In this document: one piece after another, positions 1 to 64,000 of the stretch
How positions within the stretch are numbered: the first letter of the stretch is position 1
Layout of the letters: each line of letters opens with the position of its first letter
From: Chrysophaeum taylorii
Taxonomy: Eukaryota > Sar > Pelagophyceae > Pelagomonadales > Pelagomonadaceae
NCBI GenBank assembly: GCA_029834535.1
Contig: JAQMWT010000167.1
Coordinates: 62,001 to 126,000, forward strand
Reading direction: 5' to 3'
Length of the DNA: 64,000 nt
The notes under the pieces: generated by a model
The model's input: only the letters and a program-made list of their open reading frames with translations
Told to the model about the DNA's origin: nothing
Database searches by the model: none
Program-made: the position numbers and the translations under genes

Positions 1-245
1 GATGATGCGATCGAGCGAATGAGAGGTAGCGATACGTTGGATTCTTTCTCTCCATCGTCGTAGTCGATGTCATACGTGCCATCGTCGTGGCGAGCGGTAA
101 TCTTTCCCTGATAATATCGTTGTTCGCCACGGTAGCGAGCTTCGACCGGCTCGCCCACTTTTAATTCAGCGCACACTTCCTGGTGCGCAGCAGGAAAATC
201 GTCGTTCTGACTTTGGCTGATTGAAAATTCGAGCGAGTTGTCCAT
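1..245 (-). CDS. Tudor-like domain protein, N-terminal part (runs off the left edge)
   Basis: The minus strand is open without a stop from an ATG at 243-245 to the window edge, giving 81 residues. Residues about 29-75 match the Tudor/SH3-like module common in algal proteins: a VGEPVEARYRG start, an aromatic YYQGKI strand, then DGTYDIDYDDGEKE. Such modules usually bind methylated or other modified ligands, but the ligand cannot be predicted here. The leader is polar and carries no obvious signal peptide. The start codon lies 63 bp from the divergently transcribed fucosyltransferase start, so the two probably share a promoter. The rest of the protein is outside the window, so the overall family is unknown. 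Confidence 0.6.
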   Translation of the reverse strand, partial: MDNSLEFSISQSQNDDFPAAHQEVCAELKVGEPVEARYRGEQRYYQGKITARHDDGTYDIDYDDGEKESNVSLPLIRSIAS

Positions 246-308
246 TCTTCGCGGCACTTCGCGGCACTTCGCGCTAACCGTCGTACCATCGTTACCCCCA
301 TTGGCGTG
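246..308. promoter_or_regulatory. compact bidirectional intergenic region
   Basis: These 63 bp separate two divergent start codons (Tudor-like gene on minus, fucosyltransferase on plus). They contain a short tandem direct repeat, two copies of GCGGCACTTC. No TATA box is evident. Calling it a shared promoter is inference from geometry only. Confidence 0.35.
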
Positions 309-1782
309 ATGTTGTGCTTAACCGTCTTGTTCTTTGCTGTCGCGGCCAGCGCGCAGCGGTCGCGGCTTGAGGACGTGCGATTCGAGACAATGCTGTTGGA
401 GAAACAGCTCGAGTTCGCGCTGCTCGACTTGCAAGAGTTACGGGCACGGCACGAACGCGACATGCGCGCGTACGCGGTCAGTTTATGTGCTGCATTATTG
501 GTTTGGTCAGCACCTTGCGGCGGCGCAGGTCGCGGCGGCCGAGGACTTGACGAACGAGGAGGTCGAGCAGCCTTCTTTATCCTCGACGAAAGGGGATTTT
601 GAACCACGACCGTGAGAGTCGTCTTCAATGCGTCGCGCGACCGCGACGACGCACAGGCGCGAGCGGCGACCGGGGAGAAGACGGCCAGGAAGACGTCGAA
701 AACAACAGCAGCCCCCCGAAGTGGCGACGAGCGACAACAACACGATGCGTGTTGTCGCGTTTCCCAAAAAGGCGGCGGAGCTGCCGGAGCTGCCGTACAT
801 GCGACGCGGCGACGCGCCGAGACGGCGGATCGAAGTCGTCGTTTGGAACAAGATCCGCGGGTTTCTCGACTGGTTGAGACCCGATTTCGTGACGTCGGCG
901 CGCGAGCGTTGCTCGACAGAATGCGTGTTCACGGGCAACCAGCGTGCCGTGCCGCGCGCCGACGGCGTCGTATTTCACGCCAAGACGCACCGCGTGACAG
1001 ATTTTCCGCCCAAGAGGCCACCGGGCGCCAAGTACATGCTGGTGTCGCTCGAGCAGGAAAAGTACGCACCACTCCTCAAGCACCCAAAGTATGTCGCCAA
1101 GTTCGACGCCATCATGACCTACGCCCTCGACTCGACGCTCCCGATGATCAGCGTCCATCCACACTGGGATGCCGCGCGCTACTACGAGGCTCCCACTCTA
1201 GGCTGGGAGACCAAGCTCGACGCCGCTGTTGCATTTGTTTCAAATTGCCGCAATGCCGGCGCCGCCGACCGCCTCGCCTTTCTCGAAAAGCTCATGAAGG
1301 TCTACGCGGTCCACTCCTACGGACGGTGCCTCCACAACAAGGACGAGCCGCCGCTTCGCGATGGCCAGCAGCGCGGCGACGCCAAGCGTGCCTTGCTTGC
1401 GAAGTACAAGTTCTACCTCTCGTTCGAGAACGACGTCAACTCCAAGGACTACGTCTCCGAAAAAGTGTATGACGGCTTCCTCGCCGCAACGTTGCCAGTC
1501 TATCGCGGGACGGCGACCATCGACAGGCTCGTTCCCGCCCCCGACGCCCTCGTCAAGACGGCAGATTTTGGCGACGATCCCGCCCGACTCGCTCATCACC
1601 TTGCGCACCTCGCCGCGAACAAATCCGCTTACGACGCCTACTTCGCATGGCGCAAGCCGCCCCGCGATACGCCTCGGGCTCGCGCGCGCTTTCAGACCAT
1701 CATCGACATGACCGCCTACAAGTACACGGCGCTCTGCCGCATCTGTGCCTACCTCGCAGACCACCAGCCCGCTCAAGCATGA
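309..1782 (+). CDS. GT10 family alpha-1,3-fucosyltransferase-like protein, three exons
   Basis: Predicted Golgi type II glycosyltransferase moving fucose from GDP-fucose to a glycan. Proposed exons are 309-476, 529-611 and 657-1782 (458 aa), removing introns of 52 and 45 nt with GT-AG ends; together they restore one frame. Residues about 1-16 form a hydrophobic anchor or signal (MLCLTVLFFAVAASAQ) followed by a helical stem. The C-terminal half carries the GT10 donor-binding signature, FYLSFEN then DYVSEKVYDGFLAATLPVYRG, followed by an IDM.AY-type end typical of the family. Without splicing the catalytic ORF would begin at 628 and lack any membrane anchor, which is why the upstream exons are favoured. 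Family assignment is firm; acceptor specificity is unknown. Confidence 0.8.
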
Positions 1783-1956
1783 CACTGGGAAATCTATAGA
1801 GATGTGGCGCTGCTGCTGTAGGCAACATGTTCCAAATGGCTTTCGTGCCCCAATCATCGCCCTGGAATCCTTGTTGAACCTTGGGTTCCGTTTGCAATTT
1901 TACCCCCCTGACGGCCAAATCCGCGATCTTATTCATCCATGTGAGACTGGTGATCA

Positions 1957-3060
1957 ATGGTAAACGTCGGGGTGGTCGGCGGCGGGCTGTGCGGCCTTGC
2001 CACAACGTACCACCTCGCCGGGCTGTCGGAAGTAGCCCGTGTGACGATCTATGACGGCGCCGCGCGCGATGGTGTTGCGGTGAACAGGTCGGGCTTTTAT
2101 GAGACGGCGTCCGCTGTGGCGGCGGGTATTCTGCACCCGCTGACGCCGAGACTCAAGCTCGGTTGGAACGCGGAGGCGGCGATGCGTGAGGCGGAAGCCT
2201 TGCTGTCCGAGGCGGCGCCTTTCGCGACGTCGGAGCTCGTGCGGACGAACACTCTCGTGCGGCCGTGCCGAGATGCAGAGGACGCCGAGCTGGCCCGCGC
2301 CGCGGCGGCCAAGTTGGGACCGAAATACCTCGAGTGGCTCGAACCGGCAGAGCTCGATCGACTCGGGAGATGCTACGGCCTCGAGACGATTGGCGGCGTC
2401 CGCATCGTTGGCGGTCGGATCGTCGACGTTCCCGCGTACAGTGCCGCTCTCTGGTGCTTCTTGGCATCGACGAGGGCCAGCAAGGTGGCCTGGGTTGAGG
2501 CACGCGTTGAGGACCCGCGAGCCCTCGACCACGACGTCGTTGTGTGCTGCGGCGGCGCCATGGCCGCGGCTGTCTTTGCGCGCGAGGGCGTCGCGCGCAA
2601 TAGCGTCGTCTACAGCCAGTCGCTCGTTGTCGAGTCCGACGTCCCTCTCGGCGCGCCGGCCTTGCTGCGTGGGGACTACGTCTGCCCCGGCGCCGTGTCT
2701 GGGCGCGTTATCGTCGGTGCCACCCGCGATCGATTCACCGATTTGGAGACGGAGAATATTCGCGCACGACCAGACGCCGTGCTTGGCCTCGTAGACCGCC
2801 TCTTTCCGGCGACTGCAATCGCGGGTCAGGACTGGCACTTCAGTCCCTTGGAGGCCAAGGCCGCTGCGCGCCTCGACGGACCGCGAACGCATTTCGGCAG
2901 GCTCCCTTTCGTCAAAGTCGTCGACGGATTGGTTCTCGCGGGCGGTCTCGGCGCTCGCGGCCTGCTGCGCCACTCGCAGGTTGGCCGGTTGGCTGCGATG
3001 GCCGCGATCTCCGGCGATGACGCCCACGTCCCCGAGCCGCTGCGCGCAATAGTCATCTGA
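1957..3060 (+). CDS. FAD-dependent oxidoreductase (DAO/DadA-like)
   Basis: 367-residue single-exon protein. The N-terminus is a dinucleotide-binding Rossmann fold (VGVVGGGLCGLATTYHL, residues about 3-20) and the C-terminus carries a second FAD contact (GGLGARGLLRH). The central VAAGILHPLTPR segment resembles plant and cyanobacterial proteins of the D-amino-acid-oxidase-like superfamily. Enzymes of this family oxidise amines or amino acids using FAD; the substrate cannot be read from the sequence. No targeting peptide is evident, since the Rossmann strand starts at residue 3. A long antisense ORF over the same bases is a codon-composition shadow. Confidence 0.75.
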   Translation: MVNVGVVGGGLCGLATTYHLAGLSEVARVTIYDGAARDGVAVNRSGFYETASAVAAGILHPLTPRLKLGWNAEAAMREAEALLSEAAPFATSELVRTNTLVRPCRDAEDAELARAAAAKLGPKYLEWLEPAELDRLGRCYGLETIGGVRIVGGRIVDVPAYSAALWCFLASTRASKVAWVEARVEDPRALDHDVVVCCGGAMAAAVFAREGVARNSVVYSQSLVVESDVPLGAPALLRGDYVCPGAVSGRVIVGATRDRFTDLETENIRARPDAVLGLVDRLFPATAIAGQDWHFSPLEAKAAARLDGPRTHFGRLPFVKVVDGLVLAGGLGARGLLRHSQVGRLAAMAAISGDDAHVPEPLRAIVI

Positions 3061-4523
3061 TATTGTGCTGTGCCAGTGTTCTTGCTTTTGTGACACCACC
3101 ACGGCTTGTGAAGAGACAGAGCTTTCCTGGGGGTATGAGGCTCTTGCGGTGAAATTTCATTCTGTTGTTTTAGTTTCCCCGCAAGCGCGCTGCTTTCGAT
3201 TAAGCTGATGAAGCACGCTCATTGTCGCACGAGTTTGTTGTTTTTGCCGTGCCATCGAATGATATTTATTCATTTTAGGCTTGGCATGACGCCAACGTAA
3301 GCTGTACCAGTGCCACGACAACACACTCTGACCGAGGCGACGGCTATTTGTTATTATACCGGGTGCCAAACGATGATCAGTTTTCTTCGCCCGGGCAACG
3401 AATAGATGACGTTCCTTTGGTGGCTTCGTTGCGGTTATCGATCGCCACCTTGAGGGCGCGGGTTCTTCGAGGCTTCTCTTGAGACGTCTTCCCACACCTT
3501 GTAAACTCGGAGAAGAGCGCTTTCCACAACACGAAAAAAGCCGCCCGCGGTACGAAGGAACACTCTGTGTTTGCCGCTTCCCTGGACGAAAGGACAAGAG
3601 GAGCGCGCAGACGAGTACCGTGCACCGAGATGAGCTGCCAGTCGTGCGGGTTTGTCGATATTCTCCCACCCACCTGCTTTGAGGGCGAGTGAAACGATGT
3701 TTTTGCAGCGTTGACTCCCTCGTACTGGTTGCTGTGCAATGTCGCGTCTTCAGTTCCGGCGCATGGGACGTCTTTCGGAGTGTTTTCATCATTTATTTTG
3801 ATTATACTTTGATGAAGTATCGTCTCCTCGGTCTGGCGTCGTGCTCTCTTGCAGCCAAGAGCGAGGACAGCGGTGCATTGTGAACTGACACGCGCGTTCC
3901 TCCAGCGGCGCTCGCAACAACTGGAATTCACCAGGTGGCTGCCCCTTAACACGCCAATTCGCCCTGGAAGCCGCGTGTGCCCGCTGGCGCGCGCTTACTT
4001 TGTTAAGCAATTTCCAGGCTCTTCTCAGAGACCCAAAATGAATGACGAAAATGAATGATGAGCGCAGAGGTAGAGAAAGAATGAAGCTATGTAACTAGAG
4101 GCCAGCGCAATGCATGTAACCCCAGAGCACAAAAATAGCCTATTGGAAAGACGACAACCCCCCGCACTTTCGTCACGCTCGTAGAAACCCGAAGACACGA
4201 CAAAAGGCCACAGATAAAACAGAGGACGGCGCAGAAGAAGCAAGAAAGTGCATGGATGGCGGTAGAAGCAAGCAAGGAGCCGCGGGGGGGTGGACAAAGA
4301 GGAGCGGAGTGAAGATAGGGTGAGGTGGGCAAAGCAGGGAGCAGGAAAAGAGTAAAGGAAAGACGCGCCTAGTTGTAAACGGTAGATAACCATCTCTAGC
4401 TCCTGCAGGTGGCGCGTTTGCCCACTGGCTGCAGTCATTCGGGCGTACCTACTTTAGGAAATCGACTGGCCTTCAAGCAACGATTATGCGCACGAGACGC
4501 GAGCTGCAGAGACGACTGCGACG
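3061..4523. other. intergenic, no recognisable gene
   Basis: Several overlapping arginine- or leucine-rich frames exist here on both strands (for example minus 3157-3792 and minus 4025-4438), but none shows a domain, a targeting signal with following domain, or consistent phase. The composition is less GC-rich than in the flanking genes. I see no RNA gene. Confidence 0.5.
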
Positions 4524-4535
4524 TAGATACGGTTC

Positions 4536-4782
4536 TAACTAACTAACTAACTTCAGACCTCTCCCGAGCATGGGAGCCAGGCCGGACCGACAGGAGCCAG
4601 TCCGGAATCACGGGCCTGTAGACGAGGAGCGCCGAAAGGTCGGTCGGCGGAGAGTGACCATCAAGCTTGTCGCAATGCGACGAGGAGACCGCGATGTGAC
4701 TGACAACCAACTCGTCGATAACCTTCCGTCTTCGCCCCCCGGCCATACCCCGTCCCACTGCGAACGTTCCGGCTGCCAACCA
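4536..4782 (-). mobile_element. SINE-like retroposon with (TTAG)n tail, minus orientation
   Basis: This 247-bp copy is the reverse complement of the element at 7045-7297. Its tail reads (CTAA)n on the plus strand. It is flanked by a 12-bp target duplication TAGATACGGTTC at 4524-4535 and 4783-4794. The head lacks about ten bases found in the 7045 copy, so it is slightly 5' truncated. The tail-proximal sequence can form two hairpins (CCGGAC/GTCCGG and CTCCC/GGGAG). Target duplication of variable length plus a simple-repeat 3' tail points to target-primed reverse transcription. I saw no clear tRNA A/B boxes, so the RNA of origin is unknown. Confidence 0.75.
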
Positions 4783-4902
4783 TAGATACGGTTCATGGAT
4801 GAAATAATCGCCGACCCAGTCGATGGAACCGAACTTAAAGAATCCTAATAAACAAATATATGGGAGTTATTAGTTTGTTAGGCGTTTTTTGGCATGCAAT
4901 TT

Positions 4903-5569
4903 TGCAGAGAAATCTGCTGCCTCTTACCCTTATCCGTCCGTTGAGAACGTGATCTCTTCCTTACCCTTCTTCTTCCTTTCTACACAATCAAATAGTCCTC
5001 TGACAAGTGCAGGCCAGTAAGTTCACCTAGTCCCAATCTCTAACCCCAGTAAGTTCACCTGGTCCCGTTAAGTTCACCTAGTCCCAATCTCTAACCTCAG
5101 TAAATTCGGCGTAAACCCACTCGTGCTCACATCCACTCACCCCACTCTCATTTGAACTCGTCGCTCTCACCCCCGCCAATCTAAGCTGCTTTGATCCGCA
5201 CACGCCGCTAACCTTTGAGTTTACTCTAAAAACCCAAGTAAGTTCGCTTGGTCTCAGTAAGTTCGCCTGGTCACTAAAATTCACCTAGTCCCAATCTCTA
5301 ACCTCCGTAAGTTCACCTGGTTCCAGTAAGTTCACCTGGCCCCAGTATCCTCTGATTTGTGCCTACATTCATCATCATGGTCTAGCGCGTCCCGAGGTAT
5401 GTAGCACTATACACTTTACCTTTCTCGTGTAGTTCTAGATGCCGCCTGTCGTGTTCTGAGGATATAGGGAACATACCTTTTCATTCCCCGAATTAAATAC
5501 TTCCAGACGTTCATGATGAGACGGGATGGTTTCCCAGGTGACTTACCACTGCCTGCTAAATGCTCTGCA
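4903..5569 (+). repeat. 5' LTR (contains a nested insertion)
   Basis: It matches the 3' LTR end to end and carries the 7-bp terminal inverted repeat TGCAGAG/CTCTGCA. The copy is 667 bp because a 344-bp element (5004-5347) plus an 8-bp duplication lies inside it. The ancestral LTR is 315 bp. Confidence 0.95.
5004..5347 (-). mobile_element. non-autonomous insertion related to the 31.5-34.6 kb helicase repeat
   Basis: The insertion is flanked by an 8-bp target duplication TCCTCTGA (4996-5003 and 5348-5355), and the 3' LTR supplies the empty site. Its reverse complement matches the noncoding ends of the three tandem units at 31.5-34.6 kb: repeated AGGTGAACTTACTGG motifs, a middle block with AAAGCAGCTTAGATTGG, and the same terminus CCTGCACTTG. 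It contains no coding sequence. An 8-bp duplication is not expected of a canonical Helitron, so the mobilising enzyme is uncertain. Confidence 0.75.
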
Positions 5570-5583
5570 GGTTATGGGCCCAG
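5570..5583 (+). other. primer binding site, initiator tRNA-Met anticodon arm
   Basis: The bases directly after the 5' LTR, GGTTATGGGCCCAG, are complementary to the anticodon stem-loop of eukaryotic initiator tRNA-Met (which reads CUGGGCCCAUAACC), not to a tRNA 3' end. Copia elements are known to prime from a half-tRNA cut in this arm. The position and the 14-base match make this assignment strong. Confidence 0.85.
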
Positions 5584-7044
5584 GCGGGTCCCTGAGAAAC
5601 CATGTGTTAAAACGTGCACGTAACCTATGGGTATTGGGTCGTTACCGCGCCGACTCAGCCTCGCCACGTAAACACACTTGTAAATACAACGCCATTACCA
5701 TTGGGCTGTATATAATACTTTTTTGCACACGTGATCGTGTAACCTTGTGTGCACCTGTTCATAGCATCGTATTGTCATGTCAATGTTGATGTGTGTGTAA
5801 TTGGCTAACCTGTACTCTTGCACACATGTTATGGAATATTTTGGGTACGTCCACTCGTACATTCCATGGCAATGCACTTAACAAGCTCCTTGAGAGCACC
5901 AAAACTAACCAGCTGCCTGAGTGACTACGCTTAGCGACACTACTCTGGACTCACAGCTTGCACAGTCGTCAAATAGACATCTTTCCATCGAAAACGATGA
6001 GTGTACATAGACACCGATAGACAGACCCCCTTAGAATGTCTAGACAGTGTCAACTGCGTGACTGAACCCACAGGTTCCCCGTCAACTGCTATGGCAGAAC
6101 ACGCAGCACGAGCCGCACCCAAGGCGATCACAGGTGCAGATATATTGAAGCTCGAAGCTCCTGTAGTTGAGTTTCTTAACGATGGAAATCGATTTCAGCT
6201 TCAGACTCGCAAGGTATCCTTGCAAATCAAACACATTAAGCAATTGTTGCGGTCCAGTCATGCCGATGCATTCCTCGAGTACGACTCGTACGAAGCATAT
6301 ACTCGGTCATGCAAGGACTACGAGATCCTCCGGAATCAAATTCTCGATCGCGTTTTCCTGGAATGGAAGACCGATAGGGCTGCTGATCTCCGTTTAGCTG
6401 TTGATGAATTGCCCCCTGAGTATCAGGAATGTCATTTCACCAACGAAGCTTTCCCCCACTTACCTGATGCAGAAGTATCTCGGCTAGCTACTGTCTGTTA
6501 CGACTATGAAGTCTAGGCATTTCGTCCTGAAATCAATGCTCGTTTCTAAGAAGAGGAACGAATCTTAAATCGCGCGCACCCGAAGGCACTAGCTTTCGAC
6601 ACCCGTGTTCGTGCCCCTGTTACCATGTTTTCGTTAACTGCTGCTGACTGGCACACTTATCAGAACACGTATGCTACGTTCTTACATACTTACTTCAATC
6701 TTGAAAGTGTTGGAAAACCGGCACTTGCGGCCTGGCCCGCCATCAATGAGGTATACAACAAAAGTTATTTACCCAACAAGGCTCGAGCTATTATGCTCAT
6801 CGCCTTTAGTCGCTACGAGTCTGTTACGACTACTGATGTGTCCTATTTGAAACAGCAATTTAACTCTGTTGTTTATAACCCTAACTGGTATGTCCATGTA
6901 TTTATCGAAGCTGTCCTAGCATTTAGGCAAATCTCTTACCAACTTAACCAGGAAGAGACTGACCTTCAATTCGACCTTGGCACTCTTTGTAGAAAAATCT
7001 ATGAAGAGATACATCGGCATTATGCCGATAATACCAGCAACAAC

Positions 7045-7297
7045 TGGCGGGCCGGTTGGCAGCCGGAACGTTCGCAGTGGGACGGGGTATGGCCGGGGGG
7101 CACAGACGGAAGGTTATCGACGAGTTGGTTGTCAGTCACATCGCGGTCTCATCGTCGCATGGCGACGAGCTTGATGATCACTCTCCGCCGACCCACCTTT
7201 CGGCGCCCCTCGTCTACAGGCCCGTGATTCCGGACTGGCTCCTGTCGGTCCGGCCTGGCTCCCATGCTCGGGAGAGGTCTGAAGTTAGTTAGTTAGT
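7045..7297 (+). mobile_element. SINE-like retroposon inserted in Gag
   Basis: A 253-bp insertion with a perfect 13-bp target duplication TACCAGCAACAAC at 7032-7044 and 7298-7310 and a (TTAG)3-4 tail. It is the most complete copy of the family in the window, starting TGGCGGGCCGGTTGG. It disrupts the Gag frame and so postdates the retrotransposon insertion or arose in a source copy. Confidence 0.9.
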
Positions 7298-8066
7298 TAC
7301 CAGCAACAACCGTTACGATCGTGGTTGGGTAGATTGGTGTTATATGTACGAAACCCGATCTTCATCTCGGCCTGTGCCAGAAGCTGAACGATTGTGTCAC
7401 CCTACCAACCCTAGCTACATTTTAGAATACTCATTAGACCTTTACAATGCAGTATCAAATGCGTCGAACAAAAGACGCTTAGAACGCCCTGTTTCTTGGC
7501 AACCATATGTCGAAGGTTTATCATCTCAACCAATGCCAAAGTTACTACTTACAAACACTTTGGACTCATCAGACAAAAGTCTGGCTCAAACTGCTAGCAC
7601 ACTCGCCTTCATCACTTCGTCCCAACATGGTACACCTTCCACGTTTAATGCTAGACGCTTGCGTAACTCTAATGATGCTCGCCAGCCTTTCTCTCGCAGC
7701 GATTTATCGTATTATCGTCCTGGTGATTCTTACGTCACCAAGAAAACTGCCGGACAGTCCCATGACCGTCCAATTTACCCCCGCACTTTTGACAGGTCCT
7801 CTCGGTCTAACATGAAATTATTAGATCGAACAAACCACACCTTAAACACCCTGCGAGAACAGTGTAGTGAACTTACGAAGCATGTGACAGATAATGATAC
7901 CACGGCTCAGCTACAACAGAATATCAACAAGTTATTTGAGACTCTATTACAATCAGCTGACATTCTGTCAACGACATCTACTGAGGACAACAGTAGTTTA
8001 CTTCGTCTAAACGAACAGCTCATGTTTGCAGAAGACATCATTTGTGATGTAGACGTTCATCTATCC

Positions 8067-8090
8067 TCGACCGAAAAGTCGTTAAACTAC
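8067..8090 (+). other. candidate polyprotein cleavage site 1 (STEKSLNY)
   Basis: First of five octapeptides with the pattern xT(E/A)xSLNY. It lies at the Gag/protease boundary in the Gag frame. See the finding on these sites. Confidence 0.6.
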
Positions 8091-8826
8091 GTGGAGCCAC
8101 AACACCATACTGTTGTTACTGCTCCCACCCCAAAGGCAACTTCTCCTACTACAAACACACAGGGTAATCCTTCCAGTACTGTGCCTAACCTCTTTACCGC
8201 TTCCGCCATCTCGGCTTTACCACCAGCATTATTGTCCTCGCTATCTTCACAGGCCCAATCTGCCCTCAACACACCATCACACGCCGAAACCAAAAGGGGT
8301 GCCGATCATACTTCGCTATCGTCATTTGATGAAAAGCACGGCATGGCTGATGAGGCTGGCGAAACATCACCACCTGTTCAACCGATTATTATTCCAACGA
8401 ATCTGTTATTGCTGAAGAACTTCTTCACAGCCAGCCTCTCCGCTACTTGCCCACATTCGGAAAACGCCTTCCTCACCAACTACATGAAGGTAAACAGTGT
8501 CCCTCCACATTGCTCTTTTCTATATTTTGACTCTTGTGCTACATTGATTTCCATTTACGATTTTGCAATACCCAATCATATAATTCCATTGGATTCCGAA
8601 TATGCGCCGATTGTTATTCAGACGGCTACAGGACAACAACGATACCATGAAAACAGGGATCTACTGGCATACTACAACTACCTACTCCAAAGAGTTTTAC
8701 CAGATCGCCCGTGGATTCGCCCTTTGGTTCTCAATCTCCCGGAAACAGAACAAATTTGTTCAGCAAAATACGCAGCCATTAACTTTACTTTCACGCCCAG
8801 TGTTTCTCTCACAAGAGCCCAATCTT
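8091..8826 (+). pseudogene. retropepsin-like protease region
   Basis: A proline/serine-rich linker is followed by FLYFDSCATLISI (about 8512-8556), which aligns with the copia protease active site (aspartate then S/T-G-A-S/T). The usual glycine is cysteine here, a single G-to-T change from GGT, so catalysis is doubtful in this copy. A later PIVIQTATGQ stretch fits the flap region. The reading frame stays in phase with Gag and is then lost near 8.76-8.84 kb, where the methyltransferase continues in the next frame. This may be a programmed frameshift or an indel. Confidence 0.6.
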
Positions 8827-10725
8827 CGCAAACCCCCTGTCATGTTACTTTGTTCTGGTTTGTCAACTCCAGCGTTCCTGTCTCAAGCCACTAGTGACTT
8901 AGGCTTAAATATCAATGTAAAAGTTGTTGTTGAGTCTGATGATACGCTTTTTCGTATGTTACGCCACCGTTTTCCTACTGTATTATTATTTGAATCTCTC
9001 CCCGCCTTTATTAACCACCTTTACCTAATCTCACCAGAGGAAAGGCGCACATTCTATTGTGATATAATTGAGATCACTCCTCCCTGCACAAACAGGAATT
9101 TACTAAAACAGCATAAGACGGCAGACTTACACAGCCTGCTGGACGACTCTCTTTTCGACAGCATGTTGTCTGTCATCAAGCTACTCCAGCCCTTGGTACT
9201 ACTGGCTGAGATGACGCCTCCGCATAAGTACTGTCATCAAGACCACATCACAGTGGCCAACCTTATCCATACTACACTTGATTACTGTGTCGATGTTGTT
9301 GATAGGCTCCCGACCTACCTCTGTGGCGACTACCAATCTAGAGAAAGATGGATATGCATCGCACGCAGATATTCTACTGGACCAATTAAACTATTGTCGT
9401 GGCCCATCCTCCATCCACGCCCCTTCCTAAAGATAGTGGATGATCTACAAGCTATTCCCAAGCGCCTTTGGCTACCTAAACACGTATCCAAAGACTGGAT
9501 CCGGGTGTTCCCCGATCCTCCATATATCCCCGTTCCTAAAACGTTTGCACCTTACTCTCGCACAGGTTCTGCTCAGCTTACTATGGCTGACCTTGAATCC
9601 CTCAATATGTTACTGCTTCGCCTTCACTCACAACAGGCTCACGAACAACGTACTCACTCTGTTCAATCCGAGTGTACTTATCATCAGTTGTGCTTTAAAC
9701 GCTCCTCTATGGAGCCACTACCCAATGCACCGCATCCTATACACGTCAAGATTTTTGCATTCTTCTATAACTTGTTTGCCAGCTTACACACTAACTCACC
9801 CACTCCTGTGTCCTATTACATAACCGTTTTCGAAACTAACCAACCGTCACACAGGTTATTACTTACAACCTCATCAACATCACACAACTCCTACTTCTTA
9901 ACTGGTGGCCACCATTCCGACGGCAACCTCACCATAGAGAACGCCACCACCAAACATCAAACTCCCATCAACGCCTTTGGAAGCACGTATACGTTCACTG
10001 CTTCCGACATCCCCCGCGACCGGGACAGGTCCATATATTTGGAGCCGTTTATGGGTTACTTGTGGATAGTCCAAGCCCTTCCCCAAGTTGGCTCCGCTGC
10101 CACCTATGGCACCGCCATACAAAAACTCTTGTCCAGATGCTCTCTTGTGATGCCTGGCTGCCTTACCTACAAGGCCACCGACAACTCTTTCGATTACAAG
10201 GATTCTCATTTTGCTCTGGAAGATCACCACCTATCTCATAGTCGCTATATAGGGTACCTTCGTGGAAGTGACCGCAAACTCGGCTCTAAAATCCACTCAA
10301 TGCTTGCTCCATTGCCAACCGTCCGAGGGTATGCCAATATTATTTTACTCGACCCTCGCAACGGAAAATTACGCTACCCCACTCGACCGGAGTTGATTCG
10401 TGCTAACAACCACACCAAACAACAGGAATCCTTCCTCTTGTCTCTACGCCATGACCTTTGCTGTGACATGCTCAGCAATGCTCTGCCTGCCGGTACGTAC
10501 AGCACTCTGTACAAGCACCTTTCGCTCCTCGTTGCCGATATTAAATCCCTTATGTTGGACCCTACCTTCCAACATACTGCTGCCGTGACTAAGAAATCCT
10601 ATGTATCCAATTTCATGACCGTTAATCAAGCTTCCACCACGTGCAGCACAGATACCTTGTCTTTGGCACAAGCTTTTATGATGTCTATTTCCAGCAACTG
10701 CTTGACCGAAATGTCGTTAAACTAT
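8827..10725 (+). CDS. cytosine-5 DNA methyltransferase domain of the retrotransposon polyprotein
   Basis: This open segment lies in one frame between the protease and the second SLNY site. C5-methyltransferase motifs appear in order and at the normal spacing. Motif I is a degenerate LLCSGLST (8843 on); motif II is VVVESDD. Motif IV is ITPPC with the catalytic cysteine at 9085-9087. Motif VI retains the glutamate (LLAEM, GAG at 9208). Motif VIII is QSRER (9334-9348) followed by WICIARR. Cys-to-Glu is 41 residues and Glu-to-QxRxR 42, close to M.HhaI. The glycine pair of motif I is partly lost (G-L-S). Motifs IX-X are not clear; a QVGSAATYG segment near 10.09 kb is a candidate. The product would methylate cytosine in DNA. 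Retrotransposon-borne DNMTs have been reported in dinoflagellates and charophyte algae. Confidence 0.8.
10702..10725 (+). other. candidate polyprotein cleavage site 2 (LTEMSLNY)
   Basis: In frame with the methyltransferase segment. It separates that segment from an acidic linker and the integrase. Confidence 0.6.
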
Positions 10726-12273
10726 ATATCTTCGTCCTACGAAGATACTCTCGTTACTCGTGATGATGAGGATGCACCTCCAAGTGACCCTGCTGCGCAC
10801 CAGGATGACGACGCACCGCCTTCCCCTGCCTTAGACACCGAACTCAAGTTCGATGTTCGGCGCAAACGGCACATTCCCGCTCATCCCATTCCTCGTAAGT
10901 CCCCTCGCACACGGATCCACCGAATATCTCAATGCCAAAGAACGTGCCAATCGCTTTCGCCGGGTGCATCACTGCCCCGACAACGTCGCTGCCAAGGCCC
11001 CCAACGTACTTGCTCGCCCTGGATTCTCTGCTTCTGACATACCATATCGCGACTTATGCACCGACTGCATCGCACACAACAAGCGCCACCCGCACAAGCA
11101 TTTCAATGCGACCAAGCCTTCTTTTGAGCAAACTCACAAAGCCGGTGAAGTCTGGGCGTGCGACGGCGGCTATGTGACCATCCCATCCGAATGGGGAGGC
11201 TTCACCCATATCATCGTCTTCAAGGAACTCATTTCGAAATTTCTCTTGGTGTACTTTACACGCACCACCAACGCCACGGAGTTCACTCAAGCTCTGGATT
11301 TTGTGTATGACTTCTGTCGTACACAACTCAACGTGCACATGCGCACCCTCTACTCCGATGCATTCAAGCCCTACTTTAGCCAGCACATTACCTCCCCGCA
11401 CCGCGTCGATAAGGGCATTCAACTCATTGCCTTCCCGCCGTACATGCACCATTTTAACTTTGAAGTTGAGTCCGCCATCGGCTTCATCGCCTCCGCCTCC
11501 TCAACTCGCCTTCGTTCTCTCCTTAATGCTCATTATCGTGGTGCCAAGATCGTGGAGCCCGCTATCATGTTCCCATGGGCGGTGATACACACCGTTCAAA
11601 GCTACAACCTTCTCCCGAACGCCACGCTCGAGCGCATTCATCATGCTATCCTGAGTCCGCAACAGCTACCCTACAACCAACTCAACACTCACCAACACGA
11701 TATGCTCAAGATTTTTGGCGCTGAATGTTACCTCCTATTGGAGCCCCATGGACACCACAAGTGGGAACCGTGCCGCCGCAAATATCTATATCTCTGTTGC
11801 GCGTTGGACATGCGTTGTTAGCTCGTCTTCTTCTCCCGCTGCGCACTGACTTACTTGCCCGCTACCCGCACGTCGATGGTTACTTCGCCCACGCCAAGTG
11901 CGCATCCAGCATCCCAGCTGCAACCTTTTTAACTGCTGATGGTTCACCTGCGTGCCCTATTCCTCAGCCCCTTTTATCTGCGTTCACTGAACACGCTGCT
12001 GCCTTCGGCACTTCTTCCTTACAATATGCGCTTACGTACCTGGCGCCGACCAGCTTTATTAATCACAGCTCATCCGAGTTTGGCGCTACTTCTGCATCTC
12101 TGGCTGACTTGGAGGAATACCTTCTGGTCTCAACAGAGTTTATCACCCAGGTCTTACGTACCGACCCTACTATCCATATCCAACTGGAATCTGCCCCTAC
12201 TACTCCTACTGACGCTGTTTCCGCTTATCCCGAAGTTGCGCACACTGCCTCGACCGCAACGTCGCTAAACTAT
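10726..12273 (+). pseudogene. copia-type integrase
   Basis: An acidic linker leads into a frame change near 10.87-10.93 kb, after which the integrase runs to a stop at 11821. An N-terminal HHCC-like zinc module is visible (VHHCP, then DLCTDC). The catalytic core has the first aspartate in WACDGGY, the second in LYSDAF and a glutamate in FEVESAI about 36 residues later, as expected for a D,D-35-E enzyme. The C-terminal part (ECYLLLEPHGHHKWEP) matches the copia integrase tail. The frame then shifts again near 11.8 kb into a linker leading to reverse transcriptase. It would insert the cDNA with the 5-bp duplication seen at the element ends. Confidence 0.8.
12250..12273 (+). other. candidate polyprotein cleavage site 3 (STATSLNY)
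   Basis: Located at the integrase/reverse transcriptase boundary, in the reverse transcriptase frame. Confidence 0.6.
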
Positions 12274-13956
12274 AATTCACCAGCCATTGTTGGTCCTGAC
12301 GAATATAAGGTCCAAGAAGCGGACGTTTCCATTGACGAATATAAACTTAAGTGCCTCCACGGTTTGTCGCCTGAAAACAGGCACGCCTACCTCAAGGCCA
12401 TCGCCAAGGAACTCCACGACATTATCCGCTTTGGCTGCTTCAAACTTTCCTTACCCGACGGTGTCTCTCGTCCTATTGACAGCAAGATGGTGCTGAAGAT
12501 TAAAACAGACTCTGCAGGCAAATACGTTACGCACAAGGCTCGCCTCGTACTACGTGGCTTCCTAGCATCTCTTGGCGCCGATTTCTTTGGTACCTTCAGC
12601 CCCATGGCCACCATGACCGCAATCCGGGTACTACTAGCTATTGCAGCATACAAGCAATTGCCTGTCTACCATGCAGACGTCCCGAACGCCTTCGTTCAGT
12701 CTGACATCGATGCCAAATGTCTAGTTCAGTTACCAGACGACATCAAGCTTATCGACCCCGATGACGCTAAGTACAAGGGCCGACGTCTACCGAAACTGCT
12801 GAAGTCACTATATGGACTTCGGCAATCACCATCTCTTTGGAACAAAGAGATAGACGGCTTCTTCCGTAGCCTTGGCTACAAACGCCTGCATTCGGACTCT
12901 TGCCTATATGCTCGAGTATCCGCACATGCTAAGTTCGTCGTATGCAGTCTGTCTGTAGACGACATTGTTATTGTGTCCAATGACGACCCTCTTCGTACTG
13001 AATTGCAGGATGCCCTCAACAAACGGTATGCTGTAGAGCAGTTTGAACCTGTCCATACCCTCCTTGGCAAGCTGGTGTTCATGCAAGTTGCCTGCAGACC
13101 TGACTTCTCGCAAGCCTTGGGCAGATGTTCACGTGGTATGCATGCACCCACGTATGCTCACGTCCAAATGCTAGAACACCTGCTCCGCTACCTCAAGAAG
13201 CCGGAAAACCGCTCACTTCGCCTCTGGTTCCATCCTAAAGGTAATGCCATTGAAGCTCACCTTCGCACTGTCTCCGCTAATCGAATTGATCTATCCACTG
13301 TGGTCGACTACCAACCGCTGGATGTATCTACTGGAGAGTTTGATCCCTTAGTTGCCATGGTTGACGCTGACAATGCCCCTTCCTTAGCACAGGAAGATAG
13401 GAAATCTACCACCGGGTTTGTCTTCTATCTTTTCAACTGCGTTATTGGTCGGAAAAGCAAACGTCAACCGATTGTCTCCTGCTCAACTCACGAAGCTGAG
13501 TTGATTGCCCTCAGTATTTGTGCTGATGAAGCTGTTTGGCTACGCAAGCTGCTGTTGGAACTCTCCTTTGTCGTCAACCCCACCTTCTACGTCAATAATG
13601 CTAATGGTGAGAACACCGCTGACCCTGTTGACTTCGATGACAATGACAACCCAATTGCTGAAGATATGCGCTTCATCAGAAGCCTACCTCTTTTGTCTGA
13701 CAATGCTGCCGCTGTTCACACCTCTAATAACCCAGATGGGTCCTCTCGATCCAATGCACTGTCGACCAGATGGTTTAAAATCCGTGAGTACATCTCGCTA
13801 CAGAAAATACGAGTCCATCATGTTCCCGGCAAGCTGAACGTGGCGGATGGTTTTACAAAGCCACTTGCTGCTGAGTTCTCCACCTTTCGCTCTCTACTCG
13901 GTATGCATCATGCCTCTGACGACAATCCTTTACAGGATTGAAGATGCCTAACCCTA
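12274..13956 (+). pseudogene. copia reverse transcriptase and RNase H
   Basis: The RVT_2 signature is clear: HADVPNAFVQSDID (first catalytic aspartate), SLYGLRQSPSLWN, then SVDDIVIV where copia normally has YVDD. Shortly after (FEPVHTLLG), about 80 residues of the usual thumb/connection are missing and the frame jumps straight to KLVFMQVACRPDF, an in-frame internal deletion. RNase H follows with AMVDADNA, the KSTTGFVF segment, STHEAELIAL, SDNAAAVH and the terminal NVADGFTKPL motif. The ORF stops at TGA 13939-13941, but the same frame continues through the fourth SLNY-type site. Because of the YVDD change and the deletion this copy is probably inactive. Confidence 0.85.
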
Positions 13957-13980
13957 GTGACCGCAACGTCGTTAAACTAG
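13957..13980 (+). other. candidate polyprotein cleavage site 4 (VTATSLN, last codon now TAG)
   Basis: Found downstream of the RNase H stop in the same frame. The tyrosine codon of the other sites is TAG here. Its survival suggests the ancestral polyprotein read past RNase H. Confidence 0.5.
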
Positions 13981-15288
13981 CAAACTAGCCCTGACCCTTC
14001 CTTCTTTTGCCACAATTTTTTGTACGTGTCGTGTGAGTGTCGCTCATGTCTTTTTCTTGGCACTCCCGTGGCCGTGGCCGTGGCATCTCTCCAGTCGTTC
14101 GAAGGACAATTCCACGCTCGCTTTCCACGGCCGAGCCTTCTCCCAAGTTGTCTCAAAAGCGACAACCCATAACCACTGTCACTCCTGCTACCTCCCAGGC
14201 TGCTACTGTCTCACCGACACCAGCTGAACATATTTTACTACAATCCCTAACACTCCAGGATGGCCTCAACATGGATTTTGCCCTGATTGAACGAGGACTC
14301 TCTCTCTCTGAGAACTTCCGTACTCCTGCTACTCCCTTTCTCTCTTCTTTTATGCGAGCGGAAATCTCTACGGCACTCAACTCGATCTATGAATCTGCGG
14401 ACTTCTCACTGTTTGTGGAACTAACAACATTCATATCCATGCGCCTACCCATTACTACATTTTGGGAAGCTGCTCCTGCTATTGCTTCTATTGGCTGCTA
14501 CAGAGGCCCCAAACGTGAACGTTTCATTCTGTCATCCTACTGTACGCAATGCCTCAACGATTTGGGGCAACCTACATTTCTTGCCTCCACTACATATAAT
14601 TCGAAGTCACAAGCACCTAGTGAACCCCCCACTGAAGTGCTGAGTCACCTCAACACAGATGACCTCAAGAAGAATGGTCACATTCCCATCTCAACTATCA
14701 CCATTAACATTTGTTGCGCTTGTCACAACACCGATCAGGTGCCCATACAACCTATCGTATGTGCACGTAATGCTACTTCCTTCCAACCCCCCTGTGATGG
14801 GTGCTCAGCTGGTCATATACGCGCAACCATCATACGCACGTATCATTTGCCAAGGGAGCTACATACTCTCTTGACTAGCAGTCTAACGCAATATCCGTCA
14901 CTTGCTCATTTAGTCTTATCAATAACCGATGCAGCCACATACTCCACCACTCAACTGCCATTCGCACTGGATCTTCGGCTTATTACTCAGATACACCTGG
15001 AGCATCTTAACTTTCTTGTAACTGTCGTGCGAACCCAGGCTCGTAAAACTCAGGCTATGTTCAAACCCACCAAATATCATCATGTGATTAATACTTTTGT
15101 CCAATCGTGGGCACAACACCTTTGACGACTACGTATCATCCTCAGATGATACAAAGCCGCCATCACTCTTGGATGTAATGTTCGGCCCCACCTATACTCT
15201 GGCAGAACATCAAGACTTTCTGCAATTTCTAAACACAAAATACCCCCTACTTGCACAGCATGTGTTGACCGAAACGTCATTAAACTAC
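13981..15288 (+). pseudogene. accessory 3' region: cysteine-rich, putative zinc-binding protein
   Basis: After a frame change near 14.0 kb a 350-residue frame runs to 15125 and then shifts once more near 15.1 kb, ending at the fifth SLNY-type site. A basic Arg-Gly-rich start (HSRGRGRGIS) is followed by cysteine pairs YCTQC, CCAC and PPCDGC with neighbouring histidines, consistent with one or two zinc-binding modules. No transmembrane helix or signal peptide is present, so it is not envelope-like. I do not recognise the family. Copia elements normally end at RNase H, so this region is an addition. Confidence 0.55.
15265..15288 (+). other. candidate polyprotein cleavage site 5 (LTETSLNY)
   Basis: Lies between the cysteine-rich protein and the coiled-coil protein, in frame with both sides after the shift near 15.1 kb. 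Confidence 0.6.
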
Positions 15289-16029
15289 TCACTCCCCACA
15301 TCAGAATCTACTCTGGAAATGTCTTCGCCATCGACACACCCTGCTCCTTCTGCCTCGCCTGATGATGTCGATGCCTTGCGTCAACAAGTCGAGCAACTCC
15401 AGGAAACTCTTCGCCTACATATTCGCAAGGTCAACACCCTCAGCGCTGAGAATCTATCTCTGCGCACAGATCTGCAGGCTGCCATTGCTTCAATTACCTC
15501 CCTGGAGAACCGGCTCTTTCCTCCTACAGCCAATGCACACGTGTTGCTCGTAACACTGTTCAAGATCACAGAGCTACTGTCTCGCTTAACTCTTACAGCT
15601 CATGACCAATATGCCGCCAACCATTCCTCCCCGGACGATCACCTCCATCGTCTGCGTGATAATTTGCTCTCGTGTATTCAAAGCATCCCCTTCGCATGTG
15701 AATAGGAAGATTCTTCTATCTTCTCGGATCCGTTCGCTGAGTCCAACTTCTTGGAAAATCAACTGGACACCCTAAAACTTGACTCACTAGTGCCATCCCT
15801 ACTGAATGCTTTACTTGCACTCACGTTTCGTATGGTACCACACCATTCTGCTATTGGTGTTCACCACCTGACAGCAGAAGCTGACGAAGAAGATACCGAT
15901 ACCCTCGAACCAGTAACGATGCCCACCACCTCAGATAGCCGCAACACACTGTCTGTTGTACCTGTGTTTCGTAATGCTCTGTTTAAAAGCGTCAAGTCGA
16001 CTCTCAACTCCACCAAGTTCAAGTCCTAA
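15289..16029 (+). pseudogene. accessory 3' region: coiled-coil protein
   Basis: In one frame from the fifth SLNY site to TAA 16027-16029, interrupted by a single TAG at 15703-15705 that is one C-to-T step from CAG. Residues encoded by about 15370-15520 form a leucine-heptad coiled coil (ALRQQVEQLQETL, then LRTDLQAAIASI). The remainder is acidic and serine-rich. No known domain was recognised. A structural or oligomerising partner for the element's particle is possible but is inference. Confidence 0.5.
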
Positions 16030-16184
16030 GCCCTAAGACACCCTACTATGCTCTTGATGCTTCTTATGTGACCTCTGCGACCATCAAGACTGTATGCTCC
16101 TTCCCTTTTTTTGTTTTCTCCTGTTTTCATCATCATCTTTCTCAAGATATACTCTTCAGTCGCACCTTGCGCTTAAGACATCTC

Positions 16185-16191
16185 GAGGGGG
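16185..16191 (+). other. polypurine tract
   Basis: GAGGGGG immediately precedes the 3' LTR, the expected site for plus-strand priming. Confidence 0.8.
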
Positions 16192-16835
16192 TGCAGAGAA
16201 ATCTGCTGTCTCTTACCCTTATCCGTCCGTTGAGAACGTGATCTCTTCCTTACCCTCCTTCTTCCCGGCCGTCCCGGAGTGAGACGGTGCCTGCTCGCCT
16301 CCCTGGCTGGCCGGTTAGCACCCGGAAAGTCCGCGCTGGGATGGGGTTCGCTCGGTTGGGCAGAACGCGACGGACAGGTCGATTGTTCGTGGACCAACAC
16401 GTCCGCGGCCTGCGACGCTTTCGCACGACCTCGCACAAGACCGCGCGCAGTGGCGGTCCACCATCAACAAGTCCGTCCTCGTCCCTCGCCTCTGCCCCAA
16501 CTGCGTGATTTTCCTCTGTGATACCGTACCGGCTCCTGCCGGTCCGGCCTGGCTCCCATGCTCGGGAGAGGTCTGAAGTTAGTTAGTTAGTTCCTTTCTA
16601 CACAATCAAATAGTCCTCTGATTTGTGCCTACGCTCATCATCATGGTCTAGCGCGTCCCGAGGTATGTAGCACTATACACTTTACCTTTCTCGTGTAGTT
16701 CTAGATGCCGCCTGTCGTGTTCTGAGGATATAGGGAACATACCTTTTCATTCCCCGAATTAAATACTTCCAGGCGTTCATGATGAGACGGGATGGTTTCC
16801 CAGGTGACTTACCACTGCCTGCTAAATGCTCTGCA
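16192..16835 (+). repeat. 3' LTR (contains a nested retroposon)
   Basis: A 644-bp copy of the LTR. Subtracting the nested insertion (325 bp plus a 4-bp duplication) gives 315 bp, exactly the repaired 5' LTR length. It is followed by the target duplication AATTT. Confidence 0.95.
16266..16590 (+). mobile_element. LINE 3' end or SINE/LINE chimera with (TTAG)n tail
   Basis: A 325-bp insertion in the 3' LTR with target duplication TTCC (16262-16265 and 16591-16594). Its last 75 bp or so and the (TTAG)n tail match the SINE family at 4536 and 7045. Upstream, one frame reads HDLAQDRAQWRSTINK, like the extreme C-terminus of LINE ORF2 proteins. The insertion could therefore be a 5'-truncated copy of the autonomous LINE whose 3' end the SINE borrows. 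Near its start it also shares CGCCTCCCTGG with the fragment at 61559, which would favour a composite. Confidence 0.65.
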
Positions 16836-16916
16836 AATTTCGAGTAGTTTGTAACCCAAATAATTAAAGCATGCACGCCCTTTCACCGGCAACCGGACGT
16901 TGTCGTCGACAATACG

Positions 16917-17222
16917 ATGTCTAAGACGGGACAGTGGACCATCGTCATTTCGAGGAACGTGCTTATCAACGCTGGCGATATGCCTATAGATTTTGGCGAC
17001 GTGGACTTGGCATTTGTGGTGCGCATCTGCAGCCGCAATACTTTGAGAGAGTACCGGCAGACACGCCGCCGAGAGCGCCGTTTTCTTAACACCATATTGC
17101 GCCAGGGCATGGTCTTGTCGTCATTAACGTCGCGTGACGATACCTCGGATGAAGAAGAGCTGCGCAGCGGTTCTCACCGCCCCCTCGCATTTTCCCCAGT
17201 CGGCAGGGAAAATAAACAATGA
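16917..17222 (+). CDS. small ORF, hypothetical protein
   Basis: A 101-residue ATG-initiated frame with a hydrophobic first half and an Arg-rich second half (TLREYRQTRRRERRF). It sits between the retrotransposon and a (TTAG)n tract at 17226-17242. The following TTAG tail makes it possible that this is the 3' end of another retroposon rather than a gene. No family recognised. Confidence 0.2.
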   Translation: MSKTGQWTIVISRNVLINAGDMPIDFGDVDLAFVVRICSRNTLREYRQTRRRERRFLNTILRQGMVLSSLTSRDDTSDEEELRSGSHRPLAFSPVGRENKQ

Positions 17223-17225
17223 AAA

Positions 17226-17481
17226 GTTAGTTAGTTAGTTAGAAAAGCCTGCCCGGCGGCTAGGTGCCGAAACCGATTAGGCCTCGGGGCACCTGCATCA
17301 GCTAGGTACCGCCCACTGGGACCTGTGACACATAGGCCGTGTTTCCGACCCCCCCTTTGCCCTTCAGGCACCAATCTCGTCTCCGCACAAACCCGTACGG
17401 ACCTGCATCCTCACTTTCGCACCCCCCAGCATCCGTCACCTCTTCCTAACCCTTAAATAGAAGTCGGCGAAGCCGAAGAAG
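17226..17481. other. (TTAG)n tract and repeat-derived GlyRS upstream region
   Basis: 17226-17242 is (TTAG)4, as in the SINE tails. From about 17270 to 17440 the sequence shares ordered blocks (GGCCTCGGGGCAC, TTCAGGCACC, TCCGCACA, TTCGCAC) with 49137-49260, the region upstream of the CLPTM1 gene. Either a dispersed repeat or a shared promoter-proximal element. Confidence 0.4.
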
Positions 17482-19704
17482 ATGTCCACGAGCATCCTGA
17501 AGGGTCCGTTCCACTTCGCGTCGACGGCCAAGTATAGTGTGATCGACCTCGGCGGTCCGCCGGGAGGTCCAGGGAGTGCCGGCAGTCCACCCGCATCGAT
17601 GGCGCCCCCTCCGGCAAGTGGCGGCGACGACGTGGACGGTGCCGCGTTGGCGGCGGCCGTGACGCGACAGGCATCCAAGGTGAAGGAGTTGAAGAAGGCG
17701 GGGGCGTCGGGGGAGGAGATCGCGGCGGCCGTGGGTGAGCTCGAGGGCATGCGGGCGCGGCTGGCGACGACGAGCATCGAGGCTGACGTCAAGCACGATC
17801 TCAACCGACGGGTGTTTGACGAGACGATTTTGCGGCGAATGTTTGTAGTGCCTGCGTTCGAGATTCACGGGGGGGTGTCGGGGTTGTTCGACCTCGGGCC
17901 GCCAGGGTCGGCGCTCAAGGCGAATCTGGTGGACGCGTGGCGGCGGCACTTTGTGCTCGAAGAGAAGATGCTCGAAATGGAGTGCACGTGCCTGACGCCC
18001 GAGGCTGTCCTCAAGACGTCGGGCCACGTCGACCGCTTCACCGATTTGATGGTGAAAGACGTCGTCACGGGGGACTGCTACCGCGCCGACAAGCTGCTGG
18101 AGGACGTTATCGACGACTTTCTCGAGCAGAACCCCGGGTGCGCGGACGCCGACGAGCACCGTCGCGTCCAACGCCAGGCGGACGCGTACGCTGCCGACGA
18201 GCTCGACGACTTGCTCCGCAACAAGTACAAAGTCAAGGCGCCGCAGACGGGCAACGAACTGACAAAGCCGTTCGCGTTCAACTTGATGTTCGGGACGAAG
18301 ATCGGGCCATCGGGCACGAGCGTCGGGTACCTGCGTCCCGAAACGGCGCAGGGACTCTTCGTCAATTTCCGTCGCCTGCTAGACTACAACAACGGCAAGG
18401 TGCCGTTCGCGGCGGCGCAGATCGGCCTCGGCTTCCGCAACGAGATCGCCCCGAAGAACGGACTGTTGCGCGTGCGCGAGTTCACCATGGCGGAGATAGA
18501 GCACTTCGTCGACCCTCGCGACAAGAAGCACCACAAGTTCGCAAACGTGAAAGACGTCGAGCTCGCGCTCTTCGACCGCGACTCCCAGCTCTCGACCGGC
18601 AAGACCAACACACTCACCGCCGCGCGAGCCGTCACCGACGGCGTCGTCGACAACGAGACCCTCTGTTACTTCATGGCGCGGACGCAGCTCTACATGATCT
18701 CGATAGGCATGGACCCGTTCAAGCTGCGCTTCCGCCAACACTTGACGACGGAGATGGCGCACTACGCCGCCGACTGCTGGGATCTCGAGATCCTGACGGC
18801 CTACGGCTGGGTCGAGTGCGTGGGCCACGCCGATCGCGCGTGCTACGATCTCGACGTCCACAGCAAGGCGACCAAGGTCGACCACGTCGCCTACAAGTTG
18901 CTCGACGAGGCCAAGGTACTCGAGTCGGTCGCGCTCGAGCCGAACAAGAAGATCATCGGCACCACCTTCAAGCAGGACCAGGCCAAGGTCATCGACCTCA
19001 TCCAGCAAGCGGACCCCGAGGATATCGCCTCCCGCGAGTTCCCTATCCAGCTGGGCGATTATACGCTCACCAAGGACATGGTCAGCTGGAAGCGAGTCAA
19101 GAAGCGCGTCGAGAGCGAGAAGTTCACGCCCTCGGTCGTCGAGCCCTCCTTCGGCATCGGCCGCGTCCTCCACGCGCTTCTCGAGCACTCCTTCTGCCAG
19201 CGCGAAGGCGACGAGCAGCGCATCGTCATGCGCTTCCCGGCCAACGTCGCGCCCATCAAGTGCGCCGTCTTCAACCTCCAGACCAACCCGCGCTTTATTC
19301 CCATCGTTAAAAGCATTGAGGACCGCCTCACGGCCGCCTCTATCGCCAACAAGACCGACATCTCGGGCGTCTCGGTCGGCCGGCGCTACGCGCGCGCAGA
19401 CGAGCTCGGCACGCCCTTTGGCATCACAGTCGACTTTACGACGCTCGAGGACGACACCGTCACGCTTCGCGAGCGAGACTCCATGGCCCAAGTTAGAGTC
19501 CCCATTGACGACCTCTGCGCGCTGCTGACGACGCTCATCATGCCTACGCCCTGGGCCGACGCGACGGCCCACCTCCCGCCGGAGGCCAAAGACGACGCTC
19601 CGGCTGCTGCCGCCGCGACGGACGGTGGGACTCTTGTCTTCGAAAAGACGTCGCGAGCCACCTTCTCCCGCCCTGCTCAATTCGCCGCCGCCGCCGCGGC
19701 GTAG
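17482..19704 (+). CDS. glycyl-tRNA synthetase, eukaryotic type
   Basis: 740-residue single-exon class II aminoacyl-tRNA synthetase charging tRNA-Gly. A proline/glycine-rich start is followed by a WHEP-like helical hairpin (about residues 45-95: AAAVTRQASKVKELKKAG then EEIAAAVGELEGM). The alpha2-type GlyRS core begins near residue 110 (RRVFDETILRRMFV). It contains GYLRPETAQGLFVNF, motif 2 (GFRNEIAPKNGLLRVREF) and motif 3 (PSFGIGRVLHALLEHSF). The anticodon-binding domain follows from about residue 590 (ANVAPIKCAVFNLQ). The C-terminus ends in an alanine run. The start has no typical organelle presequence, but one gene could serve two compartments through alternative starts. Its stop lies 155 bp from the convergent NAA20 gene. 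Confidence 0.95.
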   Translation: MSTSILKGPFHFASTAKYSVIDLGGPPGGPGSAGSPPASMAPPPASGGDDVDGAALAAAVTRQASKVKELKKAGASGEEIAAAVGELEGMRARLATTSIEADVKHDLNRRVFDETILRRMFVVPAFEIHGGVSGLFDLGPPGSALKANLVDAWRRHFVLEEKMLEMECTCLTPEAVLKTSGHVDRFTDLMVKDVVTGDCYRADKLLEDVIDDFLEQNPGCADADEHRRVQRQADAYAADELDDLLRNKYKVKAPQTGNELTKPFAFNLMFGTKIGPSGTSVGYLRPETAQGLFVNFRRLLDYNNGKVPFAAAQIGLGFRNEIAPKNGLLRVREFTMAEIEHFVDPRDKKHHKFANVKDVELALFDRDSQLSTGKTNTLTAARAVTDGVVDNETLCYFMARTQLYMISIGMDPFKLRFRQHLTTEMAHYAADCWDLEILTAYGWVECVGHADRACYDLDVHSKATKVDHVAYKLLDEAKVLESVALEPNKKIIGTTFKQDQAKVIDLIQQADPEDIASREFPIQLGDYTLTKDMVSWKRVKKRVESEKFTPSVVEPSFGIGRVLHALLEHSFCQREGDEQRIVMRFPANVAPIKCAVFNLQTNPRFIPIVKSIEDRLTAASIANKTDISGVSVGRRYARADELGTPFGITVDFTTLEDDTVTLRERDSMAQVRVPIDDLCALLTTLIMPTPWADATAHLPPEAKDDAPAAAAATDGGTLVFEKTSRATFSRPAQFAAAAAA

Positions 19705-19859
19705 CATGCCGCGTACACGACCGTGTGGTGCGCCGTGGCTTGTTATATTTATTCGAAGAAAATTCTTCTTCTGTCGCTGTAGTTTGGGGGCGAACGTGTT
19801 GTGTGTCGGCGTCTCGAGCTCATTGTGGCGGGCGATTGGTCAATATGCCCCCATTCGCA

Positions 19860-20459
19860 CTACCACTCGAGGTCGTCTGGGGTGATCGGATGCGGAAGAG
19901 GGACGATGGACTTTTGGTGTACGTCTCGCGGGAGTGCCTTGCGCATGTCGAAGGCATCTTCCTCCCCAGAATAGTAGCCGAGGACGCGTCGATAGATCGA
20001 GTAACCAAGGCGCTCGTACATACCGATGGCGAGGTTATTGGAGACACGGACGAACAGGTCGACGAAGTAGGCGTTGAAGACCTTGTCGGAGGTCTCCTCG
20101 AGCGAAAGCATCAGCTTTGTCGCGAGACTACGTCTCCGAAACTCTGGCGCAACCGTCACGGCCGTCACGTGTCTGCGGGCGCCTCGCGAACGTTCGAAGA
20201 ACGAGACCCACCCATGCCAGAGTTCGCCGTCGCCCTCGGCTTTGCCCATGATGTAGCCCATGAGGCGGCCATTCGGATGCTCCTCGGCCTTGAAGTAATC
20301 GGGCCAGGTAGCGAGGTATTGGTAGTAGAAAGATACGTTGTACGTCTCCGTCAACGCGTCGAGGTTGATGTTGTTGAATCGGAACCTGCGACGGCGGTCG
20401 GGGTGATCGCGCGCCCCCACGCACATGTCATCGCAGCGGAACGACCTCGTTGTCGTCAT
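19860..20459 (-). CDS. NAA20: N-alpha-acetyltransferase 20, NatB catalytic subunit, three exons
   Basis: GNAT-fold enzyme acetylating nascent N-termini beginning Met-Asp/Glu/Asn, acting at the ribosome with NAA25. Exons on minus are 20459-20425, 20385-20212 and 20172-19860, giving 173 residues against about 178 in animals. Both introns are exactly 39 nt. Splicing joins CDDM to FRFNNINLD and WHG to HVTA, reproducing the conserved NAA20 sequence. Unspliced, both introns happen to stay open and would insert foreign residues. Acetyl-CoA binding motif: VAPEFRRRSLATKL. The family C-terminus KSIVPLPHPITPDDLE is present. Confidence 0.95.
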   Translation of the reverse strand: MTTTRSFRCDDMCVGARDHPDRRRRFRFNNINLDALTETYNVSFYYQYLATWPDYFKAEEHPNGRLMGYIMGKAEGDGELWHGWVSFFERSRGARRHVTAVTVAPEFRRRSLATKLMLSLEETSDKVFNAYFVDLFVRVSNNLAIGMYERLGYSIYRRVLGYYSGEEDAFDMRKALPRDVHQKSIVPLPHPITPDDLEW

Positions 20460-22579
20460 AGTTAATTAAGGGTATGGTTGGCTGCACTACTAGACACCTG
20501 TCCTCTGTGGTGTCCAAAGTCGCCACCACAAGGGAGGGCTCACTCTAATGAGACCGGCACTCCCACGGCTCTCGGGTTCAAGGCCCTTCCCTACGCTCGA
20601 GATAGGCACGCGTTCGAGTCCGCCCTATCGCTGCGCACAGAGCATCAGGGGGTGTATCCCGTCTGGGTGGCGTCTATGCCTGTCACGAACTGGTTTACCA
20701 AAAACCAGGCGGACGGACGGCTCTGCACATACGGCCACATATTCATTTCACATCACAGCACAACATACTGATGTGGTCGTGGCGACGCATGACGCTCCCT
20801 ACCGTGGTAGCAACGCCTCAAGACCGATGTGATTCGTACATTCCCCGTTCACTACACACAAACATAAGCGGCTGGGTCCCCACCGTCCAGTCCACGCTAG
20901 ACTCGCCCGAGCTGTACGTTTCACTCAGTCGGGGGGGCACAGGAGTACATCAAGCCACGCGGGCTTCACTCAAGTTTTTCAAAAGATATTCAGGTGGCCA
21001 CAAATCATAAAAAAAGCCGTTTGGTCCTGTTGACAGTGTTGTGAGCGAATGCCACTTTTTTCCCGTGACCGACTGACCTTCTTTTCCCGACCAAGAGACA
21101 TTTTTCGGATGTATAAGTGACACAGGTTGCTCGGATGACTAAGTGACACAAGTTGTTCGGATGACCAAGTGACACCAGTTGCAGTAAACAAATATCAGGA
21201 CCGAGCTATTTGATCGGCGATGACGGGTAGGGAAAACTTGTGGCCGCTTTGCAAGAAGGTGGTGACCTCCAATCTCTTGGGATGTCATTCTCGTCGTACT
21301 GACCATGCCCTGAATTTGGCACCCTCGACGACTTTGAGCCATAACTCAAGCACCAAATCAAACAGTGTCGCCATTCCAGTAGTGTCTTTAAAGGTCGACT
21401 GCTCGAGAGGGGTGTGGTGCATGAAGGATTGTATGCACATTCCAGCAGTGCCACTTTTTTCAGAATTCAGAAAAGTGGACGGCCCGAGATGAGACGGTCC
21501 CTTCGTGGCGCCCAAGGGGGCGACAAGGGCCGAGAAGACCTCTCTCGTCAAGCGGGCGGCGGCGGTCGTGCGGCATGGTGGGAAGGGGGTGGCGGCGGCG
21601 TTGAGGGCGGTCTGCGAGCTGCGTCCTGAGCTGCGGTCGGCGGCGCCTTCGCGCGTCTAGGAGGTGACGAAGATCAAGCAGGACTTAGACCTCTTCGAGA
21701 CCATGGAGAAACCGGAGGCCGAGCCGGAGCCAGCCGGTGCCACGGTGGTGCCCCGGGCAAGCAGCTCAAGAAACGCAAGGAACGCAAGTCCGCGTGGATG
21801 TCCAAGATGACGACAGACTGGGTCGTCGTCGTCGGGCTTGGCGTGCGGGCCGAGCGTGCCGGTGGTGGCCGACTGGACCGCGCTGAGGGCGTCAGGTTTG
21901 GCTTCGTTGGCGTACTGAAAGGCCTTGACGTGGGACTCTTTGGCGCCCTTGGGCTCAGAAACGCAGAAGTAGCGGCCTTGGCCGTGATCTTTGTGACGTC
22001 GTTACCCTTGGACTCGACTTGGCGACGTCCTTGGGCGCGGGGTCGAGTAGACTGGCCTGCTGCGCGTCCTTTTTCGACTTTCTTCGCTCGGGTGATGCGC
22101 GTGGTTTCGTAGACCAAGAGGTGAGTCTCGCGGCGCGATCGAGCTGGTGAGATACGGCCTGGATCGTTGGCGACGCCGCAAAGCGCTGCGCGCATCCACT
22201 AGCGTCGCCATCATTGTCTCGCACTTCTGGCAGCAGCTTTGCGCGCGCGACGGCGAGGTCCAGAGCAGATGCCATCGGCGTTGTCGCACACCGCCGAACT
22301 GGATCCCGCGACTTAACTACGCTCAAAGTGCCGCGAGGAGAGTCGCCATCATACAAAAAAAAACTCCTGGTGCCCACGTCCCCTTAATTTTCTCGCGCTT
22401 GCCTAGTTCCTATTTCCGCGCTTACTCTAAAATCAACTACGGATATTTTTCACGATGGCAAGAGCCCCCTTCCAGAAAGACGGCGCACCTCATACATACA
22501 CGTGTGTGTGGTTCCCGAAAAGCGCGCCGCAAGGACATCCATGAGAGTAGAGGTAGAAATGATGAGATTTAAGCCTGCG
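20460..22579. other. intergenic with decayed ORFs, no intact gene recognised
   Basis: About 2.1 kb. Minus 21280-21550 reads like a degraded transposase or other protein (IQSFMHHTPLEQSTFKD) broken by frame changes. Minus 21800-21970 has a good-phase stretch (DHGQGRYFCVSEPKGAKE) that I do not recognise. A basic run on plus (KKRKERKSAW) lies near 21770. None has a full start-to-stop structure. A 26-bp tandem repeat is listed separately. Confidence 0.4.
21106..21183. repeat. 26-bp tandem repeat, three copies
   Basis: Three head-to-tail units beginning CGGATG and containing AAGTGACAC, at 21106, 21132 and 21158, with a few substitutions between units. They lie in noncoding sequence. Function unknown. 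Confidence 0.75.
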
Positions 22580-23965
22580 CTACTTTCCTTTTCGGAACGC
22601 ACTGTTGTCGTGGCGGTCTTCAATCTCGCGGAGCATGCGCCGGGCCGCCTCCCTAAGCGGGGAAGCGTCGGGTCCCGCGGCAATAAGCGAATCAAGTTCC
22701 TCGAGGTCCTTGGCGAGTTGCTGACATTTGACTGTAGTGGCGTCCACCTCGCACTCCTCGGCAAGAGTGGGCACGAAAGCAGCGCGTTCCGAGCGGCTCT
22801 CGAACTCGCTGACGACGGCCCACGCCTCGACAGCCTCGACACTTGAGGAACCGTAGGTAGCCGTCGCGATCGTCGCAGCGTCGCGGGCATCGTTGAGCGT
22901 GCGCGGCACCTCGGCGCCATTGGTGGCGGCGGTAGGGTCGGTGGAGCCATAGAATTGCGGCGCGGTCAGGAGGGTCGCGCTGTCCTCGATCATGCTCTGT
23001 TGAGGTGTTCGATGCACCGCAGCATTGTCCGCCGGGCGTGGCCTGATCGGCATGTTCTGTCTGCCCGACATGCCGCCGTCGAGTGTGATGGTTTGTCCGG
23101 TGATCCACTCGCTCGCAGGGCTCTCGAGCAGCCAGATGACGGCGTCAGCGATCTGGTCGACGGTGCCCATCGCGCCGAGCGGGAGGTGCGGTCGCCAGAG
23201 CGCCTGGGATTCAGGCGTGTTAAGCTTGGACATCGTGCGCTCCACAGGGACGGGCCCCGGGGCAACGCCGACGACGCGCACGCCGTCGGGCGCCCACTCA
23301 ACGCCGAGCGTTGCGGTAAGGCTGTTGAGCGCCGCCTTGGAGGCCGCGTAGGCCGTCATCCACTCGACCGAGCGGGTCCCGTGAACCGACGATACCATGA
23401 CGATGCGGCCCCCGTGGTTCATGCGCGCGTGCGCGCCGCACGCAAGTTTGTATGGCGCGTCGAGGTTGATCGCCATCGTTTCGTCCCACGCCTGGAACGA
23501 CGCTTCGCTCGCCGCTTGCTTCGTCACCTGCCCCGCGTTGTTGACAAGCACGTCGATTCCGCCCCACGCCTCGTCGACGTGCTCCCAGAGGCCCTCTACG
23601 GCCTCGGCCGACCGGAAATCGGCGCGAACGATCCCGTCGACCGTTCCGCCGCTCGCCACAACCCTACGCGCCGTCTCGAGCGCGCCCGCCTCGCGCGTGT
23701 TGTAGTGCAGGATCAGCCGACACCTGCGCGCTCCAAGGCTCACCGCAATCGCGGCGCCGATCCCGCCGCTCGCGCCCGTAACGAGCGCGCGCTGGCCCGC
23801 CATGCTGTTGCCAATCGAATCTCCCGTCTCCGCGACCACGACCAGACGCCGCACGTCGCCGCGTCGCACGGCCGGCGCGTACGCAGCGCCATGTAGCGCG
23901 CCGCTTCGCAGCAAAAGACTCGCGTAGACGACCCACGACGCGGGCGAACTCATCCTCCAAGTCAT
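22580..23965 (-). CDS. plastid-type short-chain dehydrogenase/reductase with C-terminal extension
   Basis: Classical SDR resembling 3-oxoacyl-ACP reductases. From the ATG at 23963-23965 the product is 461 residues; the open frame continues upstream to 24217. A hydrophobic leader ends in LHGAAYAP, fitting a plastid signal/transit junction. The SDR core has TGASGGIGAA (NADPH site), NNAG, the catalytic serine in VSSVHG and YAASK. It ends with the usual WITGQTITLDGG, which marks the end of the normal SDR domain. About 155 further residues follow. Within them AWAVVSEFES and then C-x8-C (CEVDATTVKC) are reminiscent of CP12. That tail assignment is tentative. Confidence 0.8.
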   Translation of the reverse strand: MTWRMSSPASWVVYASLLLRSGALHGAAYAPAVRRGDVRRLVVVAETGDSIGNSMAGQRALVTGASGGIGAAIAVSLGARRCRLILHYNTREAGALETARRVVASGGTVDGIVRADFRSAEAVEGLWEHVDEAWGGIDVLVNNAGQVTKQAASEASFQAWDETMAINLDAPYKLACGAHARMNHGGRIVMVSSVHGTRSVEWMTAYAASKAALNSLTATLGVEWAPDGVRVVGVAPGPVPVERTMSKLNTPESQALWRPHLPLGAMGTVDQIADAVIWLLESPASEWITGQTITLDGGMSGRQNMPIRPRPADNAAVHRTPQQSMIEDSATLLTAPQFYGSTDPTAATNGAEVPRTLNDARDAATIATATYGSSSVEAVEAWAVVSEFESRSERAAFVPTLAEECEVDATTVKCQQLAKDLEELDSLIAAGPDASPLREAARRMLREIEDRHDNSAFRKGK

Positions 23966-24521
23966 ATGATTATAGACACCACGAACGTCTCGCGCCACCT
24001 CACCGCGAACCAAGTTGAACGCCACGTAGCATACCGGTCCGTTGCAGCCACACGGTGTCAGGAAGAACACGAATCGTGTAGTGCAGCGAGTACACGTAAG
24101 CGGTCCTTCCACGGGTTTTGCCGGAGTGCCGCGGTCGATTGACTCCTGTAGTCTTGGTGCAGCTGTTACGCTATGTGTAGTGGCTCCCGTCGAGTCCTGT
24201 GCGGGTGAACAGGACACCCGTGACGTCGCGGAAACCTTTGAATGACGCGGCCGAACCGCTCAAAATGTGGCATGCTTCTCTCGACGACGAGCGGACGGCG
24301 GTGCGCGCGCAAAGAAGAAGAACCAATCCGCGGTTCGCTTTGTTGTGCCGTCGCCCACTACAGTACTATTTACCCGTGGGTTGGTTGGCACTGGCGGTGG
24401 ATGCCGCCGGCTCGTAGGCTAGTAATAAATTTAGAGGAGTGCGAGGCCCGCCTCGCCACAAAACCAAATAAAACAACTGCTGGGTACACACTACGGCGGC
24501 GACGATCGGCACACCCGACCA
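23966..24521. other. intergenic between SDR and TilS genes
   Basis: Contains the upstream region of the SDR gene. The SDR frame is open to 24217 (including CTRCTTRF and PCGCNGPVC), so an earlier start or an upstream exon is possible. Nothing else recognised. Confidence 0.4.
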
Positions 24522-26000
24522 TCAAATATCGTCGTCGTTTTCGTCTCGGTGTGTTGAGAATGGTGGCTCGATCCAGAGGAGGTCATCATCATCCGCAGTG
24601 GCTACTGACGCCGAGGGGGGTGGGTGCAAGAAAGGACGCGCGACGTGGGTGAGATTCTCGGCCAGAAAGACGGCGATGACGCGGTCCTCAACCGCGGTCA
24701 GGACGAGGATCGGGACGCGGTCGCGGTGCACCAGCGGGACGCGCTGGCCGCGAAGGAAGTCCTTGAGCTTGAGGGGTCTCTCCCTCCAGGCGGGGTGAAA
24801 GCGGTCGCCGTCGCGGCGGAAGCGGAGCTCGAGGCGCGCGCCGCGGGCAACGTCCCGAATCCCGACGGCGTCGGTCGCTGTTGGTCGTCGGGCCGCGCGG
24901 AGCGTCCAGGAGTCGTCGGGCAGGAGGATGTCGAGGTCGGCGACGCGGCGCGCGACCCGGCGGTCGGCGAGGCGGTCCTCGTCGCGGCGGCGAGCTTCGA
25001 TCCGAGCGCCGGCGCGCCGCAGTTCGACGCCGCCGGGCATCGAGCGAGACCAGGTGGTCGTTGGCTCTGTCCGCAAAGCGCCGTCGATGTCCACGAGCGC
25101 CGCATACGGCGCTCGGCCGCCTCGTCGATCGACGAGGCGCGCGAGGAGTTCCAGGCGCGCGGGTTCCGGAACGGCTCCCCAGTCGGCGATGTCGAGGCCG
25201 TCCGCGCGAGTCAATCTCCTCTCGTAGTCGTCGGCGACAGCGTTGATCCAAGCCTCGAGCGCGCGGGACTGGCGCGCGAGAGCCGCTACGCGGCGGCGGA
25301 GCGCGTCGTCGCCGCGAGAAAGCGTCCGGAGACCGGGGACGACGTCGAGGCGAGCCCTGTTGCGGGCGTACTTCGGCTCGGCGTTGGACGCGTCCTCGAC
25401 CCACGATTCGCCGCGCTCCCGGAGAAAGGCGACGAGGTCGTCCTTGGTTGCTGCGAGGAGAGGCCGCGCGAACGGCGGCGTCGAGACGTCCATTCCTCGG
25501 AACACCTTTTCTAGGCGCGCGCCGCGCGCGAGCCGCAGCACGGCAGTCTCGACCTGGTCGTCGGCGTGGTGCGCGAGCACCACGCGGCCCCGCCTTGCGC
25601 CGACGGCCTCGACGGCCACGCGACGCCGCCACGCCCGAGCCGAGGCCTGCGTCGGCGCGACCTCGCCGGCCCACGCGTGCACGCGGCACGACACGCCGAG
25701 GCGCTCGCACAGCGCCGCGACAAAGGCCGCGTCCGAAGCCGACTCGGCGCGCAGCCCGTGGTCGAAGTGCAGCACCTCCACCTCGAGCCGCGGCTCCCAA
25801 CGGTCTTGGACCGACCGGAGAGCGTGGAGCATCGCGACCGAGTCGCTACCCCCGCTGACGAGGGCCACGAGCACCTCGCCGCCCTGCACCCCGCACTCCT
25901 CGCGCAGCGCCGCCTCGACGCGCCCCTCGATCGACAAGAACCGCCGCGCGCACCGCCGCACGCACGCGCCCGCGAAGACGAACGCAAGGCCGATCACCAT
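24522..26000 (-). CDS. tilS: tRNA(Ile)-lysidine synthase (TilS), probably organellar
   Basis: 492-residue enzyme converting the wobble cytidine of tRNA-Ile(CAU) to lysidine with ATP and lysine, a reaction needed in plastids and bacteria. The first ATG is at 25998-26000. A short hydrophobic presequence (VIGLAFVFAGACVRR) suggests plastid import. The PP-loop P-type ATPase motif is SGGSDS at about residues 52-57. It is followed by HFDHGLR and a LAHHADDQVET segment, both characteristic of TilS. The central EDASNAEPKYARNRAR and the C-terminal GDRFHPAWRERPLKLKDFLR complete the long two-domain form. The long plus-strand frames over it are antisense shadows. Confidence 0.9.
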   Translation of the reverse strand: MVIGLAFVFAGACVRRCARRFLSIEGRVEAALREECGVQGGEVLVALVSGGSDSVAMLHALRSVQDRWEPRLEVEVLHFDHGLRAESASDAAFVAALCERLGVSCRVHAWAGEVAPTQASARAWRRRVAVEAVGARRGRVVLAHHADDQVETAVLRLARGARLEKVFRGMDVSTPPFARPLLAATKDDLVAFLRERGESWVEDASNAEPKYARNRARLDVVPGLRTLSRGDDALRRRVAALARQSRALEAWINAVADDYERRLTRADGLDIADWGAVPEPARLELLARLVDRRGGRAPYAALVDIDGALRTEPTTTWSRSMPGGVELRRAGARIEARRRDEDRLADRRVARRVADLDILLPDDSWTLRAARRPTATDAVGIRDVARGARLELRFRRDGDRFHPAWRERPLKLKDFLRGQRVPLVHRDRVPILVLTAVEDRVIAVFLAENLTHVARPFLHPPPSASVATADDDDLLWIEPPFSTHRDENDDDI

Positions 26001-26430
26001 CAATCAGGGTTTAAAACTCCTTCTGAGGGGGGTGCGAACATCGAAGCAAGCGCCTTCAGCAGTTGGGGTGTTGTTGTTGTGCGGGAGACGCGAAGGACGC
26101 CTGGAAAGCGGAGGTACCCCGTTCTGGGGTTTGAGAGATTGTGAGAAGGCGTGAGATAATAAGCCTGAAAGGCGGAGGTATCTCGGGGCCTGGTCGGGGT
26201 CATCGCCGGAACGCGGAGCAGGCGAAGAGAGGACGGGTCCCGCCCGCAGGTCATACGCATGCTGCCGCAGGACGTATGTGCGTCGAAGTGTGACGTCCTG
26301 CTGGGCGCGGGCAGCCGAGGTGGGGCTATCCGAGGCGGCGGCGTCATGGCTGAGGGCGGCGAGGGCACGGCCAAGGCGATGCAAGCAAGGGTTTTGCTTT
26401 TGTTTTCGGGATTCTCTCTGAGCTGGTCAT
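26001..26430. other. divergent intergenic region holding a repeat-derived coding fragment
   Basis: Lies between TilS (minus) and the epimerase-like gene (plus). Minus-strand 26210-26330 encodes a fragment containing AARAQQDVTLRRTYV, closely similar to plus-strand 49040-49110 (AARAQQDVILRRTYV). About half of the nucleotide differences are silent, which suggests the shared piece was once protein-coding, possibly from a transposable element. It sits in what must be the upstream region of the plus-strand gene. Confidence 0.5.
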
Positions 26431-27323
26431 ATGATGATGCTGCTGCTGGTCGCCGTCGGATCGGCATTTCGCCTTCCGATCCGATGCTCGATGGACGCCT
26501 CGCCGAAGAAGCTCCTCGTCCTCGGCGGCACGGGCTACGTCGGACGCGTGCGTTAGTCCCCCCCCCCCTCACGTACGTTGCGCAGGAGGTCGTGCGACGC
26601 GGCGTGCGCCGTGGATACGACGTGACGAGCTTGAGCCGCCGCGGCGAGAACCCTCAGGCCGGAGATCCGGTGATGGACGCCGTTACCTGGATCGCCGGGG
26701 ACGCAACCGACGCCAACACCGTCAAGCCCCTGGTAGGCGAAGCTGACGCCGTAGTCCACGCCGTCGGCCTCCTCTTCGACGTCGAGTCGGGCCTCGACAA
26801 GCTCAACCTCATCGTGAGTGGCTCCGGCTCGACGCCCAGTGCTGATTCGACCTACGACCGCATCACAAGGCTCACGGCCTTCAACGCGATCGACGCCGCC
26901 AAGGCCAAACTTCGCTTCCCGTTCTCGCCGCGCACCCCCTTTGCCTTCGTCTCGGCAGCCGAGGCCGGCTGGCCCGACGTCCAGTTCGGCGATATAGTCG
27001 AACAGCGCCTCGCCCCCGAATGGCTCAAAAAATACCTCGCTGCCAAGCGAAAGGTCGAGGCTAAGCTCGCCGATGCCTCTGATACGATCCGACCCGTCAT
27101 CTTCCGACCCTCCCTCATCTGGAGCTGGACCAAGCTCGACGTCCTTCCGATCATCCCCGTCTTCAACGCGGCATCCGCCGCAGGCGTCCCTTTCGTCGAT
27201 AGGACCGTCCGCGTCAGCACGCTCGCCGACGCCATCATCGCCGCCATCGCCGATGATGCCATCGAGGGCGTCCAGCGCTTCCCCGAAATGGACCAGCTCG
27301 CTGCCGCTGGGAAATCAACATGA
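26431..27323 (+). CDS. atypical SDR / NAD(P)-binding epimerase-like protein, plastid-targeted, two exons
   Basis: Exons 26431-26547 and 26586-27323 give 284 residues; the intron is 38 nt (GTGCGT...GCGCAG) and phase 0. Start choice: the first of three tandem ATGs. The leader MMMLLLVAVGSAF followed by R fits a signal peptide ending in the ASAF-type plastid motif. The first strand and glycine loop KLLVLGGTGYVGR are supplied only by exon 1, so the splice is required for a complete Rossmann fold. The remainder (FVSAAEAGW, YLAAKRKVEAKL, RPSLIW) matches atypical SDRs of the NmrA/NDUFA9-like group. Substrate unknown. It converges on the VOC gene 208 bp downstream. Confidence 0.8.
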
Positions 27324-27330
27324 CGCCTCA

Positions 27331-27384
27331 TGCTGCTGCTGCTGCTTGTGTCGTCGTCGTCGTCGTCGTGACGATGATGCGCCA

Positions 27385-27416
<32 letters not shown>

Positions 27417-27523
27417 TCTTACGACTGTGCCGCACCATGTCTCCCCGGGCCTTGTTGTGTCGCCCTATTATAGATAGACGGCGCCGACAAAAACCGTACA
27501 ACAACAACAACAACAACAACAAC
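27331..27523. repeat. trinucleotide microsatellites
   Basis: (GTC)n tracts run from about 27346 to 27415 after a short (GCT)n, and (AAC)n covers about 27498-27523. They fill the gap between the convergent epimerase-like and VOC genes. Confidence 0.8.
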
Positions 27524-27531
27524 CCAGCATC

Positions 27532-28596
27532 TCAGCGTTCGTAGGCAATGTGCTGGAGGAAGTTGGCGTGCGCGAGGGAGCGCGTCTCGTGTTCGAGGAA
27601 CGGGGCCTCTGGCAAAATGAAGCGGAAGGTGCGGGAGGCGAGGGCCTCTTCGAGCGTGTCGCAGGTGTCCAGATGTCGAAAGCGAGGGTTGGTGAAGATG
27701 TGGGCCTCGAGGTCGGCGTACCGGGCGGCGAAATTGTCGACGTAGACGCACGCGTGGACGCCGTTCATCTTAGTCTCCGCGACGACATCTCGGGAGGCCG
27801 ACTCGAAGACAAGGTGAACGGGCCCAACACCAGCACTGACGACGGCGAACGCATCGTCGTCGAACTTGAAGGCGCCGAGAACGCGGGCGTAAGCTCTCGC
27901 TGCAGCTTTCGCGTCGGGGCACTTGAGGTGTACGTAGCGGATGCCCGGGACGCCGCGTACCGCAAAGCGGCCATCCGCATCATAATTCTGGTGCATCGCG
28001 ACCATTTTGGGGCCCGCGGCAGCGTCGACGGGAAGCGACGCGCGGTACGTTTCGACGTCGTAGCAGTGAAAAACATTTCCCCACGGACACGTGACGGTGA
28101 AGCGGTGCTCGTCGTGCACCTCGACGGCCACACCTTCCTGCGCCTCGAGGCGTCGTGCCGTTTCGAGCGCGCGCGGCACGGCGAGCCCGATCGAGCCGTG
28201 CACGGCTTGGGGAGGGTCGTCGGGGGCCTCCTCAGCGAGGTGAAACTGCTGGGCCCCCAGGTTCGCCCACATGGTGCCCGTCGGCTGCGTCGCCCCCCCT
28301 GGTTTCCGAGGATCCCTCGTGCACCCGAGACCCTCTTCGAAGTAGAACCGTTCGGCGGTACGGCGGTCGCCGACGACAATGTTCAGGTGCTCAACCCACA
28401 CAAGCCCGCCATTGCAGTCACCCTTGCGCGCCTGTGCCGCGCGACACGCCGCCTCTGCGAGCTCGCGAGACTGCGCCTCCAACCGCACTTCAGGACTCGG
28501 GGCCGTCGCCGTCAGCGCCATAACCCACTGCAGCTGGGCGAAGGTGAGAACAGCCAATGCGATAGCGCGCTGCATTGTGTCTAACCCGCGTCCCAT
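27532..28596 (-). CDS. VOC (glyoxalase/dioxygenase fold) superfamily protein with signal peptide
   Basis: 354-residue single-exon protein. An alternative ATG at 28573-28575 starts directly at a hydrophobic leader (MQRAIALAVLTFAQLQWVMA), which indicates entry to the secretory or plastid pathway. Two vicinal-oxygen-chelate modules are visible. The first starts at WVEHLNIVVGD (about residue 67) with QFHLAEEAP; the second starts at GIRYVHLKCPDA with VHLVFES. Such proteins are glyoxalases, extradiol dioxygenases or epimerases. His and Glu metal-ligand candidates are present in both halves, but the reaction cannot be assigned. Confidence 0.7.
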   Translation of the reverse strand: MGRGLDTMQRAIALAVLTFAQLQWVMALTATAPSPEVRLEAQSRELAEAACRAAQARKGDCNGGLVWVEHLNIVVGDRRTAERFYFEEGLGCTRDPRKPGGATQPTGTMWANLGAQQFHLAEEAPDDPPQAVHGSIGLAVPRALETARRLEAQEGVAVEVHDEHRFTVTCPWGNVFHCYDVETYRASLPVDAAAGPKMVAMHQNYDADGRFAVRGVPGIRYVHLKCPDAKAAARAYARVLGAFKFDDDAFAVVSAGVGPVHLVFESASRDVVAETKMNGVHACVYVDNFAARYADLEAHIFTNPRFRHLDTCDTLEEALASRTFRFILPEAPFLEHETRSLAHANFLQHIAYER

Positions 28597-29182
28597 CTCT
28601 TAGCGGACCTACAGTATTCGAACCGTTAGCAACGGCATTACGTGCAGGTACACATCACGGAGCGCCAAGACGCTTACAAAAACGCCCAACGTCCCCTACG
28701 TCTCCCGGCCGCCGGATCCCTGGCGGCGCCCGGACGGTGTGGCTAGCGCCTGGCCATCCCCTAGAATCGGCTTGCGTCAACGTCCTTCCTTCCACTCACC
28801 CCAGTTCTCCTTTCCGCTCGACGCTCTGACCCCCACCAATCTCAGATGCCTTAATCATGGCGTGCGCTGCGCCCTTTAAGTTGAAGTTTAACCTTTGAGT
28901 TTAATGTTGAACCCCCGTCCTTCAGGAACACCAACAACGAAACCTACGACGCCTCCCTGCCGCCGCCTCCCTGGCAACCCTCCGAAGACTAGGCTCGCAC
29001 GTTGCCGTCCAATGCAAACGGCCCGCGCCTCCGTCTTCTTGTCTTCCTTCCCTTGCTCACTCCGCTCTGCTCTCGCCTCGCCCACCCCGCTCTCCTCTTC
29101 TCCCCGTATTTCGTGAGCCCACACCCATTCGCTTTTACCTTACCCTTCTCCTGTCGACGGCCAGAAGATTACAACTTGTATT
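28597..29182. other. divergent intergenic region with a degenerate repeat copy
   Basis: Between the VOC gene and the MFS gene. About 28790-28910 resembles the middle block of the helicase-associated repeat (CACTCACCCC, then CCACCAATCT, then AACCTTTGAGTTTA), a decayed copy of the element inserted at 5004-5347. Promoters of both genes must lie here. No gene seen. Confidence 0.5.
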
Positions 29183-31458
29183 ATGGCCGAGACGACACCC
29201 ACGCACAGCGCGGAGGCCGCGCTGGAAACGCTTCACGTCCTCGACGGGCGGCGTCTCGGCGCATTCCAGAAACGATTGGTGTGGGTCACCGTTCTGGCGC
29301 TCGCGGGGGACGCTGCCGAGATCGTGCTCGTCGTCCTCTTGTCGGCCTGCGCCGATCCCTCGGGCGGTGCCACCTTTACGGCCCAGCTCGGCGCGGCGGC
29401 GTGCGCGGGGCAGCTGCTGGGCGCGGCCTTCTTTGGCTCTGCCGCCGACGCCCACGGGCGACGGCGCCTGTTCGTCGCGTCCGGCGCGATCGTAGCGCTC
29501 GGTGCGTGGTTGGAAACGCGAAGGCATCATCATCGTCGGTCGTAGGCGGGCTGCTTTCGGCGGCGGCGCCGGCGCGCGTCGCGACGCTCGCTGCGCTCCG
29601 CGGCGTTGTAGGCTTTGGCGTCGGCGGCGGTGCCGCTCTCTCGGCGGTCCTCATGGTCGAATACCTCCCCGTACACGGTCGCGGAAGGATGTTGCTGATC
29701 GTTCGCGCGCTCTCGACAGCGGGCGGTCTCTACGTGACGTTGTGCGCGTGGCTGGTCCTTGGGAGCCGCGGCTGGCGCGCCCTGGCGGTGATGGCGGCCG
29801 TGCCAGCCGTCGCGTCGGCCCTCATCGCGCGCAGCCTCTTGCCCGAGAGCCCGCGATGGCTCCAGCGCCGCGGTCGCGCGCACGAGGCCGCCGCCGTCGT
29901 CGCCCGGGTCGCCGCCGACAACGGCGTCGAGCTGCCGCCGGGGGCTCTCCGGCTTTGTACCCCCGCGCGACGCCACTCGGCCCCTTTCTTCTTCCAGGGC
30001 CTCCTCGGCGCCAACAACGACGAGCAGCAGGTCAGCCTCCTCGAGCACAGATTCCGAGGCGACGGCGCCGCGCGAGCCTTCTCGGACGACGCAGAGTGTG
30101 GTGGAGAAGAAGACGACGACGACGACAACTCGTCCTCCTCGAGCGCGTCGGGCGGCGAGACCTCGGAGGATCTGCGATGTTGCTGCTGCTGCGGCGCGTG
30201 GCAGGCGCGCGACGACGGTCCGCCGATCGACGAGGCACTCGACCGCGAGTACGGCGTCGTCGTCGCGGTGCGCGACGACGACGAGGAAGACGAACGCGCG
30301 ACCGGCGAAGACGCGTCTTTTTTCGGAAACGAAACGAACACAGACGCGCCTCCGGCGCAGGCGACGCGGACGTTAACAGCGTACGGTGCGGCGACGGCGA
30401 CGGCCGCGCTCCGCGCGATCAAGCTCCGGCCGCGGCCGCCTCGCTGCAGCCTCTGTCGCCGCCTTAACCGGTGCAAAGTGCGGCGGTGCCACGCCGACGA
30501 CGGCGTCGCGGTCGCGCGGGCGCTTCGACTCCCGAACGACGAGCCGCGCCGCGCACGCGTTGCCCTCTGGGTCGGCACTCTCGGCCGACGCACGGCGCCC
30601 CTCTGGGTCCTCTCGATCCTCCTCGGGGGGGCCTACCTCGCGACGGCCACGCTCTCGTCGCTTCTCTTCGCCCGCGTCACCAAGGAAGACCGCCCGGAAG
30701 ACGTCGACGACTGCGCGATGGCCTTCGATTACCGCGGCCTCGCCGTCGGCTCGGTCACCGAGGCGGCGGCGGCGACGCTTGCGTCCGTGGTCGTCGACGG
30801 CGGACGCCGCCGCCTCCTCGCCTCGCTTCTCGCTGCCGCCGCCACCGAGCTCGCCCTTCTCTGCTTTCCGCTCAGCCTCCTCGCGACCGCTCTCGTCGCG
30901 CTCATCGCGAGAGCGGCGCTCTTCGCAGCTGGCGCCGTCGCGTGGGCGTTTTTCTCCAGCGTCTTCTTATCCCGACGTCGTCGTCATTTTTTGGCGCAGC
31001 TTCGCCGCCGAACTCTACCCGACCGAGGTACGCGCGACGGGCGCCGCGCACGTGAGTGCATGAATATCTCGTGTCCTCACTCACCGCAGGCGGCGGGCTG
31101 CTCGAGACTTGGCGGCGCCTTCGCCTCCTTGCTCGTCGTCGCGCGCTTTTCCGATACGAGGCTAGCGACGGCCTCTCACGACCTGACATCCTTGGTTGGA
31201 CCGCTCGCCTTGACTGCATTGCTGGCTGCTCTAACCACTCTCCTCATCCCCGTCGAGACCGCCCAGAAGCCAGCCGTCGAGGCACCACTCCTTGCTGTCG
31301 CGCCCCCTAAGAGCCGACGACGACGATCCCGCGTTTCCGACCTCCCGCCGCCAGACGATCCGTTCAAATCCCCATTTGCGCCTGATGCGCAAGGGACCAC
31401 CACCTCCCCGCCGAGACGGAGTCTGGAGCCCGACGACGACGACACGTTTACAATGTAG
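29183..31458 (+). CDS. SVOP/sugar-porter-like MFS transporter, four exons
   Basis: Proposed exons are 29183-29501, 29546-30941, 31000-31051 and 31090-31458 (711 aa), with introns of 44, 58 and 38 nt. The 44- and 38-nt introns are well defined. The 58-nt one restores FAAELYPTEVRATG but its donor could lie ten bases later or so. MFS hallmarks: FGSAADAHGRRRLF between TM2 and TM3, LLPESPRWLQRRGR after TM6, and AELYPTEVRATG before TM11. It probably transports an organic solute across a membrane. The TM6-TM7 loop is very long (about 190 residues), with acidic runs, a serine run and a cysteine cluster (RCCCCCGAW). The C-terminal tail is basic then acidic. Substrate unknown. Confidence 0.8.
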
Positions 31459-31550
31459 CGCTTGTGGTGGCGACACTCCCCCCCCCTTTCTCGCACAGCG
31501 CATCTCCTCGGGGGTAAAAAACGCGCCCTCATTTTTTTTTAGGGTTTCCT

Positions 31551-32605
31551 AACTACTAATCGACAGATGTTTGTCTGTCTGTCTGTCTGTTTGTTTGTTT
31601 GTCCCTCGATTTAGGGTAAGGATCAGGTTGGCGCGAGAGTAAGGATCAGGTAGAAGCGAGAGCCAGACAGTGATCCTCCAAGCCGTCTACGGCGACCTCG
31701 CAGACTATTTCCACGACCCGCGGCGGCTCTTTCAGCGCGCCATTCTCACGCCCCGTCGAAACGATGTTGTCGATGCTGACAACGCGCGCATGACCGCGGC
31801 CTTTTTTTCCCGAAGACGAGGCGTCGGAGTTCTTTTCGGCCGACTAGGTTGGGTCGGAAGCCGACGCCTCGCTCTTTACAGTCGAGTTTTGAACTCCCTG
31901 ACAACCAACGGCATGCTGACTTTGATCGCGAGCTTAAAGTCTTCGCAACCTCGACCCGTCGCACGGCCACTGCAACGGTACCAGATACATGATCGATCGT
32001 GTCGTTGTCACCGAGGCTCCTCCAACCTGTATCCCGTAAGGCCCGCCGACGCCAAACGATCACCAAGAGCCAGGGCCAGACGCCCCGCGAGGTCGGCGTC
32101 CTCTTGCCCAAGCCCGTCTTCTGCCACGTCCAGCTCTACGTGGCTCTCTGTCGATCGGCAACCCCGAGGAGATATACTCTTCTGGGTCGACGACTCCACC
32201 CTACCACACGTGCTGCGCAATACCGATAAGCCCCCTCCCGGCGTCTACACGCGCACGGTAGGTGAACTTACTGGACCAGGTGAACTTACTGGGTTTGAGA
32301 TTGGGACTAGGTGAACTGGTGACCAGGTGAACTTACTGGACCAAGTGAACTTACTGGGGTTTTTAGAGTGAACGCAAGGGCTAGCGGCGTGTACGGATCA
32401 AAGCAGCTTAGATTGGCGGAGGTGAGAGCGACGAGCTCGAAGGAGAGTGGGGTGAGTGGATGTGAGCACGAGTGGGCTTACGCCGAACTTACTGGGGTTA
32501 GAGATTGGGACTAGGTGAACTTACTGGGACCAGGTGAACTTACTGGGGTTAGAGATTGGGACCAGGTGAACTTACTGGCGAACTTACTGGCCTGCACTTG
32601 TCCTA
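31551..32605 (+). repeat. tandem helicase-element unit A
   Basis: First of three direct repeats beginning AACTACTAATCGACAG, then (GTCT/GTTT)n and two GTAAGGATCAGG motifs. About 31670-32230 is a broken C-terminal piece of a PIF1-family helicase: an AILTPRRNDVVDADN frame, then after frameshifts ELKVF and INKSQGQT...VGVL.PKPVFCHVQLYVAL. The last 340 bp hold many AGGTGAACTTACTGG motifs and end CCTGCACTTGT. PIF1 domains of this kind are typical of Helitrons. Confidence 0.8.
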
Positions 32606-33596
32606 ACTACTAATCGACAGATGTTTGTCTGTCTGTTTGTCTGTTTGTTTGTTTGTCCCTCGATTTAGGGTAAGGATCAGGTAGGCGCGAGAGTAAGGAT
32701 CAGGTAGGCGCGAGAGCCAGACAGTGATCCTCCAAGCCGTCTACGGCGACCTCGCAGACTATTTCCACGACCCGCGGCGGCTCTTTCAGCGCGCCATTCT
32801 CACGCCCCGTCGAAACGATGTTGTCGATGCTGACAACGCGCGCATGACCGCGGCCTTTTTTTTTTCCCGAAGACGAGGCGTCGGAGTTCTTTTCGGCCGA
32901 CTAGGTTGGGTCGGAAGCCGACGCCTCGCTCTTTACAGTCGAGTTTTGAACTCCCTGACAACCAACGGCATGCTGACTTTGATCGCGAGCTTAAAGTCTT
33001 CGCAACCTCGACCCGTCGCACGGCCACTGCAACGGTACCAGATACATGATCGATCGTGTCGTTGTCACCGAGGCTCCTCCAACCTGTATCCCTTAAGGCC
33101 CGCCGACGCCAAACGATCAACAAGAGCCAGGGCCAGACGCCCCGCGAGGTCGGCGTCCTCTTTCCCAAGCCCGTCTTCTGCCACGTCCAGCTCTACGTGG
33201 CTCTCTGTCGATCGGCATCCCCGACGACTCCACCCTACCCCACACGTGCTGCGCAATACCGATAAGCCCCCTCCCGGCGTCTACACGCGCACTATAAGTG
33301 AACTTACTGGGACCACGTTGAGATTGGGACGGGTGAACTGAAGTGACCAGGTGAAACTGGGACCAGGTGAACATACTGGGGTTTTTAGAGTAAGCTTTAG
33401 AGTAAACTCAAAGGTTGGCGGCGCGTGCGGATCAAAGCAGCTTAGATTGGCGGAGGCGAGAGCGACGAGCTCAAAGGAGTTGGTGTGAGCTAGGTGAACT
33501 TACTGACCAGGTGAACTTATACGAAACTTACTGGGACCAGGTGAACTTACTGGGGTTAGAGATTGGGACTAGGTGAACTTACTGGCCTGCACTTGT
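32606..33596 (+). repeat. tandem helicase-element unit B
   Basis: Second copy, 991 bp, same order of microsatellite, broken PIF1 helicase piece (about 32720-33290) and AGGTGAACTTACTGG-rich end. It is shorter than unit A because of a small deletion in the helicase part near 33215 and one in the end block. It shares the frame-breaking TTTTGAACTCC sequence with unit A, so the helicase was already dead when the units multiplied. Confidence 0.8.
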
Positions 33597-34627
33597 AACT
33601 ACTAATCGACAGATGTTTGTCTGTCTGTCTGTCTGTCCCTCGATTTAGGGTAAGGATCAGGTAGGCGCGAGAGTAAGGATCAGGTAGGCGCGAGAGCCAG
33701 ACAGTGATCCTCCAAGCCGTCTACGGCGACCTCGCAGACTATTTCCACGACCCGCGGCGGCTCTTTCAGCGCGCCATTCTCACGCCCCGTCGAAACGATG
33801 TTGTCGATGCTGACAACGCGCGCATGACCGCGGCCTTTTTTTCCCGGAGACGAGGCGTCGGAGTTCTTTTCGGCTGACTAGGCTGGGTCGGAAGACGACG
33901 CCTCGCTCTTTACAGTAGAGTTTTCAACTCCCTGACAACCAACGGGATGCTGACTTTGAGCGCGAGCTTAAGGTCTTCGCAACCTCGACCCGTCCCACGG
34001 CCACTGCAACGGTACCAGATACATGATCGATCGTGTCGTTGTCACCGAGGCTCCTCCAACCTGTATCCCTTAAGGCCCGCCTACGCCAAACGATCAACAA
34101 GAGCCAGGGCCAGACGCCCCGCGAGGTCGGCGTCCTCTTTCCCAAGCCCGTCTTCTGCCACGTCCAGCTCTACGTGGCTCTCTGTCGATCGGCATCCCCG
34201 AGGATATACTCATCTGGGTCGACGACTCCACCCTACCCCACACGTGCTGCGCAATACCGATAAGCCCCCTCCCGGCGTCTACACGCGCACTATAGGTGAA
34301 CTTACTGGGACCACGTGAACTTACTGGGGTTGGAGATTGGGACTAGGTGAGCTGAGTGACCAGGTGAACTTACTGGGACCAAGTGAACTTACTGGGGTTT
34401 TTAGAGTGAACGCAAAGGCTAGCGGCGTGTACGGATCAAAGCAGCTTAGATTGGCGGAGGTGAGAGCGACGAGCTCGAAGGAGAGTGGGGTGAGTGGGTG
34501 TGAGCACGAGTGGGCTTACGCCGAACTTACTGGGGTTAGAGATTGGGACTAGGTGAACTTACTGGGACCAGGTGAACTTACTAGGGTTAGAGATTGGGAG
34601 TAGGTGAACTTACTGGCCTGCACTTGT
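33597..34627 (+). repeat. tandem helicase-element unit C
   Basis: Third copy, 1,031 bp, with a shortened (GTCT)n. The helicase fragment (about 33715-34290) has the clearest terminal motif, INKSQGQTPREVGVLFPKPV. It ends with the same CCTGCACTTGT terminus before unrelated sequence. More substitutions from units A and B suggest it diverged earlier. Confidence 0.8.
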
Positions 34628-34757
34628 TCTTTTTTATGAATGATGATCCTCCCACCTAAAAATCGTGCGAATTTATGAATAGAATCGCACCCACTGCGAA
34701 TGTGTTCAGTAGTGCGCGCGCCGCATCCCGCCTATCATTCGAGGTTTCGTTAATTTT

Positions 34758-37700
34758 CTAGTTCGTGGGTTGGAGCATCTCCGGATTCTCTCTGTAAAAG
34801 CCGGGGCGCATGATGCGAACGGCACCGTTGCGCCCAGGGTGCAGTTGGTCGACGGTACTCGGTGCGCCGTCGCCCGCAGAGCCGCCGACAAAGTCCCACT
34901 CGCCTACACCACAAGCTCGTGGAGGGTGATGTCGAGCCCCGCCCGCCCGGCAGCCTTCGCCCTGGAGGATGATGAAGTCCTGCACCGTACTCGTATCTAC
35001 GTAGCAGCTCCCGCCACCGCCACCACCCGCGATGCCGGGGCTCATCCCACCACCACCGCCGCCAAAGAGACCCCCCCCGCCACCCCCGCCGAACTGGGCT
35101 CCCGCGCCGCCTTGCCACGCGTAGCCGGCTTCGGCGGGAAAATCGCAGACGGCGGCTTCACCCGAGTCGCCGCCTTTGCCGCCATACTCCTGCGTACCCA
35201 TGCGGCCGTTGCGCTTGTCGACGCGAGCGCCGGGCAATTCGCCGTTGAGGCCGCCACCGGGGACGCCATCGCGGGAACCGCCGCCACCACCGCCGCTCGC
35301 GACGATGATGCACTCTGGACCGGAACCCGTAAAGCGCTGGATCATGGTGTACCCACCGCCGCCACCCGCAGCCCAGACCTCGTTCCCGCCGTGGCCATTG
35401 CCGCCGCCCGGCTCGCCGCCGACCGCGACACCACAGTGTTCCTCGACAATCGCGTCGTCGTCTTCGTCGTCGACGTCCTCAACCAGAACCTCGCCGTATT
35501 GGCCGGCGGAGCCGCCCGCGCCGATTGTGATTTGGAGGTACTCTCCAGGTACGACCATGAGAAGAACCTCGACGAAGGCCCCGCCGCCGCCGCCACCAGC
35601 AACCTTATCTCGCAGGTGGCCCGAGCCGCCTCCCGCGCCCCATGCCTGCACCTTGAGTTGTCTGGTCGCCGGCGGGACGCGGTACGAGTACGTGCCGGGC
35701 ACGGTGTAGAGTACGATGTTGGATCTAAGAATGTGGAGTCGGCGGTGCTGAAGACGGTCCTTTGCCTTGACGTTCGCGGCGCAGCGCTTGAAGTGACACC
35801 GAACGAGGCGTTCCTCGCACATCTCGAGCTCGTGTTCGATGCGCGCGGCTTCGCACTGCAAGAACTCGTGGGCACCCCCGCTAAATGTCTGGCCGCAGCC
35901 GAGGCGACAATGCAACTCGGGAAATGGTCGTTTGATGCAAAGCTTGTCGAGGTGATGTTGGAGCTCGCAGAACGCAACCCACTCGCCGCACCGACGTTCG
36001 CACGGCACAAGTCGTCGCGCGCATTCGTGCTTCTCGTGCCACTGCTGGACGGTGACGCCGTCTGGTCTTGTCGCCATCCACTGCTCCTCGCGTTTTTTTG
36101 TGCCGCACCCGAGAGCGCAGGGCAGCACGCGCTTGACGCACGACTCCTTCTCGTGAAAGAGCTTTTCGCGCCCGATCATGACCCATTCGCCGCAACCCCA
36201 CTCACATATCACGTAGCCGGCGTTCTGGCGCTGCGTCGCCTTGTAGATGAGGCGTAGGATTCGCCGGCGCAATCTAGACCGTGGTGTCGTTGCCTTGTCC
36301 TCCTGGGTTGCGAGCCATTCCAGACGTTTTTGGTCGTCAACGTCTCGCTGTACGATCCGCTGTTCTCGCGACTTACGCTGGATTTGCATCCGCTTCTTCG
36401 TGTTTTCGAGCTCCGAAGCTAAGTTAGCAAGCTGCCCCTCGTCAACCTGCACACGCAGCAGTGAGACGCCGGCCTGCTGCGCCTTGAGCGCCTTCATGTC
36501 GATTCCGTCTTCCTCGGCATTCGCCATGACGGCCATGGAACGTGCGTTCTCGATCGCCGCGTTCGCCTCGGCCTCAAGAACCGCTGCCTCCGCGGCTGCT
36601 CGCGTGCTTCGAGCACGTGCTGTGTCTTCGGCCCGATTCATCCGGGTCGCGGTCCGCCGAGCGTTGGAAAAGAGGCTATTCTGGAGCTCGGTATCGGCGC
36701 GAACCTTCTCGCGTTCGTCTGCCTCTTTGACTCGCCGAAGTTGCATGCGCCACAGCTTCTCCTCTTTCTGGCGCTCGACCTCCTCGTGTGTCAGAGGTTT
36801 GCACCGGATTCGATTTCTCCGCACCCACTTGACGATGACAGTCGAATTGTCGTCGCCCGACGTCTTGCTTTTGTTGTTGTCGTCTTCCAAAAAGAAGAAA
36901 TCATTTTCATTGTTGTTGGTCTTTTGCGCGGCCTTGATGTCGTAGAGACGCTCGTGCGTATCGGGGTCGATGCGAATGCGATCGACGATGCTGAGAGTGT
37001 CCTCGAATTGCCCAGGAAATCGAAACAAGACGATCGTGCCTTCCTCGAGGACACCAAGCTTGTCTTCCTTAGAGTGGTCAGGTAGATCGGGTTTGTTCCA
37101 CTGAGAGTAGCCGCTCGCTGGCAAGTAGTAAAACATCTCGCCGCACACCGAGTCGAGGTACTCGTGCCATTCGCGACCTTCGCGGTCAGTGCATTCACGC
37201 AACCGTGTCGCTCGCCGCCGAAGGAGGGCCCAGCCATTGCGATTGCTTTCGAGCTGCGCCACGGCCTCGGGCTTAAACCAAGAGTAGGCGCACGAGTACC
37301 AGCACCGTGGCGCAGCCCTACAAAAGACCTGGCGGAACATCCTCTGCACGCGCCGCACACCGGCCTCTTTTTCCGCGACGGCCGTGTCCCGCCAGAAGCG
37401 CGACTGCGTCCGAACATGCTCATACTCCTCCCAGTCTTCCAAGTACCGCAAGAATCGCGAATGCTTGGCCACCAACACCTCCCACTCGGTACCTGTCAAA
37501 TGTGGCCATCGGATGTTCTGCGCCCCTTGGTCAGAATAGTGCGGTCTGAACGCGGCATCGAAGTCGCGCAACGGGTCTGTAATCTCCTCGCCAGCTCTGC
37601 CTTCGCCGACCGTTGACAACTCGACCGTGTCTGCTATTTGACGAGCGCCTGCTTCCGCGATTTCTTCTTCCTGTGGCAGTTGTCCGCCGAGGACATCGTC

Positions 37701-40700
37701 CTCCTGCGCTGCGACTGCTGCCGCGACTGCGACAAGCAGCGCGGGCTGTGGCTCGGCGCCATTCTCGCCGTCAGAATTCGGCAGCTGAGGTAGTCGACGC
37801 CGACAACTATTCTTGAGCGTGCGTTGCTCGAGTTGCAATTCGAGTCGCCCTCGGACATCGTTCGATACGTCGTCGGGCACCGCCCAGGAGGCATACGAAA
37901 GCTCGTTGCTCCAGAAAAAGACTCGCTGCTCGACGACGATGAGATCGCGGCGGTACATTTCCGTCCGAGGCTCAGGCTCCTCCGGGCAGACGACAGTGTA
38001 GACGCACTCGCCATTGTCCCTTTCTTCGACAGCTTTGACTCGAGCCTCAACTTTCGAGCCGATAACTTCTAAAGAATCGACGAGTACCACGCTCCCAGCA
38101 TCAACATACTCGTATTGTGTTGGGTCGACGAGGAGCTGCCAGCCGTCAACAAACTCCGTCCCGGCAGATCGTCTGCACAGCATCCAGCCAGTCAGGGCCT
38201 CGGGCGGTGGGTCTGGCTCCACATGGTCGGGAAGATGTGCGAGGACGACAGGCTTTTCCGCGAGCCTCTCCCGGCGGCGCGCTTCGCGCTCTTCAAGGGC
38301 TGCAAACACCTGGCGATCACTCTCGTCGGTCGTGGCGACCATCAGGCACCGCGCACTGAGGCGATGGCACGCGCAGACGACCGCCGACTTGCGGACGTAT
38401 TTGACACCGAAGTGGCCGGCGTGGCAAGACTTGGCACAATGAATGCATATCACCAGGCGAGTGGACGCGTCTGGCAGGCATTCGTTGCACTCTTCACACG
38501 TGTACCAGACCTGCTCAGTCTTCTTGTAGTTGAAAGTCATGCAGGTGCATTGCATGCCGGTCTCGGTCTTTTCGACAGCATCGACCGGCCGGTTCCAGCG
38601 GTAATCGTGAGTTGCCTCCTTGTAGTAAAAAATGACACGATCTTGGACCTGATACATCGCCCATTCGTCATTGGCACCGAGGCTGCCGATCGAGACGGCA
38701 GTGGCGTGGAGCTTGGGCCAGCACAGGGCATCGGGCCTGCACGTCGAGATGCTAATGCCGCCCGAGCTTGCAATCGCATCTGAAGTGTAGAGAAGACACT
38801 CGTCCTTGTGTCGCGTGTCGCGCAGGACCTCCCACTCGCCGATCGTGCGCACGTGGCGACAGGACCTACGCACATGTTCGAGCGCCTGTGCAACCTTCTC
38901 TTCGAATAAAAACTCCTCTGGAGGCGCCCATGCAAACCGGAGCGCAGCGTTCTGTGCCGCCAGGATGTCATCAGCATCTTTAAGGTGCTCTCCCCCCCCC
39001 GTCGACGTTGCTGTCGTCTCTTCGTCGTCGTGCACCTGCCAGTGATAGAAGCGATTTTTCGTGTCCATATCCTCGTACTCGTCAATGCCAGCGAACGAGC
39101 GCTTGAAGAATGACATTGACTTCAGTAGCTGCCAGTGCTCGATGCTGAGGTCCGTTCCGCGTCGCGTCGCGTCGGCGAGCGCGTCGGCCTTGCGTAAGTA
39201 GCTCTTTGCCGCTTCTATCGTCTCGAGCGTAGAGTTATAGTCGTGCAGCAGGTCGCCGCGGCGATCTTCGATGATGTCCTCGCGCAGAGGCTGGCCAGTC
39301 GGCGAGTCCGGCCGCAAGCGCGGCTGTAAGACGAGTTCTCTTGGTGTTTTGCCGTGGTCGTCAACGGCGTGGAGATTGCTGACGTGGCGCTCGAGCAGCA
39401 CGGCGATGGTCTTTTCGTGAGAGTCGGCCTTGTTGGCATCGCAGGCCTCGTGCAATGCCGTGCGGCCGAGGTGATTTGGCGTCTGCAGTGCAGAGTATTG
39501 GAAACAGTATTTCAAAAGCTCGACGAGGTGCGCGGGCTTTGACACCGTCGGAATCCAGGACTCGATCACTTCGTCTTCAATATGCGTCTTCGCCACAAAA
39601 CCAGCCTCGGGATCGGGGTCCAAGATTCGAATCACCGACTCGACGGCGGTCCAGACGGGTTTTGTCAAAAATTTGCGATGTTCGACCTCGATTTTCTCGC
39701 TGTAGCAAAACGTTGCGACATCGAAGATCCATTTTTTTTTGAAATGTCGAGCCTCTGTGTCCTTGAGGTTCCTGGCGATGAAAAACGCGTAGCAGTCGTT
39801 AAATATGTACGCGATGTCGACCTTGCCAACCTTGCGCGTGCCGGAGACCACCTCGCGAACGAACTGTTCCTCGTAGCTCGCGAGGACGTCAGCGGCTTTA
39901 GCATGGTTGTTGCGTGAAGCAAAGTGCAGCGGCGTGTCAAAGCAGTTGTCTACCGCGTGGACGTCGGCACCAGCGTCGATAAGGATCCGACATATCTGCG
40001 CGTTCCCTTCCGCGGCGGCGAAGTGGAGCGCGGTGCGGTTCAGCCGGTCCGTGAGCTCGATTTGCGCGTGGTATTCGAGAAGGAGTTTCGTCACCAATTC
40101 TGACCCGTGCTCCGCCGCGATCTGGAGAGGCGTGCGAGGGGACGCGAGGTGTCGAAACCAGTGGTCGGGATCCTGTCCCGCATGAAAGTACAACGTCGCC
40201 TCGTGCGCGAGGTCCCGGATGCAAACGATGCGAAAATCGAAGAGCTCCGGTCTCGCTACGTCGACGGCGCGCCCGCCGATGTTCCGTCGGGTTGATTGCG
40301 CCACGTGCGGCAACGAATCAAGTGGGTGACTCCGGCGGCTCAGCGTGTCGACCACCAGCGCACCGTCGTAGCCATCGCGCAGGCGGGCGTCGATCCATGC
40401 CCGCAGCCGCGGGGCGACCTTGTTCCACTGCTTTTTACGGTTGTAGGGGTCGTCGCCCTCGAACCTGACGATATTATCCATGACCGCAGGAGGTCTCCGC
40501 GGGTTCGGAGGCACCTCGCGACGAAGCGTGTCAGCCACATTTTTGTATGTCTCTCGAGACGCGTTGTCGCTGACACCCGCGAACACTGCGTACGAATCTA
40601 GGAGCAAGATGCGCTGCATGAACTCGACGTTGCGCCACGGCTGGAACCCTTTCAGCCTGAGAGTCTTTAAGATGCTCTCGAGCGATGCCCCGGCCTCAAC

Positions 40701-41384
40701 GTTTTCCCACACCCACACCCGCCAATCGTCGGGTACGACACCGGCATCATATTTGAGACCCGGCATTGTTTCGCGCATCTTCGTCAGCGCAGTTTCGGCC
40801 GCGCGATATCGTGCCTCGCGCGTCGTCTTCCCAATGCCCTGGAAGGTCCGCGACCCATACGACTCGCGCAGCTCCCCGTCGACTACCTCGAACCAGTGCC
40901 CCGTCAGGATCACCTCCATGACCATGTACTCGTCGTGCATCGACGTCGCCTCGCGCCTCTCGACGAACTCGTAACGAAACCGCAAGCCGCGCTTGCTGGC
41001 CTCCATCGCGAGCACGGCGGCGGGCGTCGAGTTCAACTCCTGTGTCAATTTGGCAAAACCACGCAGCGTCGTGTCGCCGCGTTTGACCATGACGATCAGC
41101 CCAACAAACTCGGAGAACTCGAGGCATCCCGAGCCGTCTGCGTCGATCTCCTCCATAAACTCCTTGGCCTTGTCCAACGAGTGCTCGAGGTCCATGTGCT
41201 TCATCATCACAAACAGCTCCTCGATATCTACCGCCCCAGACCCGTCCTTGTCGAACTCTTTGAACATCGCCACCAGATCCTCGAACTCCATTGGCGTGAA
41301 ATCGTTCACGTACGAGTCTGGGCACGTGTACCCATCGACGCAGAGCTGAAGCTCCGACGTCGCCTCGATCGTTTCCGTGCCCAT
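34758..41384 (-). CDS. giant EF-hand / ankyrin / WW / TRAF-zinc / glycine-rich protein
   Basis: 2,208 residues in one exon, starting at the ATG at 41382-41384. Residues 45-56 (DKDGSGAVDIEE) and 81-92 (DADGSGCLEFSE) are two canonical calcium-binding EF-hand loops. Ankyrin repeats lie at about 410-505 and 635-680 (GRTALHEACD). WW-like modules appear near 925 (YYKEATHDYRWNRP) and 1420 (FYYLPASGYSQWNKP). An Ala/Glu-rich coiled coil spans about 1550-1690. TRAF-type Cys/His zinc fingers cover about 1725-1880. A VPGTYSYRVPP entry then opens a long glycine-rich domain (about 1890-2165) like that of ALK/LTK and many protist proteins. It looks like a calcium-regulated scaffold; no enzymatic domain was found. 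The plus-strand ORF 34770-36257 is its antisense shadow. Confidence 0.85.
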   Translation of the reverse strand: MGTETIEATSELQLCVDGYTCPDSYVNDFTPMEFEDLVAMFKEFDKDGSGAVDIEELFVMMKHMDLEHSLDKAKEFMEEIDADGSGCLEFSEFVGLIVMVKRGDTTLRGFAKLTQELNSTPAAVLAMEASKRGLRFRYEFVERREATSMHDEYMVMEVILTGHWFEVVDGELRESYGSRTFQGIGKTTREARYRAAETALTKMRETMPGLKYDAGVVPDDWRVWVWENVEAGASLESILKTLRLKGFQPWRNVEFMQRILLLDSYAVFAGVSDNASRETYKNVADTLRREVPPNPRRPPAVMDNIVRFEGDDPYNRKKQWNKVAPRLRAWIDARLRDGYDGALVVDTLSRRSHPLDSLPHVAQSTRRNIGGRAVDVARPELFDFRIVCIRDLAHEATLYFHAGQDPDHWFRHLASPRTPLQIAAEHGSELVTKLLLEYHAQIELTDRLNRTALHFAAAEGNAQICRILIDAGADVHAVDNCFDTPLHFASRNNHAKAADVLASYEEQFVREVVSGTRKVGKVDIAYIFNDCYAFFIARNLKDTEARHFKKKWIFDVATFCYSEKIEVEHRKFLTKPVWTAVESVIRILDPDPEAGFVAKTHIEDEVIESWIPTVSKPAHLVELLKYCFQYSALQTPNHLGRTALHEACDANKADSHEKTIAVLLERHVSNLHAVDDHGKTPRELVLQPRLRPDSPTGQPLREDIIEDRRGDLLHDYNSTLETIEAAKSYLRKADALADATRRGTDLSIEHWQLLKSMSFFKRSFAGIDEYEDMDTKNRFYHWQVHDDEETTATSTGGGEHLKDADDILAAQNAALRFAWAPPEEFLFEEKVAQALEHVRRSCRHVRTIGEWEVLRDTRHKDECLLYTSDAIASSGGISISTCRPDALCWPKLHATAVSIGSLGANDEWAMYQVQDRVIFYYKEATHDYRWNRPVDAVEKTETGMQCTCMTFNYKKTEQVWYTCEECNECLPDASTRLVICIHCAKSCHAGHFGVKYVRKSAVVCACHRLSARCLMVATTDESDRQVFAALEEREARRRERLAEKPVVLAHLPDHVEPDPPPEALTGWMLCRRSAGTEFVDGWQLLVDPTQYEYVDAGSVVLVDSLEVIGSKVEARVKAVEERDNGECVYTVVCPEEPEPRTEMYRRDLIVVEQRVFFWSNELSYASWAVPDDVSNDVRGRLELQLEQRTLKNSCRRRLPQLPNSDGENGAEPQPALLVAVAAAVAAQEDDVLGGQLPQEEEIAEAGARQIADTVELSTVGEGRAGEEITDPLRDFDAAFRPHYSDQGAQNIRWPHLTGTEWEVLVAKHSRFLRYLEDWEEYEHVRTQSRFWRDTAVAEKEAGVRRVQRMFRQVFCRAAPRCWYSCAYSWFKPEAVAQLESNRNGWALLRRRATRLRECTDREGREWHEYLDSVCGEMFYYLPASGYSQWNKPDLPDHSKEDKLGVLEEGTIVLFRFPGQFEDTLSIVDRIRIDPDTHERLYDIKAAQKTNNNENDFFFLEDDNNKSKTSGDDNSTVIVKWVRRNRIRCKPLTHEEVERQKEEKLWRMQLRRVKEADEREKVRADTELQNSLFSNARRTATRMNRAEDTARARSTRAAAEAAVLEAEANAAIENARSMAVMANAEEDGIDMKALKAQQAGVSLLRVQVDEGQLANLASELENTKKRMQIQRKSREQRIVQRDVDDQKRLEWLATQEDKATTPRSRLRRRILRLIYKATQRQNAGYVICEWGCGEWVMIGREKLFHEKESCVKRVLPCALGCGTKKREEQWMATRPDGVTVQQWHEKHECARRLVPCERRCGEWVAFCELQHHLDKLCIKRPFPELHCRLGCGQTFSGGAHEFLQCEAARIEHELEMCEERLVRCHFKRCAANVKAKDRLQHRRLHILRSNIVLYTVPGTYSYRVPPATRQLKVQAWGAGGGSGHLRDKVAGGGGGGAFVEVLLMVVPGEYLQITIGAGGSAGQYGEVLVEDVDDEDDDAIVEEHCGVAVGGEPGGGNGHGGNEVWAAGGGGGYTMIQRFTGSGPECIIVASGGGGGGSRDGVPGGGLNGELPGARVDKRNGRMGTQEYGGKGGDSGEAAVCDFPAEAGYAWQGGAGAQFGGGGGGGLFGGGGGGMSPGIAGGGGGGSCYVDTSTVQDFIILQGEGCRAGGARHHPPRACGVGEWDFVGGSAGDGAPSTVDQLHPGRNGAVRIMRPGFYRENPEMLQPTN

Positions 41385-42453
41385 CGTTCTTCTCAAAAAC
41401 GTATCTTGTTGTTTGGTGGGAGCTGATCATTTTGGGTCATCATCGTCCACATCGTCGTCGTGAAAATATCACATCGCGCAGCCCAAATGACCCTATCTTC
41501 CTATCGGTCCGTTTGAGTGCTACTTGCGCGAGGGGGAGGAAGGACATCGTCGAGTAGGTGGATACCGTAGATGAGGCGAGCGAGCCAAGAAACAGCCATA
41601 ACGGCCGACGGCACTCGCGCCGGGCGCTGGCCGGGGCGATGCACTTTGAGGGAAGAGGAGGAGGAGTTGGCAAAAACGGCAGTGGGGGTGGGGATGGTGA
41701 GGGGACGGGGTCGCCCCCAGGCCAAGAATTGTAATCAAATGATAAGGGGAGGGCGGGCGCGGGACAAATCAGAGTGGTCGATGACGGGAATGTCAAGGGG
41801 GTTAGGGAGTAAACTCCAACGCTTTTGGGGCAGAGCGGGCGCGGAAAGGGGGGCAGATCAGAGCGCCAAGCGTAACGGAGAACGACGGGGTGAGTGACAC
41901 CACAAGAAAAATACGAGGACGCAGGCCGTTTGCACAGGCCAGGGGAGAAGAAAAAATATCTTAAAGGGTAGAGGCAGGGCGGCCGCGGAAGGGGGGGGAT
42001 CCGGGCTGAGCGAGGCGAGAGGGGTGGGGCGAAATAGAGGGTATTGTTTGTCTTCGTCGACGTCAATCAAGGAGCACTGGGCGAAGAAGTACTGGCGAGT
42101 CGTCGTCGTCGTCGTCGAACCGAAGCAGCTCGGCAATGGAGATGTCGAGGCGCAGATCCATCGGCGGCAGCTTGGGCGGCAGCATGGAAAGAAGAAAGTC
42201 TCTGCCTGCCCCAAGTGCGGGGGTGAGGAACGACGACGACCACATTGACTAAACTAGTAAAAGAAACGACAGCGAAAGCAGCGTCATAAGCTGGAGGAGG
42301 GCAAAGGGGTAATAAAGATCCCGGAATCGCACAGAATAATGGCGCTGCCGTCCGCAGAATCACTCGACAGCCACAGTCGGACGACGTCCGAGCACTTCTT
42401 GGCGGCCGTTAATAGTTAAAATTGAAACGAATCGTCGACAGGAGCTTATCTTT
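41385..42453. other. intergenic, G-rich, no confident gene
   Basis: Upstream region of the giant gene and downstream of the adenosyltransferase gene. The plus strand from about 41640 to 42020 is rich in G runs. A 60-residue minus frame (42063-42245) containing LDISIAELLRFDDDDDD looks protein-like but has no recognised homology and could be an exon or chance. Confidence 0.4.
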
Positions 42454-43432
42454 CTACCTCACGGAAGGTCCGTCGTCGAAGGCGAGAAGGCGCCGGCGCG
42501 TACTGGCGGAAACGTCGTAGGTCACCTCTGGGTGGTCACGCTGGTCATGGGCGGCCTGACGCGCCGCAACGAAGAGATAGTCCGAGAGTCGATTGAGGTA
42601 TTTTGCGATGGCCTCGTGGGGGTCGTCTTCGCGAGGTGAGGACTGACGGTCCACGGACCTGTGGTCGAGAACGAGGCGCCAGACGTGGCGCTCTGCTCGT
42701 CGGCACACAGCTCTCGCATCGTGGAGCGCGAGCGCGGCCGACGGTGGCTGGGGGACAACGAAGTGTCGAAGGGGCGGGAGCGTCGCGTCGACGGCGTCGA
42801 TTTCGCGTTCGAGGACTTCGAGCTCGGTCGGGTTGAAGGCGCGACGCGCTATACCCGAGGACGAGTCCGCCGCAGCGAGAACGGCCCCAGCATCGAGGAG
42901 CCGCTGTTGCACGCGGAAGACGAAGTCTGCGACGTCCTTTCGCTCGCTCCGATACGCGGCCATGCCGAGCTTAACGGATAGTTCGTCGACGTCGCCCATC
43001 GCCTCGCACACCGCGGCATGCTTTGGGAGTGCATCGCCCCCGAGCACCCGAGTGTACCCGCCGTCGCCTTTGCGCGTGTAGAGTGCGGACTTGCGTCGCT
43101 TCCGAGGAATCGCCGACGCCCGCTTAGCGCCGGAAAATACCGCGGCCAGACGCGCGAGTTGCTCCAAGAGCCACGACACCAAACGCGCAAGGAGCTGCAC
43201 GTGCGTCGTCTCGCTTCGTCGCACGTTGACGTGGTTGTACGGGCAATGCCTGCACCGGCTGCCGCAACCTGCGCGCGCAATGAATGTTACCACGGACGCA
43301 ATCGTGGCACGCACATGACCCTCTTTGCAGGTGCGCGAACTCCGTGAAGACCGTCAGACCACTCTTTGGATCGATGTACGTTTCCTCGCCGTTTGCGCAC
43401 GCCACCTCGTGCAGCTCCTCGATCGACTTCAT
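42454..43432 (-). CDS. DUF5522 zinc motif fused to PduO-type cobalamin adenosyltransferase, two exons
   Basis: Exons on minus: 43432-43315 and 43268-42454 (310 aa), intron 46 nt (GTGCGT...GCGCAG). The splice creates RGSCCGSRCRHCPYN, the cysteine signature of DUF5522 (about residues 36-50), preceded by TYIDPKSGLTVFTEFAHL. From about residue 95 the protein is an ATP:cob(I)alamin adenosyltransferase. It shows YTRKGDGGYTRVLGGD (ATP site), AMGDVDELSVKLG, CRRAERHVWRL and YLNRLSDYLFVAAR. It would make adenosylcobalamin for methylmalonyl-CoA mutase, usually in mitochondria. The open frame extends upstream of the chosen ATG, so a presequence exon may be missing. Confidence 0.85.
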
Positions 43433-44695
43433 CCCCGCCACCTCAGCTTCTCTGGTTGCAACTGAGAAGCGGGGGGTGCGTGCTTCAAGGGGTTATGATG
43501 ATATGGTTGAGGGATCTTTTCTCCGACGAGGGGTCCTCCCGAAGGAGGAGGTGCTTCTCCTCATCCGTGCGGCGGCGGCGGTCCACGTCATCGCGGGTTC
43601 GGTCTCCAACGCCTTGAAACAGGCCGTATAGGAGGAGCAACCGCACTTCGAGGATCTTTCAGATACCCAATCTGCAAGCTCATCAAAAAACTTCGGAAGT
43701 CCGACGATGCGGAGGTGGCGATCACGGCATAGGCGTGTTTGACGTCAGCACTAGCGCCTGCGCCGAGTCACAGGAGCCCACTCAAGACGCGGCGCCGCCG
43801 TAACTGGGTAACCAAGGCGTGGACAGATTGGGCCGCGCTCGAGGCGATGGGGGCTACTCGCGGGCTCGAGCTGATCATCAAGGAGTGTAACCGACTCTAC
43901 GGCGAAGAAGCGGCGTCGACCGAGACCACGATCAATGCCTACGTTGCAGATGGGGCCTCTTCCCGCGCCCAAGACTAAGGGCTCGCATGCTTATTACCCC
44001 GTGGAGTACGAGGACAAGGTTGTGGCCATCGCCGTCAAGCTCCGCGAGATGAAGTCCGATCTACAAGATGCCTGCTATCGCGCACACCCAGGCCCTCGTC
44101 AACGTATGCCGAAGATCGCGCAGCTCGACGGCTGGGGTAAGACGAAGCGCGATGGCACCGGTGGCATCATCTGGGATTGCAGGCGGACAGGACAACCTCG
44201 GTATCTTCCGAGTCGACTGCAAGGCCGCCGAGACCGACGGGCTTGCCGGTATCCTCACCGCACTTCCTCAGCGATGGTTTCCTTTGAGTCCCCTTCCAAG
44301 CTCGCTGCCAGACCCCACCCCACGCCGAACTCAGCCGCTAGACGCCCTGGACTCGACCGGCAGTACGGAGCATAGAGTTTGAGGGCCCAAAAGGGCCACA
44401 TGGAACTCGTCCACGCGCCAACGAGAGCTCCAGCCTCTGGCGGAACGCGTAGCTCTGAAAGCTGCCTACAGAGAATGTCATTTCCCGCAACTATCCAAAG
44501 CTACCCCCCATAGCGCCACTACCGAGGTGCCCAGTAATTTCGAGCCGAACACAGCGTCTGCCACCACCAAAGTGCAATGGCGCTAACGCATGTTCAGGAG
44601 CCTTAGAAGGGACCAATGACCAAGATGGGCTGTTCGAGTCGAGCCTCACGAGATGCGATTCGGCATCAGCCCGCTGCGCTCGCGCCGGGTAAGAA

Positions 44696-44726
<31 letters not shown>

Positions 44727-45004
44727 GGGAGGGAGAGAAAGAAAGAACCCCTCATCCATTTGGCAAGAGGAGGTAATATTACTAAGAAAGAGGGCCTCCA
44801 AACTTACAACAATTAGGCGCCGACGGAGGGAGAACCTCGGAAACGAAGCCGATGTCGATTGACCAGGCAAGAGTGTTGACGACTTTGGTCGTCGTTTCGA
44901 GGGCGCGACGAGTCGAGGAGTGCGGGACATCCGGAACCCGCAGCATGTTACGGCATAGAAGGAGATGGTAATAAGGGACGAGTGAAAATGATAGATTATT
45001 CTTT
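43433..45004. other. intergenic with a decayed plus-strand ORF and a GA microsatellite
   Basis: Plus 43740-44260 holds consecutive protein-like stretches in shifting frames (WTDWAALEAMGATRGLELI; HAYYPVEYEDKVVAIAVKL; AHPGPRQRMPKIAQLDGW), probably a degraded gene or transposon protein. A (GA)n tract covers about 44691-44747. No intact gene recognised. Confidence 0.45.
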
Positions 45005-45723
45005 TCACGCATTCAACTTGCTGGATACGACTCCGAGCCCACCGAAGAGAACAGGGAAGAGCGTCGCTAAGGGGATCGCGAGGAAGGTCTGGAGGGCCAC
45101 ACTCTGGACCGAGTCGTCCGGGATGGACGTGACGGCATAAGCTGCGACGCGCGAGCGTGGAACACGTAGTACGAAAAGGGCGACGAACCTCCGCCGAAGG
45201 AGGCGACGGCAAGGCCGAAGAAGGCCACCGCGGGGACGGTCACAGCAGCGCCGAGGAGTGGCAACGCAAGCGGCGCCACGCTGACCTGAGGGCGGGCGTC
45301 CGTCAGCGACTACGGCACACTTACGAGGCCAGGGAGGAGAGGCAAGAGATCGTCGTTGAGCTCGCCGATCGCGCCGACCAGTCCGTTTTCTTCCGCTGCG
45401 GGCCAGGCTCGTACATGGAAAAAAAAAAACAACGCACCCCAAACGAGGAGCGGCTCGATGTCCTTGAGCTTCAGTCCAGCTCTCTCCAATTTGGTCAGCA
45501 GACCAAGCTTGGCAACCTGCGTAGATTTGGCGTCCCACTTCCCAAAGCTTCCTCCTACCTTGGAGAGGAGTTGCTTTTCTTCGACGAGGGAGAGTGTCGT
45601 CGAGAGGGTCGAGTATGGATCGACGCTCGAGGCCATCATCTTCGTGGGTACCCGCGCGGTGCGCATGGTCCCCGATCGCAGGGCCGTCGCCAGACCCGCG
45701 ACAGCAAGAAGACGGCCAATCAT
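45005..45723 (-). CDS. RIQ/DUF1118-like thylakoid protein, three exons
   Basis: Exons on minus: 45723-45325, 45285-45189 and 45141-45005 (239 codons before intron removal, 210 aa after), with introns of 39 and 47 nt. A hydrophobic leader (MIGRLLAVAGLATALRSG) indicates plastid routing. The conserved part has LGLLTKLERAGLKLKDIEPLL, then LALPLLGAAVTVPAVAFFGLAVASFGGG as one membrane segment and TSIPDDSVQSVALQTFLAIPL into a second. This order matches plant RIQ1/RIQ2 proteins, which influence grana stacking and light-harvesting antenna behaviour. The role in a red-lineage plastid without grana is unknown. Splicing is needed to keep all membrane segments in one frame. Confidence 0.75.
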
Positions 45724-45818
45724 CTGGAGAGAGAGAGAGGGAGGGAGATGGACCGGCGGATCGAGGCGACGACGCACCAGTTCAACTTCGCCGAAGGGGA
45801 TCAAACCCTAATAATGCG

Positions 45819-46148
45819 TCAGTCAGCATTTGTATCTTTGCTTCCGTTAGACACGTTAGACCCCAGAGATTCGTCGTTTGTCGTAGGATGATCCTGATTG
45901 ACGACGTATGCGACGGCGGGTGGGTCCTCCTCTCGACCACAGCCGACGACATCGACGATTCTCAGAGTAGCCTCGTCCGCACCACGGAATGCATTGAAGA
46001 CGCCTCCACGATAGGATCGACCACGTCTGCCCAAGACCACCACACCGATGACCGTACGCATCTTCACTCGACCACAGTCCTCGCCGCGGCCTTCGCGAGA
46101 TCCAGCGAATCCAAGAAGAAGCGCAAGGGAAAGAAGAAGAAGAAACAT
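45819..46148 (-). CDS. small ORF with hydrophobic leader
   Basis: 109 residues from the ATG at 46146-46148, beginning MFLLLLSLALLLGFAGS, a good signal peptide. The rest is polar with no recognised domain. It lies 95 bp upstream of the RIQ-like start on the same strand, so it may simply be the 5' region of that gene. Confidence 0.2.
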   Translation of the reverse strand: MFLLLLSLALLLGFAGSREGRGEDCGRVKMRTVIGVVVLGRRGRSYRGGVFNAFRGADEATLRIVDVVGCGREEDPPAVAYVVNQDHPTTNDESLGSNVSNGSKDTNAD

Positions 46149-46941
46149 TGAGGGAAGTTGCCTCGATCGCGGCGAGCCCAGATCGCCGCCTGTTGTTGTG
46201 GCGCCGTTGCGCGCTTACTTCTATTTCTTTTCAAATACCCAGCGCGAAACAAAAAGACGCTCACAATAGTAAAAGGAAAAATGTCCACAACTCGCTCCCG
46301 TCCTTAAACAAACGCAACTGCGGCTCCCCCATTTTAAAATACTCGAGCGCGAATTGATTGGCGCTATACTAATTCATCTGTCCACCACCACCACCACTAA
46401 CCGTGGACATTCTTAACTCACCCAACGAAAATGAAATATATTGCGTCGTCTTCTTCTTCGGGTGGTCCACCGCGGTTTTTCTCACAGTTTGATATTTCTG
46501 TGATGCGGTCTGGTCCTACTCTGGCACTAGGTTCTTTGGGATGCCTGGGTTCGATACGTTTTCGGCCAGACGTCGAGACATCCAGCGGGCGCGCAAGGGG
46601 CTTGGTTGTGATATTTAGAAGCGTCTACTTAGAAGCGTCTCGCGTGAGAAGCCTAGGTGCTGGGTGTGCTCGCCATGGTACTACGACTCGACGCCGCCGA
46701 GGCTCGCTCACTATGGCGACACGTGGCAAACTTATTATTATCACAAGGGCAAGGTATAAACGAGCGAGCAATAAACTCTCCAACGGCAGGGTTTGCAACG
46801 CAGACGACACACGGGGAAGCATGATGGAGGACACATTTTTCGGGGGTTAGGTTCAAGGCCATAGCGGAACGCGTCGTTCGAGAGCGTCCGTCGTCGTCGA
46901 CAAGGTGGTGAGAACACACAAAAAAGACCTTCCAGTATCCA
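46149..46941. other. intergenic, no recognised gene
   Basis: A 139-codon plus frame (46431-46850) has no recognisable domain and an Arg-rich composition. A short direct duplication (TTAGAAGCGTCT) occurs near 46615-46640. Promoter of the TIGR01589-domain gene must lie here. Confidence 0.35.
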
Positions 46942-47699
46942 ATGGCCACGAGCGGGGGGAGGGCACGAGGGAGCAATGGGAGCGCCTACACCTGGGACCA
47001 AATCAAAGAGGTTCAGTCGCTCATCGAACGCTGCATGCAACACTACATGACCCAAACCGAAATTATCGCAACCTTGCAAGTGCAAGCCGATATCGATCCC
47101 TCTTTGACGTGTCTCGTCTGGCAAAAGCTGGAAGAACAGAACTCAGACTTCTTTCTCTCGTACTCGGCGTGTCTTCGACTTAAGGACCAAATCGTAAGGA
47201 GTCCGCGTCGACGTGCTTCTTACGTGAGGCGCAGGTGGCTTTCAACTATTTGGTCGAGCAGCAAACGCGTCTCCTGCAAAAATTGACGCTCTCGCTCCCG
47301 CCGGGCGTCTCTGTCGAAGCAACCCATGGCGGGGCTGTGGGGGGCCTCCAGCTGAACAACAACAACAACAACAACAACAACGACTGGACTACCCAAGAGG
47401 TGCCGCATCCAGCCGACCAGTCGCCAGCATCGAAGCAGCAGGAGCAGCAGGTGTTGGAGGAGGAGGAGCAGCAGCAGCAGCAACAACAACAAGATGCGAT
47501 TCAAATGGCGCAGCAACCGCAACAGGTGCGCATCTTTGAGGACACGCGCAGCCACCTACCTCGTCGTGCGCGTAGGTGGGTGTTCCAGCCGGGAGCTGGG
47601 AAGATCACTAGCCGCGGACGCGCCTGTTGCTCTAGCGCTTCTCCAGAAGCAGCTGGCACTCATCCCCACAGGCATCTTCGTATGATATCGGGTAGTTGA
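46942..47699 (+). CDS. TIGR01589-domain protein with poly-Asn and poly-Gln tracts
   Basis: Exon 1 46942-47193, intron 47194-47234 (41 nt, GTAAGG...GCGCAG), exon 2 from 47235. The spliced product carries the plant-type TIGR01589 domain over about residues 16-95: WDQIKEVQSLIERCM, then LVWQKLEEQNSDFF and LKDQIVAFNYLVEQQ. The last block is completed only by splicing. A (AAC)9 Asn run and long Gln/Glu runs follow. The C-terminus is uncertain: an intron starting at 47526 (GTGCGC) could switch to the frame that ends LALIPTGIFV at 47685. Molecular role of the domain is unknown. Confidence 0.7.
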
Positions 47700-47895
47700 G
47701 GGCAACAGGATCGCGACTTGAATTCTCCCACCGAGCGTTATCAACTTGGGGGCGACTCATCTCATGCCTCTTTCTCTCTCGACCCGCGTTATTAGGTGGA
47801 AAAGCGCCGAAGAATCTAGGCACTTAATAAGCCCCCCCAAAAAAAACAACAACTGATTCTTCCACTGTTGTTGGAAAATTGACTACTTGAACGTT

Positions 47896-48567
47896 ATGGG
47901 ATCAGTCTCCAAAAACGATGATGCGAAGGAGAACGAGAACGACAGCACCGTTGCAGAGGAGGCCGGGCTAAAGGGCGCGTCGCGGCCGCTGTGCACTTCG
48001 ACGCCCGAAGTAGAAGCGGTCGCGATGCTCATCGAAGCCGACGGCGCCCACGTCAAGCGCAGAACCAGCAAGCGGAGCACCACCCCATGCCGCCGACCGC
48101 TCGAGTCGGTCAATGTCGAGCGGTCTCCTCGGCCCTCACCCCGTTTCGCGACGACGCCGCCGCCCAAAGTTCGAGCTTCCAGCATAAGGTCAGAGCCTGG
48201 GACACCCGCGCCGGCGCGCAAGGCCCTCGATGCGGTCCTCGAAGCTGTCTGTGACGTCCTCCTCATGGAGGCGCAAATTCTCGCCGAAAACCAAACTCCG
48301 CAACGCGACGAACCCGCGCCGAGCGACGATTCGAGTCCAAGCGATGATGAGAGTCTGCCCTTGGTGTGGCAAACGGTCGTGTCTGTCTTAGCCGTGCCCG
48401 AGCCTCTACCAATAGTCAAACCGCCGGCACAAGAAGGCGCTGCGGCGTCTTGGCTCGTCTGTGGAGGTAACTGCATGCCGAATCCTCTCGCTGACACAGT
48501 CCCCACGTGTCCTGCCGAACCAACGGCAAATACCATCCTCCTCGACTTGGACGCCGATCAAGATTGA
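47896..48567 (+). CDS. hypothetical protein with N-myristoylation-like start
   Basis: 223 residues from the ATG at 47896. It begins MGSVSKND, which fits an N-myristoylation signal (Gly2, Ser/Lys near position 5-6). The body is Ser/Pro/Glu-rich and low in structure. One helical segment (RKALDAVLEAVCDVLLMEAQIL, around residues 115-136) may mediate binding. There are several phosphorylation-like SP/TP sites. No family recognised. Confidence 0.5.
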   Translation: MGSVSKNDDAKENENDSTVAEEAGLKGASRPLCTSTPEVEAVAMLIEADGAHVKRRTSKRSTTPCRRPLESVNVERSPRPSPRFATTPPPKVRASSIRSEPGTPAPARKALDAVLEAVCDVLLMEAQILAENQTPQRDEPAPSDDSSPSDDESLPLVWQTVVSVLAVPEPLPIVKPPAQEGAAASWLVCGGNCMPNPLADTVPTCPAEPTANTILLDLDADQD

Positions 48568-49359
48568 ACCTCGAACCCGAGGAAAGTTAGTTATTGTGTA
48601 ACCCCGATGGCAGTTGCAGTGTAGGCAGCCACCACACGCTTGCCACAATTTCGATGCCCTCTTTTAGTTTGTTTGTTTGTTTGTTTGGGAACCTGGGTGC
48701 CCTCATCACTAGGTGGAGTCGAGTGCCGCAAGAGGCTGTTGGTGTGAGCAAGGAAATGAAGATGAGGCGCATTCTCTATAAACATAATATGCAACTATTT
48801 ATCTTGAGAGCGCCGTCTCCGCGGGGAAATCTTGCAATGGCCCATAGTAGAGGGCCTAGGTGAAGCTTACGTTGGAGACCAAGGCGGCACAAGGCCGCCG
48901 CGTCTTTCGCGAGTGGGGGGTGTCGCCAGCGCCTTGGACCGGGCGCGCTGCGCCCTCACCGCCCTCACCGCCCTCCTCCCTCACCTCCTTCCGCGACGTC
49001 ACTTCCTCGGGCAGGCCCACCCAGGCCGCCCGTGCCCAGCAGGACGTCATACTCCGTCGCACATACGTCCGGCGGCAGCATGCGTACGATCTGCAAGCGG
49101 GGCCCATCATCTTTTCGCCTACCCCGTGGCTCGCGACTAGGCCTCGGGGCACATCCACCCCCCTTTCAGGCACCATTCCGCTGATCCGCACACCTTCCAA
49201 AACCACTGGACGCCCTGCGTGCAACCACTGGACGCCCTGCGTGCTCACGTTCGCACTCCCCCTTCCTGCTTAGCACCGACCTTTAAGCGCACTTTCCTCC
49301 CCCCACACACTTGTGAATATGCCCTACCTTTCAAAACCCTAGAGAGCGGGAAGTCTTCG
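48568..49359. other. intergenic with repeat-derived sequence upstream of CLPTM1
   Basis: A (TTTG)n tract lies near 48668. About 48900-49130 is the inverted partner of 26180-26400, including the AARAQQDV coding fragment. 49137-49260 shares ordered blocks with 17270-17440. A 22-bp unit containing CCACTGGACGCCCTGCGTG is duplicated at about 49198-49241. The CLPTM1 promoter lies within this repeat-rich stretch. Confidence 0.5.
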
Positions 49360-51306
49360 ATGGGCGGCGAAAAGCGATTCAAGACATCCTCCGAGTCGTT
49401 ATCGGGCGGGACTGAGAGCGATAAGAATGAACTCAGCGCGAAAAAGAATAAGTCGAGCTGGTGGTCATCCTCGTTCTTGAATGCGTCGACCCTCAGCACA
49501 GTGGCCGTGGTGGCGTACTTGGGGATGGCCGCGCGTAATTTTTCGACGATGCTGGATCCCCTCGCGCACGTTCCCAAGGAGGTGTGGCAACAGAGCAGGC
49601 GCGTAATGCCTCTGTGGCCGATAAATTCCAACGTGAGCGTGGAGGTGGCCATTTCGAGCCTCGCGACGTTGTCTGCGGACATGATGCGGAACGAGACTGC
49701 TTACAGGCCGACGACAGTCATTGCCTGGCGCGAGAGCGGCTTCCATCTGTCCGACAAGTCGTCGTCATCCGATGGCAAGTCGATATCGCTTGATTTGCAC
49801 TCGGCGTCGCGGCCGCCCGCGGAGCCCGTTGTCGCGACGCGCCATTCGTGGTTGCTTAGCCTCTTTGTCGGAGACGGCAACGAGCCGACGCCGACCCCCC
49901 TCGCGCTCCCCGACGCCGCTTGGGACTCACTCCAAGCGAACGGCACGCTGTACTTGCACGCGGCCGTCTACCTGCAAGGCACGTCGGCGAGATGGCGCGG
50001 CCTCGCCGACAGCGAGATTAAGCGCACGGTGCGGTTGCCGCCGCTCTCGCTTGTAAAGTATGAGCCGCCGCCGACGGGCCGCAAGGCGCTTCCCAAGCGC
50101 AAGCTCCTGGCTGATTTCGGCATCATGATTGGCCCTCCGGCGCCGTGGTCGCCGCCGCCGCCGCCCCCTGGCACGTTCGTAGCCAAGTGGAAGCCGGAGG
50201 CTGCGGTGCGCATGGTCGCAGAGTTCCGGGAATGGCCCGCGGTTATGCAGATGCCGGGCATGGAGCGCATTCGTAGGCGGCTGCCGGGCGGCGGCCGCGT
50301 TGAGTACTATGCGCCACCCACTTTCGCCGACGAGATCGGTCTGACGTCGGACAAGTATGTAGCGCTTAACAACAGTCTCGCCAGTGTCCCTCTTAAGATC
50401 GCGTTCTCGCCCATGAGCTTCGCGAGGTGGCAACTCATGTCTCGCATGGAGGACTCGTTAAGGACGCAGCAGCGCGACTTTGGCTTTACCGACAATGACA
50501 TCGATGACGTTCGACGACTTATCGCGGATACCCAGACCTGGCTCCTCGCCGTAACCATCGTCGCCTCGGCGCTCCACTTGCTCTTCGAGTTTCTGGCATT
50601 CAAGTCAGACATAGAGTTCTGGCGCAACAACAAGAGTCTCACGGGTCTTTCGGCCCGCAGCGTCATCGTCGAGTTAATCAGCCAGTGCGTCGTCCTCGCT
50701 TTTCTCATCGACGAAGGCTCGTCGCTGCTGGTTTCGGTGCCTGCAGCCTTTGGCATCGTCATCCAATGCTGGAAAGTACGCAAGGCGACCGGTCTCACGT
50801 TCGACAGGACGGCTCCCTTTTTCTTAGCGTGCCCTCGCCTCCGCGCAGACGCGGGAGACTCGGTAAGCGATGCGAGCCGCGAACTCCTCGAGACAACGCA
50901 GCGTGTCGATGCTGTCGCGACAACGTATCTCTCTGCCGTCCTGCTCCCACTCGTTTTTGGCTGGGCGCTTAAGACGCTCGTCTACGACGCGCACAAAGGC
51001 TGGTATTCTTGGGCCCTTGGCTCCGCGACCGCCTCTGTCTACACCTTCGGCTTCATCCTCATGACGCCCCAGCTCGCGCTCAACTACACTCTCAAGTCGG
51101 TCTCGCATCTCCCGTGGAAGCTCCTGTGCTACCGCTCAATCAACACCTTTGTGGACGACTTATTTGCTTTCATCATCAAGATGCCGACGATGCACCGCGT
51201 CAGCTGCTTCCGGGACGATCTAGTCTTCCTCATCTACGTGTACCAGCGTCACATTTATCCTGTTGACCTTGCACGCGGCACCGCTGCAGAAGACTGCGCG
51301 CACTGA
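49360..51306 (+). CDS. CLPTM1 family multi-pass membrane protein
   Basis: 648 residues, one exon, starting MGGEKRF; an upstream in-frame extension to 49219 overlaps repeat sequence and is unlikely to be coding. One N-terminal membrane segment is followed by a lumenal domain of about 330 residues. Several transmembrane segments follow from near residue 395. The family signature is nearly perfect: LLFEFLAFKSDIEFWRN near residue 410 and, near the end, WKLLCYRSINTFVDDLFAF then IIKMPTMHRVSCFRDD and IYPVD. CLPTM1 proteins act in the ER/Golgi, trapping receptors in animals; some relatives scramble GPI precursors. The algal role is not known. Confidence 0.92.
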   Translation: MGGEKRFKTSSESLSGGTESDKNELSAKKNKSSWWSSSFLNASTLSTVAVVAYLGMAARNFSTMLDPLAHVPKEVWQQSRRVMPLWPINSNVSVEVAISSLATLSADMMRNETAYRPTTVIAWRESGFHLSDKSSSSDGKSISLDLHSASRPPAEPVVATRHSWLLSLFVGDGNEPTPTPLALPDAAWDSLQANGTLYLHAAVYLQGTSARWRGLADSEIKRTVRLPPLSLVKYEPPPTGRKALPKRKLLADFGIMIGPPAPWSPPPPPPGTFVAKWKPEAAVRMVAEFREWPAVMQMPGMERIRRRLPGGGRVEYYAPPTFADEIGLTSDKYVALNNSLASVPLKIAFSPMSFARWQLMSRMEDSLRTQQRDFGFTDNDIDDVRRLIADTQTWLLAVTIVASALHLLFEFLAFKSDIEFWRNNKSLTGLSARSVIVELISQCVVLAFLIDEGSSLLVSVPAAFGIVIQCWKVRKATGLTFDRTAPFFLACPRLRADAGDSVSDASRELLETTQRVDAVATTYLSAVLLPLVFGWALKTLVYDAHKGWYSWALGSATASVYTFGFILMTPQLALNYTLKSVSHLPWKLLCYRSINTFVDDLFAFIIKMPTMHRVSCFRDDLVFLIYVYQRHIYPVDLARGTAAEDCAH

Positions 51307-52102
51307 TCAGCTCCCCTCGTTTAATTTTATTTGTCTCAACTTCCCTGCTCCAAAAACGACGATAACAATAACAAAAGAAACAACAACAACAACAACAACA
51401 CCCCTCTCCTCCGCTTGCGCTCGCGAGTCTGCGGGGACACCCGTCATGCTGAGCTATCTCATACCCTGGCTGGGGCCATGAGGCGGTCATCATCATCGTC
51501 ATCATCATCATTATCATCAAGAAGCAGACTACGCATGGGTTTCTAGAAATACACCAGATTTTCTTTTAGCCTCATAGGACGATGCCGCCCCGCGAGTAGA
51601 CAGCCGCGCGTGATTCGTGTAGAATCTAGTAACGCGGCCAAAAAGAACAGTGTTCTCGGGCACTGGCCTTTGCGGGCCGGTTCGCGCACCGGTGCAGCAA
51701 GTATCGCGCCAGATCATTCGTTGTGTTCCGCGCAGGGCGAATGGATGCGCCTCGTGTGTTTCGTTCGGTGCTCGTTCGTATTTTTTATGTGGCCCTTCAC
51801 GCTATGGGAACGACGTTGGGCTGGTGAAGAAGGATCGGCCCAGGAGCGGTATAAACCGTCCAACTCGCACAAGGCGACCAGGCAAATGCGGATTCCAGCC
51901 CCAAGAAGTTCCAGAGGATATACCCCCAGGGGGGATTTCGGCACACTCGTTTGATATAGGAAGACTCGCAGGTAGGAGATTCTCAGCACATGCCTGACTA
52001 CTGGTGACCACTACCTCACGAGGGGAATAAATGACTGAGCGGCCATCCGCTTCATCTGACTCGCCACCGGGAAAAGCGCACACGCATAGGCGCTACGGCT
52101 CT
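51307..52102. other. convergent intergenic region
   Basis: Between the CLPTM1 and Lhcr stops. It holds an (AAC)n tract near 51380-51400, a (CAT)n tract near 51488-51520 and otherwise nonrepetitive sequence with no recognised ORF. Confidence 0.5.
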
Positions 52103-52763
52103 TCAAAGTGGGATGTTTTCGAGGCATGGCTTGTGGGTGATGACACCCTGGAGAATCATGCCGGCAGCTGCCCACATCGCAAGGCGACCGTTGGCGATTT
52201 CCTTCATGGCCATGTCTTCGGTGACCTTGAAGCCGATAGGGTTGAAGCCCCAGTCCCCGGGCGCGCGCTTGCCAGTCTCGCGACCTTGCGTAATTGCTAC
52301 ACCCATGATGATCTCGACGATTCCGATGACAAGGAAGGCAGAGGTGATGGCGTTCGGGTGCTCGTCCCACGCGTCCCAGAATACCTACAAACGTGTCATC
52401 CCGTCGCCCCGGAACATGACGTACATCCATTTGCGAGCGGCCTTCGGCGAGCGGCCAGCCGGGCAGAGGGCCAAAAATTTCAACGAAAAGGATGCCCGCC
52501 GTCGCGAGCATGGCCACACGGCCGTGCTTGATTTCGGCCTCGCGCATCCAGTAGAGATCGATTCCGACGTCGTCGATCTCGGACAAGCCCAACGGATCGA
52601 ACCCCACGTCGCCGGCCATAGTACCGTCGAGAAGCTTGGGCTTGGTGAGGAAGGGCAACGCCTTAGACATCTCCGCCGCGCGGACCGTCAGGGCCTGGCC
52701 GCCATTCGGGGTCGTCACGAACCCATAAGCTGCCGGGAGGAGGAGGAAAGCCAGCATCATCAT
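52103..52763 (-). CDS. Lhcr-type chlorophyll a/c-binding light-harvesting protein, two exons
   Basis: Exons on minus 52763-52425 and 52384-52103 (206 aa), intron 40 nt (GTACGT...TTGTAG), phase 0; splicing joins GRSQMD to [10 protein letters not shown]. The leader [16 protein letters not shown] is a bipartite plastid signal with an aromatic residue at the junction. Helix 1 carries the chlorophyll-binding motif [14 protein letters not shown]. Helix 3 has the matching [38 protein letters not shown] and APGDWGFNP are typical of the photosystem-I-associated Lhcr group of red-lineage algae. Three membrane helices are expected. Confidence 0.92.
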
Positions 52764-52965
52764 TTGCGGTCGGCCGGTCACACACACGCCAACAAAGATC
52801 GCTTCAAGCTAATTCCTTACCCTTGCTTCAACCGGATCTCGCTGCAACATAATGACGTCATGAGTCTCTCCTTACTTACCCTCGCCGCTTGTTGTGGCAT
52901 TGGGATTGCGTCATCACCTCAACGTACACGACACAGAGCTTCGTTGCACACGCCGCGGACGCCCG

Positions 52966-55900
52966 ATGTCGCTGTTGCGGCGAGGCAAAAGGCCGTGGAT
53001 TCTACGGAAGTCGATTCGATGCGTCGAAGAAGACGACGCCGTAAGGGACGACGTTGCATACCACATGAAACCGCCCGCGCCCGAACCACCTCGCTCACCC
53101 GAACCATCGCTTGCGGAGGAACCACCACCACACAATTCCGAAAAAAAACGAAGATCCGTCTCGTTGCCGGGTGCCGTCAAGATGATCGCCGCCATCCGAC
53201 GCACTCCGCGCCGCCTTCCGACGACTTCTTCTTCTTCTTCTTCTTCTTCTTCGAAGATAGCGAAAGACGACGACGATGGCGATGTCGTGCCGGTTGACCC
53301 CGAGGCGCAAGCCGCGCTCGAGGCGCAAGCCGCGTTCGAGTCAGCCAGCGACCGGATCTCGCGCGCAAGGACTGCGGGCTGCGTCGTTGAGCACGACTTC
53401 ATGGCAGAGCAACTCGGTCTCAAACTCTCGCTCGTTGGCGGCGGATCTCGCCTTTTCGTGCAAGTTCAATCGACGCGACCACAGAGTGAGGCCCACGGCG
53501 TTATCAAGCCCTCCGACGAGCTTATCGCCGTCAACGGCGATCTCATTTACGGGTGCGTCTCAAAGCGCGCGCTGACTTACATGAGCGCTTGAAGATTCTT
53601 TTATCGTTGGCGCGTAGGATTACGCGAGCGCGGTTTCACGACCTCGTGGTGACGCTCGGCAGGACGACAAAGAGGCCGCTTCGACTAACCTTTGTGCACG
53701 GCCGTCGTAGAGACGAGGCGTTCGCCGAACAGGAGGACCGGCTGTGTAAGGGCGAGGAGGGCAATCCCGTACGGACCCAGCAGTCGTCATTACCGCAGCA
53801 TGCGGCCTCTCAGGACACGCTCCATTTCACCCAGGACCCACTCGAGGAGGTTTTCCGCTGTGCAGAGAAAGAGGCGAGCGAGGCGCGGAGGACGGCGCGG
53901 CGAAGATTTAGCTTGGGAATCACAACGCCCAAGACCACGCGCTTTCAAGACGAAACGGCGAGTTGCGTTTTTGTTACGTTCTGATTCGTGATGCCGGCGC
54001 TCGCAGGCGCGATCGAAGCTGAACACGTATCTCCGCGAGTACTTAGAGATTTTGAAGCAGGACGGCTCCGCCTTTGTGTTCAAAATCGTGAGTGGGCAGA
54101 AGATTCCCTTCACGCTGGCGCTGGCGACCTACGAGAGCTCAGATCGCAAATTTGTTGTTGTCAAAAAGTCGGACACTCGGCTGCAGCAAACGAGGAGCGG
54201 CTCGGACGAGCAGCAACCGCAACTTGGCGACGAGCTCTTCGTCTCGTGGGACGGCACTCTCGTTGTCGATCCGACGTCTACTTTCGTCACAACATTGCAA
54301 TACTCACTCACGACGGCGCTTCGTCCAATGGAGCTGACGTTCCTGCGCTTCCACGCCCCACCAATTTCAGCAAAGTTCCCACAAAAGGCAATGCCAGCAC
54401 CTGCGCCGACGCCTACGCCGCTGACGACAAAAAAGAAGGCTGTGAAGCGCCGTTCGTCGACCACAAAATCCTCCGCGAGCCCGTCAACAACGCCGACATC
54501 CACAAAAGGGACCAAGAAATCCAAGCAGGCAATAAAAACGGCAGCTACCGACGAGAGCACCCCAGAAACCAATTTGCGGAAAAAAAAGTCGCGCTCGAGC
54601 TCCACGACAACAGCCCGCAAGAAGTCCTCGTCGAAATTCGGGAAAAATGCAAGCGACTCACGAGGTGACGGCGGGAATGAGTGCCCTGGTGAGGGAACTC
54701 CGCCGACTCCACCTCAAACGATGGAGGAGACCGCTCGCGCCCTTTTCCCCGGATTTTTTTCTTCCCATGAGAAGATCACGGAACGTGCCGCGGCGACACC
54801 GGCTACGGACGACAACCAGAGAAAGGGCGAGCAACCGCCGAGCTCTGGCGGCTCTCTTTTCTCGCGCTTGTTCTCAGAGAACACGGGACAAGTCGGAACT
54901 GGCGATGCGCGCGGCAAAGACGAAAATCGAATAGATGATCCGCAGCAGGACCCTGGAACCTTCCTCTTCTCACGCTTATTCCCTCCTGAGCAGACGCGAG
55001 ACAATGAAAGAGAGGACGTCACTTCGAGGTATAGCACTGGTGGAAACCAGGCCGCCTCAACCGGAGCCGCAAGTGCTCAGACGTCGGATGGCCTGCAAGA
55101 GACGCTAGCGATCGAAGAGGTAGAGGATGAGGGACGAGCTTCATTTTCCAGCGTTGGCGATCGCACACCGACGTCCTCAAGCTTTCTTCCTGGAGAATTA
55201 AAAGGAGACATGGGCGAAGAATCTGATCAATACTTTCTAAAAAATGAGGGTGATGATGACCCCGACCCACCCGCACCCTTCGGTTCTATTGATATGCTCG
55301 ACGTTTCCGAGGCGGTTCCGGAATTGGAAAATGTCGAAGAATATGATGATGGCGGCAACGTGGCCACAGATGATGGTCTGAATCATGTTCCTTCAATCCA
55401 ACCCCAGACATGCTGGGTTTACGACGATGAGGAACTCGAGGCGGTACCGGCAGTAGAAGATGAGCCAACCATCCTCGCGTCTGTGTATGATGCGCCTGGC
55501 GGTGGCAGCGCAGCCGCCTCCGAGTCGGGTGAGAGAGTCGTTGATAAAAGCGACGACGAGGACTCAAACATTCGTGTGTGTGTGTCCAGTCCTCCATTTC
55601 ATCCACCTACGAAGATAGAACCTCCAGATGACGAGGCTTCCGGCTTTGAATTTGCCGATATTCCAGACGATGGTAAAGATATTTCAGACTTTGAGGACGA
55701 TCCAGAGCACGAGGAAACCATGGCGCGTGATAGTAGTTCGGACGACGGCATACCCATCTCGCCCTTCCCGCCGACACCACAGCAGTCAGATGGGAATCTC
55801 AGCTTCATAGCCTCGCAGAAGACAGAAGAGCTTGCGAAGCCAGCAGAGAAATCGAGTCATACGTCGACGGATTCGCAGGACTTTTGGGACTATTGGTCGT

Positions 55901-58900
55901 TTGCCACAGCCAGTTCATTTCCTGTAGTCGCTTCGCCTGCTAAGAGTGAACCTAAGGACACGTTGACTTCTACCACCACCGACGCTGCTCAACGCTCCGA
56001 GGACAACAATGACGACTGGCATCTGTACTCAATCACGTCTCCGACCGGCGAACGAATCAAACACCCATCAGTTAGAGACCGAGCAGGGAAACTCAACGAG
56101 CGCGTTTTTGAGAAACAGACTAAGCACCAAAAAGACGCCAGATTCTGGTCGATGCTCTATGATCGCCGCGAGTCTTCGAGTACCGGCCTCGATTCCAGCT
56201 TGCTCTTTATGACAGGACATGCTAAAGTCCTCGCTGGTGACCCAGGCGGCGATATAGTGAACGCTAGCACTGCAGTGCCGCAGGCCAAGCCGCTGACACA
56301 TGTTCGCGACAGAGCAATAGTTCTTGATTCCAAGGTGCGGTGCAAGGATGAGCGAGGAGTCGATGGTCCTCGTGCCGCCACTCGCACCTCGGCAGGGTCT
56401 CTAAGCGCCGATCTGCTCCAAAAATTTCAACGACCTGCACATGACGAAATCGCATTTTCACGTGGTGAGAAGCCTGCCTCCGCAACTGAAAGTACAGCAC
56501 ACTCTCGCGAAGTATTTGAGTCGGGGGCAGAGCTCAAGGGAATGTTTGAAGCGGCCAATGTGCGCGTTGCGGACCTTAACGAACTCCCCTGCAAGAGCAT
56601 TGATGACGATGACACTACCCTGCGAATATCGGAAGGTAGCGGCGTTACAATACACGACAGCAGCACCTTGATAATGCCCGATGACGACACGGGTGACCTA
56701 CGACTTTCGGATGGTAGCGGTGCCCCCATACACGATAGCAGCACGCTGTTGGCGAGCGAGGACGACGCAAAAAACGTGCGATCGACTGGGCGCAGTTCTG
56801 TGCTGTTCGCCAGCAGTGCGATGATGGCACCTGATGATGATGTGAGCAGCGTGCGTAGCTCTGATCGCAGCAGACCAGTCGCCGCGAGCACCTCAACGAA
56901 ACCCAGTGCCGACACGACCAGCCAGTGTGCGGCTGATGATCATGCGAATCCTCGAAAGGAAGTGGGCGGCTCATCCACAGAGAAGAAAGACGATTTGAGC
57001 AGCGTTCGAAGCTCTGAGCACAGCACGCCAATTGCCGAAAGCACCACCGTGACAAAATGCAGTGCCGGCGCAAGCAAGCACCAAGCGGTTACAGATTGTA
57101 CTGGTCGTCGAAAGAATGAACTGAGCGCATTGTGTAAGAAACGCAACGATGTTAGCAGCCCCCCAAGCGATGAAGAACGCACTAGACCAATCGCCGTTAG
57201 TGCCGCCTTTCTGTCGCCCAGTACCGACGCTAGACGCCCGTGGCCGGCTGACGTCCGTGCTGATGGTCAAAAAGACGAATGCATCGCTATGATTGAGGAT
57301 GATTGCAACGCGAGCAGCCAACGAAGAAGTCCTGAATGCAGCAGACCAACTGTCACGAGTATCGTGTCGACAGCGCCCGGTGCCGTCGGAAACAGCCAGC
57401 GGTTGGCTGGCGACGGTGCTGATTGTCAAAAGGACGAGTGCAGCGCGTTGACGAGGAACAGCGAGGATGTGATCAGCCAGCAAATCTTTGGAGCGAGGAA
57501 CCCGATGACAAAACCCAGTGCCGACGCGAGCAGCCAGCGGGGAGGCGATGGTGGTGATGTTTATAAAAAGGATTCAAATGGAACATTGACGAAGAAGATC
57601 GATGATGAGAGCAGCCTACGGAGCTCTGAATGCCACAGACCAATTGTCGCGAGCATTACTGTGATAGAATCCGGTGCCGAGGCAAGCAATCACCAAGCGG
57701 CTATGGATTGTGCTGATCGTCGAAAAGACGAACTGGGCCCATTGTGTTGTACAATCCACGATGTAAGCGGCCTACCAAGCTCTGGAGGACGCACTAGACC
57801 AATCGCCGCTAGTACCGTCTTACCGTCGCCCAGTACCGACGCGGGCACCAAGAGTGCGGCTGATGTCCGTGCAAATCATCAAAAGGATGGAGGCAGCACT
57901 TTGATTAAGGATAGTGGCAATGCAAGCAGCCTACGAAGAAGCCCTGAACACAGCAGTGCAGTTGCCACAAGTACAATGTTAAGAGCTCCCAGTGCTGTCG
58001 CAAGCAGCCAGCGAATGGCTGACCACGGTGCCGATTGTCTAAAGGAAGAACGCAGCGCGTTGACTAGGAATAGTGAAGATGTGACCAGCCAACAAAGCTC
58101 TGGACGCAGCGGACCATTCACAGCGAGAACTACAATGACGAATCCCAGTGCGGATGCGAGCAGCATGCGGGCGGTCGATGACGGTGATGATCTTAAAAGG
58201 GACGCCGGTGGCTCATTGATGAAGAAGAGCTACAATGCAAGAAACCCTGAAGGCAGTAGACCAACCGCCATGAATACTGCGATGTGTAAACCCAGTGCAG
58301 ACGCGAGCAGCAAGCGGCTGCCTGATGAGGGTACTGATCGGAAGGTTGAAGGCATCGCGTTGTGCAAGAATACCGCCGATACGAGCTGCCTACAAAGAAG
58401 TTCTGAATGCAAAGAGCGAAGTGTCGCTAGTACCATGTTGATGACGCCCAGTGCCGACGGTATTTACCAGCGTGCACCTGATGATCGTACTGTTCGAAAG
58501 GGCGAAATCAACGAATTGACTGATAAAGGCGACGATGCAAGCGGCCTACGAAGAAGGTCTGAACGCGACGAAGCAGGCGCCGCTAGTGCCAACTTAATGG
58601 TACCTAGTGCCGATACAAGCAACCGGCGAACGGCTCATGATGGCTTTTATAGAAAGGATGAGCGCAGCGAGTGTGCAAAGAATGGAAGTGATCCGAGCCA
58701 CCTACGAGGAAATTCTGAGTGCAACAGACAAATAGCAGCCATTAGCACCACATTGACGGAACCCAGAGCCGGTGAAAGCAGCAAGCGGGCGGCTGATCAC
58801 AGCATGGAACGTCCAATGTTGACCAAGAAAAACATTCTAGATTTGAGCGATATGAGATTATCCGAATGCAGCACATCAATCGCTGATAGCACCATATTGA

Positions 58901-59751
58901 CGAAGACAAGTGCCTACACGACAAAGCAGCGCACGGCTGAAGACGGAGCTAATCGAAATGATAGTGACGATACCTCAAGCCTACATGGGTCTGAACACAC
59001 TGGTGGTTCACAAGGTGAGAGAAGCGCGTCGTTGGCGGCATTTGACGATGCGAACAGTATACGAGAATCAGAACACAGCGGAGCACAGAAAGACAACATC
59101 CGCGATCAGTTGACTACCGATGCTAACTCGGGCGAATTTCGACGCTTAGAAGGCAGCGACCTGCTTGTGGGCGATGAAAGCAGCACGACGTTAACTCTAG
59201 CTCACATCGACGGGTACACGAGCAATGCACGGCGCCTCTCGAAACGTGCGCAGACCGCACAGAGTCAGACTGACGACTTCCAGCCTTCAAGCAACGAATA
59301 TGATCGAGCTTCAGATGACAACGAAGCCATCAAGATATTCGATAGTAGCTCTCTCATCCGGGTCTCAGTTGACGAAGATGGTGCTCGCCCGGCTGACTTT
59401 GAGGGCAACCACTTCAAATCGGTGTACAGAGAAAGCGAAGGCTACATTGTCCGTCGCGATCCTGTTTCTGGTGAAGAGGAACAAACGGGGCCAGTTCCTT
59501 GGCTGACGGTCAATTTCGAAAAGGACGATGACGGGTCTCCTCCTGAACAGCCTCTGTTTTACCGTGTTCAAGAGAGATCTGCTCCCCTCGTTAGCGGTGT
59601 CCCTCTTGCAAGAGTCGTCACCACGCCCCCTTCTTGGTTCGACCGCATGTTCAAGTTCGCAGTTTGCTGTTCGACAATCGAGGACCAAAACTCCTTAGGA
59701 GCGCAGCCACCTGTCGACTTAGATCCTGTAGGGCCTCGGCACTTTGACTAA
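52966..59751 (+). CDS. PDZ-domain protein with a very long acidic Ser/Thr-rich repeat region
   Basis: Proposed exons 52966-53552, 53618-53966 and 54007-59751 (2,226 aa), introns 65 nt (GTGCGT...CGTAG) and about 40 nt. The first splice completes a PDZ domain: LGLKLSLVGGGSRLFVQVQ ... IKPSDELIAVNGDLIYG joined to ITRARFHDLVVTLGR. A second PDZ-like region may follow after the 40-nt intron (KIVSGQKIPFTLALATY, DELFVSWDG). Then come Lys/Ser-rich, acidic and repeat regions with no other domain. A signal-peptide-like frame (MSLSLLTLAACCGIGIASS, ATG 52860) just upstream may be a further exon. Probably a scaffold; ligand unknown. Confidence 0.65.
56837..59100 (+). repeat. degenerate protein-coding repeats of about 45-52 codons, some 15 units
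   Basis: Units begin DDVSS- or DDLSS-like, continue RSSE(C/H)..RP(I/T)A.ST and PSADASS, and end with a basic KK/KD segment. Units near 56992, 57150, 57300 and 57460 match those near 57601, 57765, 57910 and 58075 better than their neighbours, a higher-order repeat of about 610 bp. Confidence 0.7.
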
Positions 59752-60663
59752 AATAAACCCCCTGTCTGTAGCTTGTGTTCAATAGCCCTATCGTGCTACC
59801 CTCGCCGGGGCATTTCCACCGAAGCACGCATGATGTACGGAGGCCCGGAAAATGGCAAATCTCCTCGTGCTAGACGTAAAGCTCGGTGGCTAAAAGCTTG
59901 TCTAAAGCGGGTATGTCTTCGAATAGTTAGTTGGTCAGTAAGTTGTGCACGCTTATACCTCTCACTTTAACACGTGCTTCTCCCTTTGCACTTCTTTCCT
60001 GTTTCCATTTGCCAACCTCCTCGCTCCTCTCGCTCCATTTTCCTCCCGTCCACGCTCCCTCCTCCTGTCTTTTTGAGCATGGCAGTTGTTCTTTTTGTTC
60101 GCCAGCGATCATCCATTCTAGCTTTATGCTATGAAACGTAAATCGCAGCACGTGCCATACATTTCAGACAAGCGCCATAAGTTTTTCAGGGCGATGCGGT
60201 CGTATGCCGTGATAACGCAATCTAACGACATGTCATCAGCATCCACTGTAAAATCGACGAGGATGGCAGCCAGCAATCGTTATGACCAGCACCGTGGGAG
60301 AGCAGAAAAACATCACACCCGCAAATCGAGTACAAGTGGTGAGTAGAGAGAGGGGAAGTCAATCAGTCTTACAAAGCTGCTCTCGCAAGCACAAGATGAT
60401 GAAGCATTAGCCACAAACAAAGCTCTGTCAGGTTGTCATCATCAAAGCAGGATGTGGGCATGTACTCAAAAGAGTGTGAAGCGACTCGGAAGAAAACCAG
60501 GACGGCGACAACAACGACACGTGCCGTCAGGGACGACAAACCAGCAGGCAGCAGAACGCTACCTGGCAGAGCGTTGCCTGATGGGAAATTGCGCCAAGAG
60601 AAATAAAACTTACCAGGCGCGTACCATGAAGGACTTACACGTTGCTGCAAACAAGAGATGTTC

Positions 60664-60810
60664 AGACAAGCAAAGGCAGAGGGTGGACATCCTCAGAATC
60701 AAATGCACGATCAGACAAGCAAAGGCAGAGGGTAGACATCCTCAGAATCAAATGCACGATCAGACAAGCAAAGGCAGAGGGTAGACATCCTCAGAATCAA
60801 ATGCACGATC
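60664..60810. repeat. 49-bp tandem repeat, three near-identical copies
   Basis: Units at 60664, 60713 and 60762, each starting AGACAAGCAAAGGCAGAGGG, differing by one base (TGG/TAG) in the first copy. No spacers, so not a CRISPR. Confidence 0.9.
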
Positions 60811-61558
60811 GCATGCAACCCCAAGTTTTGCGAGCGAAGTTGAGCAAAACCCTTGAAAAGAACGACGCTGCTCGAAGGTGACAAACCAGCGCCAATGACA
60901 GAAATTCATACATGATGGGTCATCCGCGTCCGACCAAGCACCGCGAGGCCATCGGCAAGATGCTGGATCCATGCATTCGACGAAGGTGATATGGACAGAG
61001 GGATTTCGGCGTTCGGGTTGACCACGCAACCATGCGAGATTACATGAGCCAAAGTGCACAGCAAGGTGCGGAGTGAAGTGGGCAATGTCATCCCAAATAT
61101 CGCCAGACGCAACCTATTGTCGTCAATAACCCAGAATGAGGGATTGCAGAAAGGGAGAAACAGAAGCATGACGCTCGGTATCCGTGGCGTTGCCGTTTCG
61201 CATGCGAGGCGGAAAAAAAAAAGAGACCCCGAGTAGGAAAAGAAGATGTGGGGACTTGGTTCGGAGGCAGTGCCACAAAGACCGTCGCTGCTATCGATTA
61301 CGGGATAATGCGAGCCCGCCACAATGCTAATGCAGAAGAGTGACTCGGCGCAAAGCGCGTTGTGTATGCCATGCGCAAGCGCAGAGGACACACCCATGGC
61401 TAAGAGTAACTCTCAAGCCACGAGCGCATAGTTTGTTCGTAAGTTACACACGTTTGATTTCGTCGACTCGCTAGCCGCGCGCGCGATGGAGGACGGTGCC
61501 TTCTGAACCTGCGCCTTGCGAGGGCATTCGTCCTCCCGGCGTAGGTTCGCACCTATTC

Positions 61559-61691
61559 GCCTCCCTGGCGGGCCGGTTGGAAGCCGGAACGTTCGCAGCG
61601 GGAAGGGCCATGGCCGGGGGATGCAGAAGGAGACGTTAACGAGGAGATGGTTGTCAATCAAATCGCGGGCGGCGTCGCATGGCGACAGGCG
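61559..61691 (+). mobile_element. SINE head fragment
   Basis: Matches the first half of the SINE at 7045 (TGGCGGGCCGGTTGG, GCCGGAACGTTCGCAG, GGTTGTCA, TCGCATGGCGAC) with substitutions, and lacks the hairpins and TTAG tail. It lies 70 bp upstream of the carotenoid-isomerase-like gene. Confidence 0.6.
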
Positions 61692-61761
61692 TCAATCTTC
61701 CCTGACGCTCCATTGAGCGCCCCCCGTCCCTTTTCCCCTGTGGTTCTGATACTGGCTGCGT

Positions 61762-63522
61762 ATGGGCGTAATAACTTGGGTTGGTTTTCTGGTGTGCGTG
61801 GCGCAGGGTTTTGTTTCGCCCTTGGCGACGGCGGCGCGCGGGCGTCGTGGTGGGGGGCTGGGTGCGACCAAGGCGGAGGAGGAGGTGGACGTGGTGGTGA
61901 TCGGGAGCGGGATTGGCGGTCTGTCGTGCGCCGGGCTGTGTGCGGCGAGCGGATTGTCGGTGGCGGTGCTCGAGGCGCACTACGAGCTCGGCGGGTGCGC
62001 GCACGAGTTTGCCGTTGATATGCGCGGGAAGACGGTGCCGTCGAGTCGGCTGAGGGAGGGGGACGCCGTGTTCCGGTTCGAAGCCGGACCGTCGTTGTAT
62101 TCGGGACTGTCTCCGGACGCGTCTCCGAATCCGCTGAAACACGTGTTCCAGATGATCGGCGAGGAGCCCGAGTGGATCACCTACGACGTCTGGGGGGCGC
62201 ATCTCCCCGAGGCTCCCGACGGGTACGAGCTGTCGATCGGCGCCGAGAACTTGAAGGAAATACTGCGAAGGTACGGGGGTCCGACGGCGGTCGACGACTG
62301 GGAGAGGCTGTCGTCCAAGTTGCGTCCTCTCTCGAAAGGGGTGCAAGGGCTGCCGTCGGTCGCCGTCAGGAACGACGCGTGGATCATCGCGACGCTGTGC
62401 CTGAAGTACCCCCTCGCATTCCTCGACGTCGTCCGGAACGCTCGCGCGATCCTCGGCCCGTTCGATATGGTATCTCGAGACTCGCCTTTCTACGTCGAGG
62501 ACAAATTTTTGCGCAATTACTTGGACCTCATCGCCTTCTTACTCCAGGGCCTCCCCGCGAACTCGACGCTCACCGCCGTCATGGCCTACATGGTCGAGGA
62601 CTTTTACAGAGAGGGCGCGGCGATGGATTTTCCCAAAGGCGGGAGCAAGGGTATCGTCGACGCGCTCGCGCGCGGCGTCGAAAAGTGGCCGGGATGCTCG
62701 GTGCGAAAATCGACGGCTGTGAATCGCGTGCTCGTCGAAGGCGGCCGCGCCGTCGGCGTCGAGACGGCGAGGGGAACACGACTCCGCGCTCGTCGAGCGG
62801 TCGTCTCGAACGCCGATCTCCGAGCGACGTACGACCTCGTACCTCGGGGCGTTCACGAGGGTTTCGACGAGGACCGCAGTCTCCTCGACGAGATCACGCT
62901 CTGCAAGTCGTTCATGCACGTGCATCTCGCGTTCCCCGCCGACGCCGTCCCCGCCGACCTCCCGCCGCAGTGGACGGTCTGCGAGAGTTGGAACGACGGC
63001 GAGATAGACGCTCCCGGAGTCGACGGCGGCGTCGTCGTCGTGAGCATGCCCACCAAACTCGACCCAGACCTCGCACCCCCCGGCTACCACGTCATCCACG
63101 CGTACACCGCCGGCAACGAACCCTACGACCTCTGGGCCCCCTTCGAGAACGCCGAGCCTAACGATCCCGACTACCTCGCTCTCAAAGAGCTGCGCGCCAA
63201 ACCTATCTTCGATGCCATCGAGAAAAGGGCGCCGGGCCTTCGCCAAAAAGCGGTCGTCGAGCAGATCGCCTCCCCACTTACCCACGCTCGATTTCTGCGA
63301 CGTCACCGAGGAAACTACGGCCCCGCGATCGCCGCTGGCAACCCAGCCGGCTTGGAATTCCCACCAGTCACCACTCCCCTCCCAGGCTACTATCGCGCCG
63401 GCGATTCGACCACCGCCGGCATTGGCGTTCCCGCAGTCGCCTCCTCTGGAGCCCAGTGCGCCAACGCCATCATCTCTGTCTTTGACCAACTCCGCTTGAA
63501 CAAGGCGATTCGTATGAATTAG
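61762..63522 (+). CDS. CrtISO-like carotenoid isomerase / phytoene-desaturase-family protein
   Basis: 586 residues, one exon. The leader MGVITWVGFLVCVAQGFVSP has the signal-peptide/transit junction with phenylalanine expected for plastid import in red-lineage algae. An FAD-binding Rossmann motif, VVVIGSGIGGLSCAGLCAASG, sits at about residues 43-63 with VLEAHYELGGCAHEF after it. Downstream DFPKGGSKGIVDAL, RRAVVSNADL and the C-terminal YRAGDSTTAGIGVPAVASSG are typical of the prolycopene isomerase group. It would act on poly-cis carotenes in the plastid; other plant CrtISO-like paralogues have uncertain substrates, so the exact reaction is open. Confidence 0.88.
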   Translation: MGVITWVGFLVCVAQGFVSPLATAARGRRGGGLGATKAEEEVDVVVIGSGIGGLSCAGLCAASGLSVAVLEAHYELGGCAHEFAVDMRGKTVPSSRLREGDAVFRFEAGPSLYSGLSPDASPNPLKHVFQMIGEEPEWITYDVWGAHLPEAPDGYELSIGAENLKEILRRYGGPTAVDDWERLSSKLRPLSKGVQGLPSVAVRNDAWIIATLCLKYPLAFLDVVRNARAILGPFDMVSRDSPFYVEDKFLRNYLDLIAFLLQGLPANSTLTAVMAYMVEDFYREGAAMDFPKGGSKGIVDALARGVEKWPGCSVRKSTAVNRVLVEGGRAVGVETARGTRLRARRAVVSNADLRATYDLVPRGVHEGFDEDRSLLDEITLCKSFMHVHLAFPADAVPADLPPQWTVCESWNDGEIDAPGVDGGVVVVSMPTKLDPDLAPPGYHVIHAYTAGNEPYDLWAPFENAEPNDPDYLALKELRAKPIFDAIEKRAPGLRQKAVVEQIASPLTHARFLRRHRGNYGPAIAAGNPAGLEFPPVTTPLPGYYRAGDSTTAGIGVPAVASSGAQCANAIISVFDQLRLNKAIRMN

Positions 63523-63561
63523 TAACGACGATTCATCCATTCATTCATTACCCGCGCGGTG

Positions 63562-64000
63562 ATGAACGACCCGCAGCGGTACCTTCGACTCCACCAGCTC
63601 GAGCCGTACTTCGAGGATGCATTCCGGCACGCGATGATCGCGCCGACCGAGAGCCCCGCGGAACGGATGCGCGCCTACTTCCGTCGCGTGCTCTCGATGA
63701 AGCACGTCGCGGGCCGCGAGTACGCCTTCATCAGCGCAACGGTATGGAATCGCCGGGCCTTTATCGTCGTCTTCCACGCCGCCATCGAGCATCTCCTATC
63801 GGTCGATCTCACGGTCAACGATTTTTACCAGATCCTTTCTCTTCTCAGCCCCGATTTTCCGCGATCCGTACTCGACGACGTCCTCCGCTTCCTCCCCCGA
63901 ACCGTCGTCAACGACGGCACCGTGAGCTGCGCCACCCTCGCGACGGCCTTTGAGGTCCATTGGTTTTATTCGACCCTCTTCGCGGCACTGGAGCCGCTCT
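63562..64000 (+). CDS. CSTPP1 (C11orf49)-like protein, N-terminal part (runs off the right edge)
   Basis: The frame is open from the ATG at 63562 to the window end (146 residues). It begins MNDPQRYLRLHQLEPYFEDAF. REYAFISATVWNRRAF and YQILSLLSPDFPRSVLDD match the conserved core of animal C11orf49/CSTPP1, a centriolar-satellite regulator of the tubulin polyglutamylase complex. This implies a ciliated life stage or conserved microtubule function. The 3' part is missing. The start follows the CrtISO-like stop by only 39 bp on the same strand. Confidence 0.7.
   Translation, partial: MNDPQRYLRLHQLEPYFEDAFRHAMIAPTESPAERMRAYFRRVLSMKHVAGREYAFISATVWNRRAFIVVFHAAIEHLLSVDLTVNDFYQILSLLSPDFPRSVLDDVLRFLPRTVVNDGTVSCATLATAFEVHWFYSTLFAALEPL

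Follow-up and report, generated by a model that had tools for sequence, protein, structure and literature searches.

The question raised by this locus is whether a retrotransposon of the alga Chrysophaeum taylorii carries a cytosine methyltransferase of its own and, if so, what such an enzyme would do for the element. It arose from the window, i.e., the whole stretch of 64,000 nucleotides analysed here, where a sequence-only reading had placed a C5-cytosine DNA methyltransferase (DNMT) inside a copia element, after the protease and before the integrase. That assignment was supported from three sides: by a profile, by relatives of the element and by selection. The reading had seen both the domain and its place, but it missed that the window copy is defective, that its relatives contain a UGA codon, and that further DNMT-bearing elements, here designated family B and class C, are present.

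The retrotransposon in the window

A single LTR retrotransposon occupies positions 4903-16835 of the plus strand. Sequence comparison revealed a 5-bp target-site duplication, AATTT, on both flanks (4898..4902 on the left and 16836..16840 on the right). The left LTR (4903..5569) runs from TGCAGAG to CTCTGCA and has a repeat-rich insert inside, at about 5011-5347; the right LTR (16192..16835), which shows these ends as well, has an insert at approximately 16266-16590 and is preceded by the purine-rich run CGAGGGGG. Next to the left LTR lies a putative primer binding site, GGTTATGGGCCCAG (5570..5583), which we take to resemble the site where Drosophila copia is primed by the anticodon arm of tRNA-iMet. 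The features found, i.e., LTRs of the TG..CA type, the target duplication, the primer binding site of presumed identity and the polypurine tract, are those of Ty1/copia structure. The element was assigned to Ty1/copia because an integrase core (rve, 11135..11383), a weak match below the Pfam cut-off at E 0.0011, is situated upstream of a copia-type reverse transcriptase (RVT_2, 12451..13074, Pfam E 3.8e-37).

The N-terminal part of Gag (6625..7227), delimited by comparison with L063, a related copy of what we call family A, gave no Pfam match and is split by a short insertion (about 7050-7299). The remaining Gag together with a protease-like region (7344..8737) was assigned by position and by the motif DSCAT at about 8530, spotted by eye; a Pfam protease match was absent from both the window element and L063. 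Then follow the DNMT domain (8833..9786, residues 78-395 of the translated frame P0001) and, between DNMT and integrase, a region designated domain X (9802..10848), which has a collinear counterpart in family B. All of these features lie on the plus strand. The window copy is defective: gag carries an insert, approximately 110 residues of the protease-like region that relatives have are missing, after which the copy leaves the frame, and there are frame changes between Gag, DNMT, integrase and reverse transcriptase. Since a 222-nt LTR stretch is 98.6% identical at both ends of the element, the insertion appears to be fairly young.

Several other observations were made in the window. Two additional ORFs, 14037-15125 and 15097-15705, are found between the reverse transcriptase and the right LTR; the former had no Pfam match, the latter weak coiled-coil-like Pfam matches. 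A short SINE-like element, roughly 250 nt long and ending in (TAGT)n, occurs at 4536-4781 (reverse), at about 7050-7299 and partially at 16518-16592, i.e., one copy lies inside gag of the retrotransposon and part of another inside its right LTR. The copies at 4536-4781 and about 7050-7299 are 96.7% alike, with target duplications of about 10-12 bp each. The tandem-like repeat AAGTTCACCTAGTCCCAATCTC is common to the left LTR (5018-5349) and to 32259-34627, in reversed orientation and 27 kb off. A near-identical pair of ORFs, 31670-32314 and 32724-33341, approximately 1 kb apart, represents a local duplication.

A divergent methyltransferase domain

Residues of motifs I, II, IV, VI and VIII were found where the sequence-only reading had placed them, and its spacing, Cys-41-Glu-42-Gln, gave the same values on re-measurement. 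The extent it had proposed, 8827..9500, held at the start, which we set to about 8833, but not at the end, since the domain continues beyond 9500 to 9786. Motif I, the AdoMet loop, is divergent: MLLCSGLSTP (8842..8871) is aligned to it in profile alignments with one Gly left of FxGxGG and the GxGG core absent, and MAFFT aligns the stretch differently. Alignment identified a motif II-like VESDD (8929..8943) and motif IV PPC (9079..9087), which holds the catalytic Cys by alignment, a residue invariant in the aligned family-A copies. The Glu of motif VI (9208..9210), in AEMT instead of ENV, and motif VIII QSRER (9334..9348) are placed by alignment and spacing. Two further motifs are tentative, namely motif IX, AQLTMADLE (9571..9597), proposed from spacing and comparison with B and C, which did not align to motif IX of the reference DNMTs in the tree alignment, and motif X, LPNAPHPIHV (9718..9747), from alignment with references. 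All motifs are on the plus strand. In a MAFFT alignment with eight public DNMTs the window domain had 15-23% identity, and C85, P120, E126, Y151, Q168, R170 and R172 were among the 12 invariant columns. When the 749-aa frame was shuffled 300,000 times, the PPC/E/QxRxR pattern at family spacing came up in 10 of the shuffles, and the pattern had no other occurrence in the six frames of the window; the spacing patterns were adjusted by eye, family by family.

The full 749-aa frame P0001 (8602-10850) had no Pfam match, and a piece of it matched PF00145 at E 0.31. The 338 aa of the window's own domain gave no PF00145 match at E<=10, and among 20 family-A copies only three did (best 0.0026), the other 17 having none. 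Because the matches to Pfam were this weak or missing, the domain was tested without Pfam, using a profile made from eight public PF00145 DNMTs, host DNMT2 and host DNMT5, with zero element sequences. The eight public DNMTs came via the class-C profile search and are thus not a random sample of DNMTs. With this profile the frame 8602-10850 ranked first among 528 window ORFs (six-frame, stop-to-stop, at least 60 aa) with E 1e-5, the runner-up having 0.14, and the alignment spanned motif I to VIII. All family-A copies tested, 19 of the 30 fetched, the remainder being short or with stops, outscored the best of 3000 shuffles (top score 25.5 versus 6.4 bits). Hence the profile search suggested in the sequence-only reading succeeded with the purpose-built profile, while Pfam alone was not significant.

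Other searches added little. The family-A profile had seven matches in PDB up to E 10, none of them a methyltransferase; residues 78-500 of P0001 found nothing in the protein database at E<=0.001; and the viral contigs searched with A, B and C yielded nothing at tblastn E<=1e-3. A single-sequence structure model of the window domain, with pLDDT 33, was set aside. Also set aside was a phage search with host DNMT2, which returned 12 records with far DNMTs.

Family A and selection on its methyltransferase

A search of the 70.8-Mb assembly with P0001 gave at least 68 matches, with 60 of 1796 candidates scored. After merging by eye these represent at least 59 family-A elements besides the window one. 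Two places, L028 and L029, contain one element copy at near-equal distance from the ends of contigs C10 and C297. These contigs are probably allelic or duplicated, so copy counts for family A may be inflated.

Relatives have longer frames than the window copy, with the gene order Gag - protease-like region - UGA - DNMT - domain X - integrase - reverse transcriptase. An RVT_2 match was located 2.1-3.5 kb downstream on the same strand in at least 18 of 59 family-A places, counted among the best 150 RVT_2 matches. The count used 51 of these 150 places, picked by eye on contigs with A or B plus a few others, and covered 59 A places and 55 of 56 B-like rows (C64:56451 was missed).

The alignment of family A comprised 20 of 30 loci, the window included; seven loci with stops in the domain and three without the domain start were excluded, and L023 was kept although its domain start is missing. 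C85, E126, Q168, R170 and R172 were invariant in all 20 copies. Loss of PPC and QxRxR in relatives had been named beforehand as evidence against a methyltransferase; the relatives retain both. In motif VI, the Glu is kept throughout (20/20), with EMT or EMA replacing ENV.

A separate estimate of selection drew on 22 family-A copies, split 5 to 17 between the subfamilies, and on B copies numbering 13 for the DNMT and 9 for domain X. Between the A subfamilies, the dN/dS of the DNMT was 0.116 (5 x 17 copies), another estimate reaching up to 0.161. Inside windows around motifs I, II, IV, VI and VIII it was 0.033 and outside 0.132, and since the value is lowest in the motif windows, the active-site motifs are under the strongest constraint. 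The integrase region gave 0.243 (3 x 15 copies), a value that may include decaying frames. Domain X, of approximately 350 residues, is likewise under purifying selection, with dN/dS between subfamilies of 0.18 in A and 0.23 in B, and had no Pfam match in the A and B frames carrying it.

A UGA codon ahead of the methyltransferase

In family-A relatives, an in-frame UGA closes the Gag-protease frame some 20 codons ahead of motif I; beyond it the reading frame resumes unchanged through DNMT, domain X and integrase, as seen at full length in L063. The codon was found in 26 of 28 readable copies among 29 fetched besides the window; UGG replaces it in L028 and L029, the near-identical places on two contigs. 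In the window copy the UGA codon is missing. We infer that ribosomes may read through the UGA of the relatives. Among 14 copies inspected at the DNA level, 10 have CUA as the next codon; in some viruses UGA-CUA is prone to readthrough. No conserved RNA structure was detected after the UGA in four family-A copies (z about 0). A stop codon of this kind is known from Tca2 of Candida albicans, a copia-type element. According to the abstract of PMC2194720, Tca2 has a UGA between gag and pol, and its flanking sequence alone gave no readthrough in yeast; unlike for family A, a DNMT is not mentioned there.

Host methyltransferases, family B and class C

The genome was also searched with PF00145, giving 124 matches; none of the listed family-A places was among them. 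Two are host genes, L031 encoding DNMT2 (human DNMT2 structure 1g55, E 7.7e-39) and L032 encoding DNMT5 (7r76, E 3e-143). They belong to the C5-methyltransferase family, as the element DNMTs do, but are genes of the host, which is a photosynthetic eukaryote since a PF00504 protein is encoded at 52011-52787 of the window. Motif I of host DNMT5, MCSGTEAP, is non-canonical, a trait shared with the window element.

In another 56 rows the match spans motifs II to VIII, as is usual for family B. The 28 fetched ones all match the family-B DNMT, some with stops. In L047 and L073 the order is a protease-like region with DGGAS, then DNMT (PCQ, ENV), domain X and integrase (rve, E 0.0017), all in one frame; the open frame comprises 1952 aa. 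In the 13 of 28 fetched loci that were aligned, PF00145 was found in every copy (best 2.9e-10), ENV is present in 13/13, and the catalytic Cys and the Glu are invariant, whereas QxRxR is lost. The dN/dS of the B DNMT was 0.116, with 0.054 in motif windows and 0.135 outside, from only 2 x 11 copies. No RVT_2 was found within 8 kb of 55 B places among the best 150 RVT_2 matches; from the position of the integrase and the likeness to A we regard family B as copia-like. A search of the protein database with the family-B profile gave nothing at E<=1 among the 8000 scored.

The other 66 PF00145 rows mostly match motif I. Nine places inspected (10 rows; L061, L062 and L066-L072) carry a DNMT of class C, whose motifs depart less from the canonical form than those in the window element. 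Where the DNA extends that far (L061, and L062 with L064), this DNMT is preceded by a region called protease-like from its position only and followed by an RVT_1 reverse transcriptase; RVT_1 is found in L062, and farther downstream on the same contig L064 has RT_RNaseH_2 and rve (E 3.9e-6, below cut-off). Because RVT_1 is followed by RNase H and then integrase, class C is Ty3/gypsy where the DNA reaches the reverse transcriptase. The class has two subfamilies with 37-38% identity, which share FxGAGG (I), Asp (II), SPPC (IV), Glu (VI) and SRxR (VIII). Five of the nine loci were aligned, and in these PLT (IX) and VPP (X) are invariant and PF00145 was matched in all copies (best 1.1e-9). L047 of family B and L066 of class C are above the Pfam cut-off for PF00145. 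The class-C profile had eight matches at E<=10 among 7998 scored in the protein database, all of them PF00145 proteins.

Relationship between the families

Collinearity of families A and B begins at motif I and extends to a region within domain X, about 470 residues downstream. They join in the DNMT tree with support 97/93 on long branches. The window DNMT grouped with no reference, and neither host DNMT2 nor DNMT5 emerged as a clear sister of the element DNMTs, in this small tree whose reference set was devoid of Dnmt1, Dnmt3, Dnmt6 and giant-virus DNMTs.

Direct profile comparisons were weaker. Profile-profile comparison of A with B gave a probability of 1.7 and E 0.029, and A-C and B-C were weak or insignificant. 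With the B HMM the best E against A was 0.0024, and 7 of 19 copies exceeded the best of 2000 shuffles; with the A HMM 4 of 12 B copies exceeded the best shuffle, and a joint B+C profile placed only 1 of 19 A copies above the best of 3000. The DNMT profile placed 11 of 12 B copies (12 of 28 loci tested) above the best shuffle. Because the profile comparisons are weak, kinship of A and B rests on the collinear order of their motifs, on domain X, which both have, and on the tree.

The poor A-B comparison, the full frame devoid of Pfam matches and the failure of the family-A profile to find a methyltransferase in PDB could be taken to mean that the motifs are a chance resemblance within an unrelated Pol linker. 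We consider this extremely improbable, since an independent profile ranks the frame first among 528, selection is focused on the motifs, and clear DNMTs occupy the equivalent place in family B. At the level of sequence, it is confirmed that 8833-9786 of the window encodes a predicted, divergent C5-cytosine methyltransferase domain in Pol of a Ty1/copia element.

Topology tests gave p-AU 0.388 for a single clade of A+B+C, with A+C (0.053) and B+C (0.054) borderline. These values fit two separate captures as well as a single one after which the DNMT passed between copia and gypsy elements. The sequence data are consistent with an independent capture, which the sequence-only reading had suggested. 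A more specific scenario, that copia and gypsy elements took up DNMTs separately, both behind the protease, and that in A the enzyme is dosed and packed via the conserved UGA and marks cDNA, is a possibility that we put forward tentatively.

A possible role in the replication cycle

Family-A Pol would, according to our preferred explanation, begin with a captured C5-cytosine DNA methyltransferase, produced solely within Pol when a ribosome passes the UGA. The enzyme would be packaged with reverse transcriptase and integrase in the virus-like particle, and there it may methylate the fresh double-stranded cDNA, or else host DNA at the target. A new copy would thereby meet the host bearing a methyl mark. 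Delivery into the particle is argued from the position of the DNMT between protease and integrase, and a need for it in the replication cycle from an active site that stays under constraint as the copies multiply. The leading candidate for the mechanism is methylation by the element of its own cDNA. For the whole combination, i.e., a decayed copia copy of family A with a captured DNMT, passage of the UGA, packing into the particle and methylation of cDNA or target, we estimate a probability of about 0.6.

A Pol module that has lost catalysis and is structural, DNA- or AdoMet-binding or regulatory would also be selected, as dN/dS indicates need rather than catalysis. Motif I of A reads CSGLST, ENV is changed to EMT, family B is devoid of QxRxR, and Pfam matches of A are weak. 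We nevertheless find such a loss unlikely: every aligned copy of A and B retains the catalytic Cys and the Glu, and the motif windows are the most constrained. Moreover, motif I of host DNMT5 is equally odd, and DNMT5 of Cryptococcus is reported as active in the accessible text of PMC9998398.

Inserted copies were examined for traces of methylation. An excess of CpG transitions in singletons was absent both in A (13 of 5230 CpG site-copies versus 86 of 24,162 other C/G) and in B (37 of 4709 versus 107 of 13,309), and thus the copies are not visibly decaying as methylated CpG. The CpG o/e of family A is mildly low, 0.83-0.95, with 1.25-1.33 in flanking host DNA. The missing decay speaks against dense lasting CpG methylation, or else for another sequence context or efficient repair; it has no bearing on methylation of cDNA.

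The same absence of CpG decay would suit an enzyme acting on RNA, as DNMT2 does on tRNA. Besides cDNA, the particle would offer RNA and the primer tRNA as substrates at hand, and the putative primer site presumably resembles the tRNA-iMet site of copia. The target of the domain inside the particle would then be the genomic RNA or the tRNA that serves as primer. The sequence gives no specific pointer to RNA, however, and the eight public proteins found with the class-C profile carry PF00145, the two that are named, one from a Chloroflexi MAG, both being DNA cytosine methyltransferases. RNA methylation was raised as an option for SymbioLINE DNMTs in the accessible part of PMC5890265; for family A we hold it to be slightly less plausible than the loss of catalysis.

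PMC5890265 also offers, in the same part, the option that methylation restrains the element through silencing by the host and keeps copy number tolerable. Such self-restraint is improbable for family A, which is abundant, with at least 59 elements besides the window one and 1796 candidates at first look.

Comparison with known elements

Capture of DNMTs by retrotransposons in dinoflagellates and charophytes, to which the sequence-only reading had referred, is indeed on record. The accessible text of PMC5890265 describes DNMTs in LINE and DIRS elements of Symbiodinium and in Gypsy of Klebsormidium, and no DNMT in Copia elements of Symbiodinium. In yeast, SymbioDIRS DNMTs were shown to add CG methylation de novo, and retrotranscribed cDNA was proposed to be methylated (PMC5890265). 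Since LINE, DIRS and Gypsy carriers have been described, the principle of DNMT capture is already known. Family A shows what defines such elements, namely a DNMT in the coding region, many copies and purifying selection.

One of the closest likenesses is to KnitGypsy-Dnmt3 of Klebsormidium nitens, also an LTR element with a DNMT in the Pol ORF and under purifying selection (Ka/Ks <0.2, versus 0.116-0.161 in family A), as far as PMC5890265 was accessible. KnitGypsy is, however, a Gypsy element with a DNMT of Dnmt3 type, whereas the window element is copia with a UGA before the DNMT in its relatives (PMC5890265, same portion). Class C is also Gypsy. SymbioDIRS-Dnmt3 and SymbioLINE-Dnmt share with the present case high copy numbers and several DNMT-bearing classes in one algal genome, but SymbioDIRS, with a tyrosine recombinase, and SymbioLINE are not LTR elements as A is (PMC5890265, same portion).

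PMC12344493 has one sentence in its main text that places DNMT3 members of streptophytes and dinoflagellates in elements called 'LTR Copia' and in DIRS. The source given is de Mendoza 2018, where the carriers are Gypsy, DIRS and LINE elements, and 'LTR Copia' is probably a misnomer; none of the terms Aureococcus, pelagophyte and stramenopile appears in that main text. Elements of the Gypsy and DIRS clades with adenine or cytosine methylases are reported from many lineages including stramenopiles in the main text of PMC6338049, where the methylase type in stramenopiles is unspecified and the word copia is absent. The accessible parts of PMC9998398 (diatom DNMTs), PMC3145265 (a review) and PMC12477816 (Ectocarpus transposable elements) report no such copia elements; the last describes, for a Sola DNA transposon of Ectocarpus, a methyltransferase of another kind (4mC or 6mA type). 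In the literature searched, mostly papers free of subscription, there was no DNMT-bearing copia element from a stramenopile and none with the gene order of A. Within this literature the copia setting with its gene order, the UGA and the co-occurring gypsy carrier appear to be new.

Implications

Retroelement capture of DNMTs had previously been described in LINE, DIRS and Gypsy elements of two eukaryotic lineages. The listed family-A places missing from the PF00145 scan are a warning that DNMT domains of elements can fall under Pfam cut-offs. As DNMT5 is retained, the alga could maintain marks laid by an element. That family B and gypsy elements of this genome show the arrangement too suggests that this host, in which DNMT5 is retained, rewards retroelements carrying a DNMT. 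With copia and gypsy carriers in one genome, it becomes testable what a retrotransposon may gain from a cytosine methyltransferase of its own.
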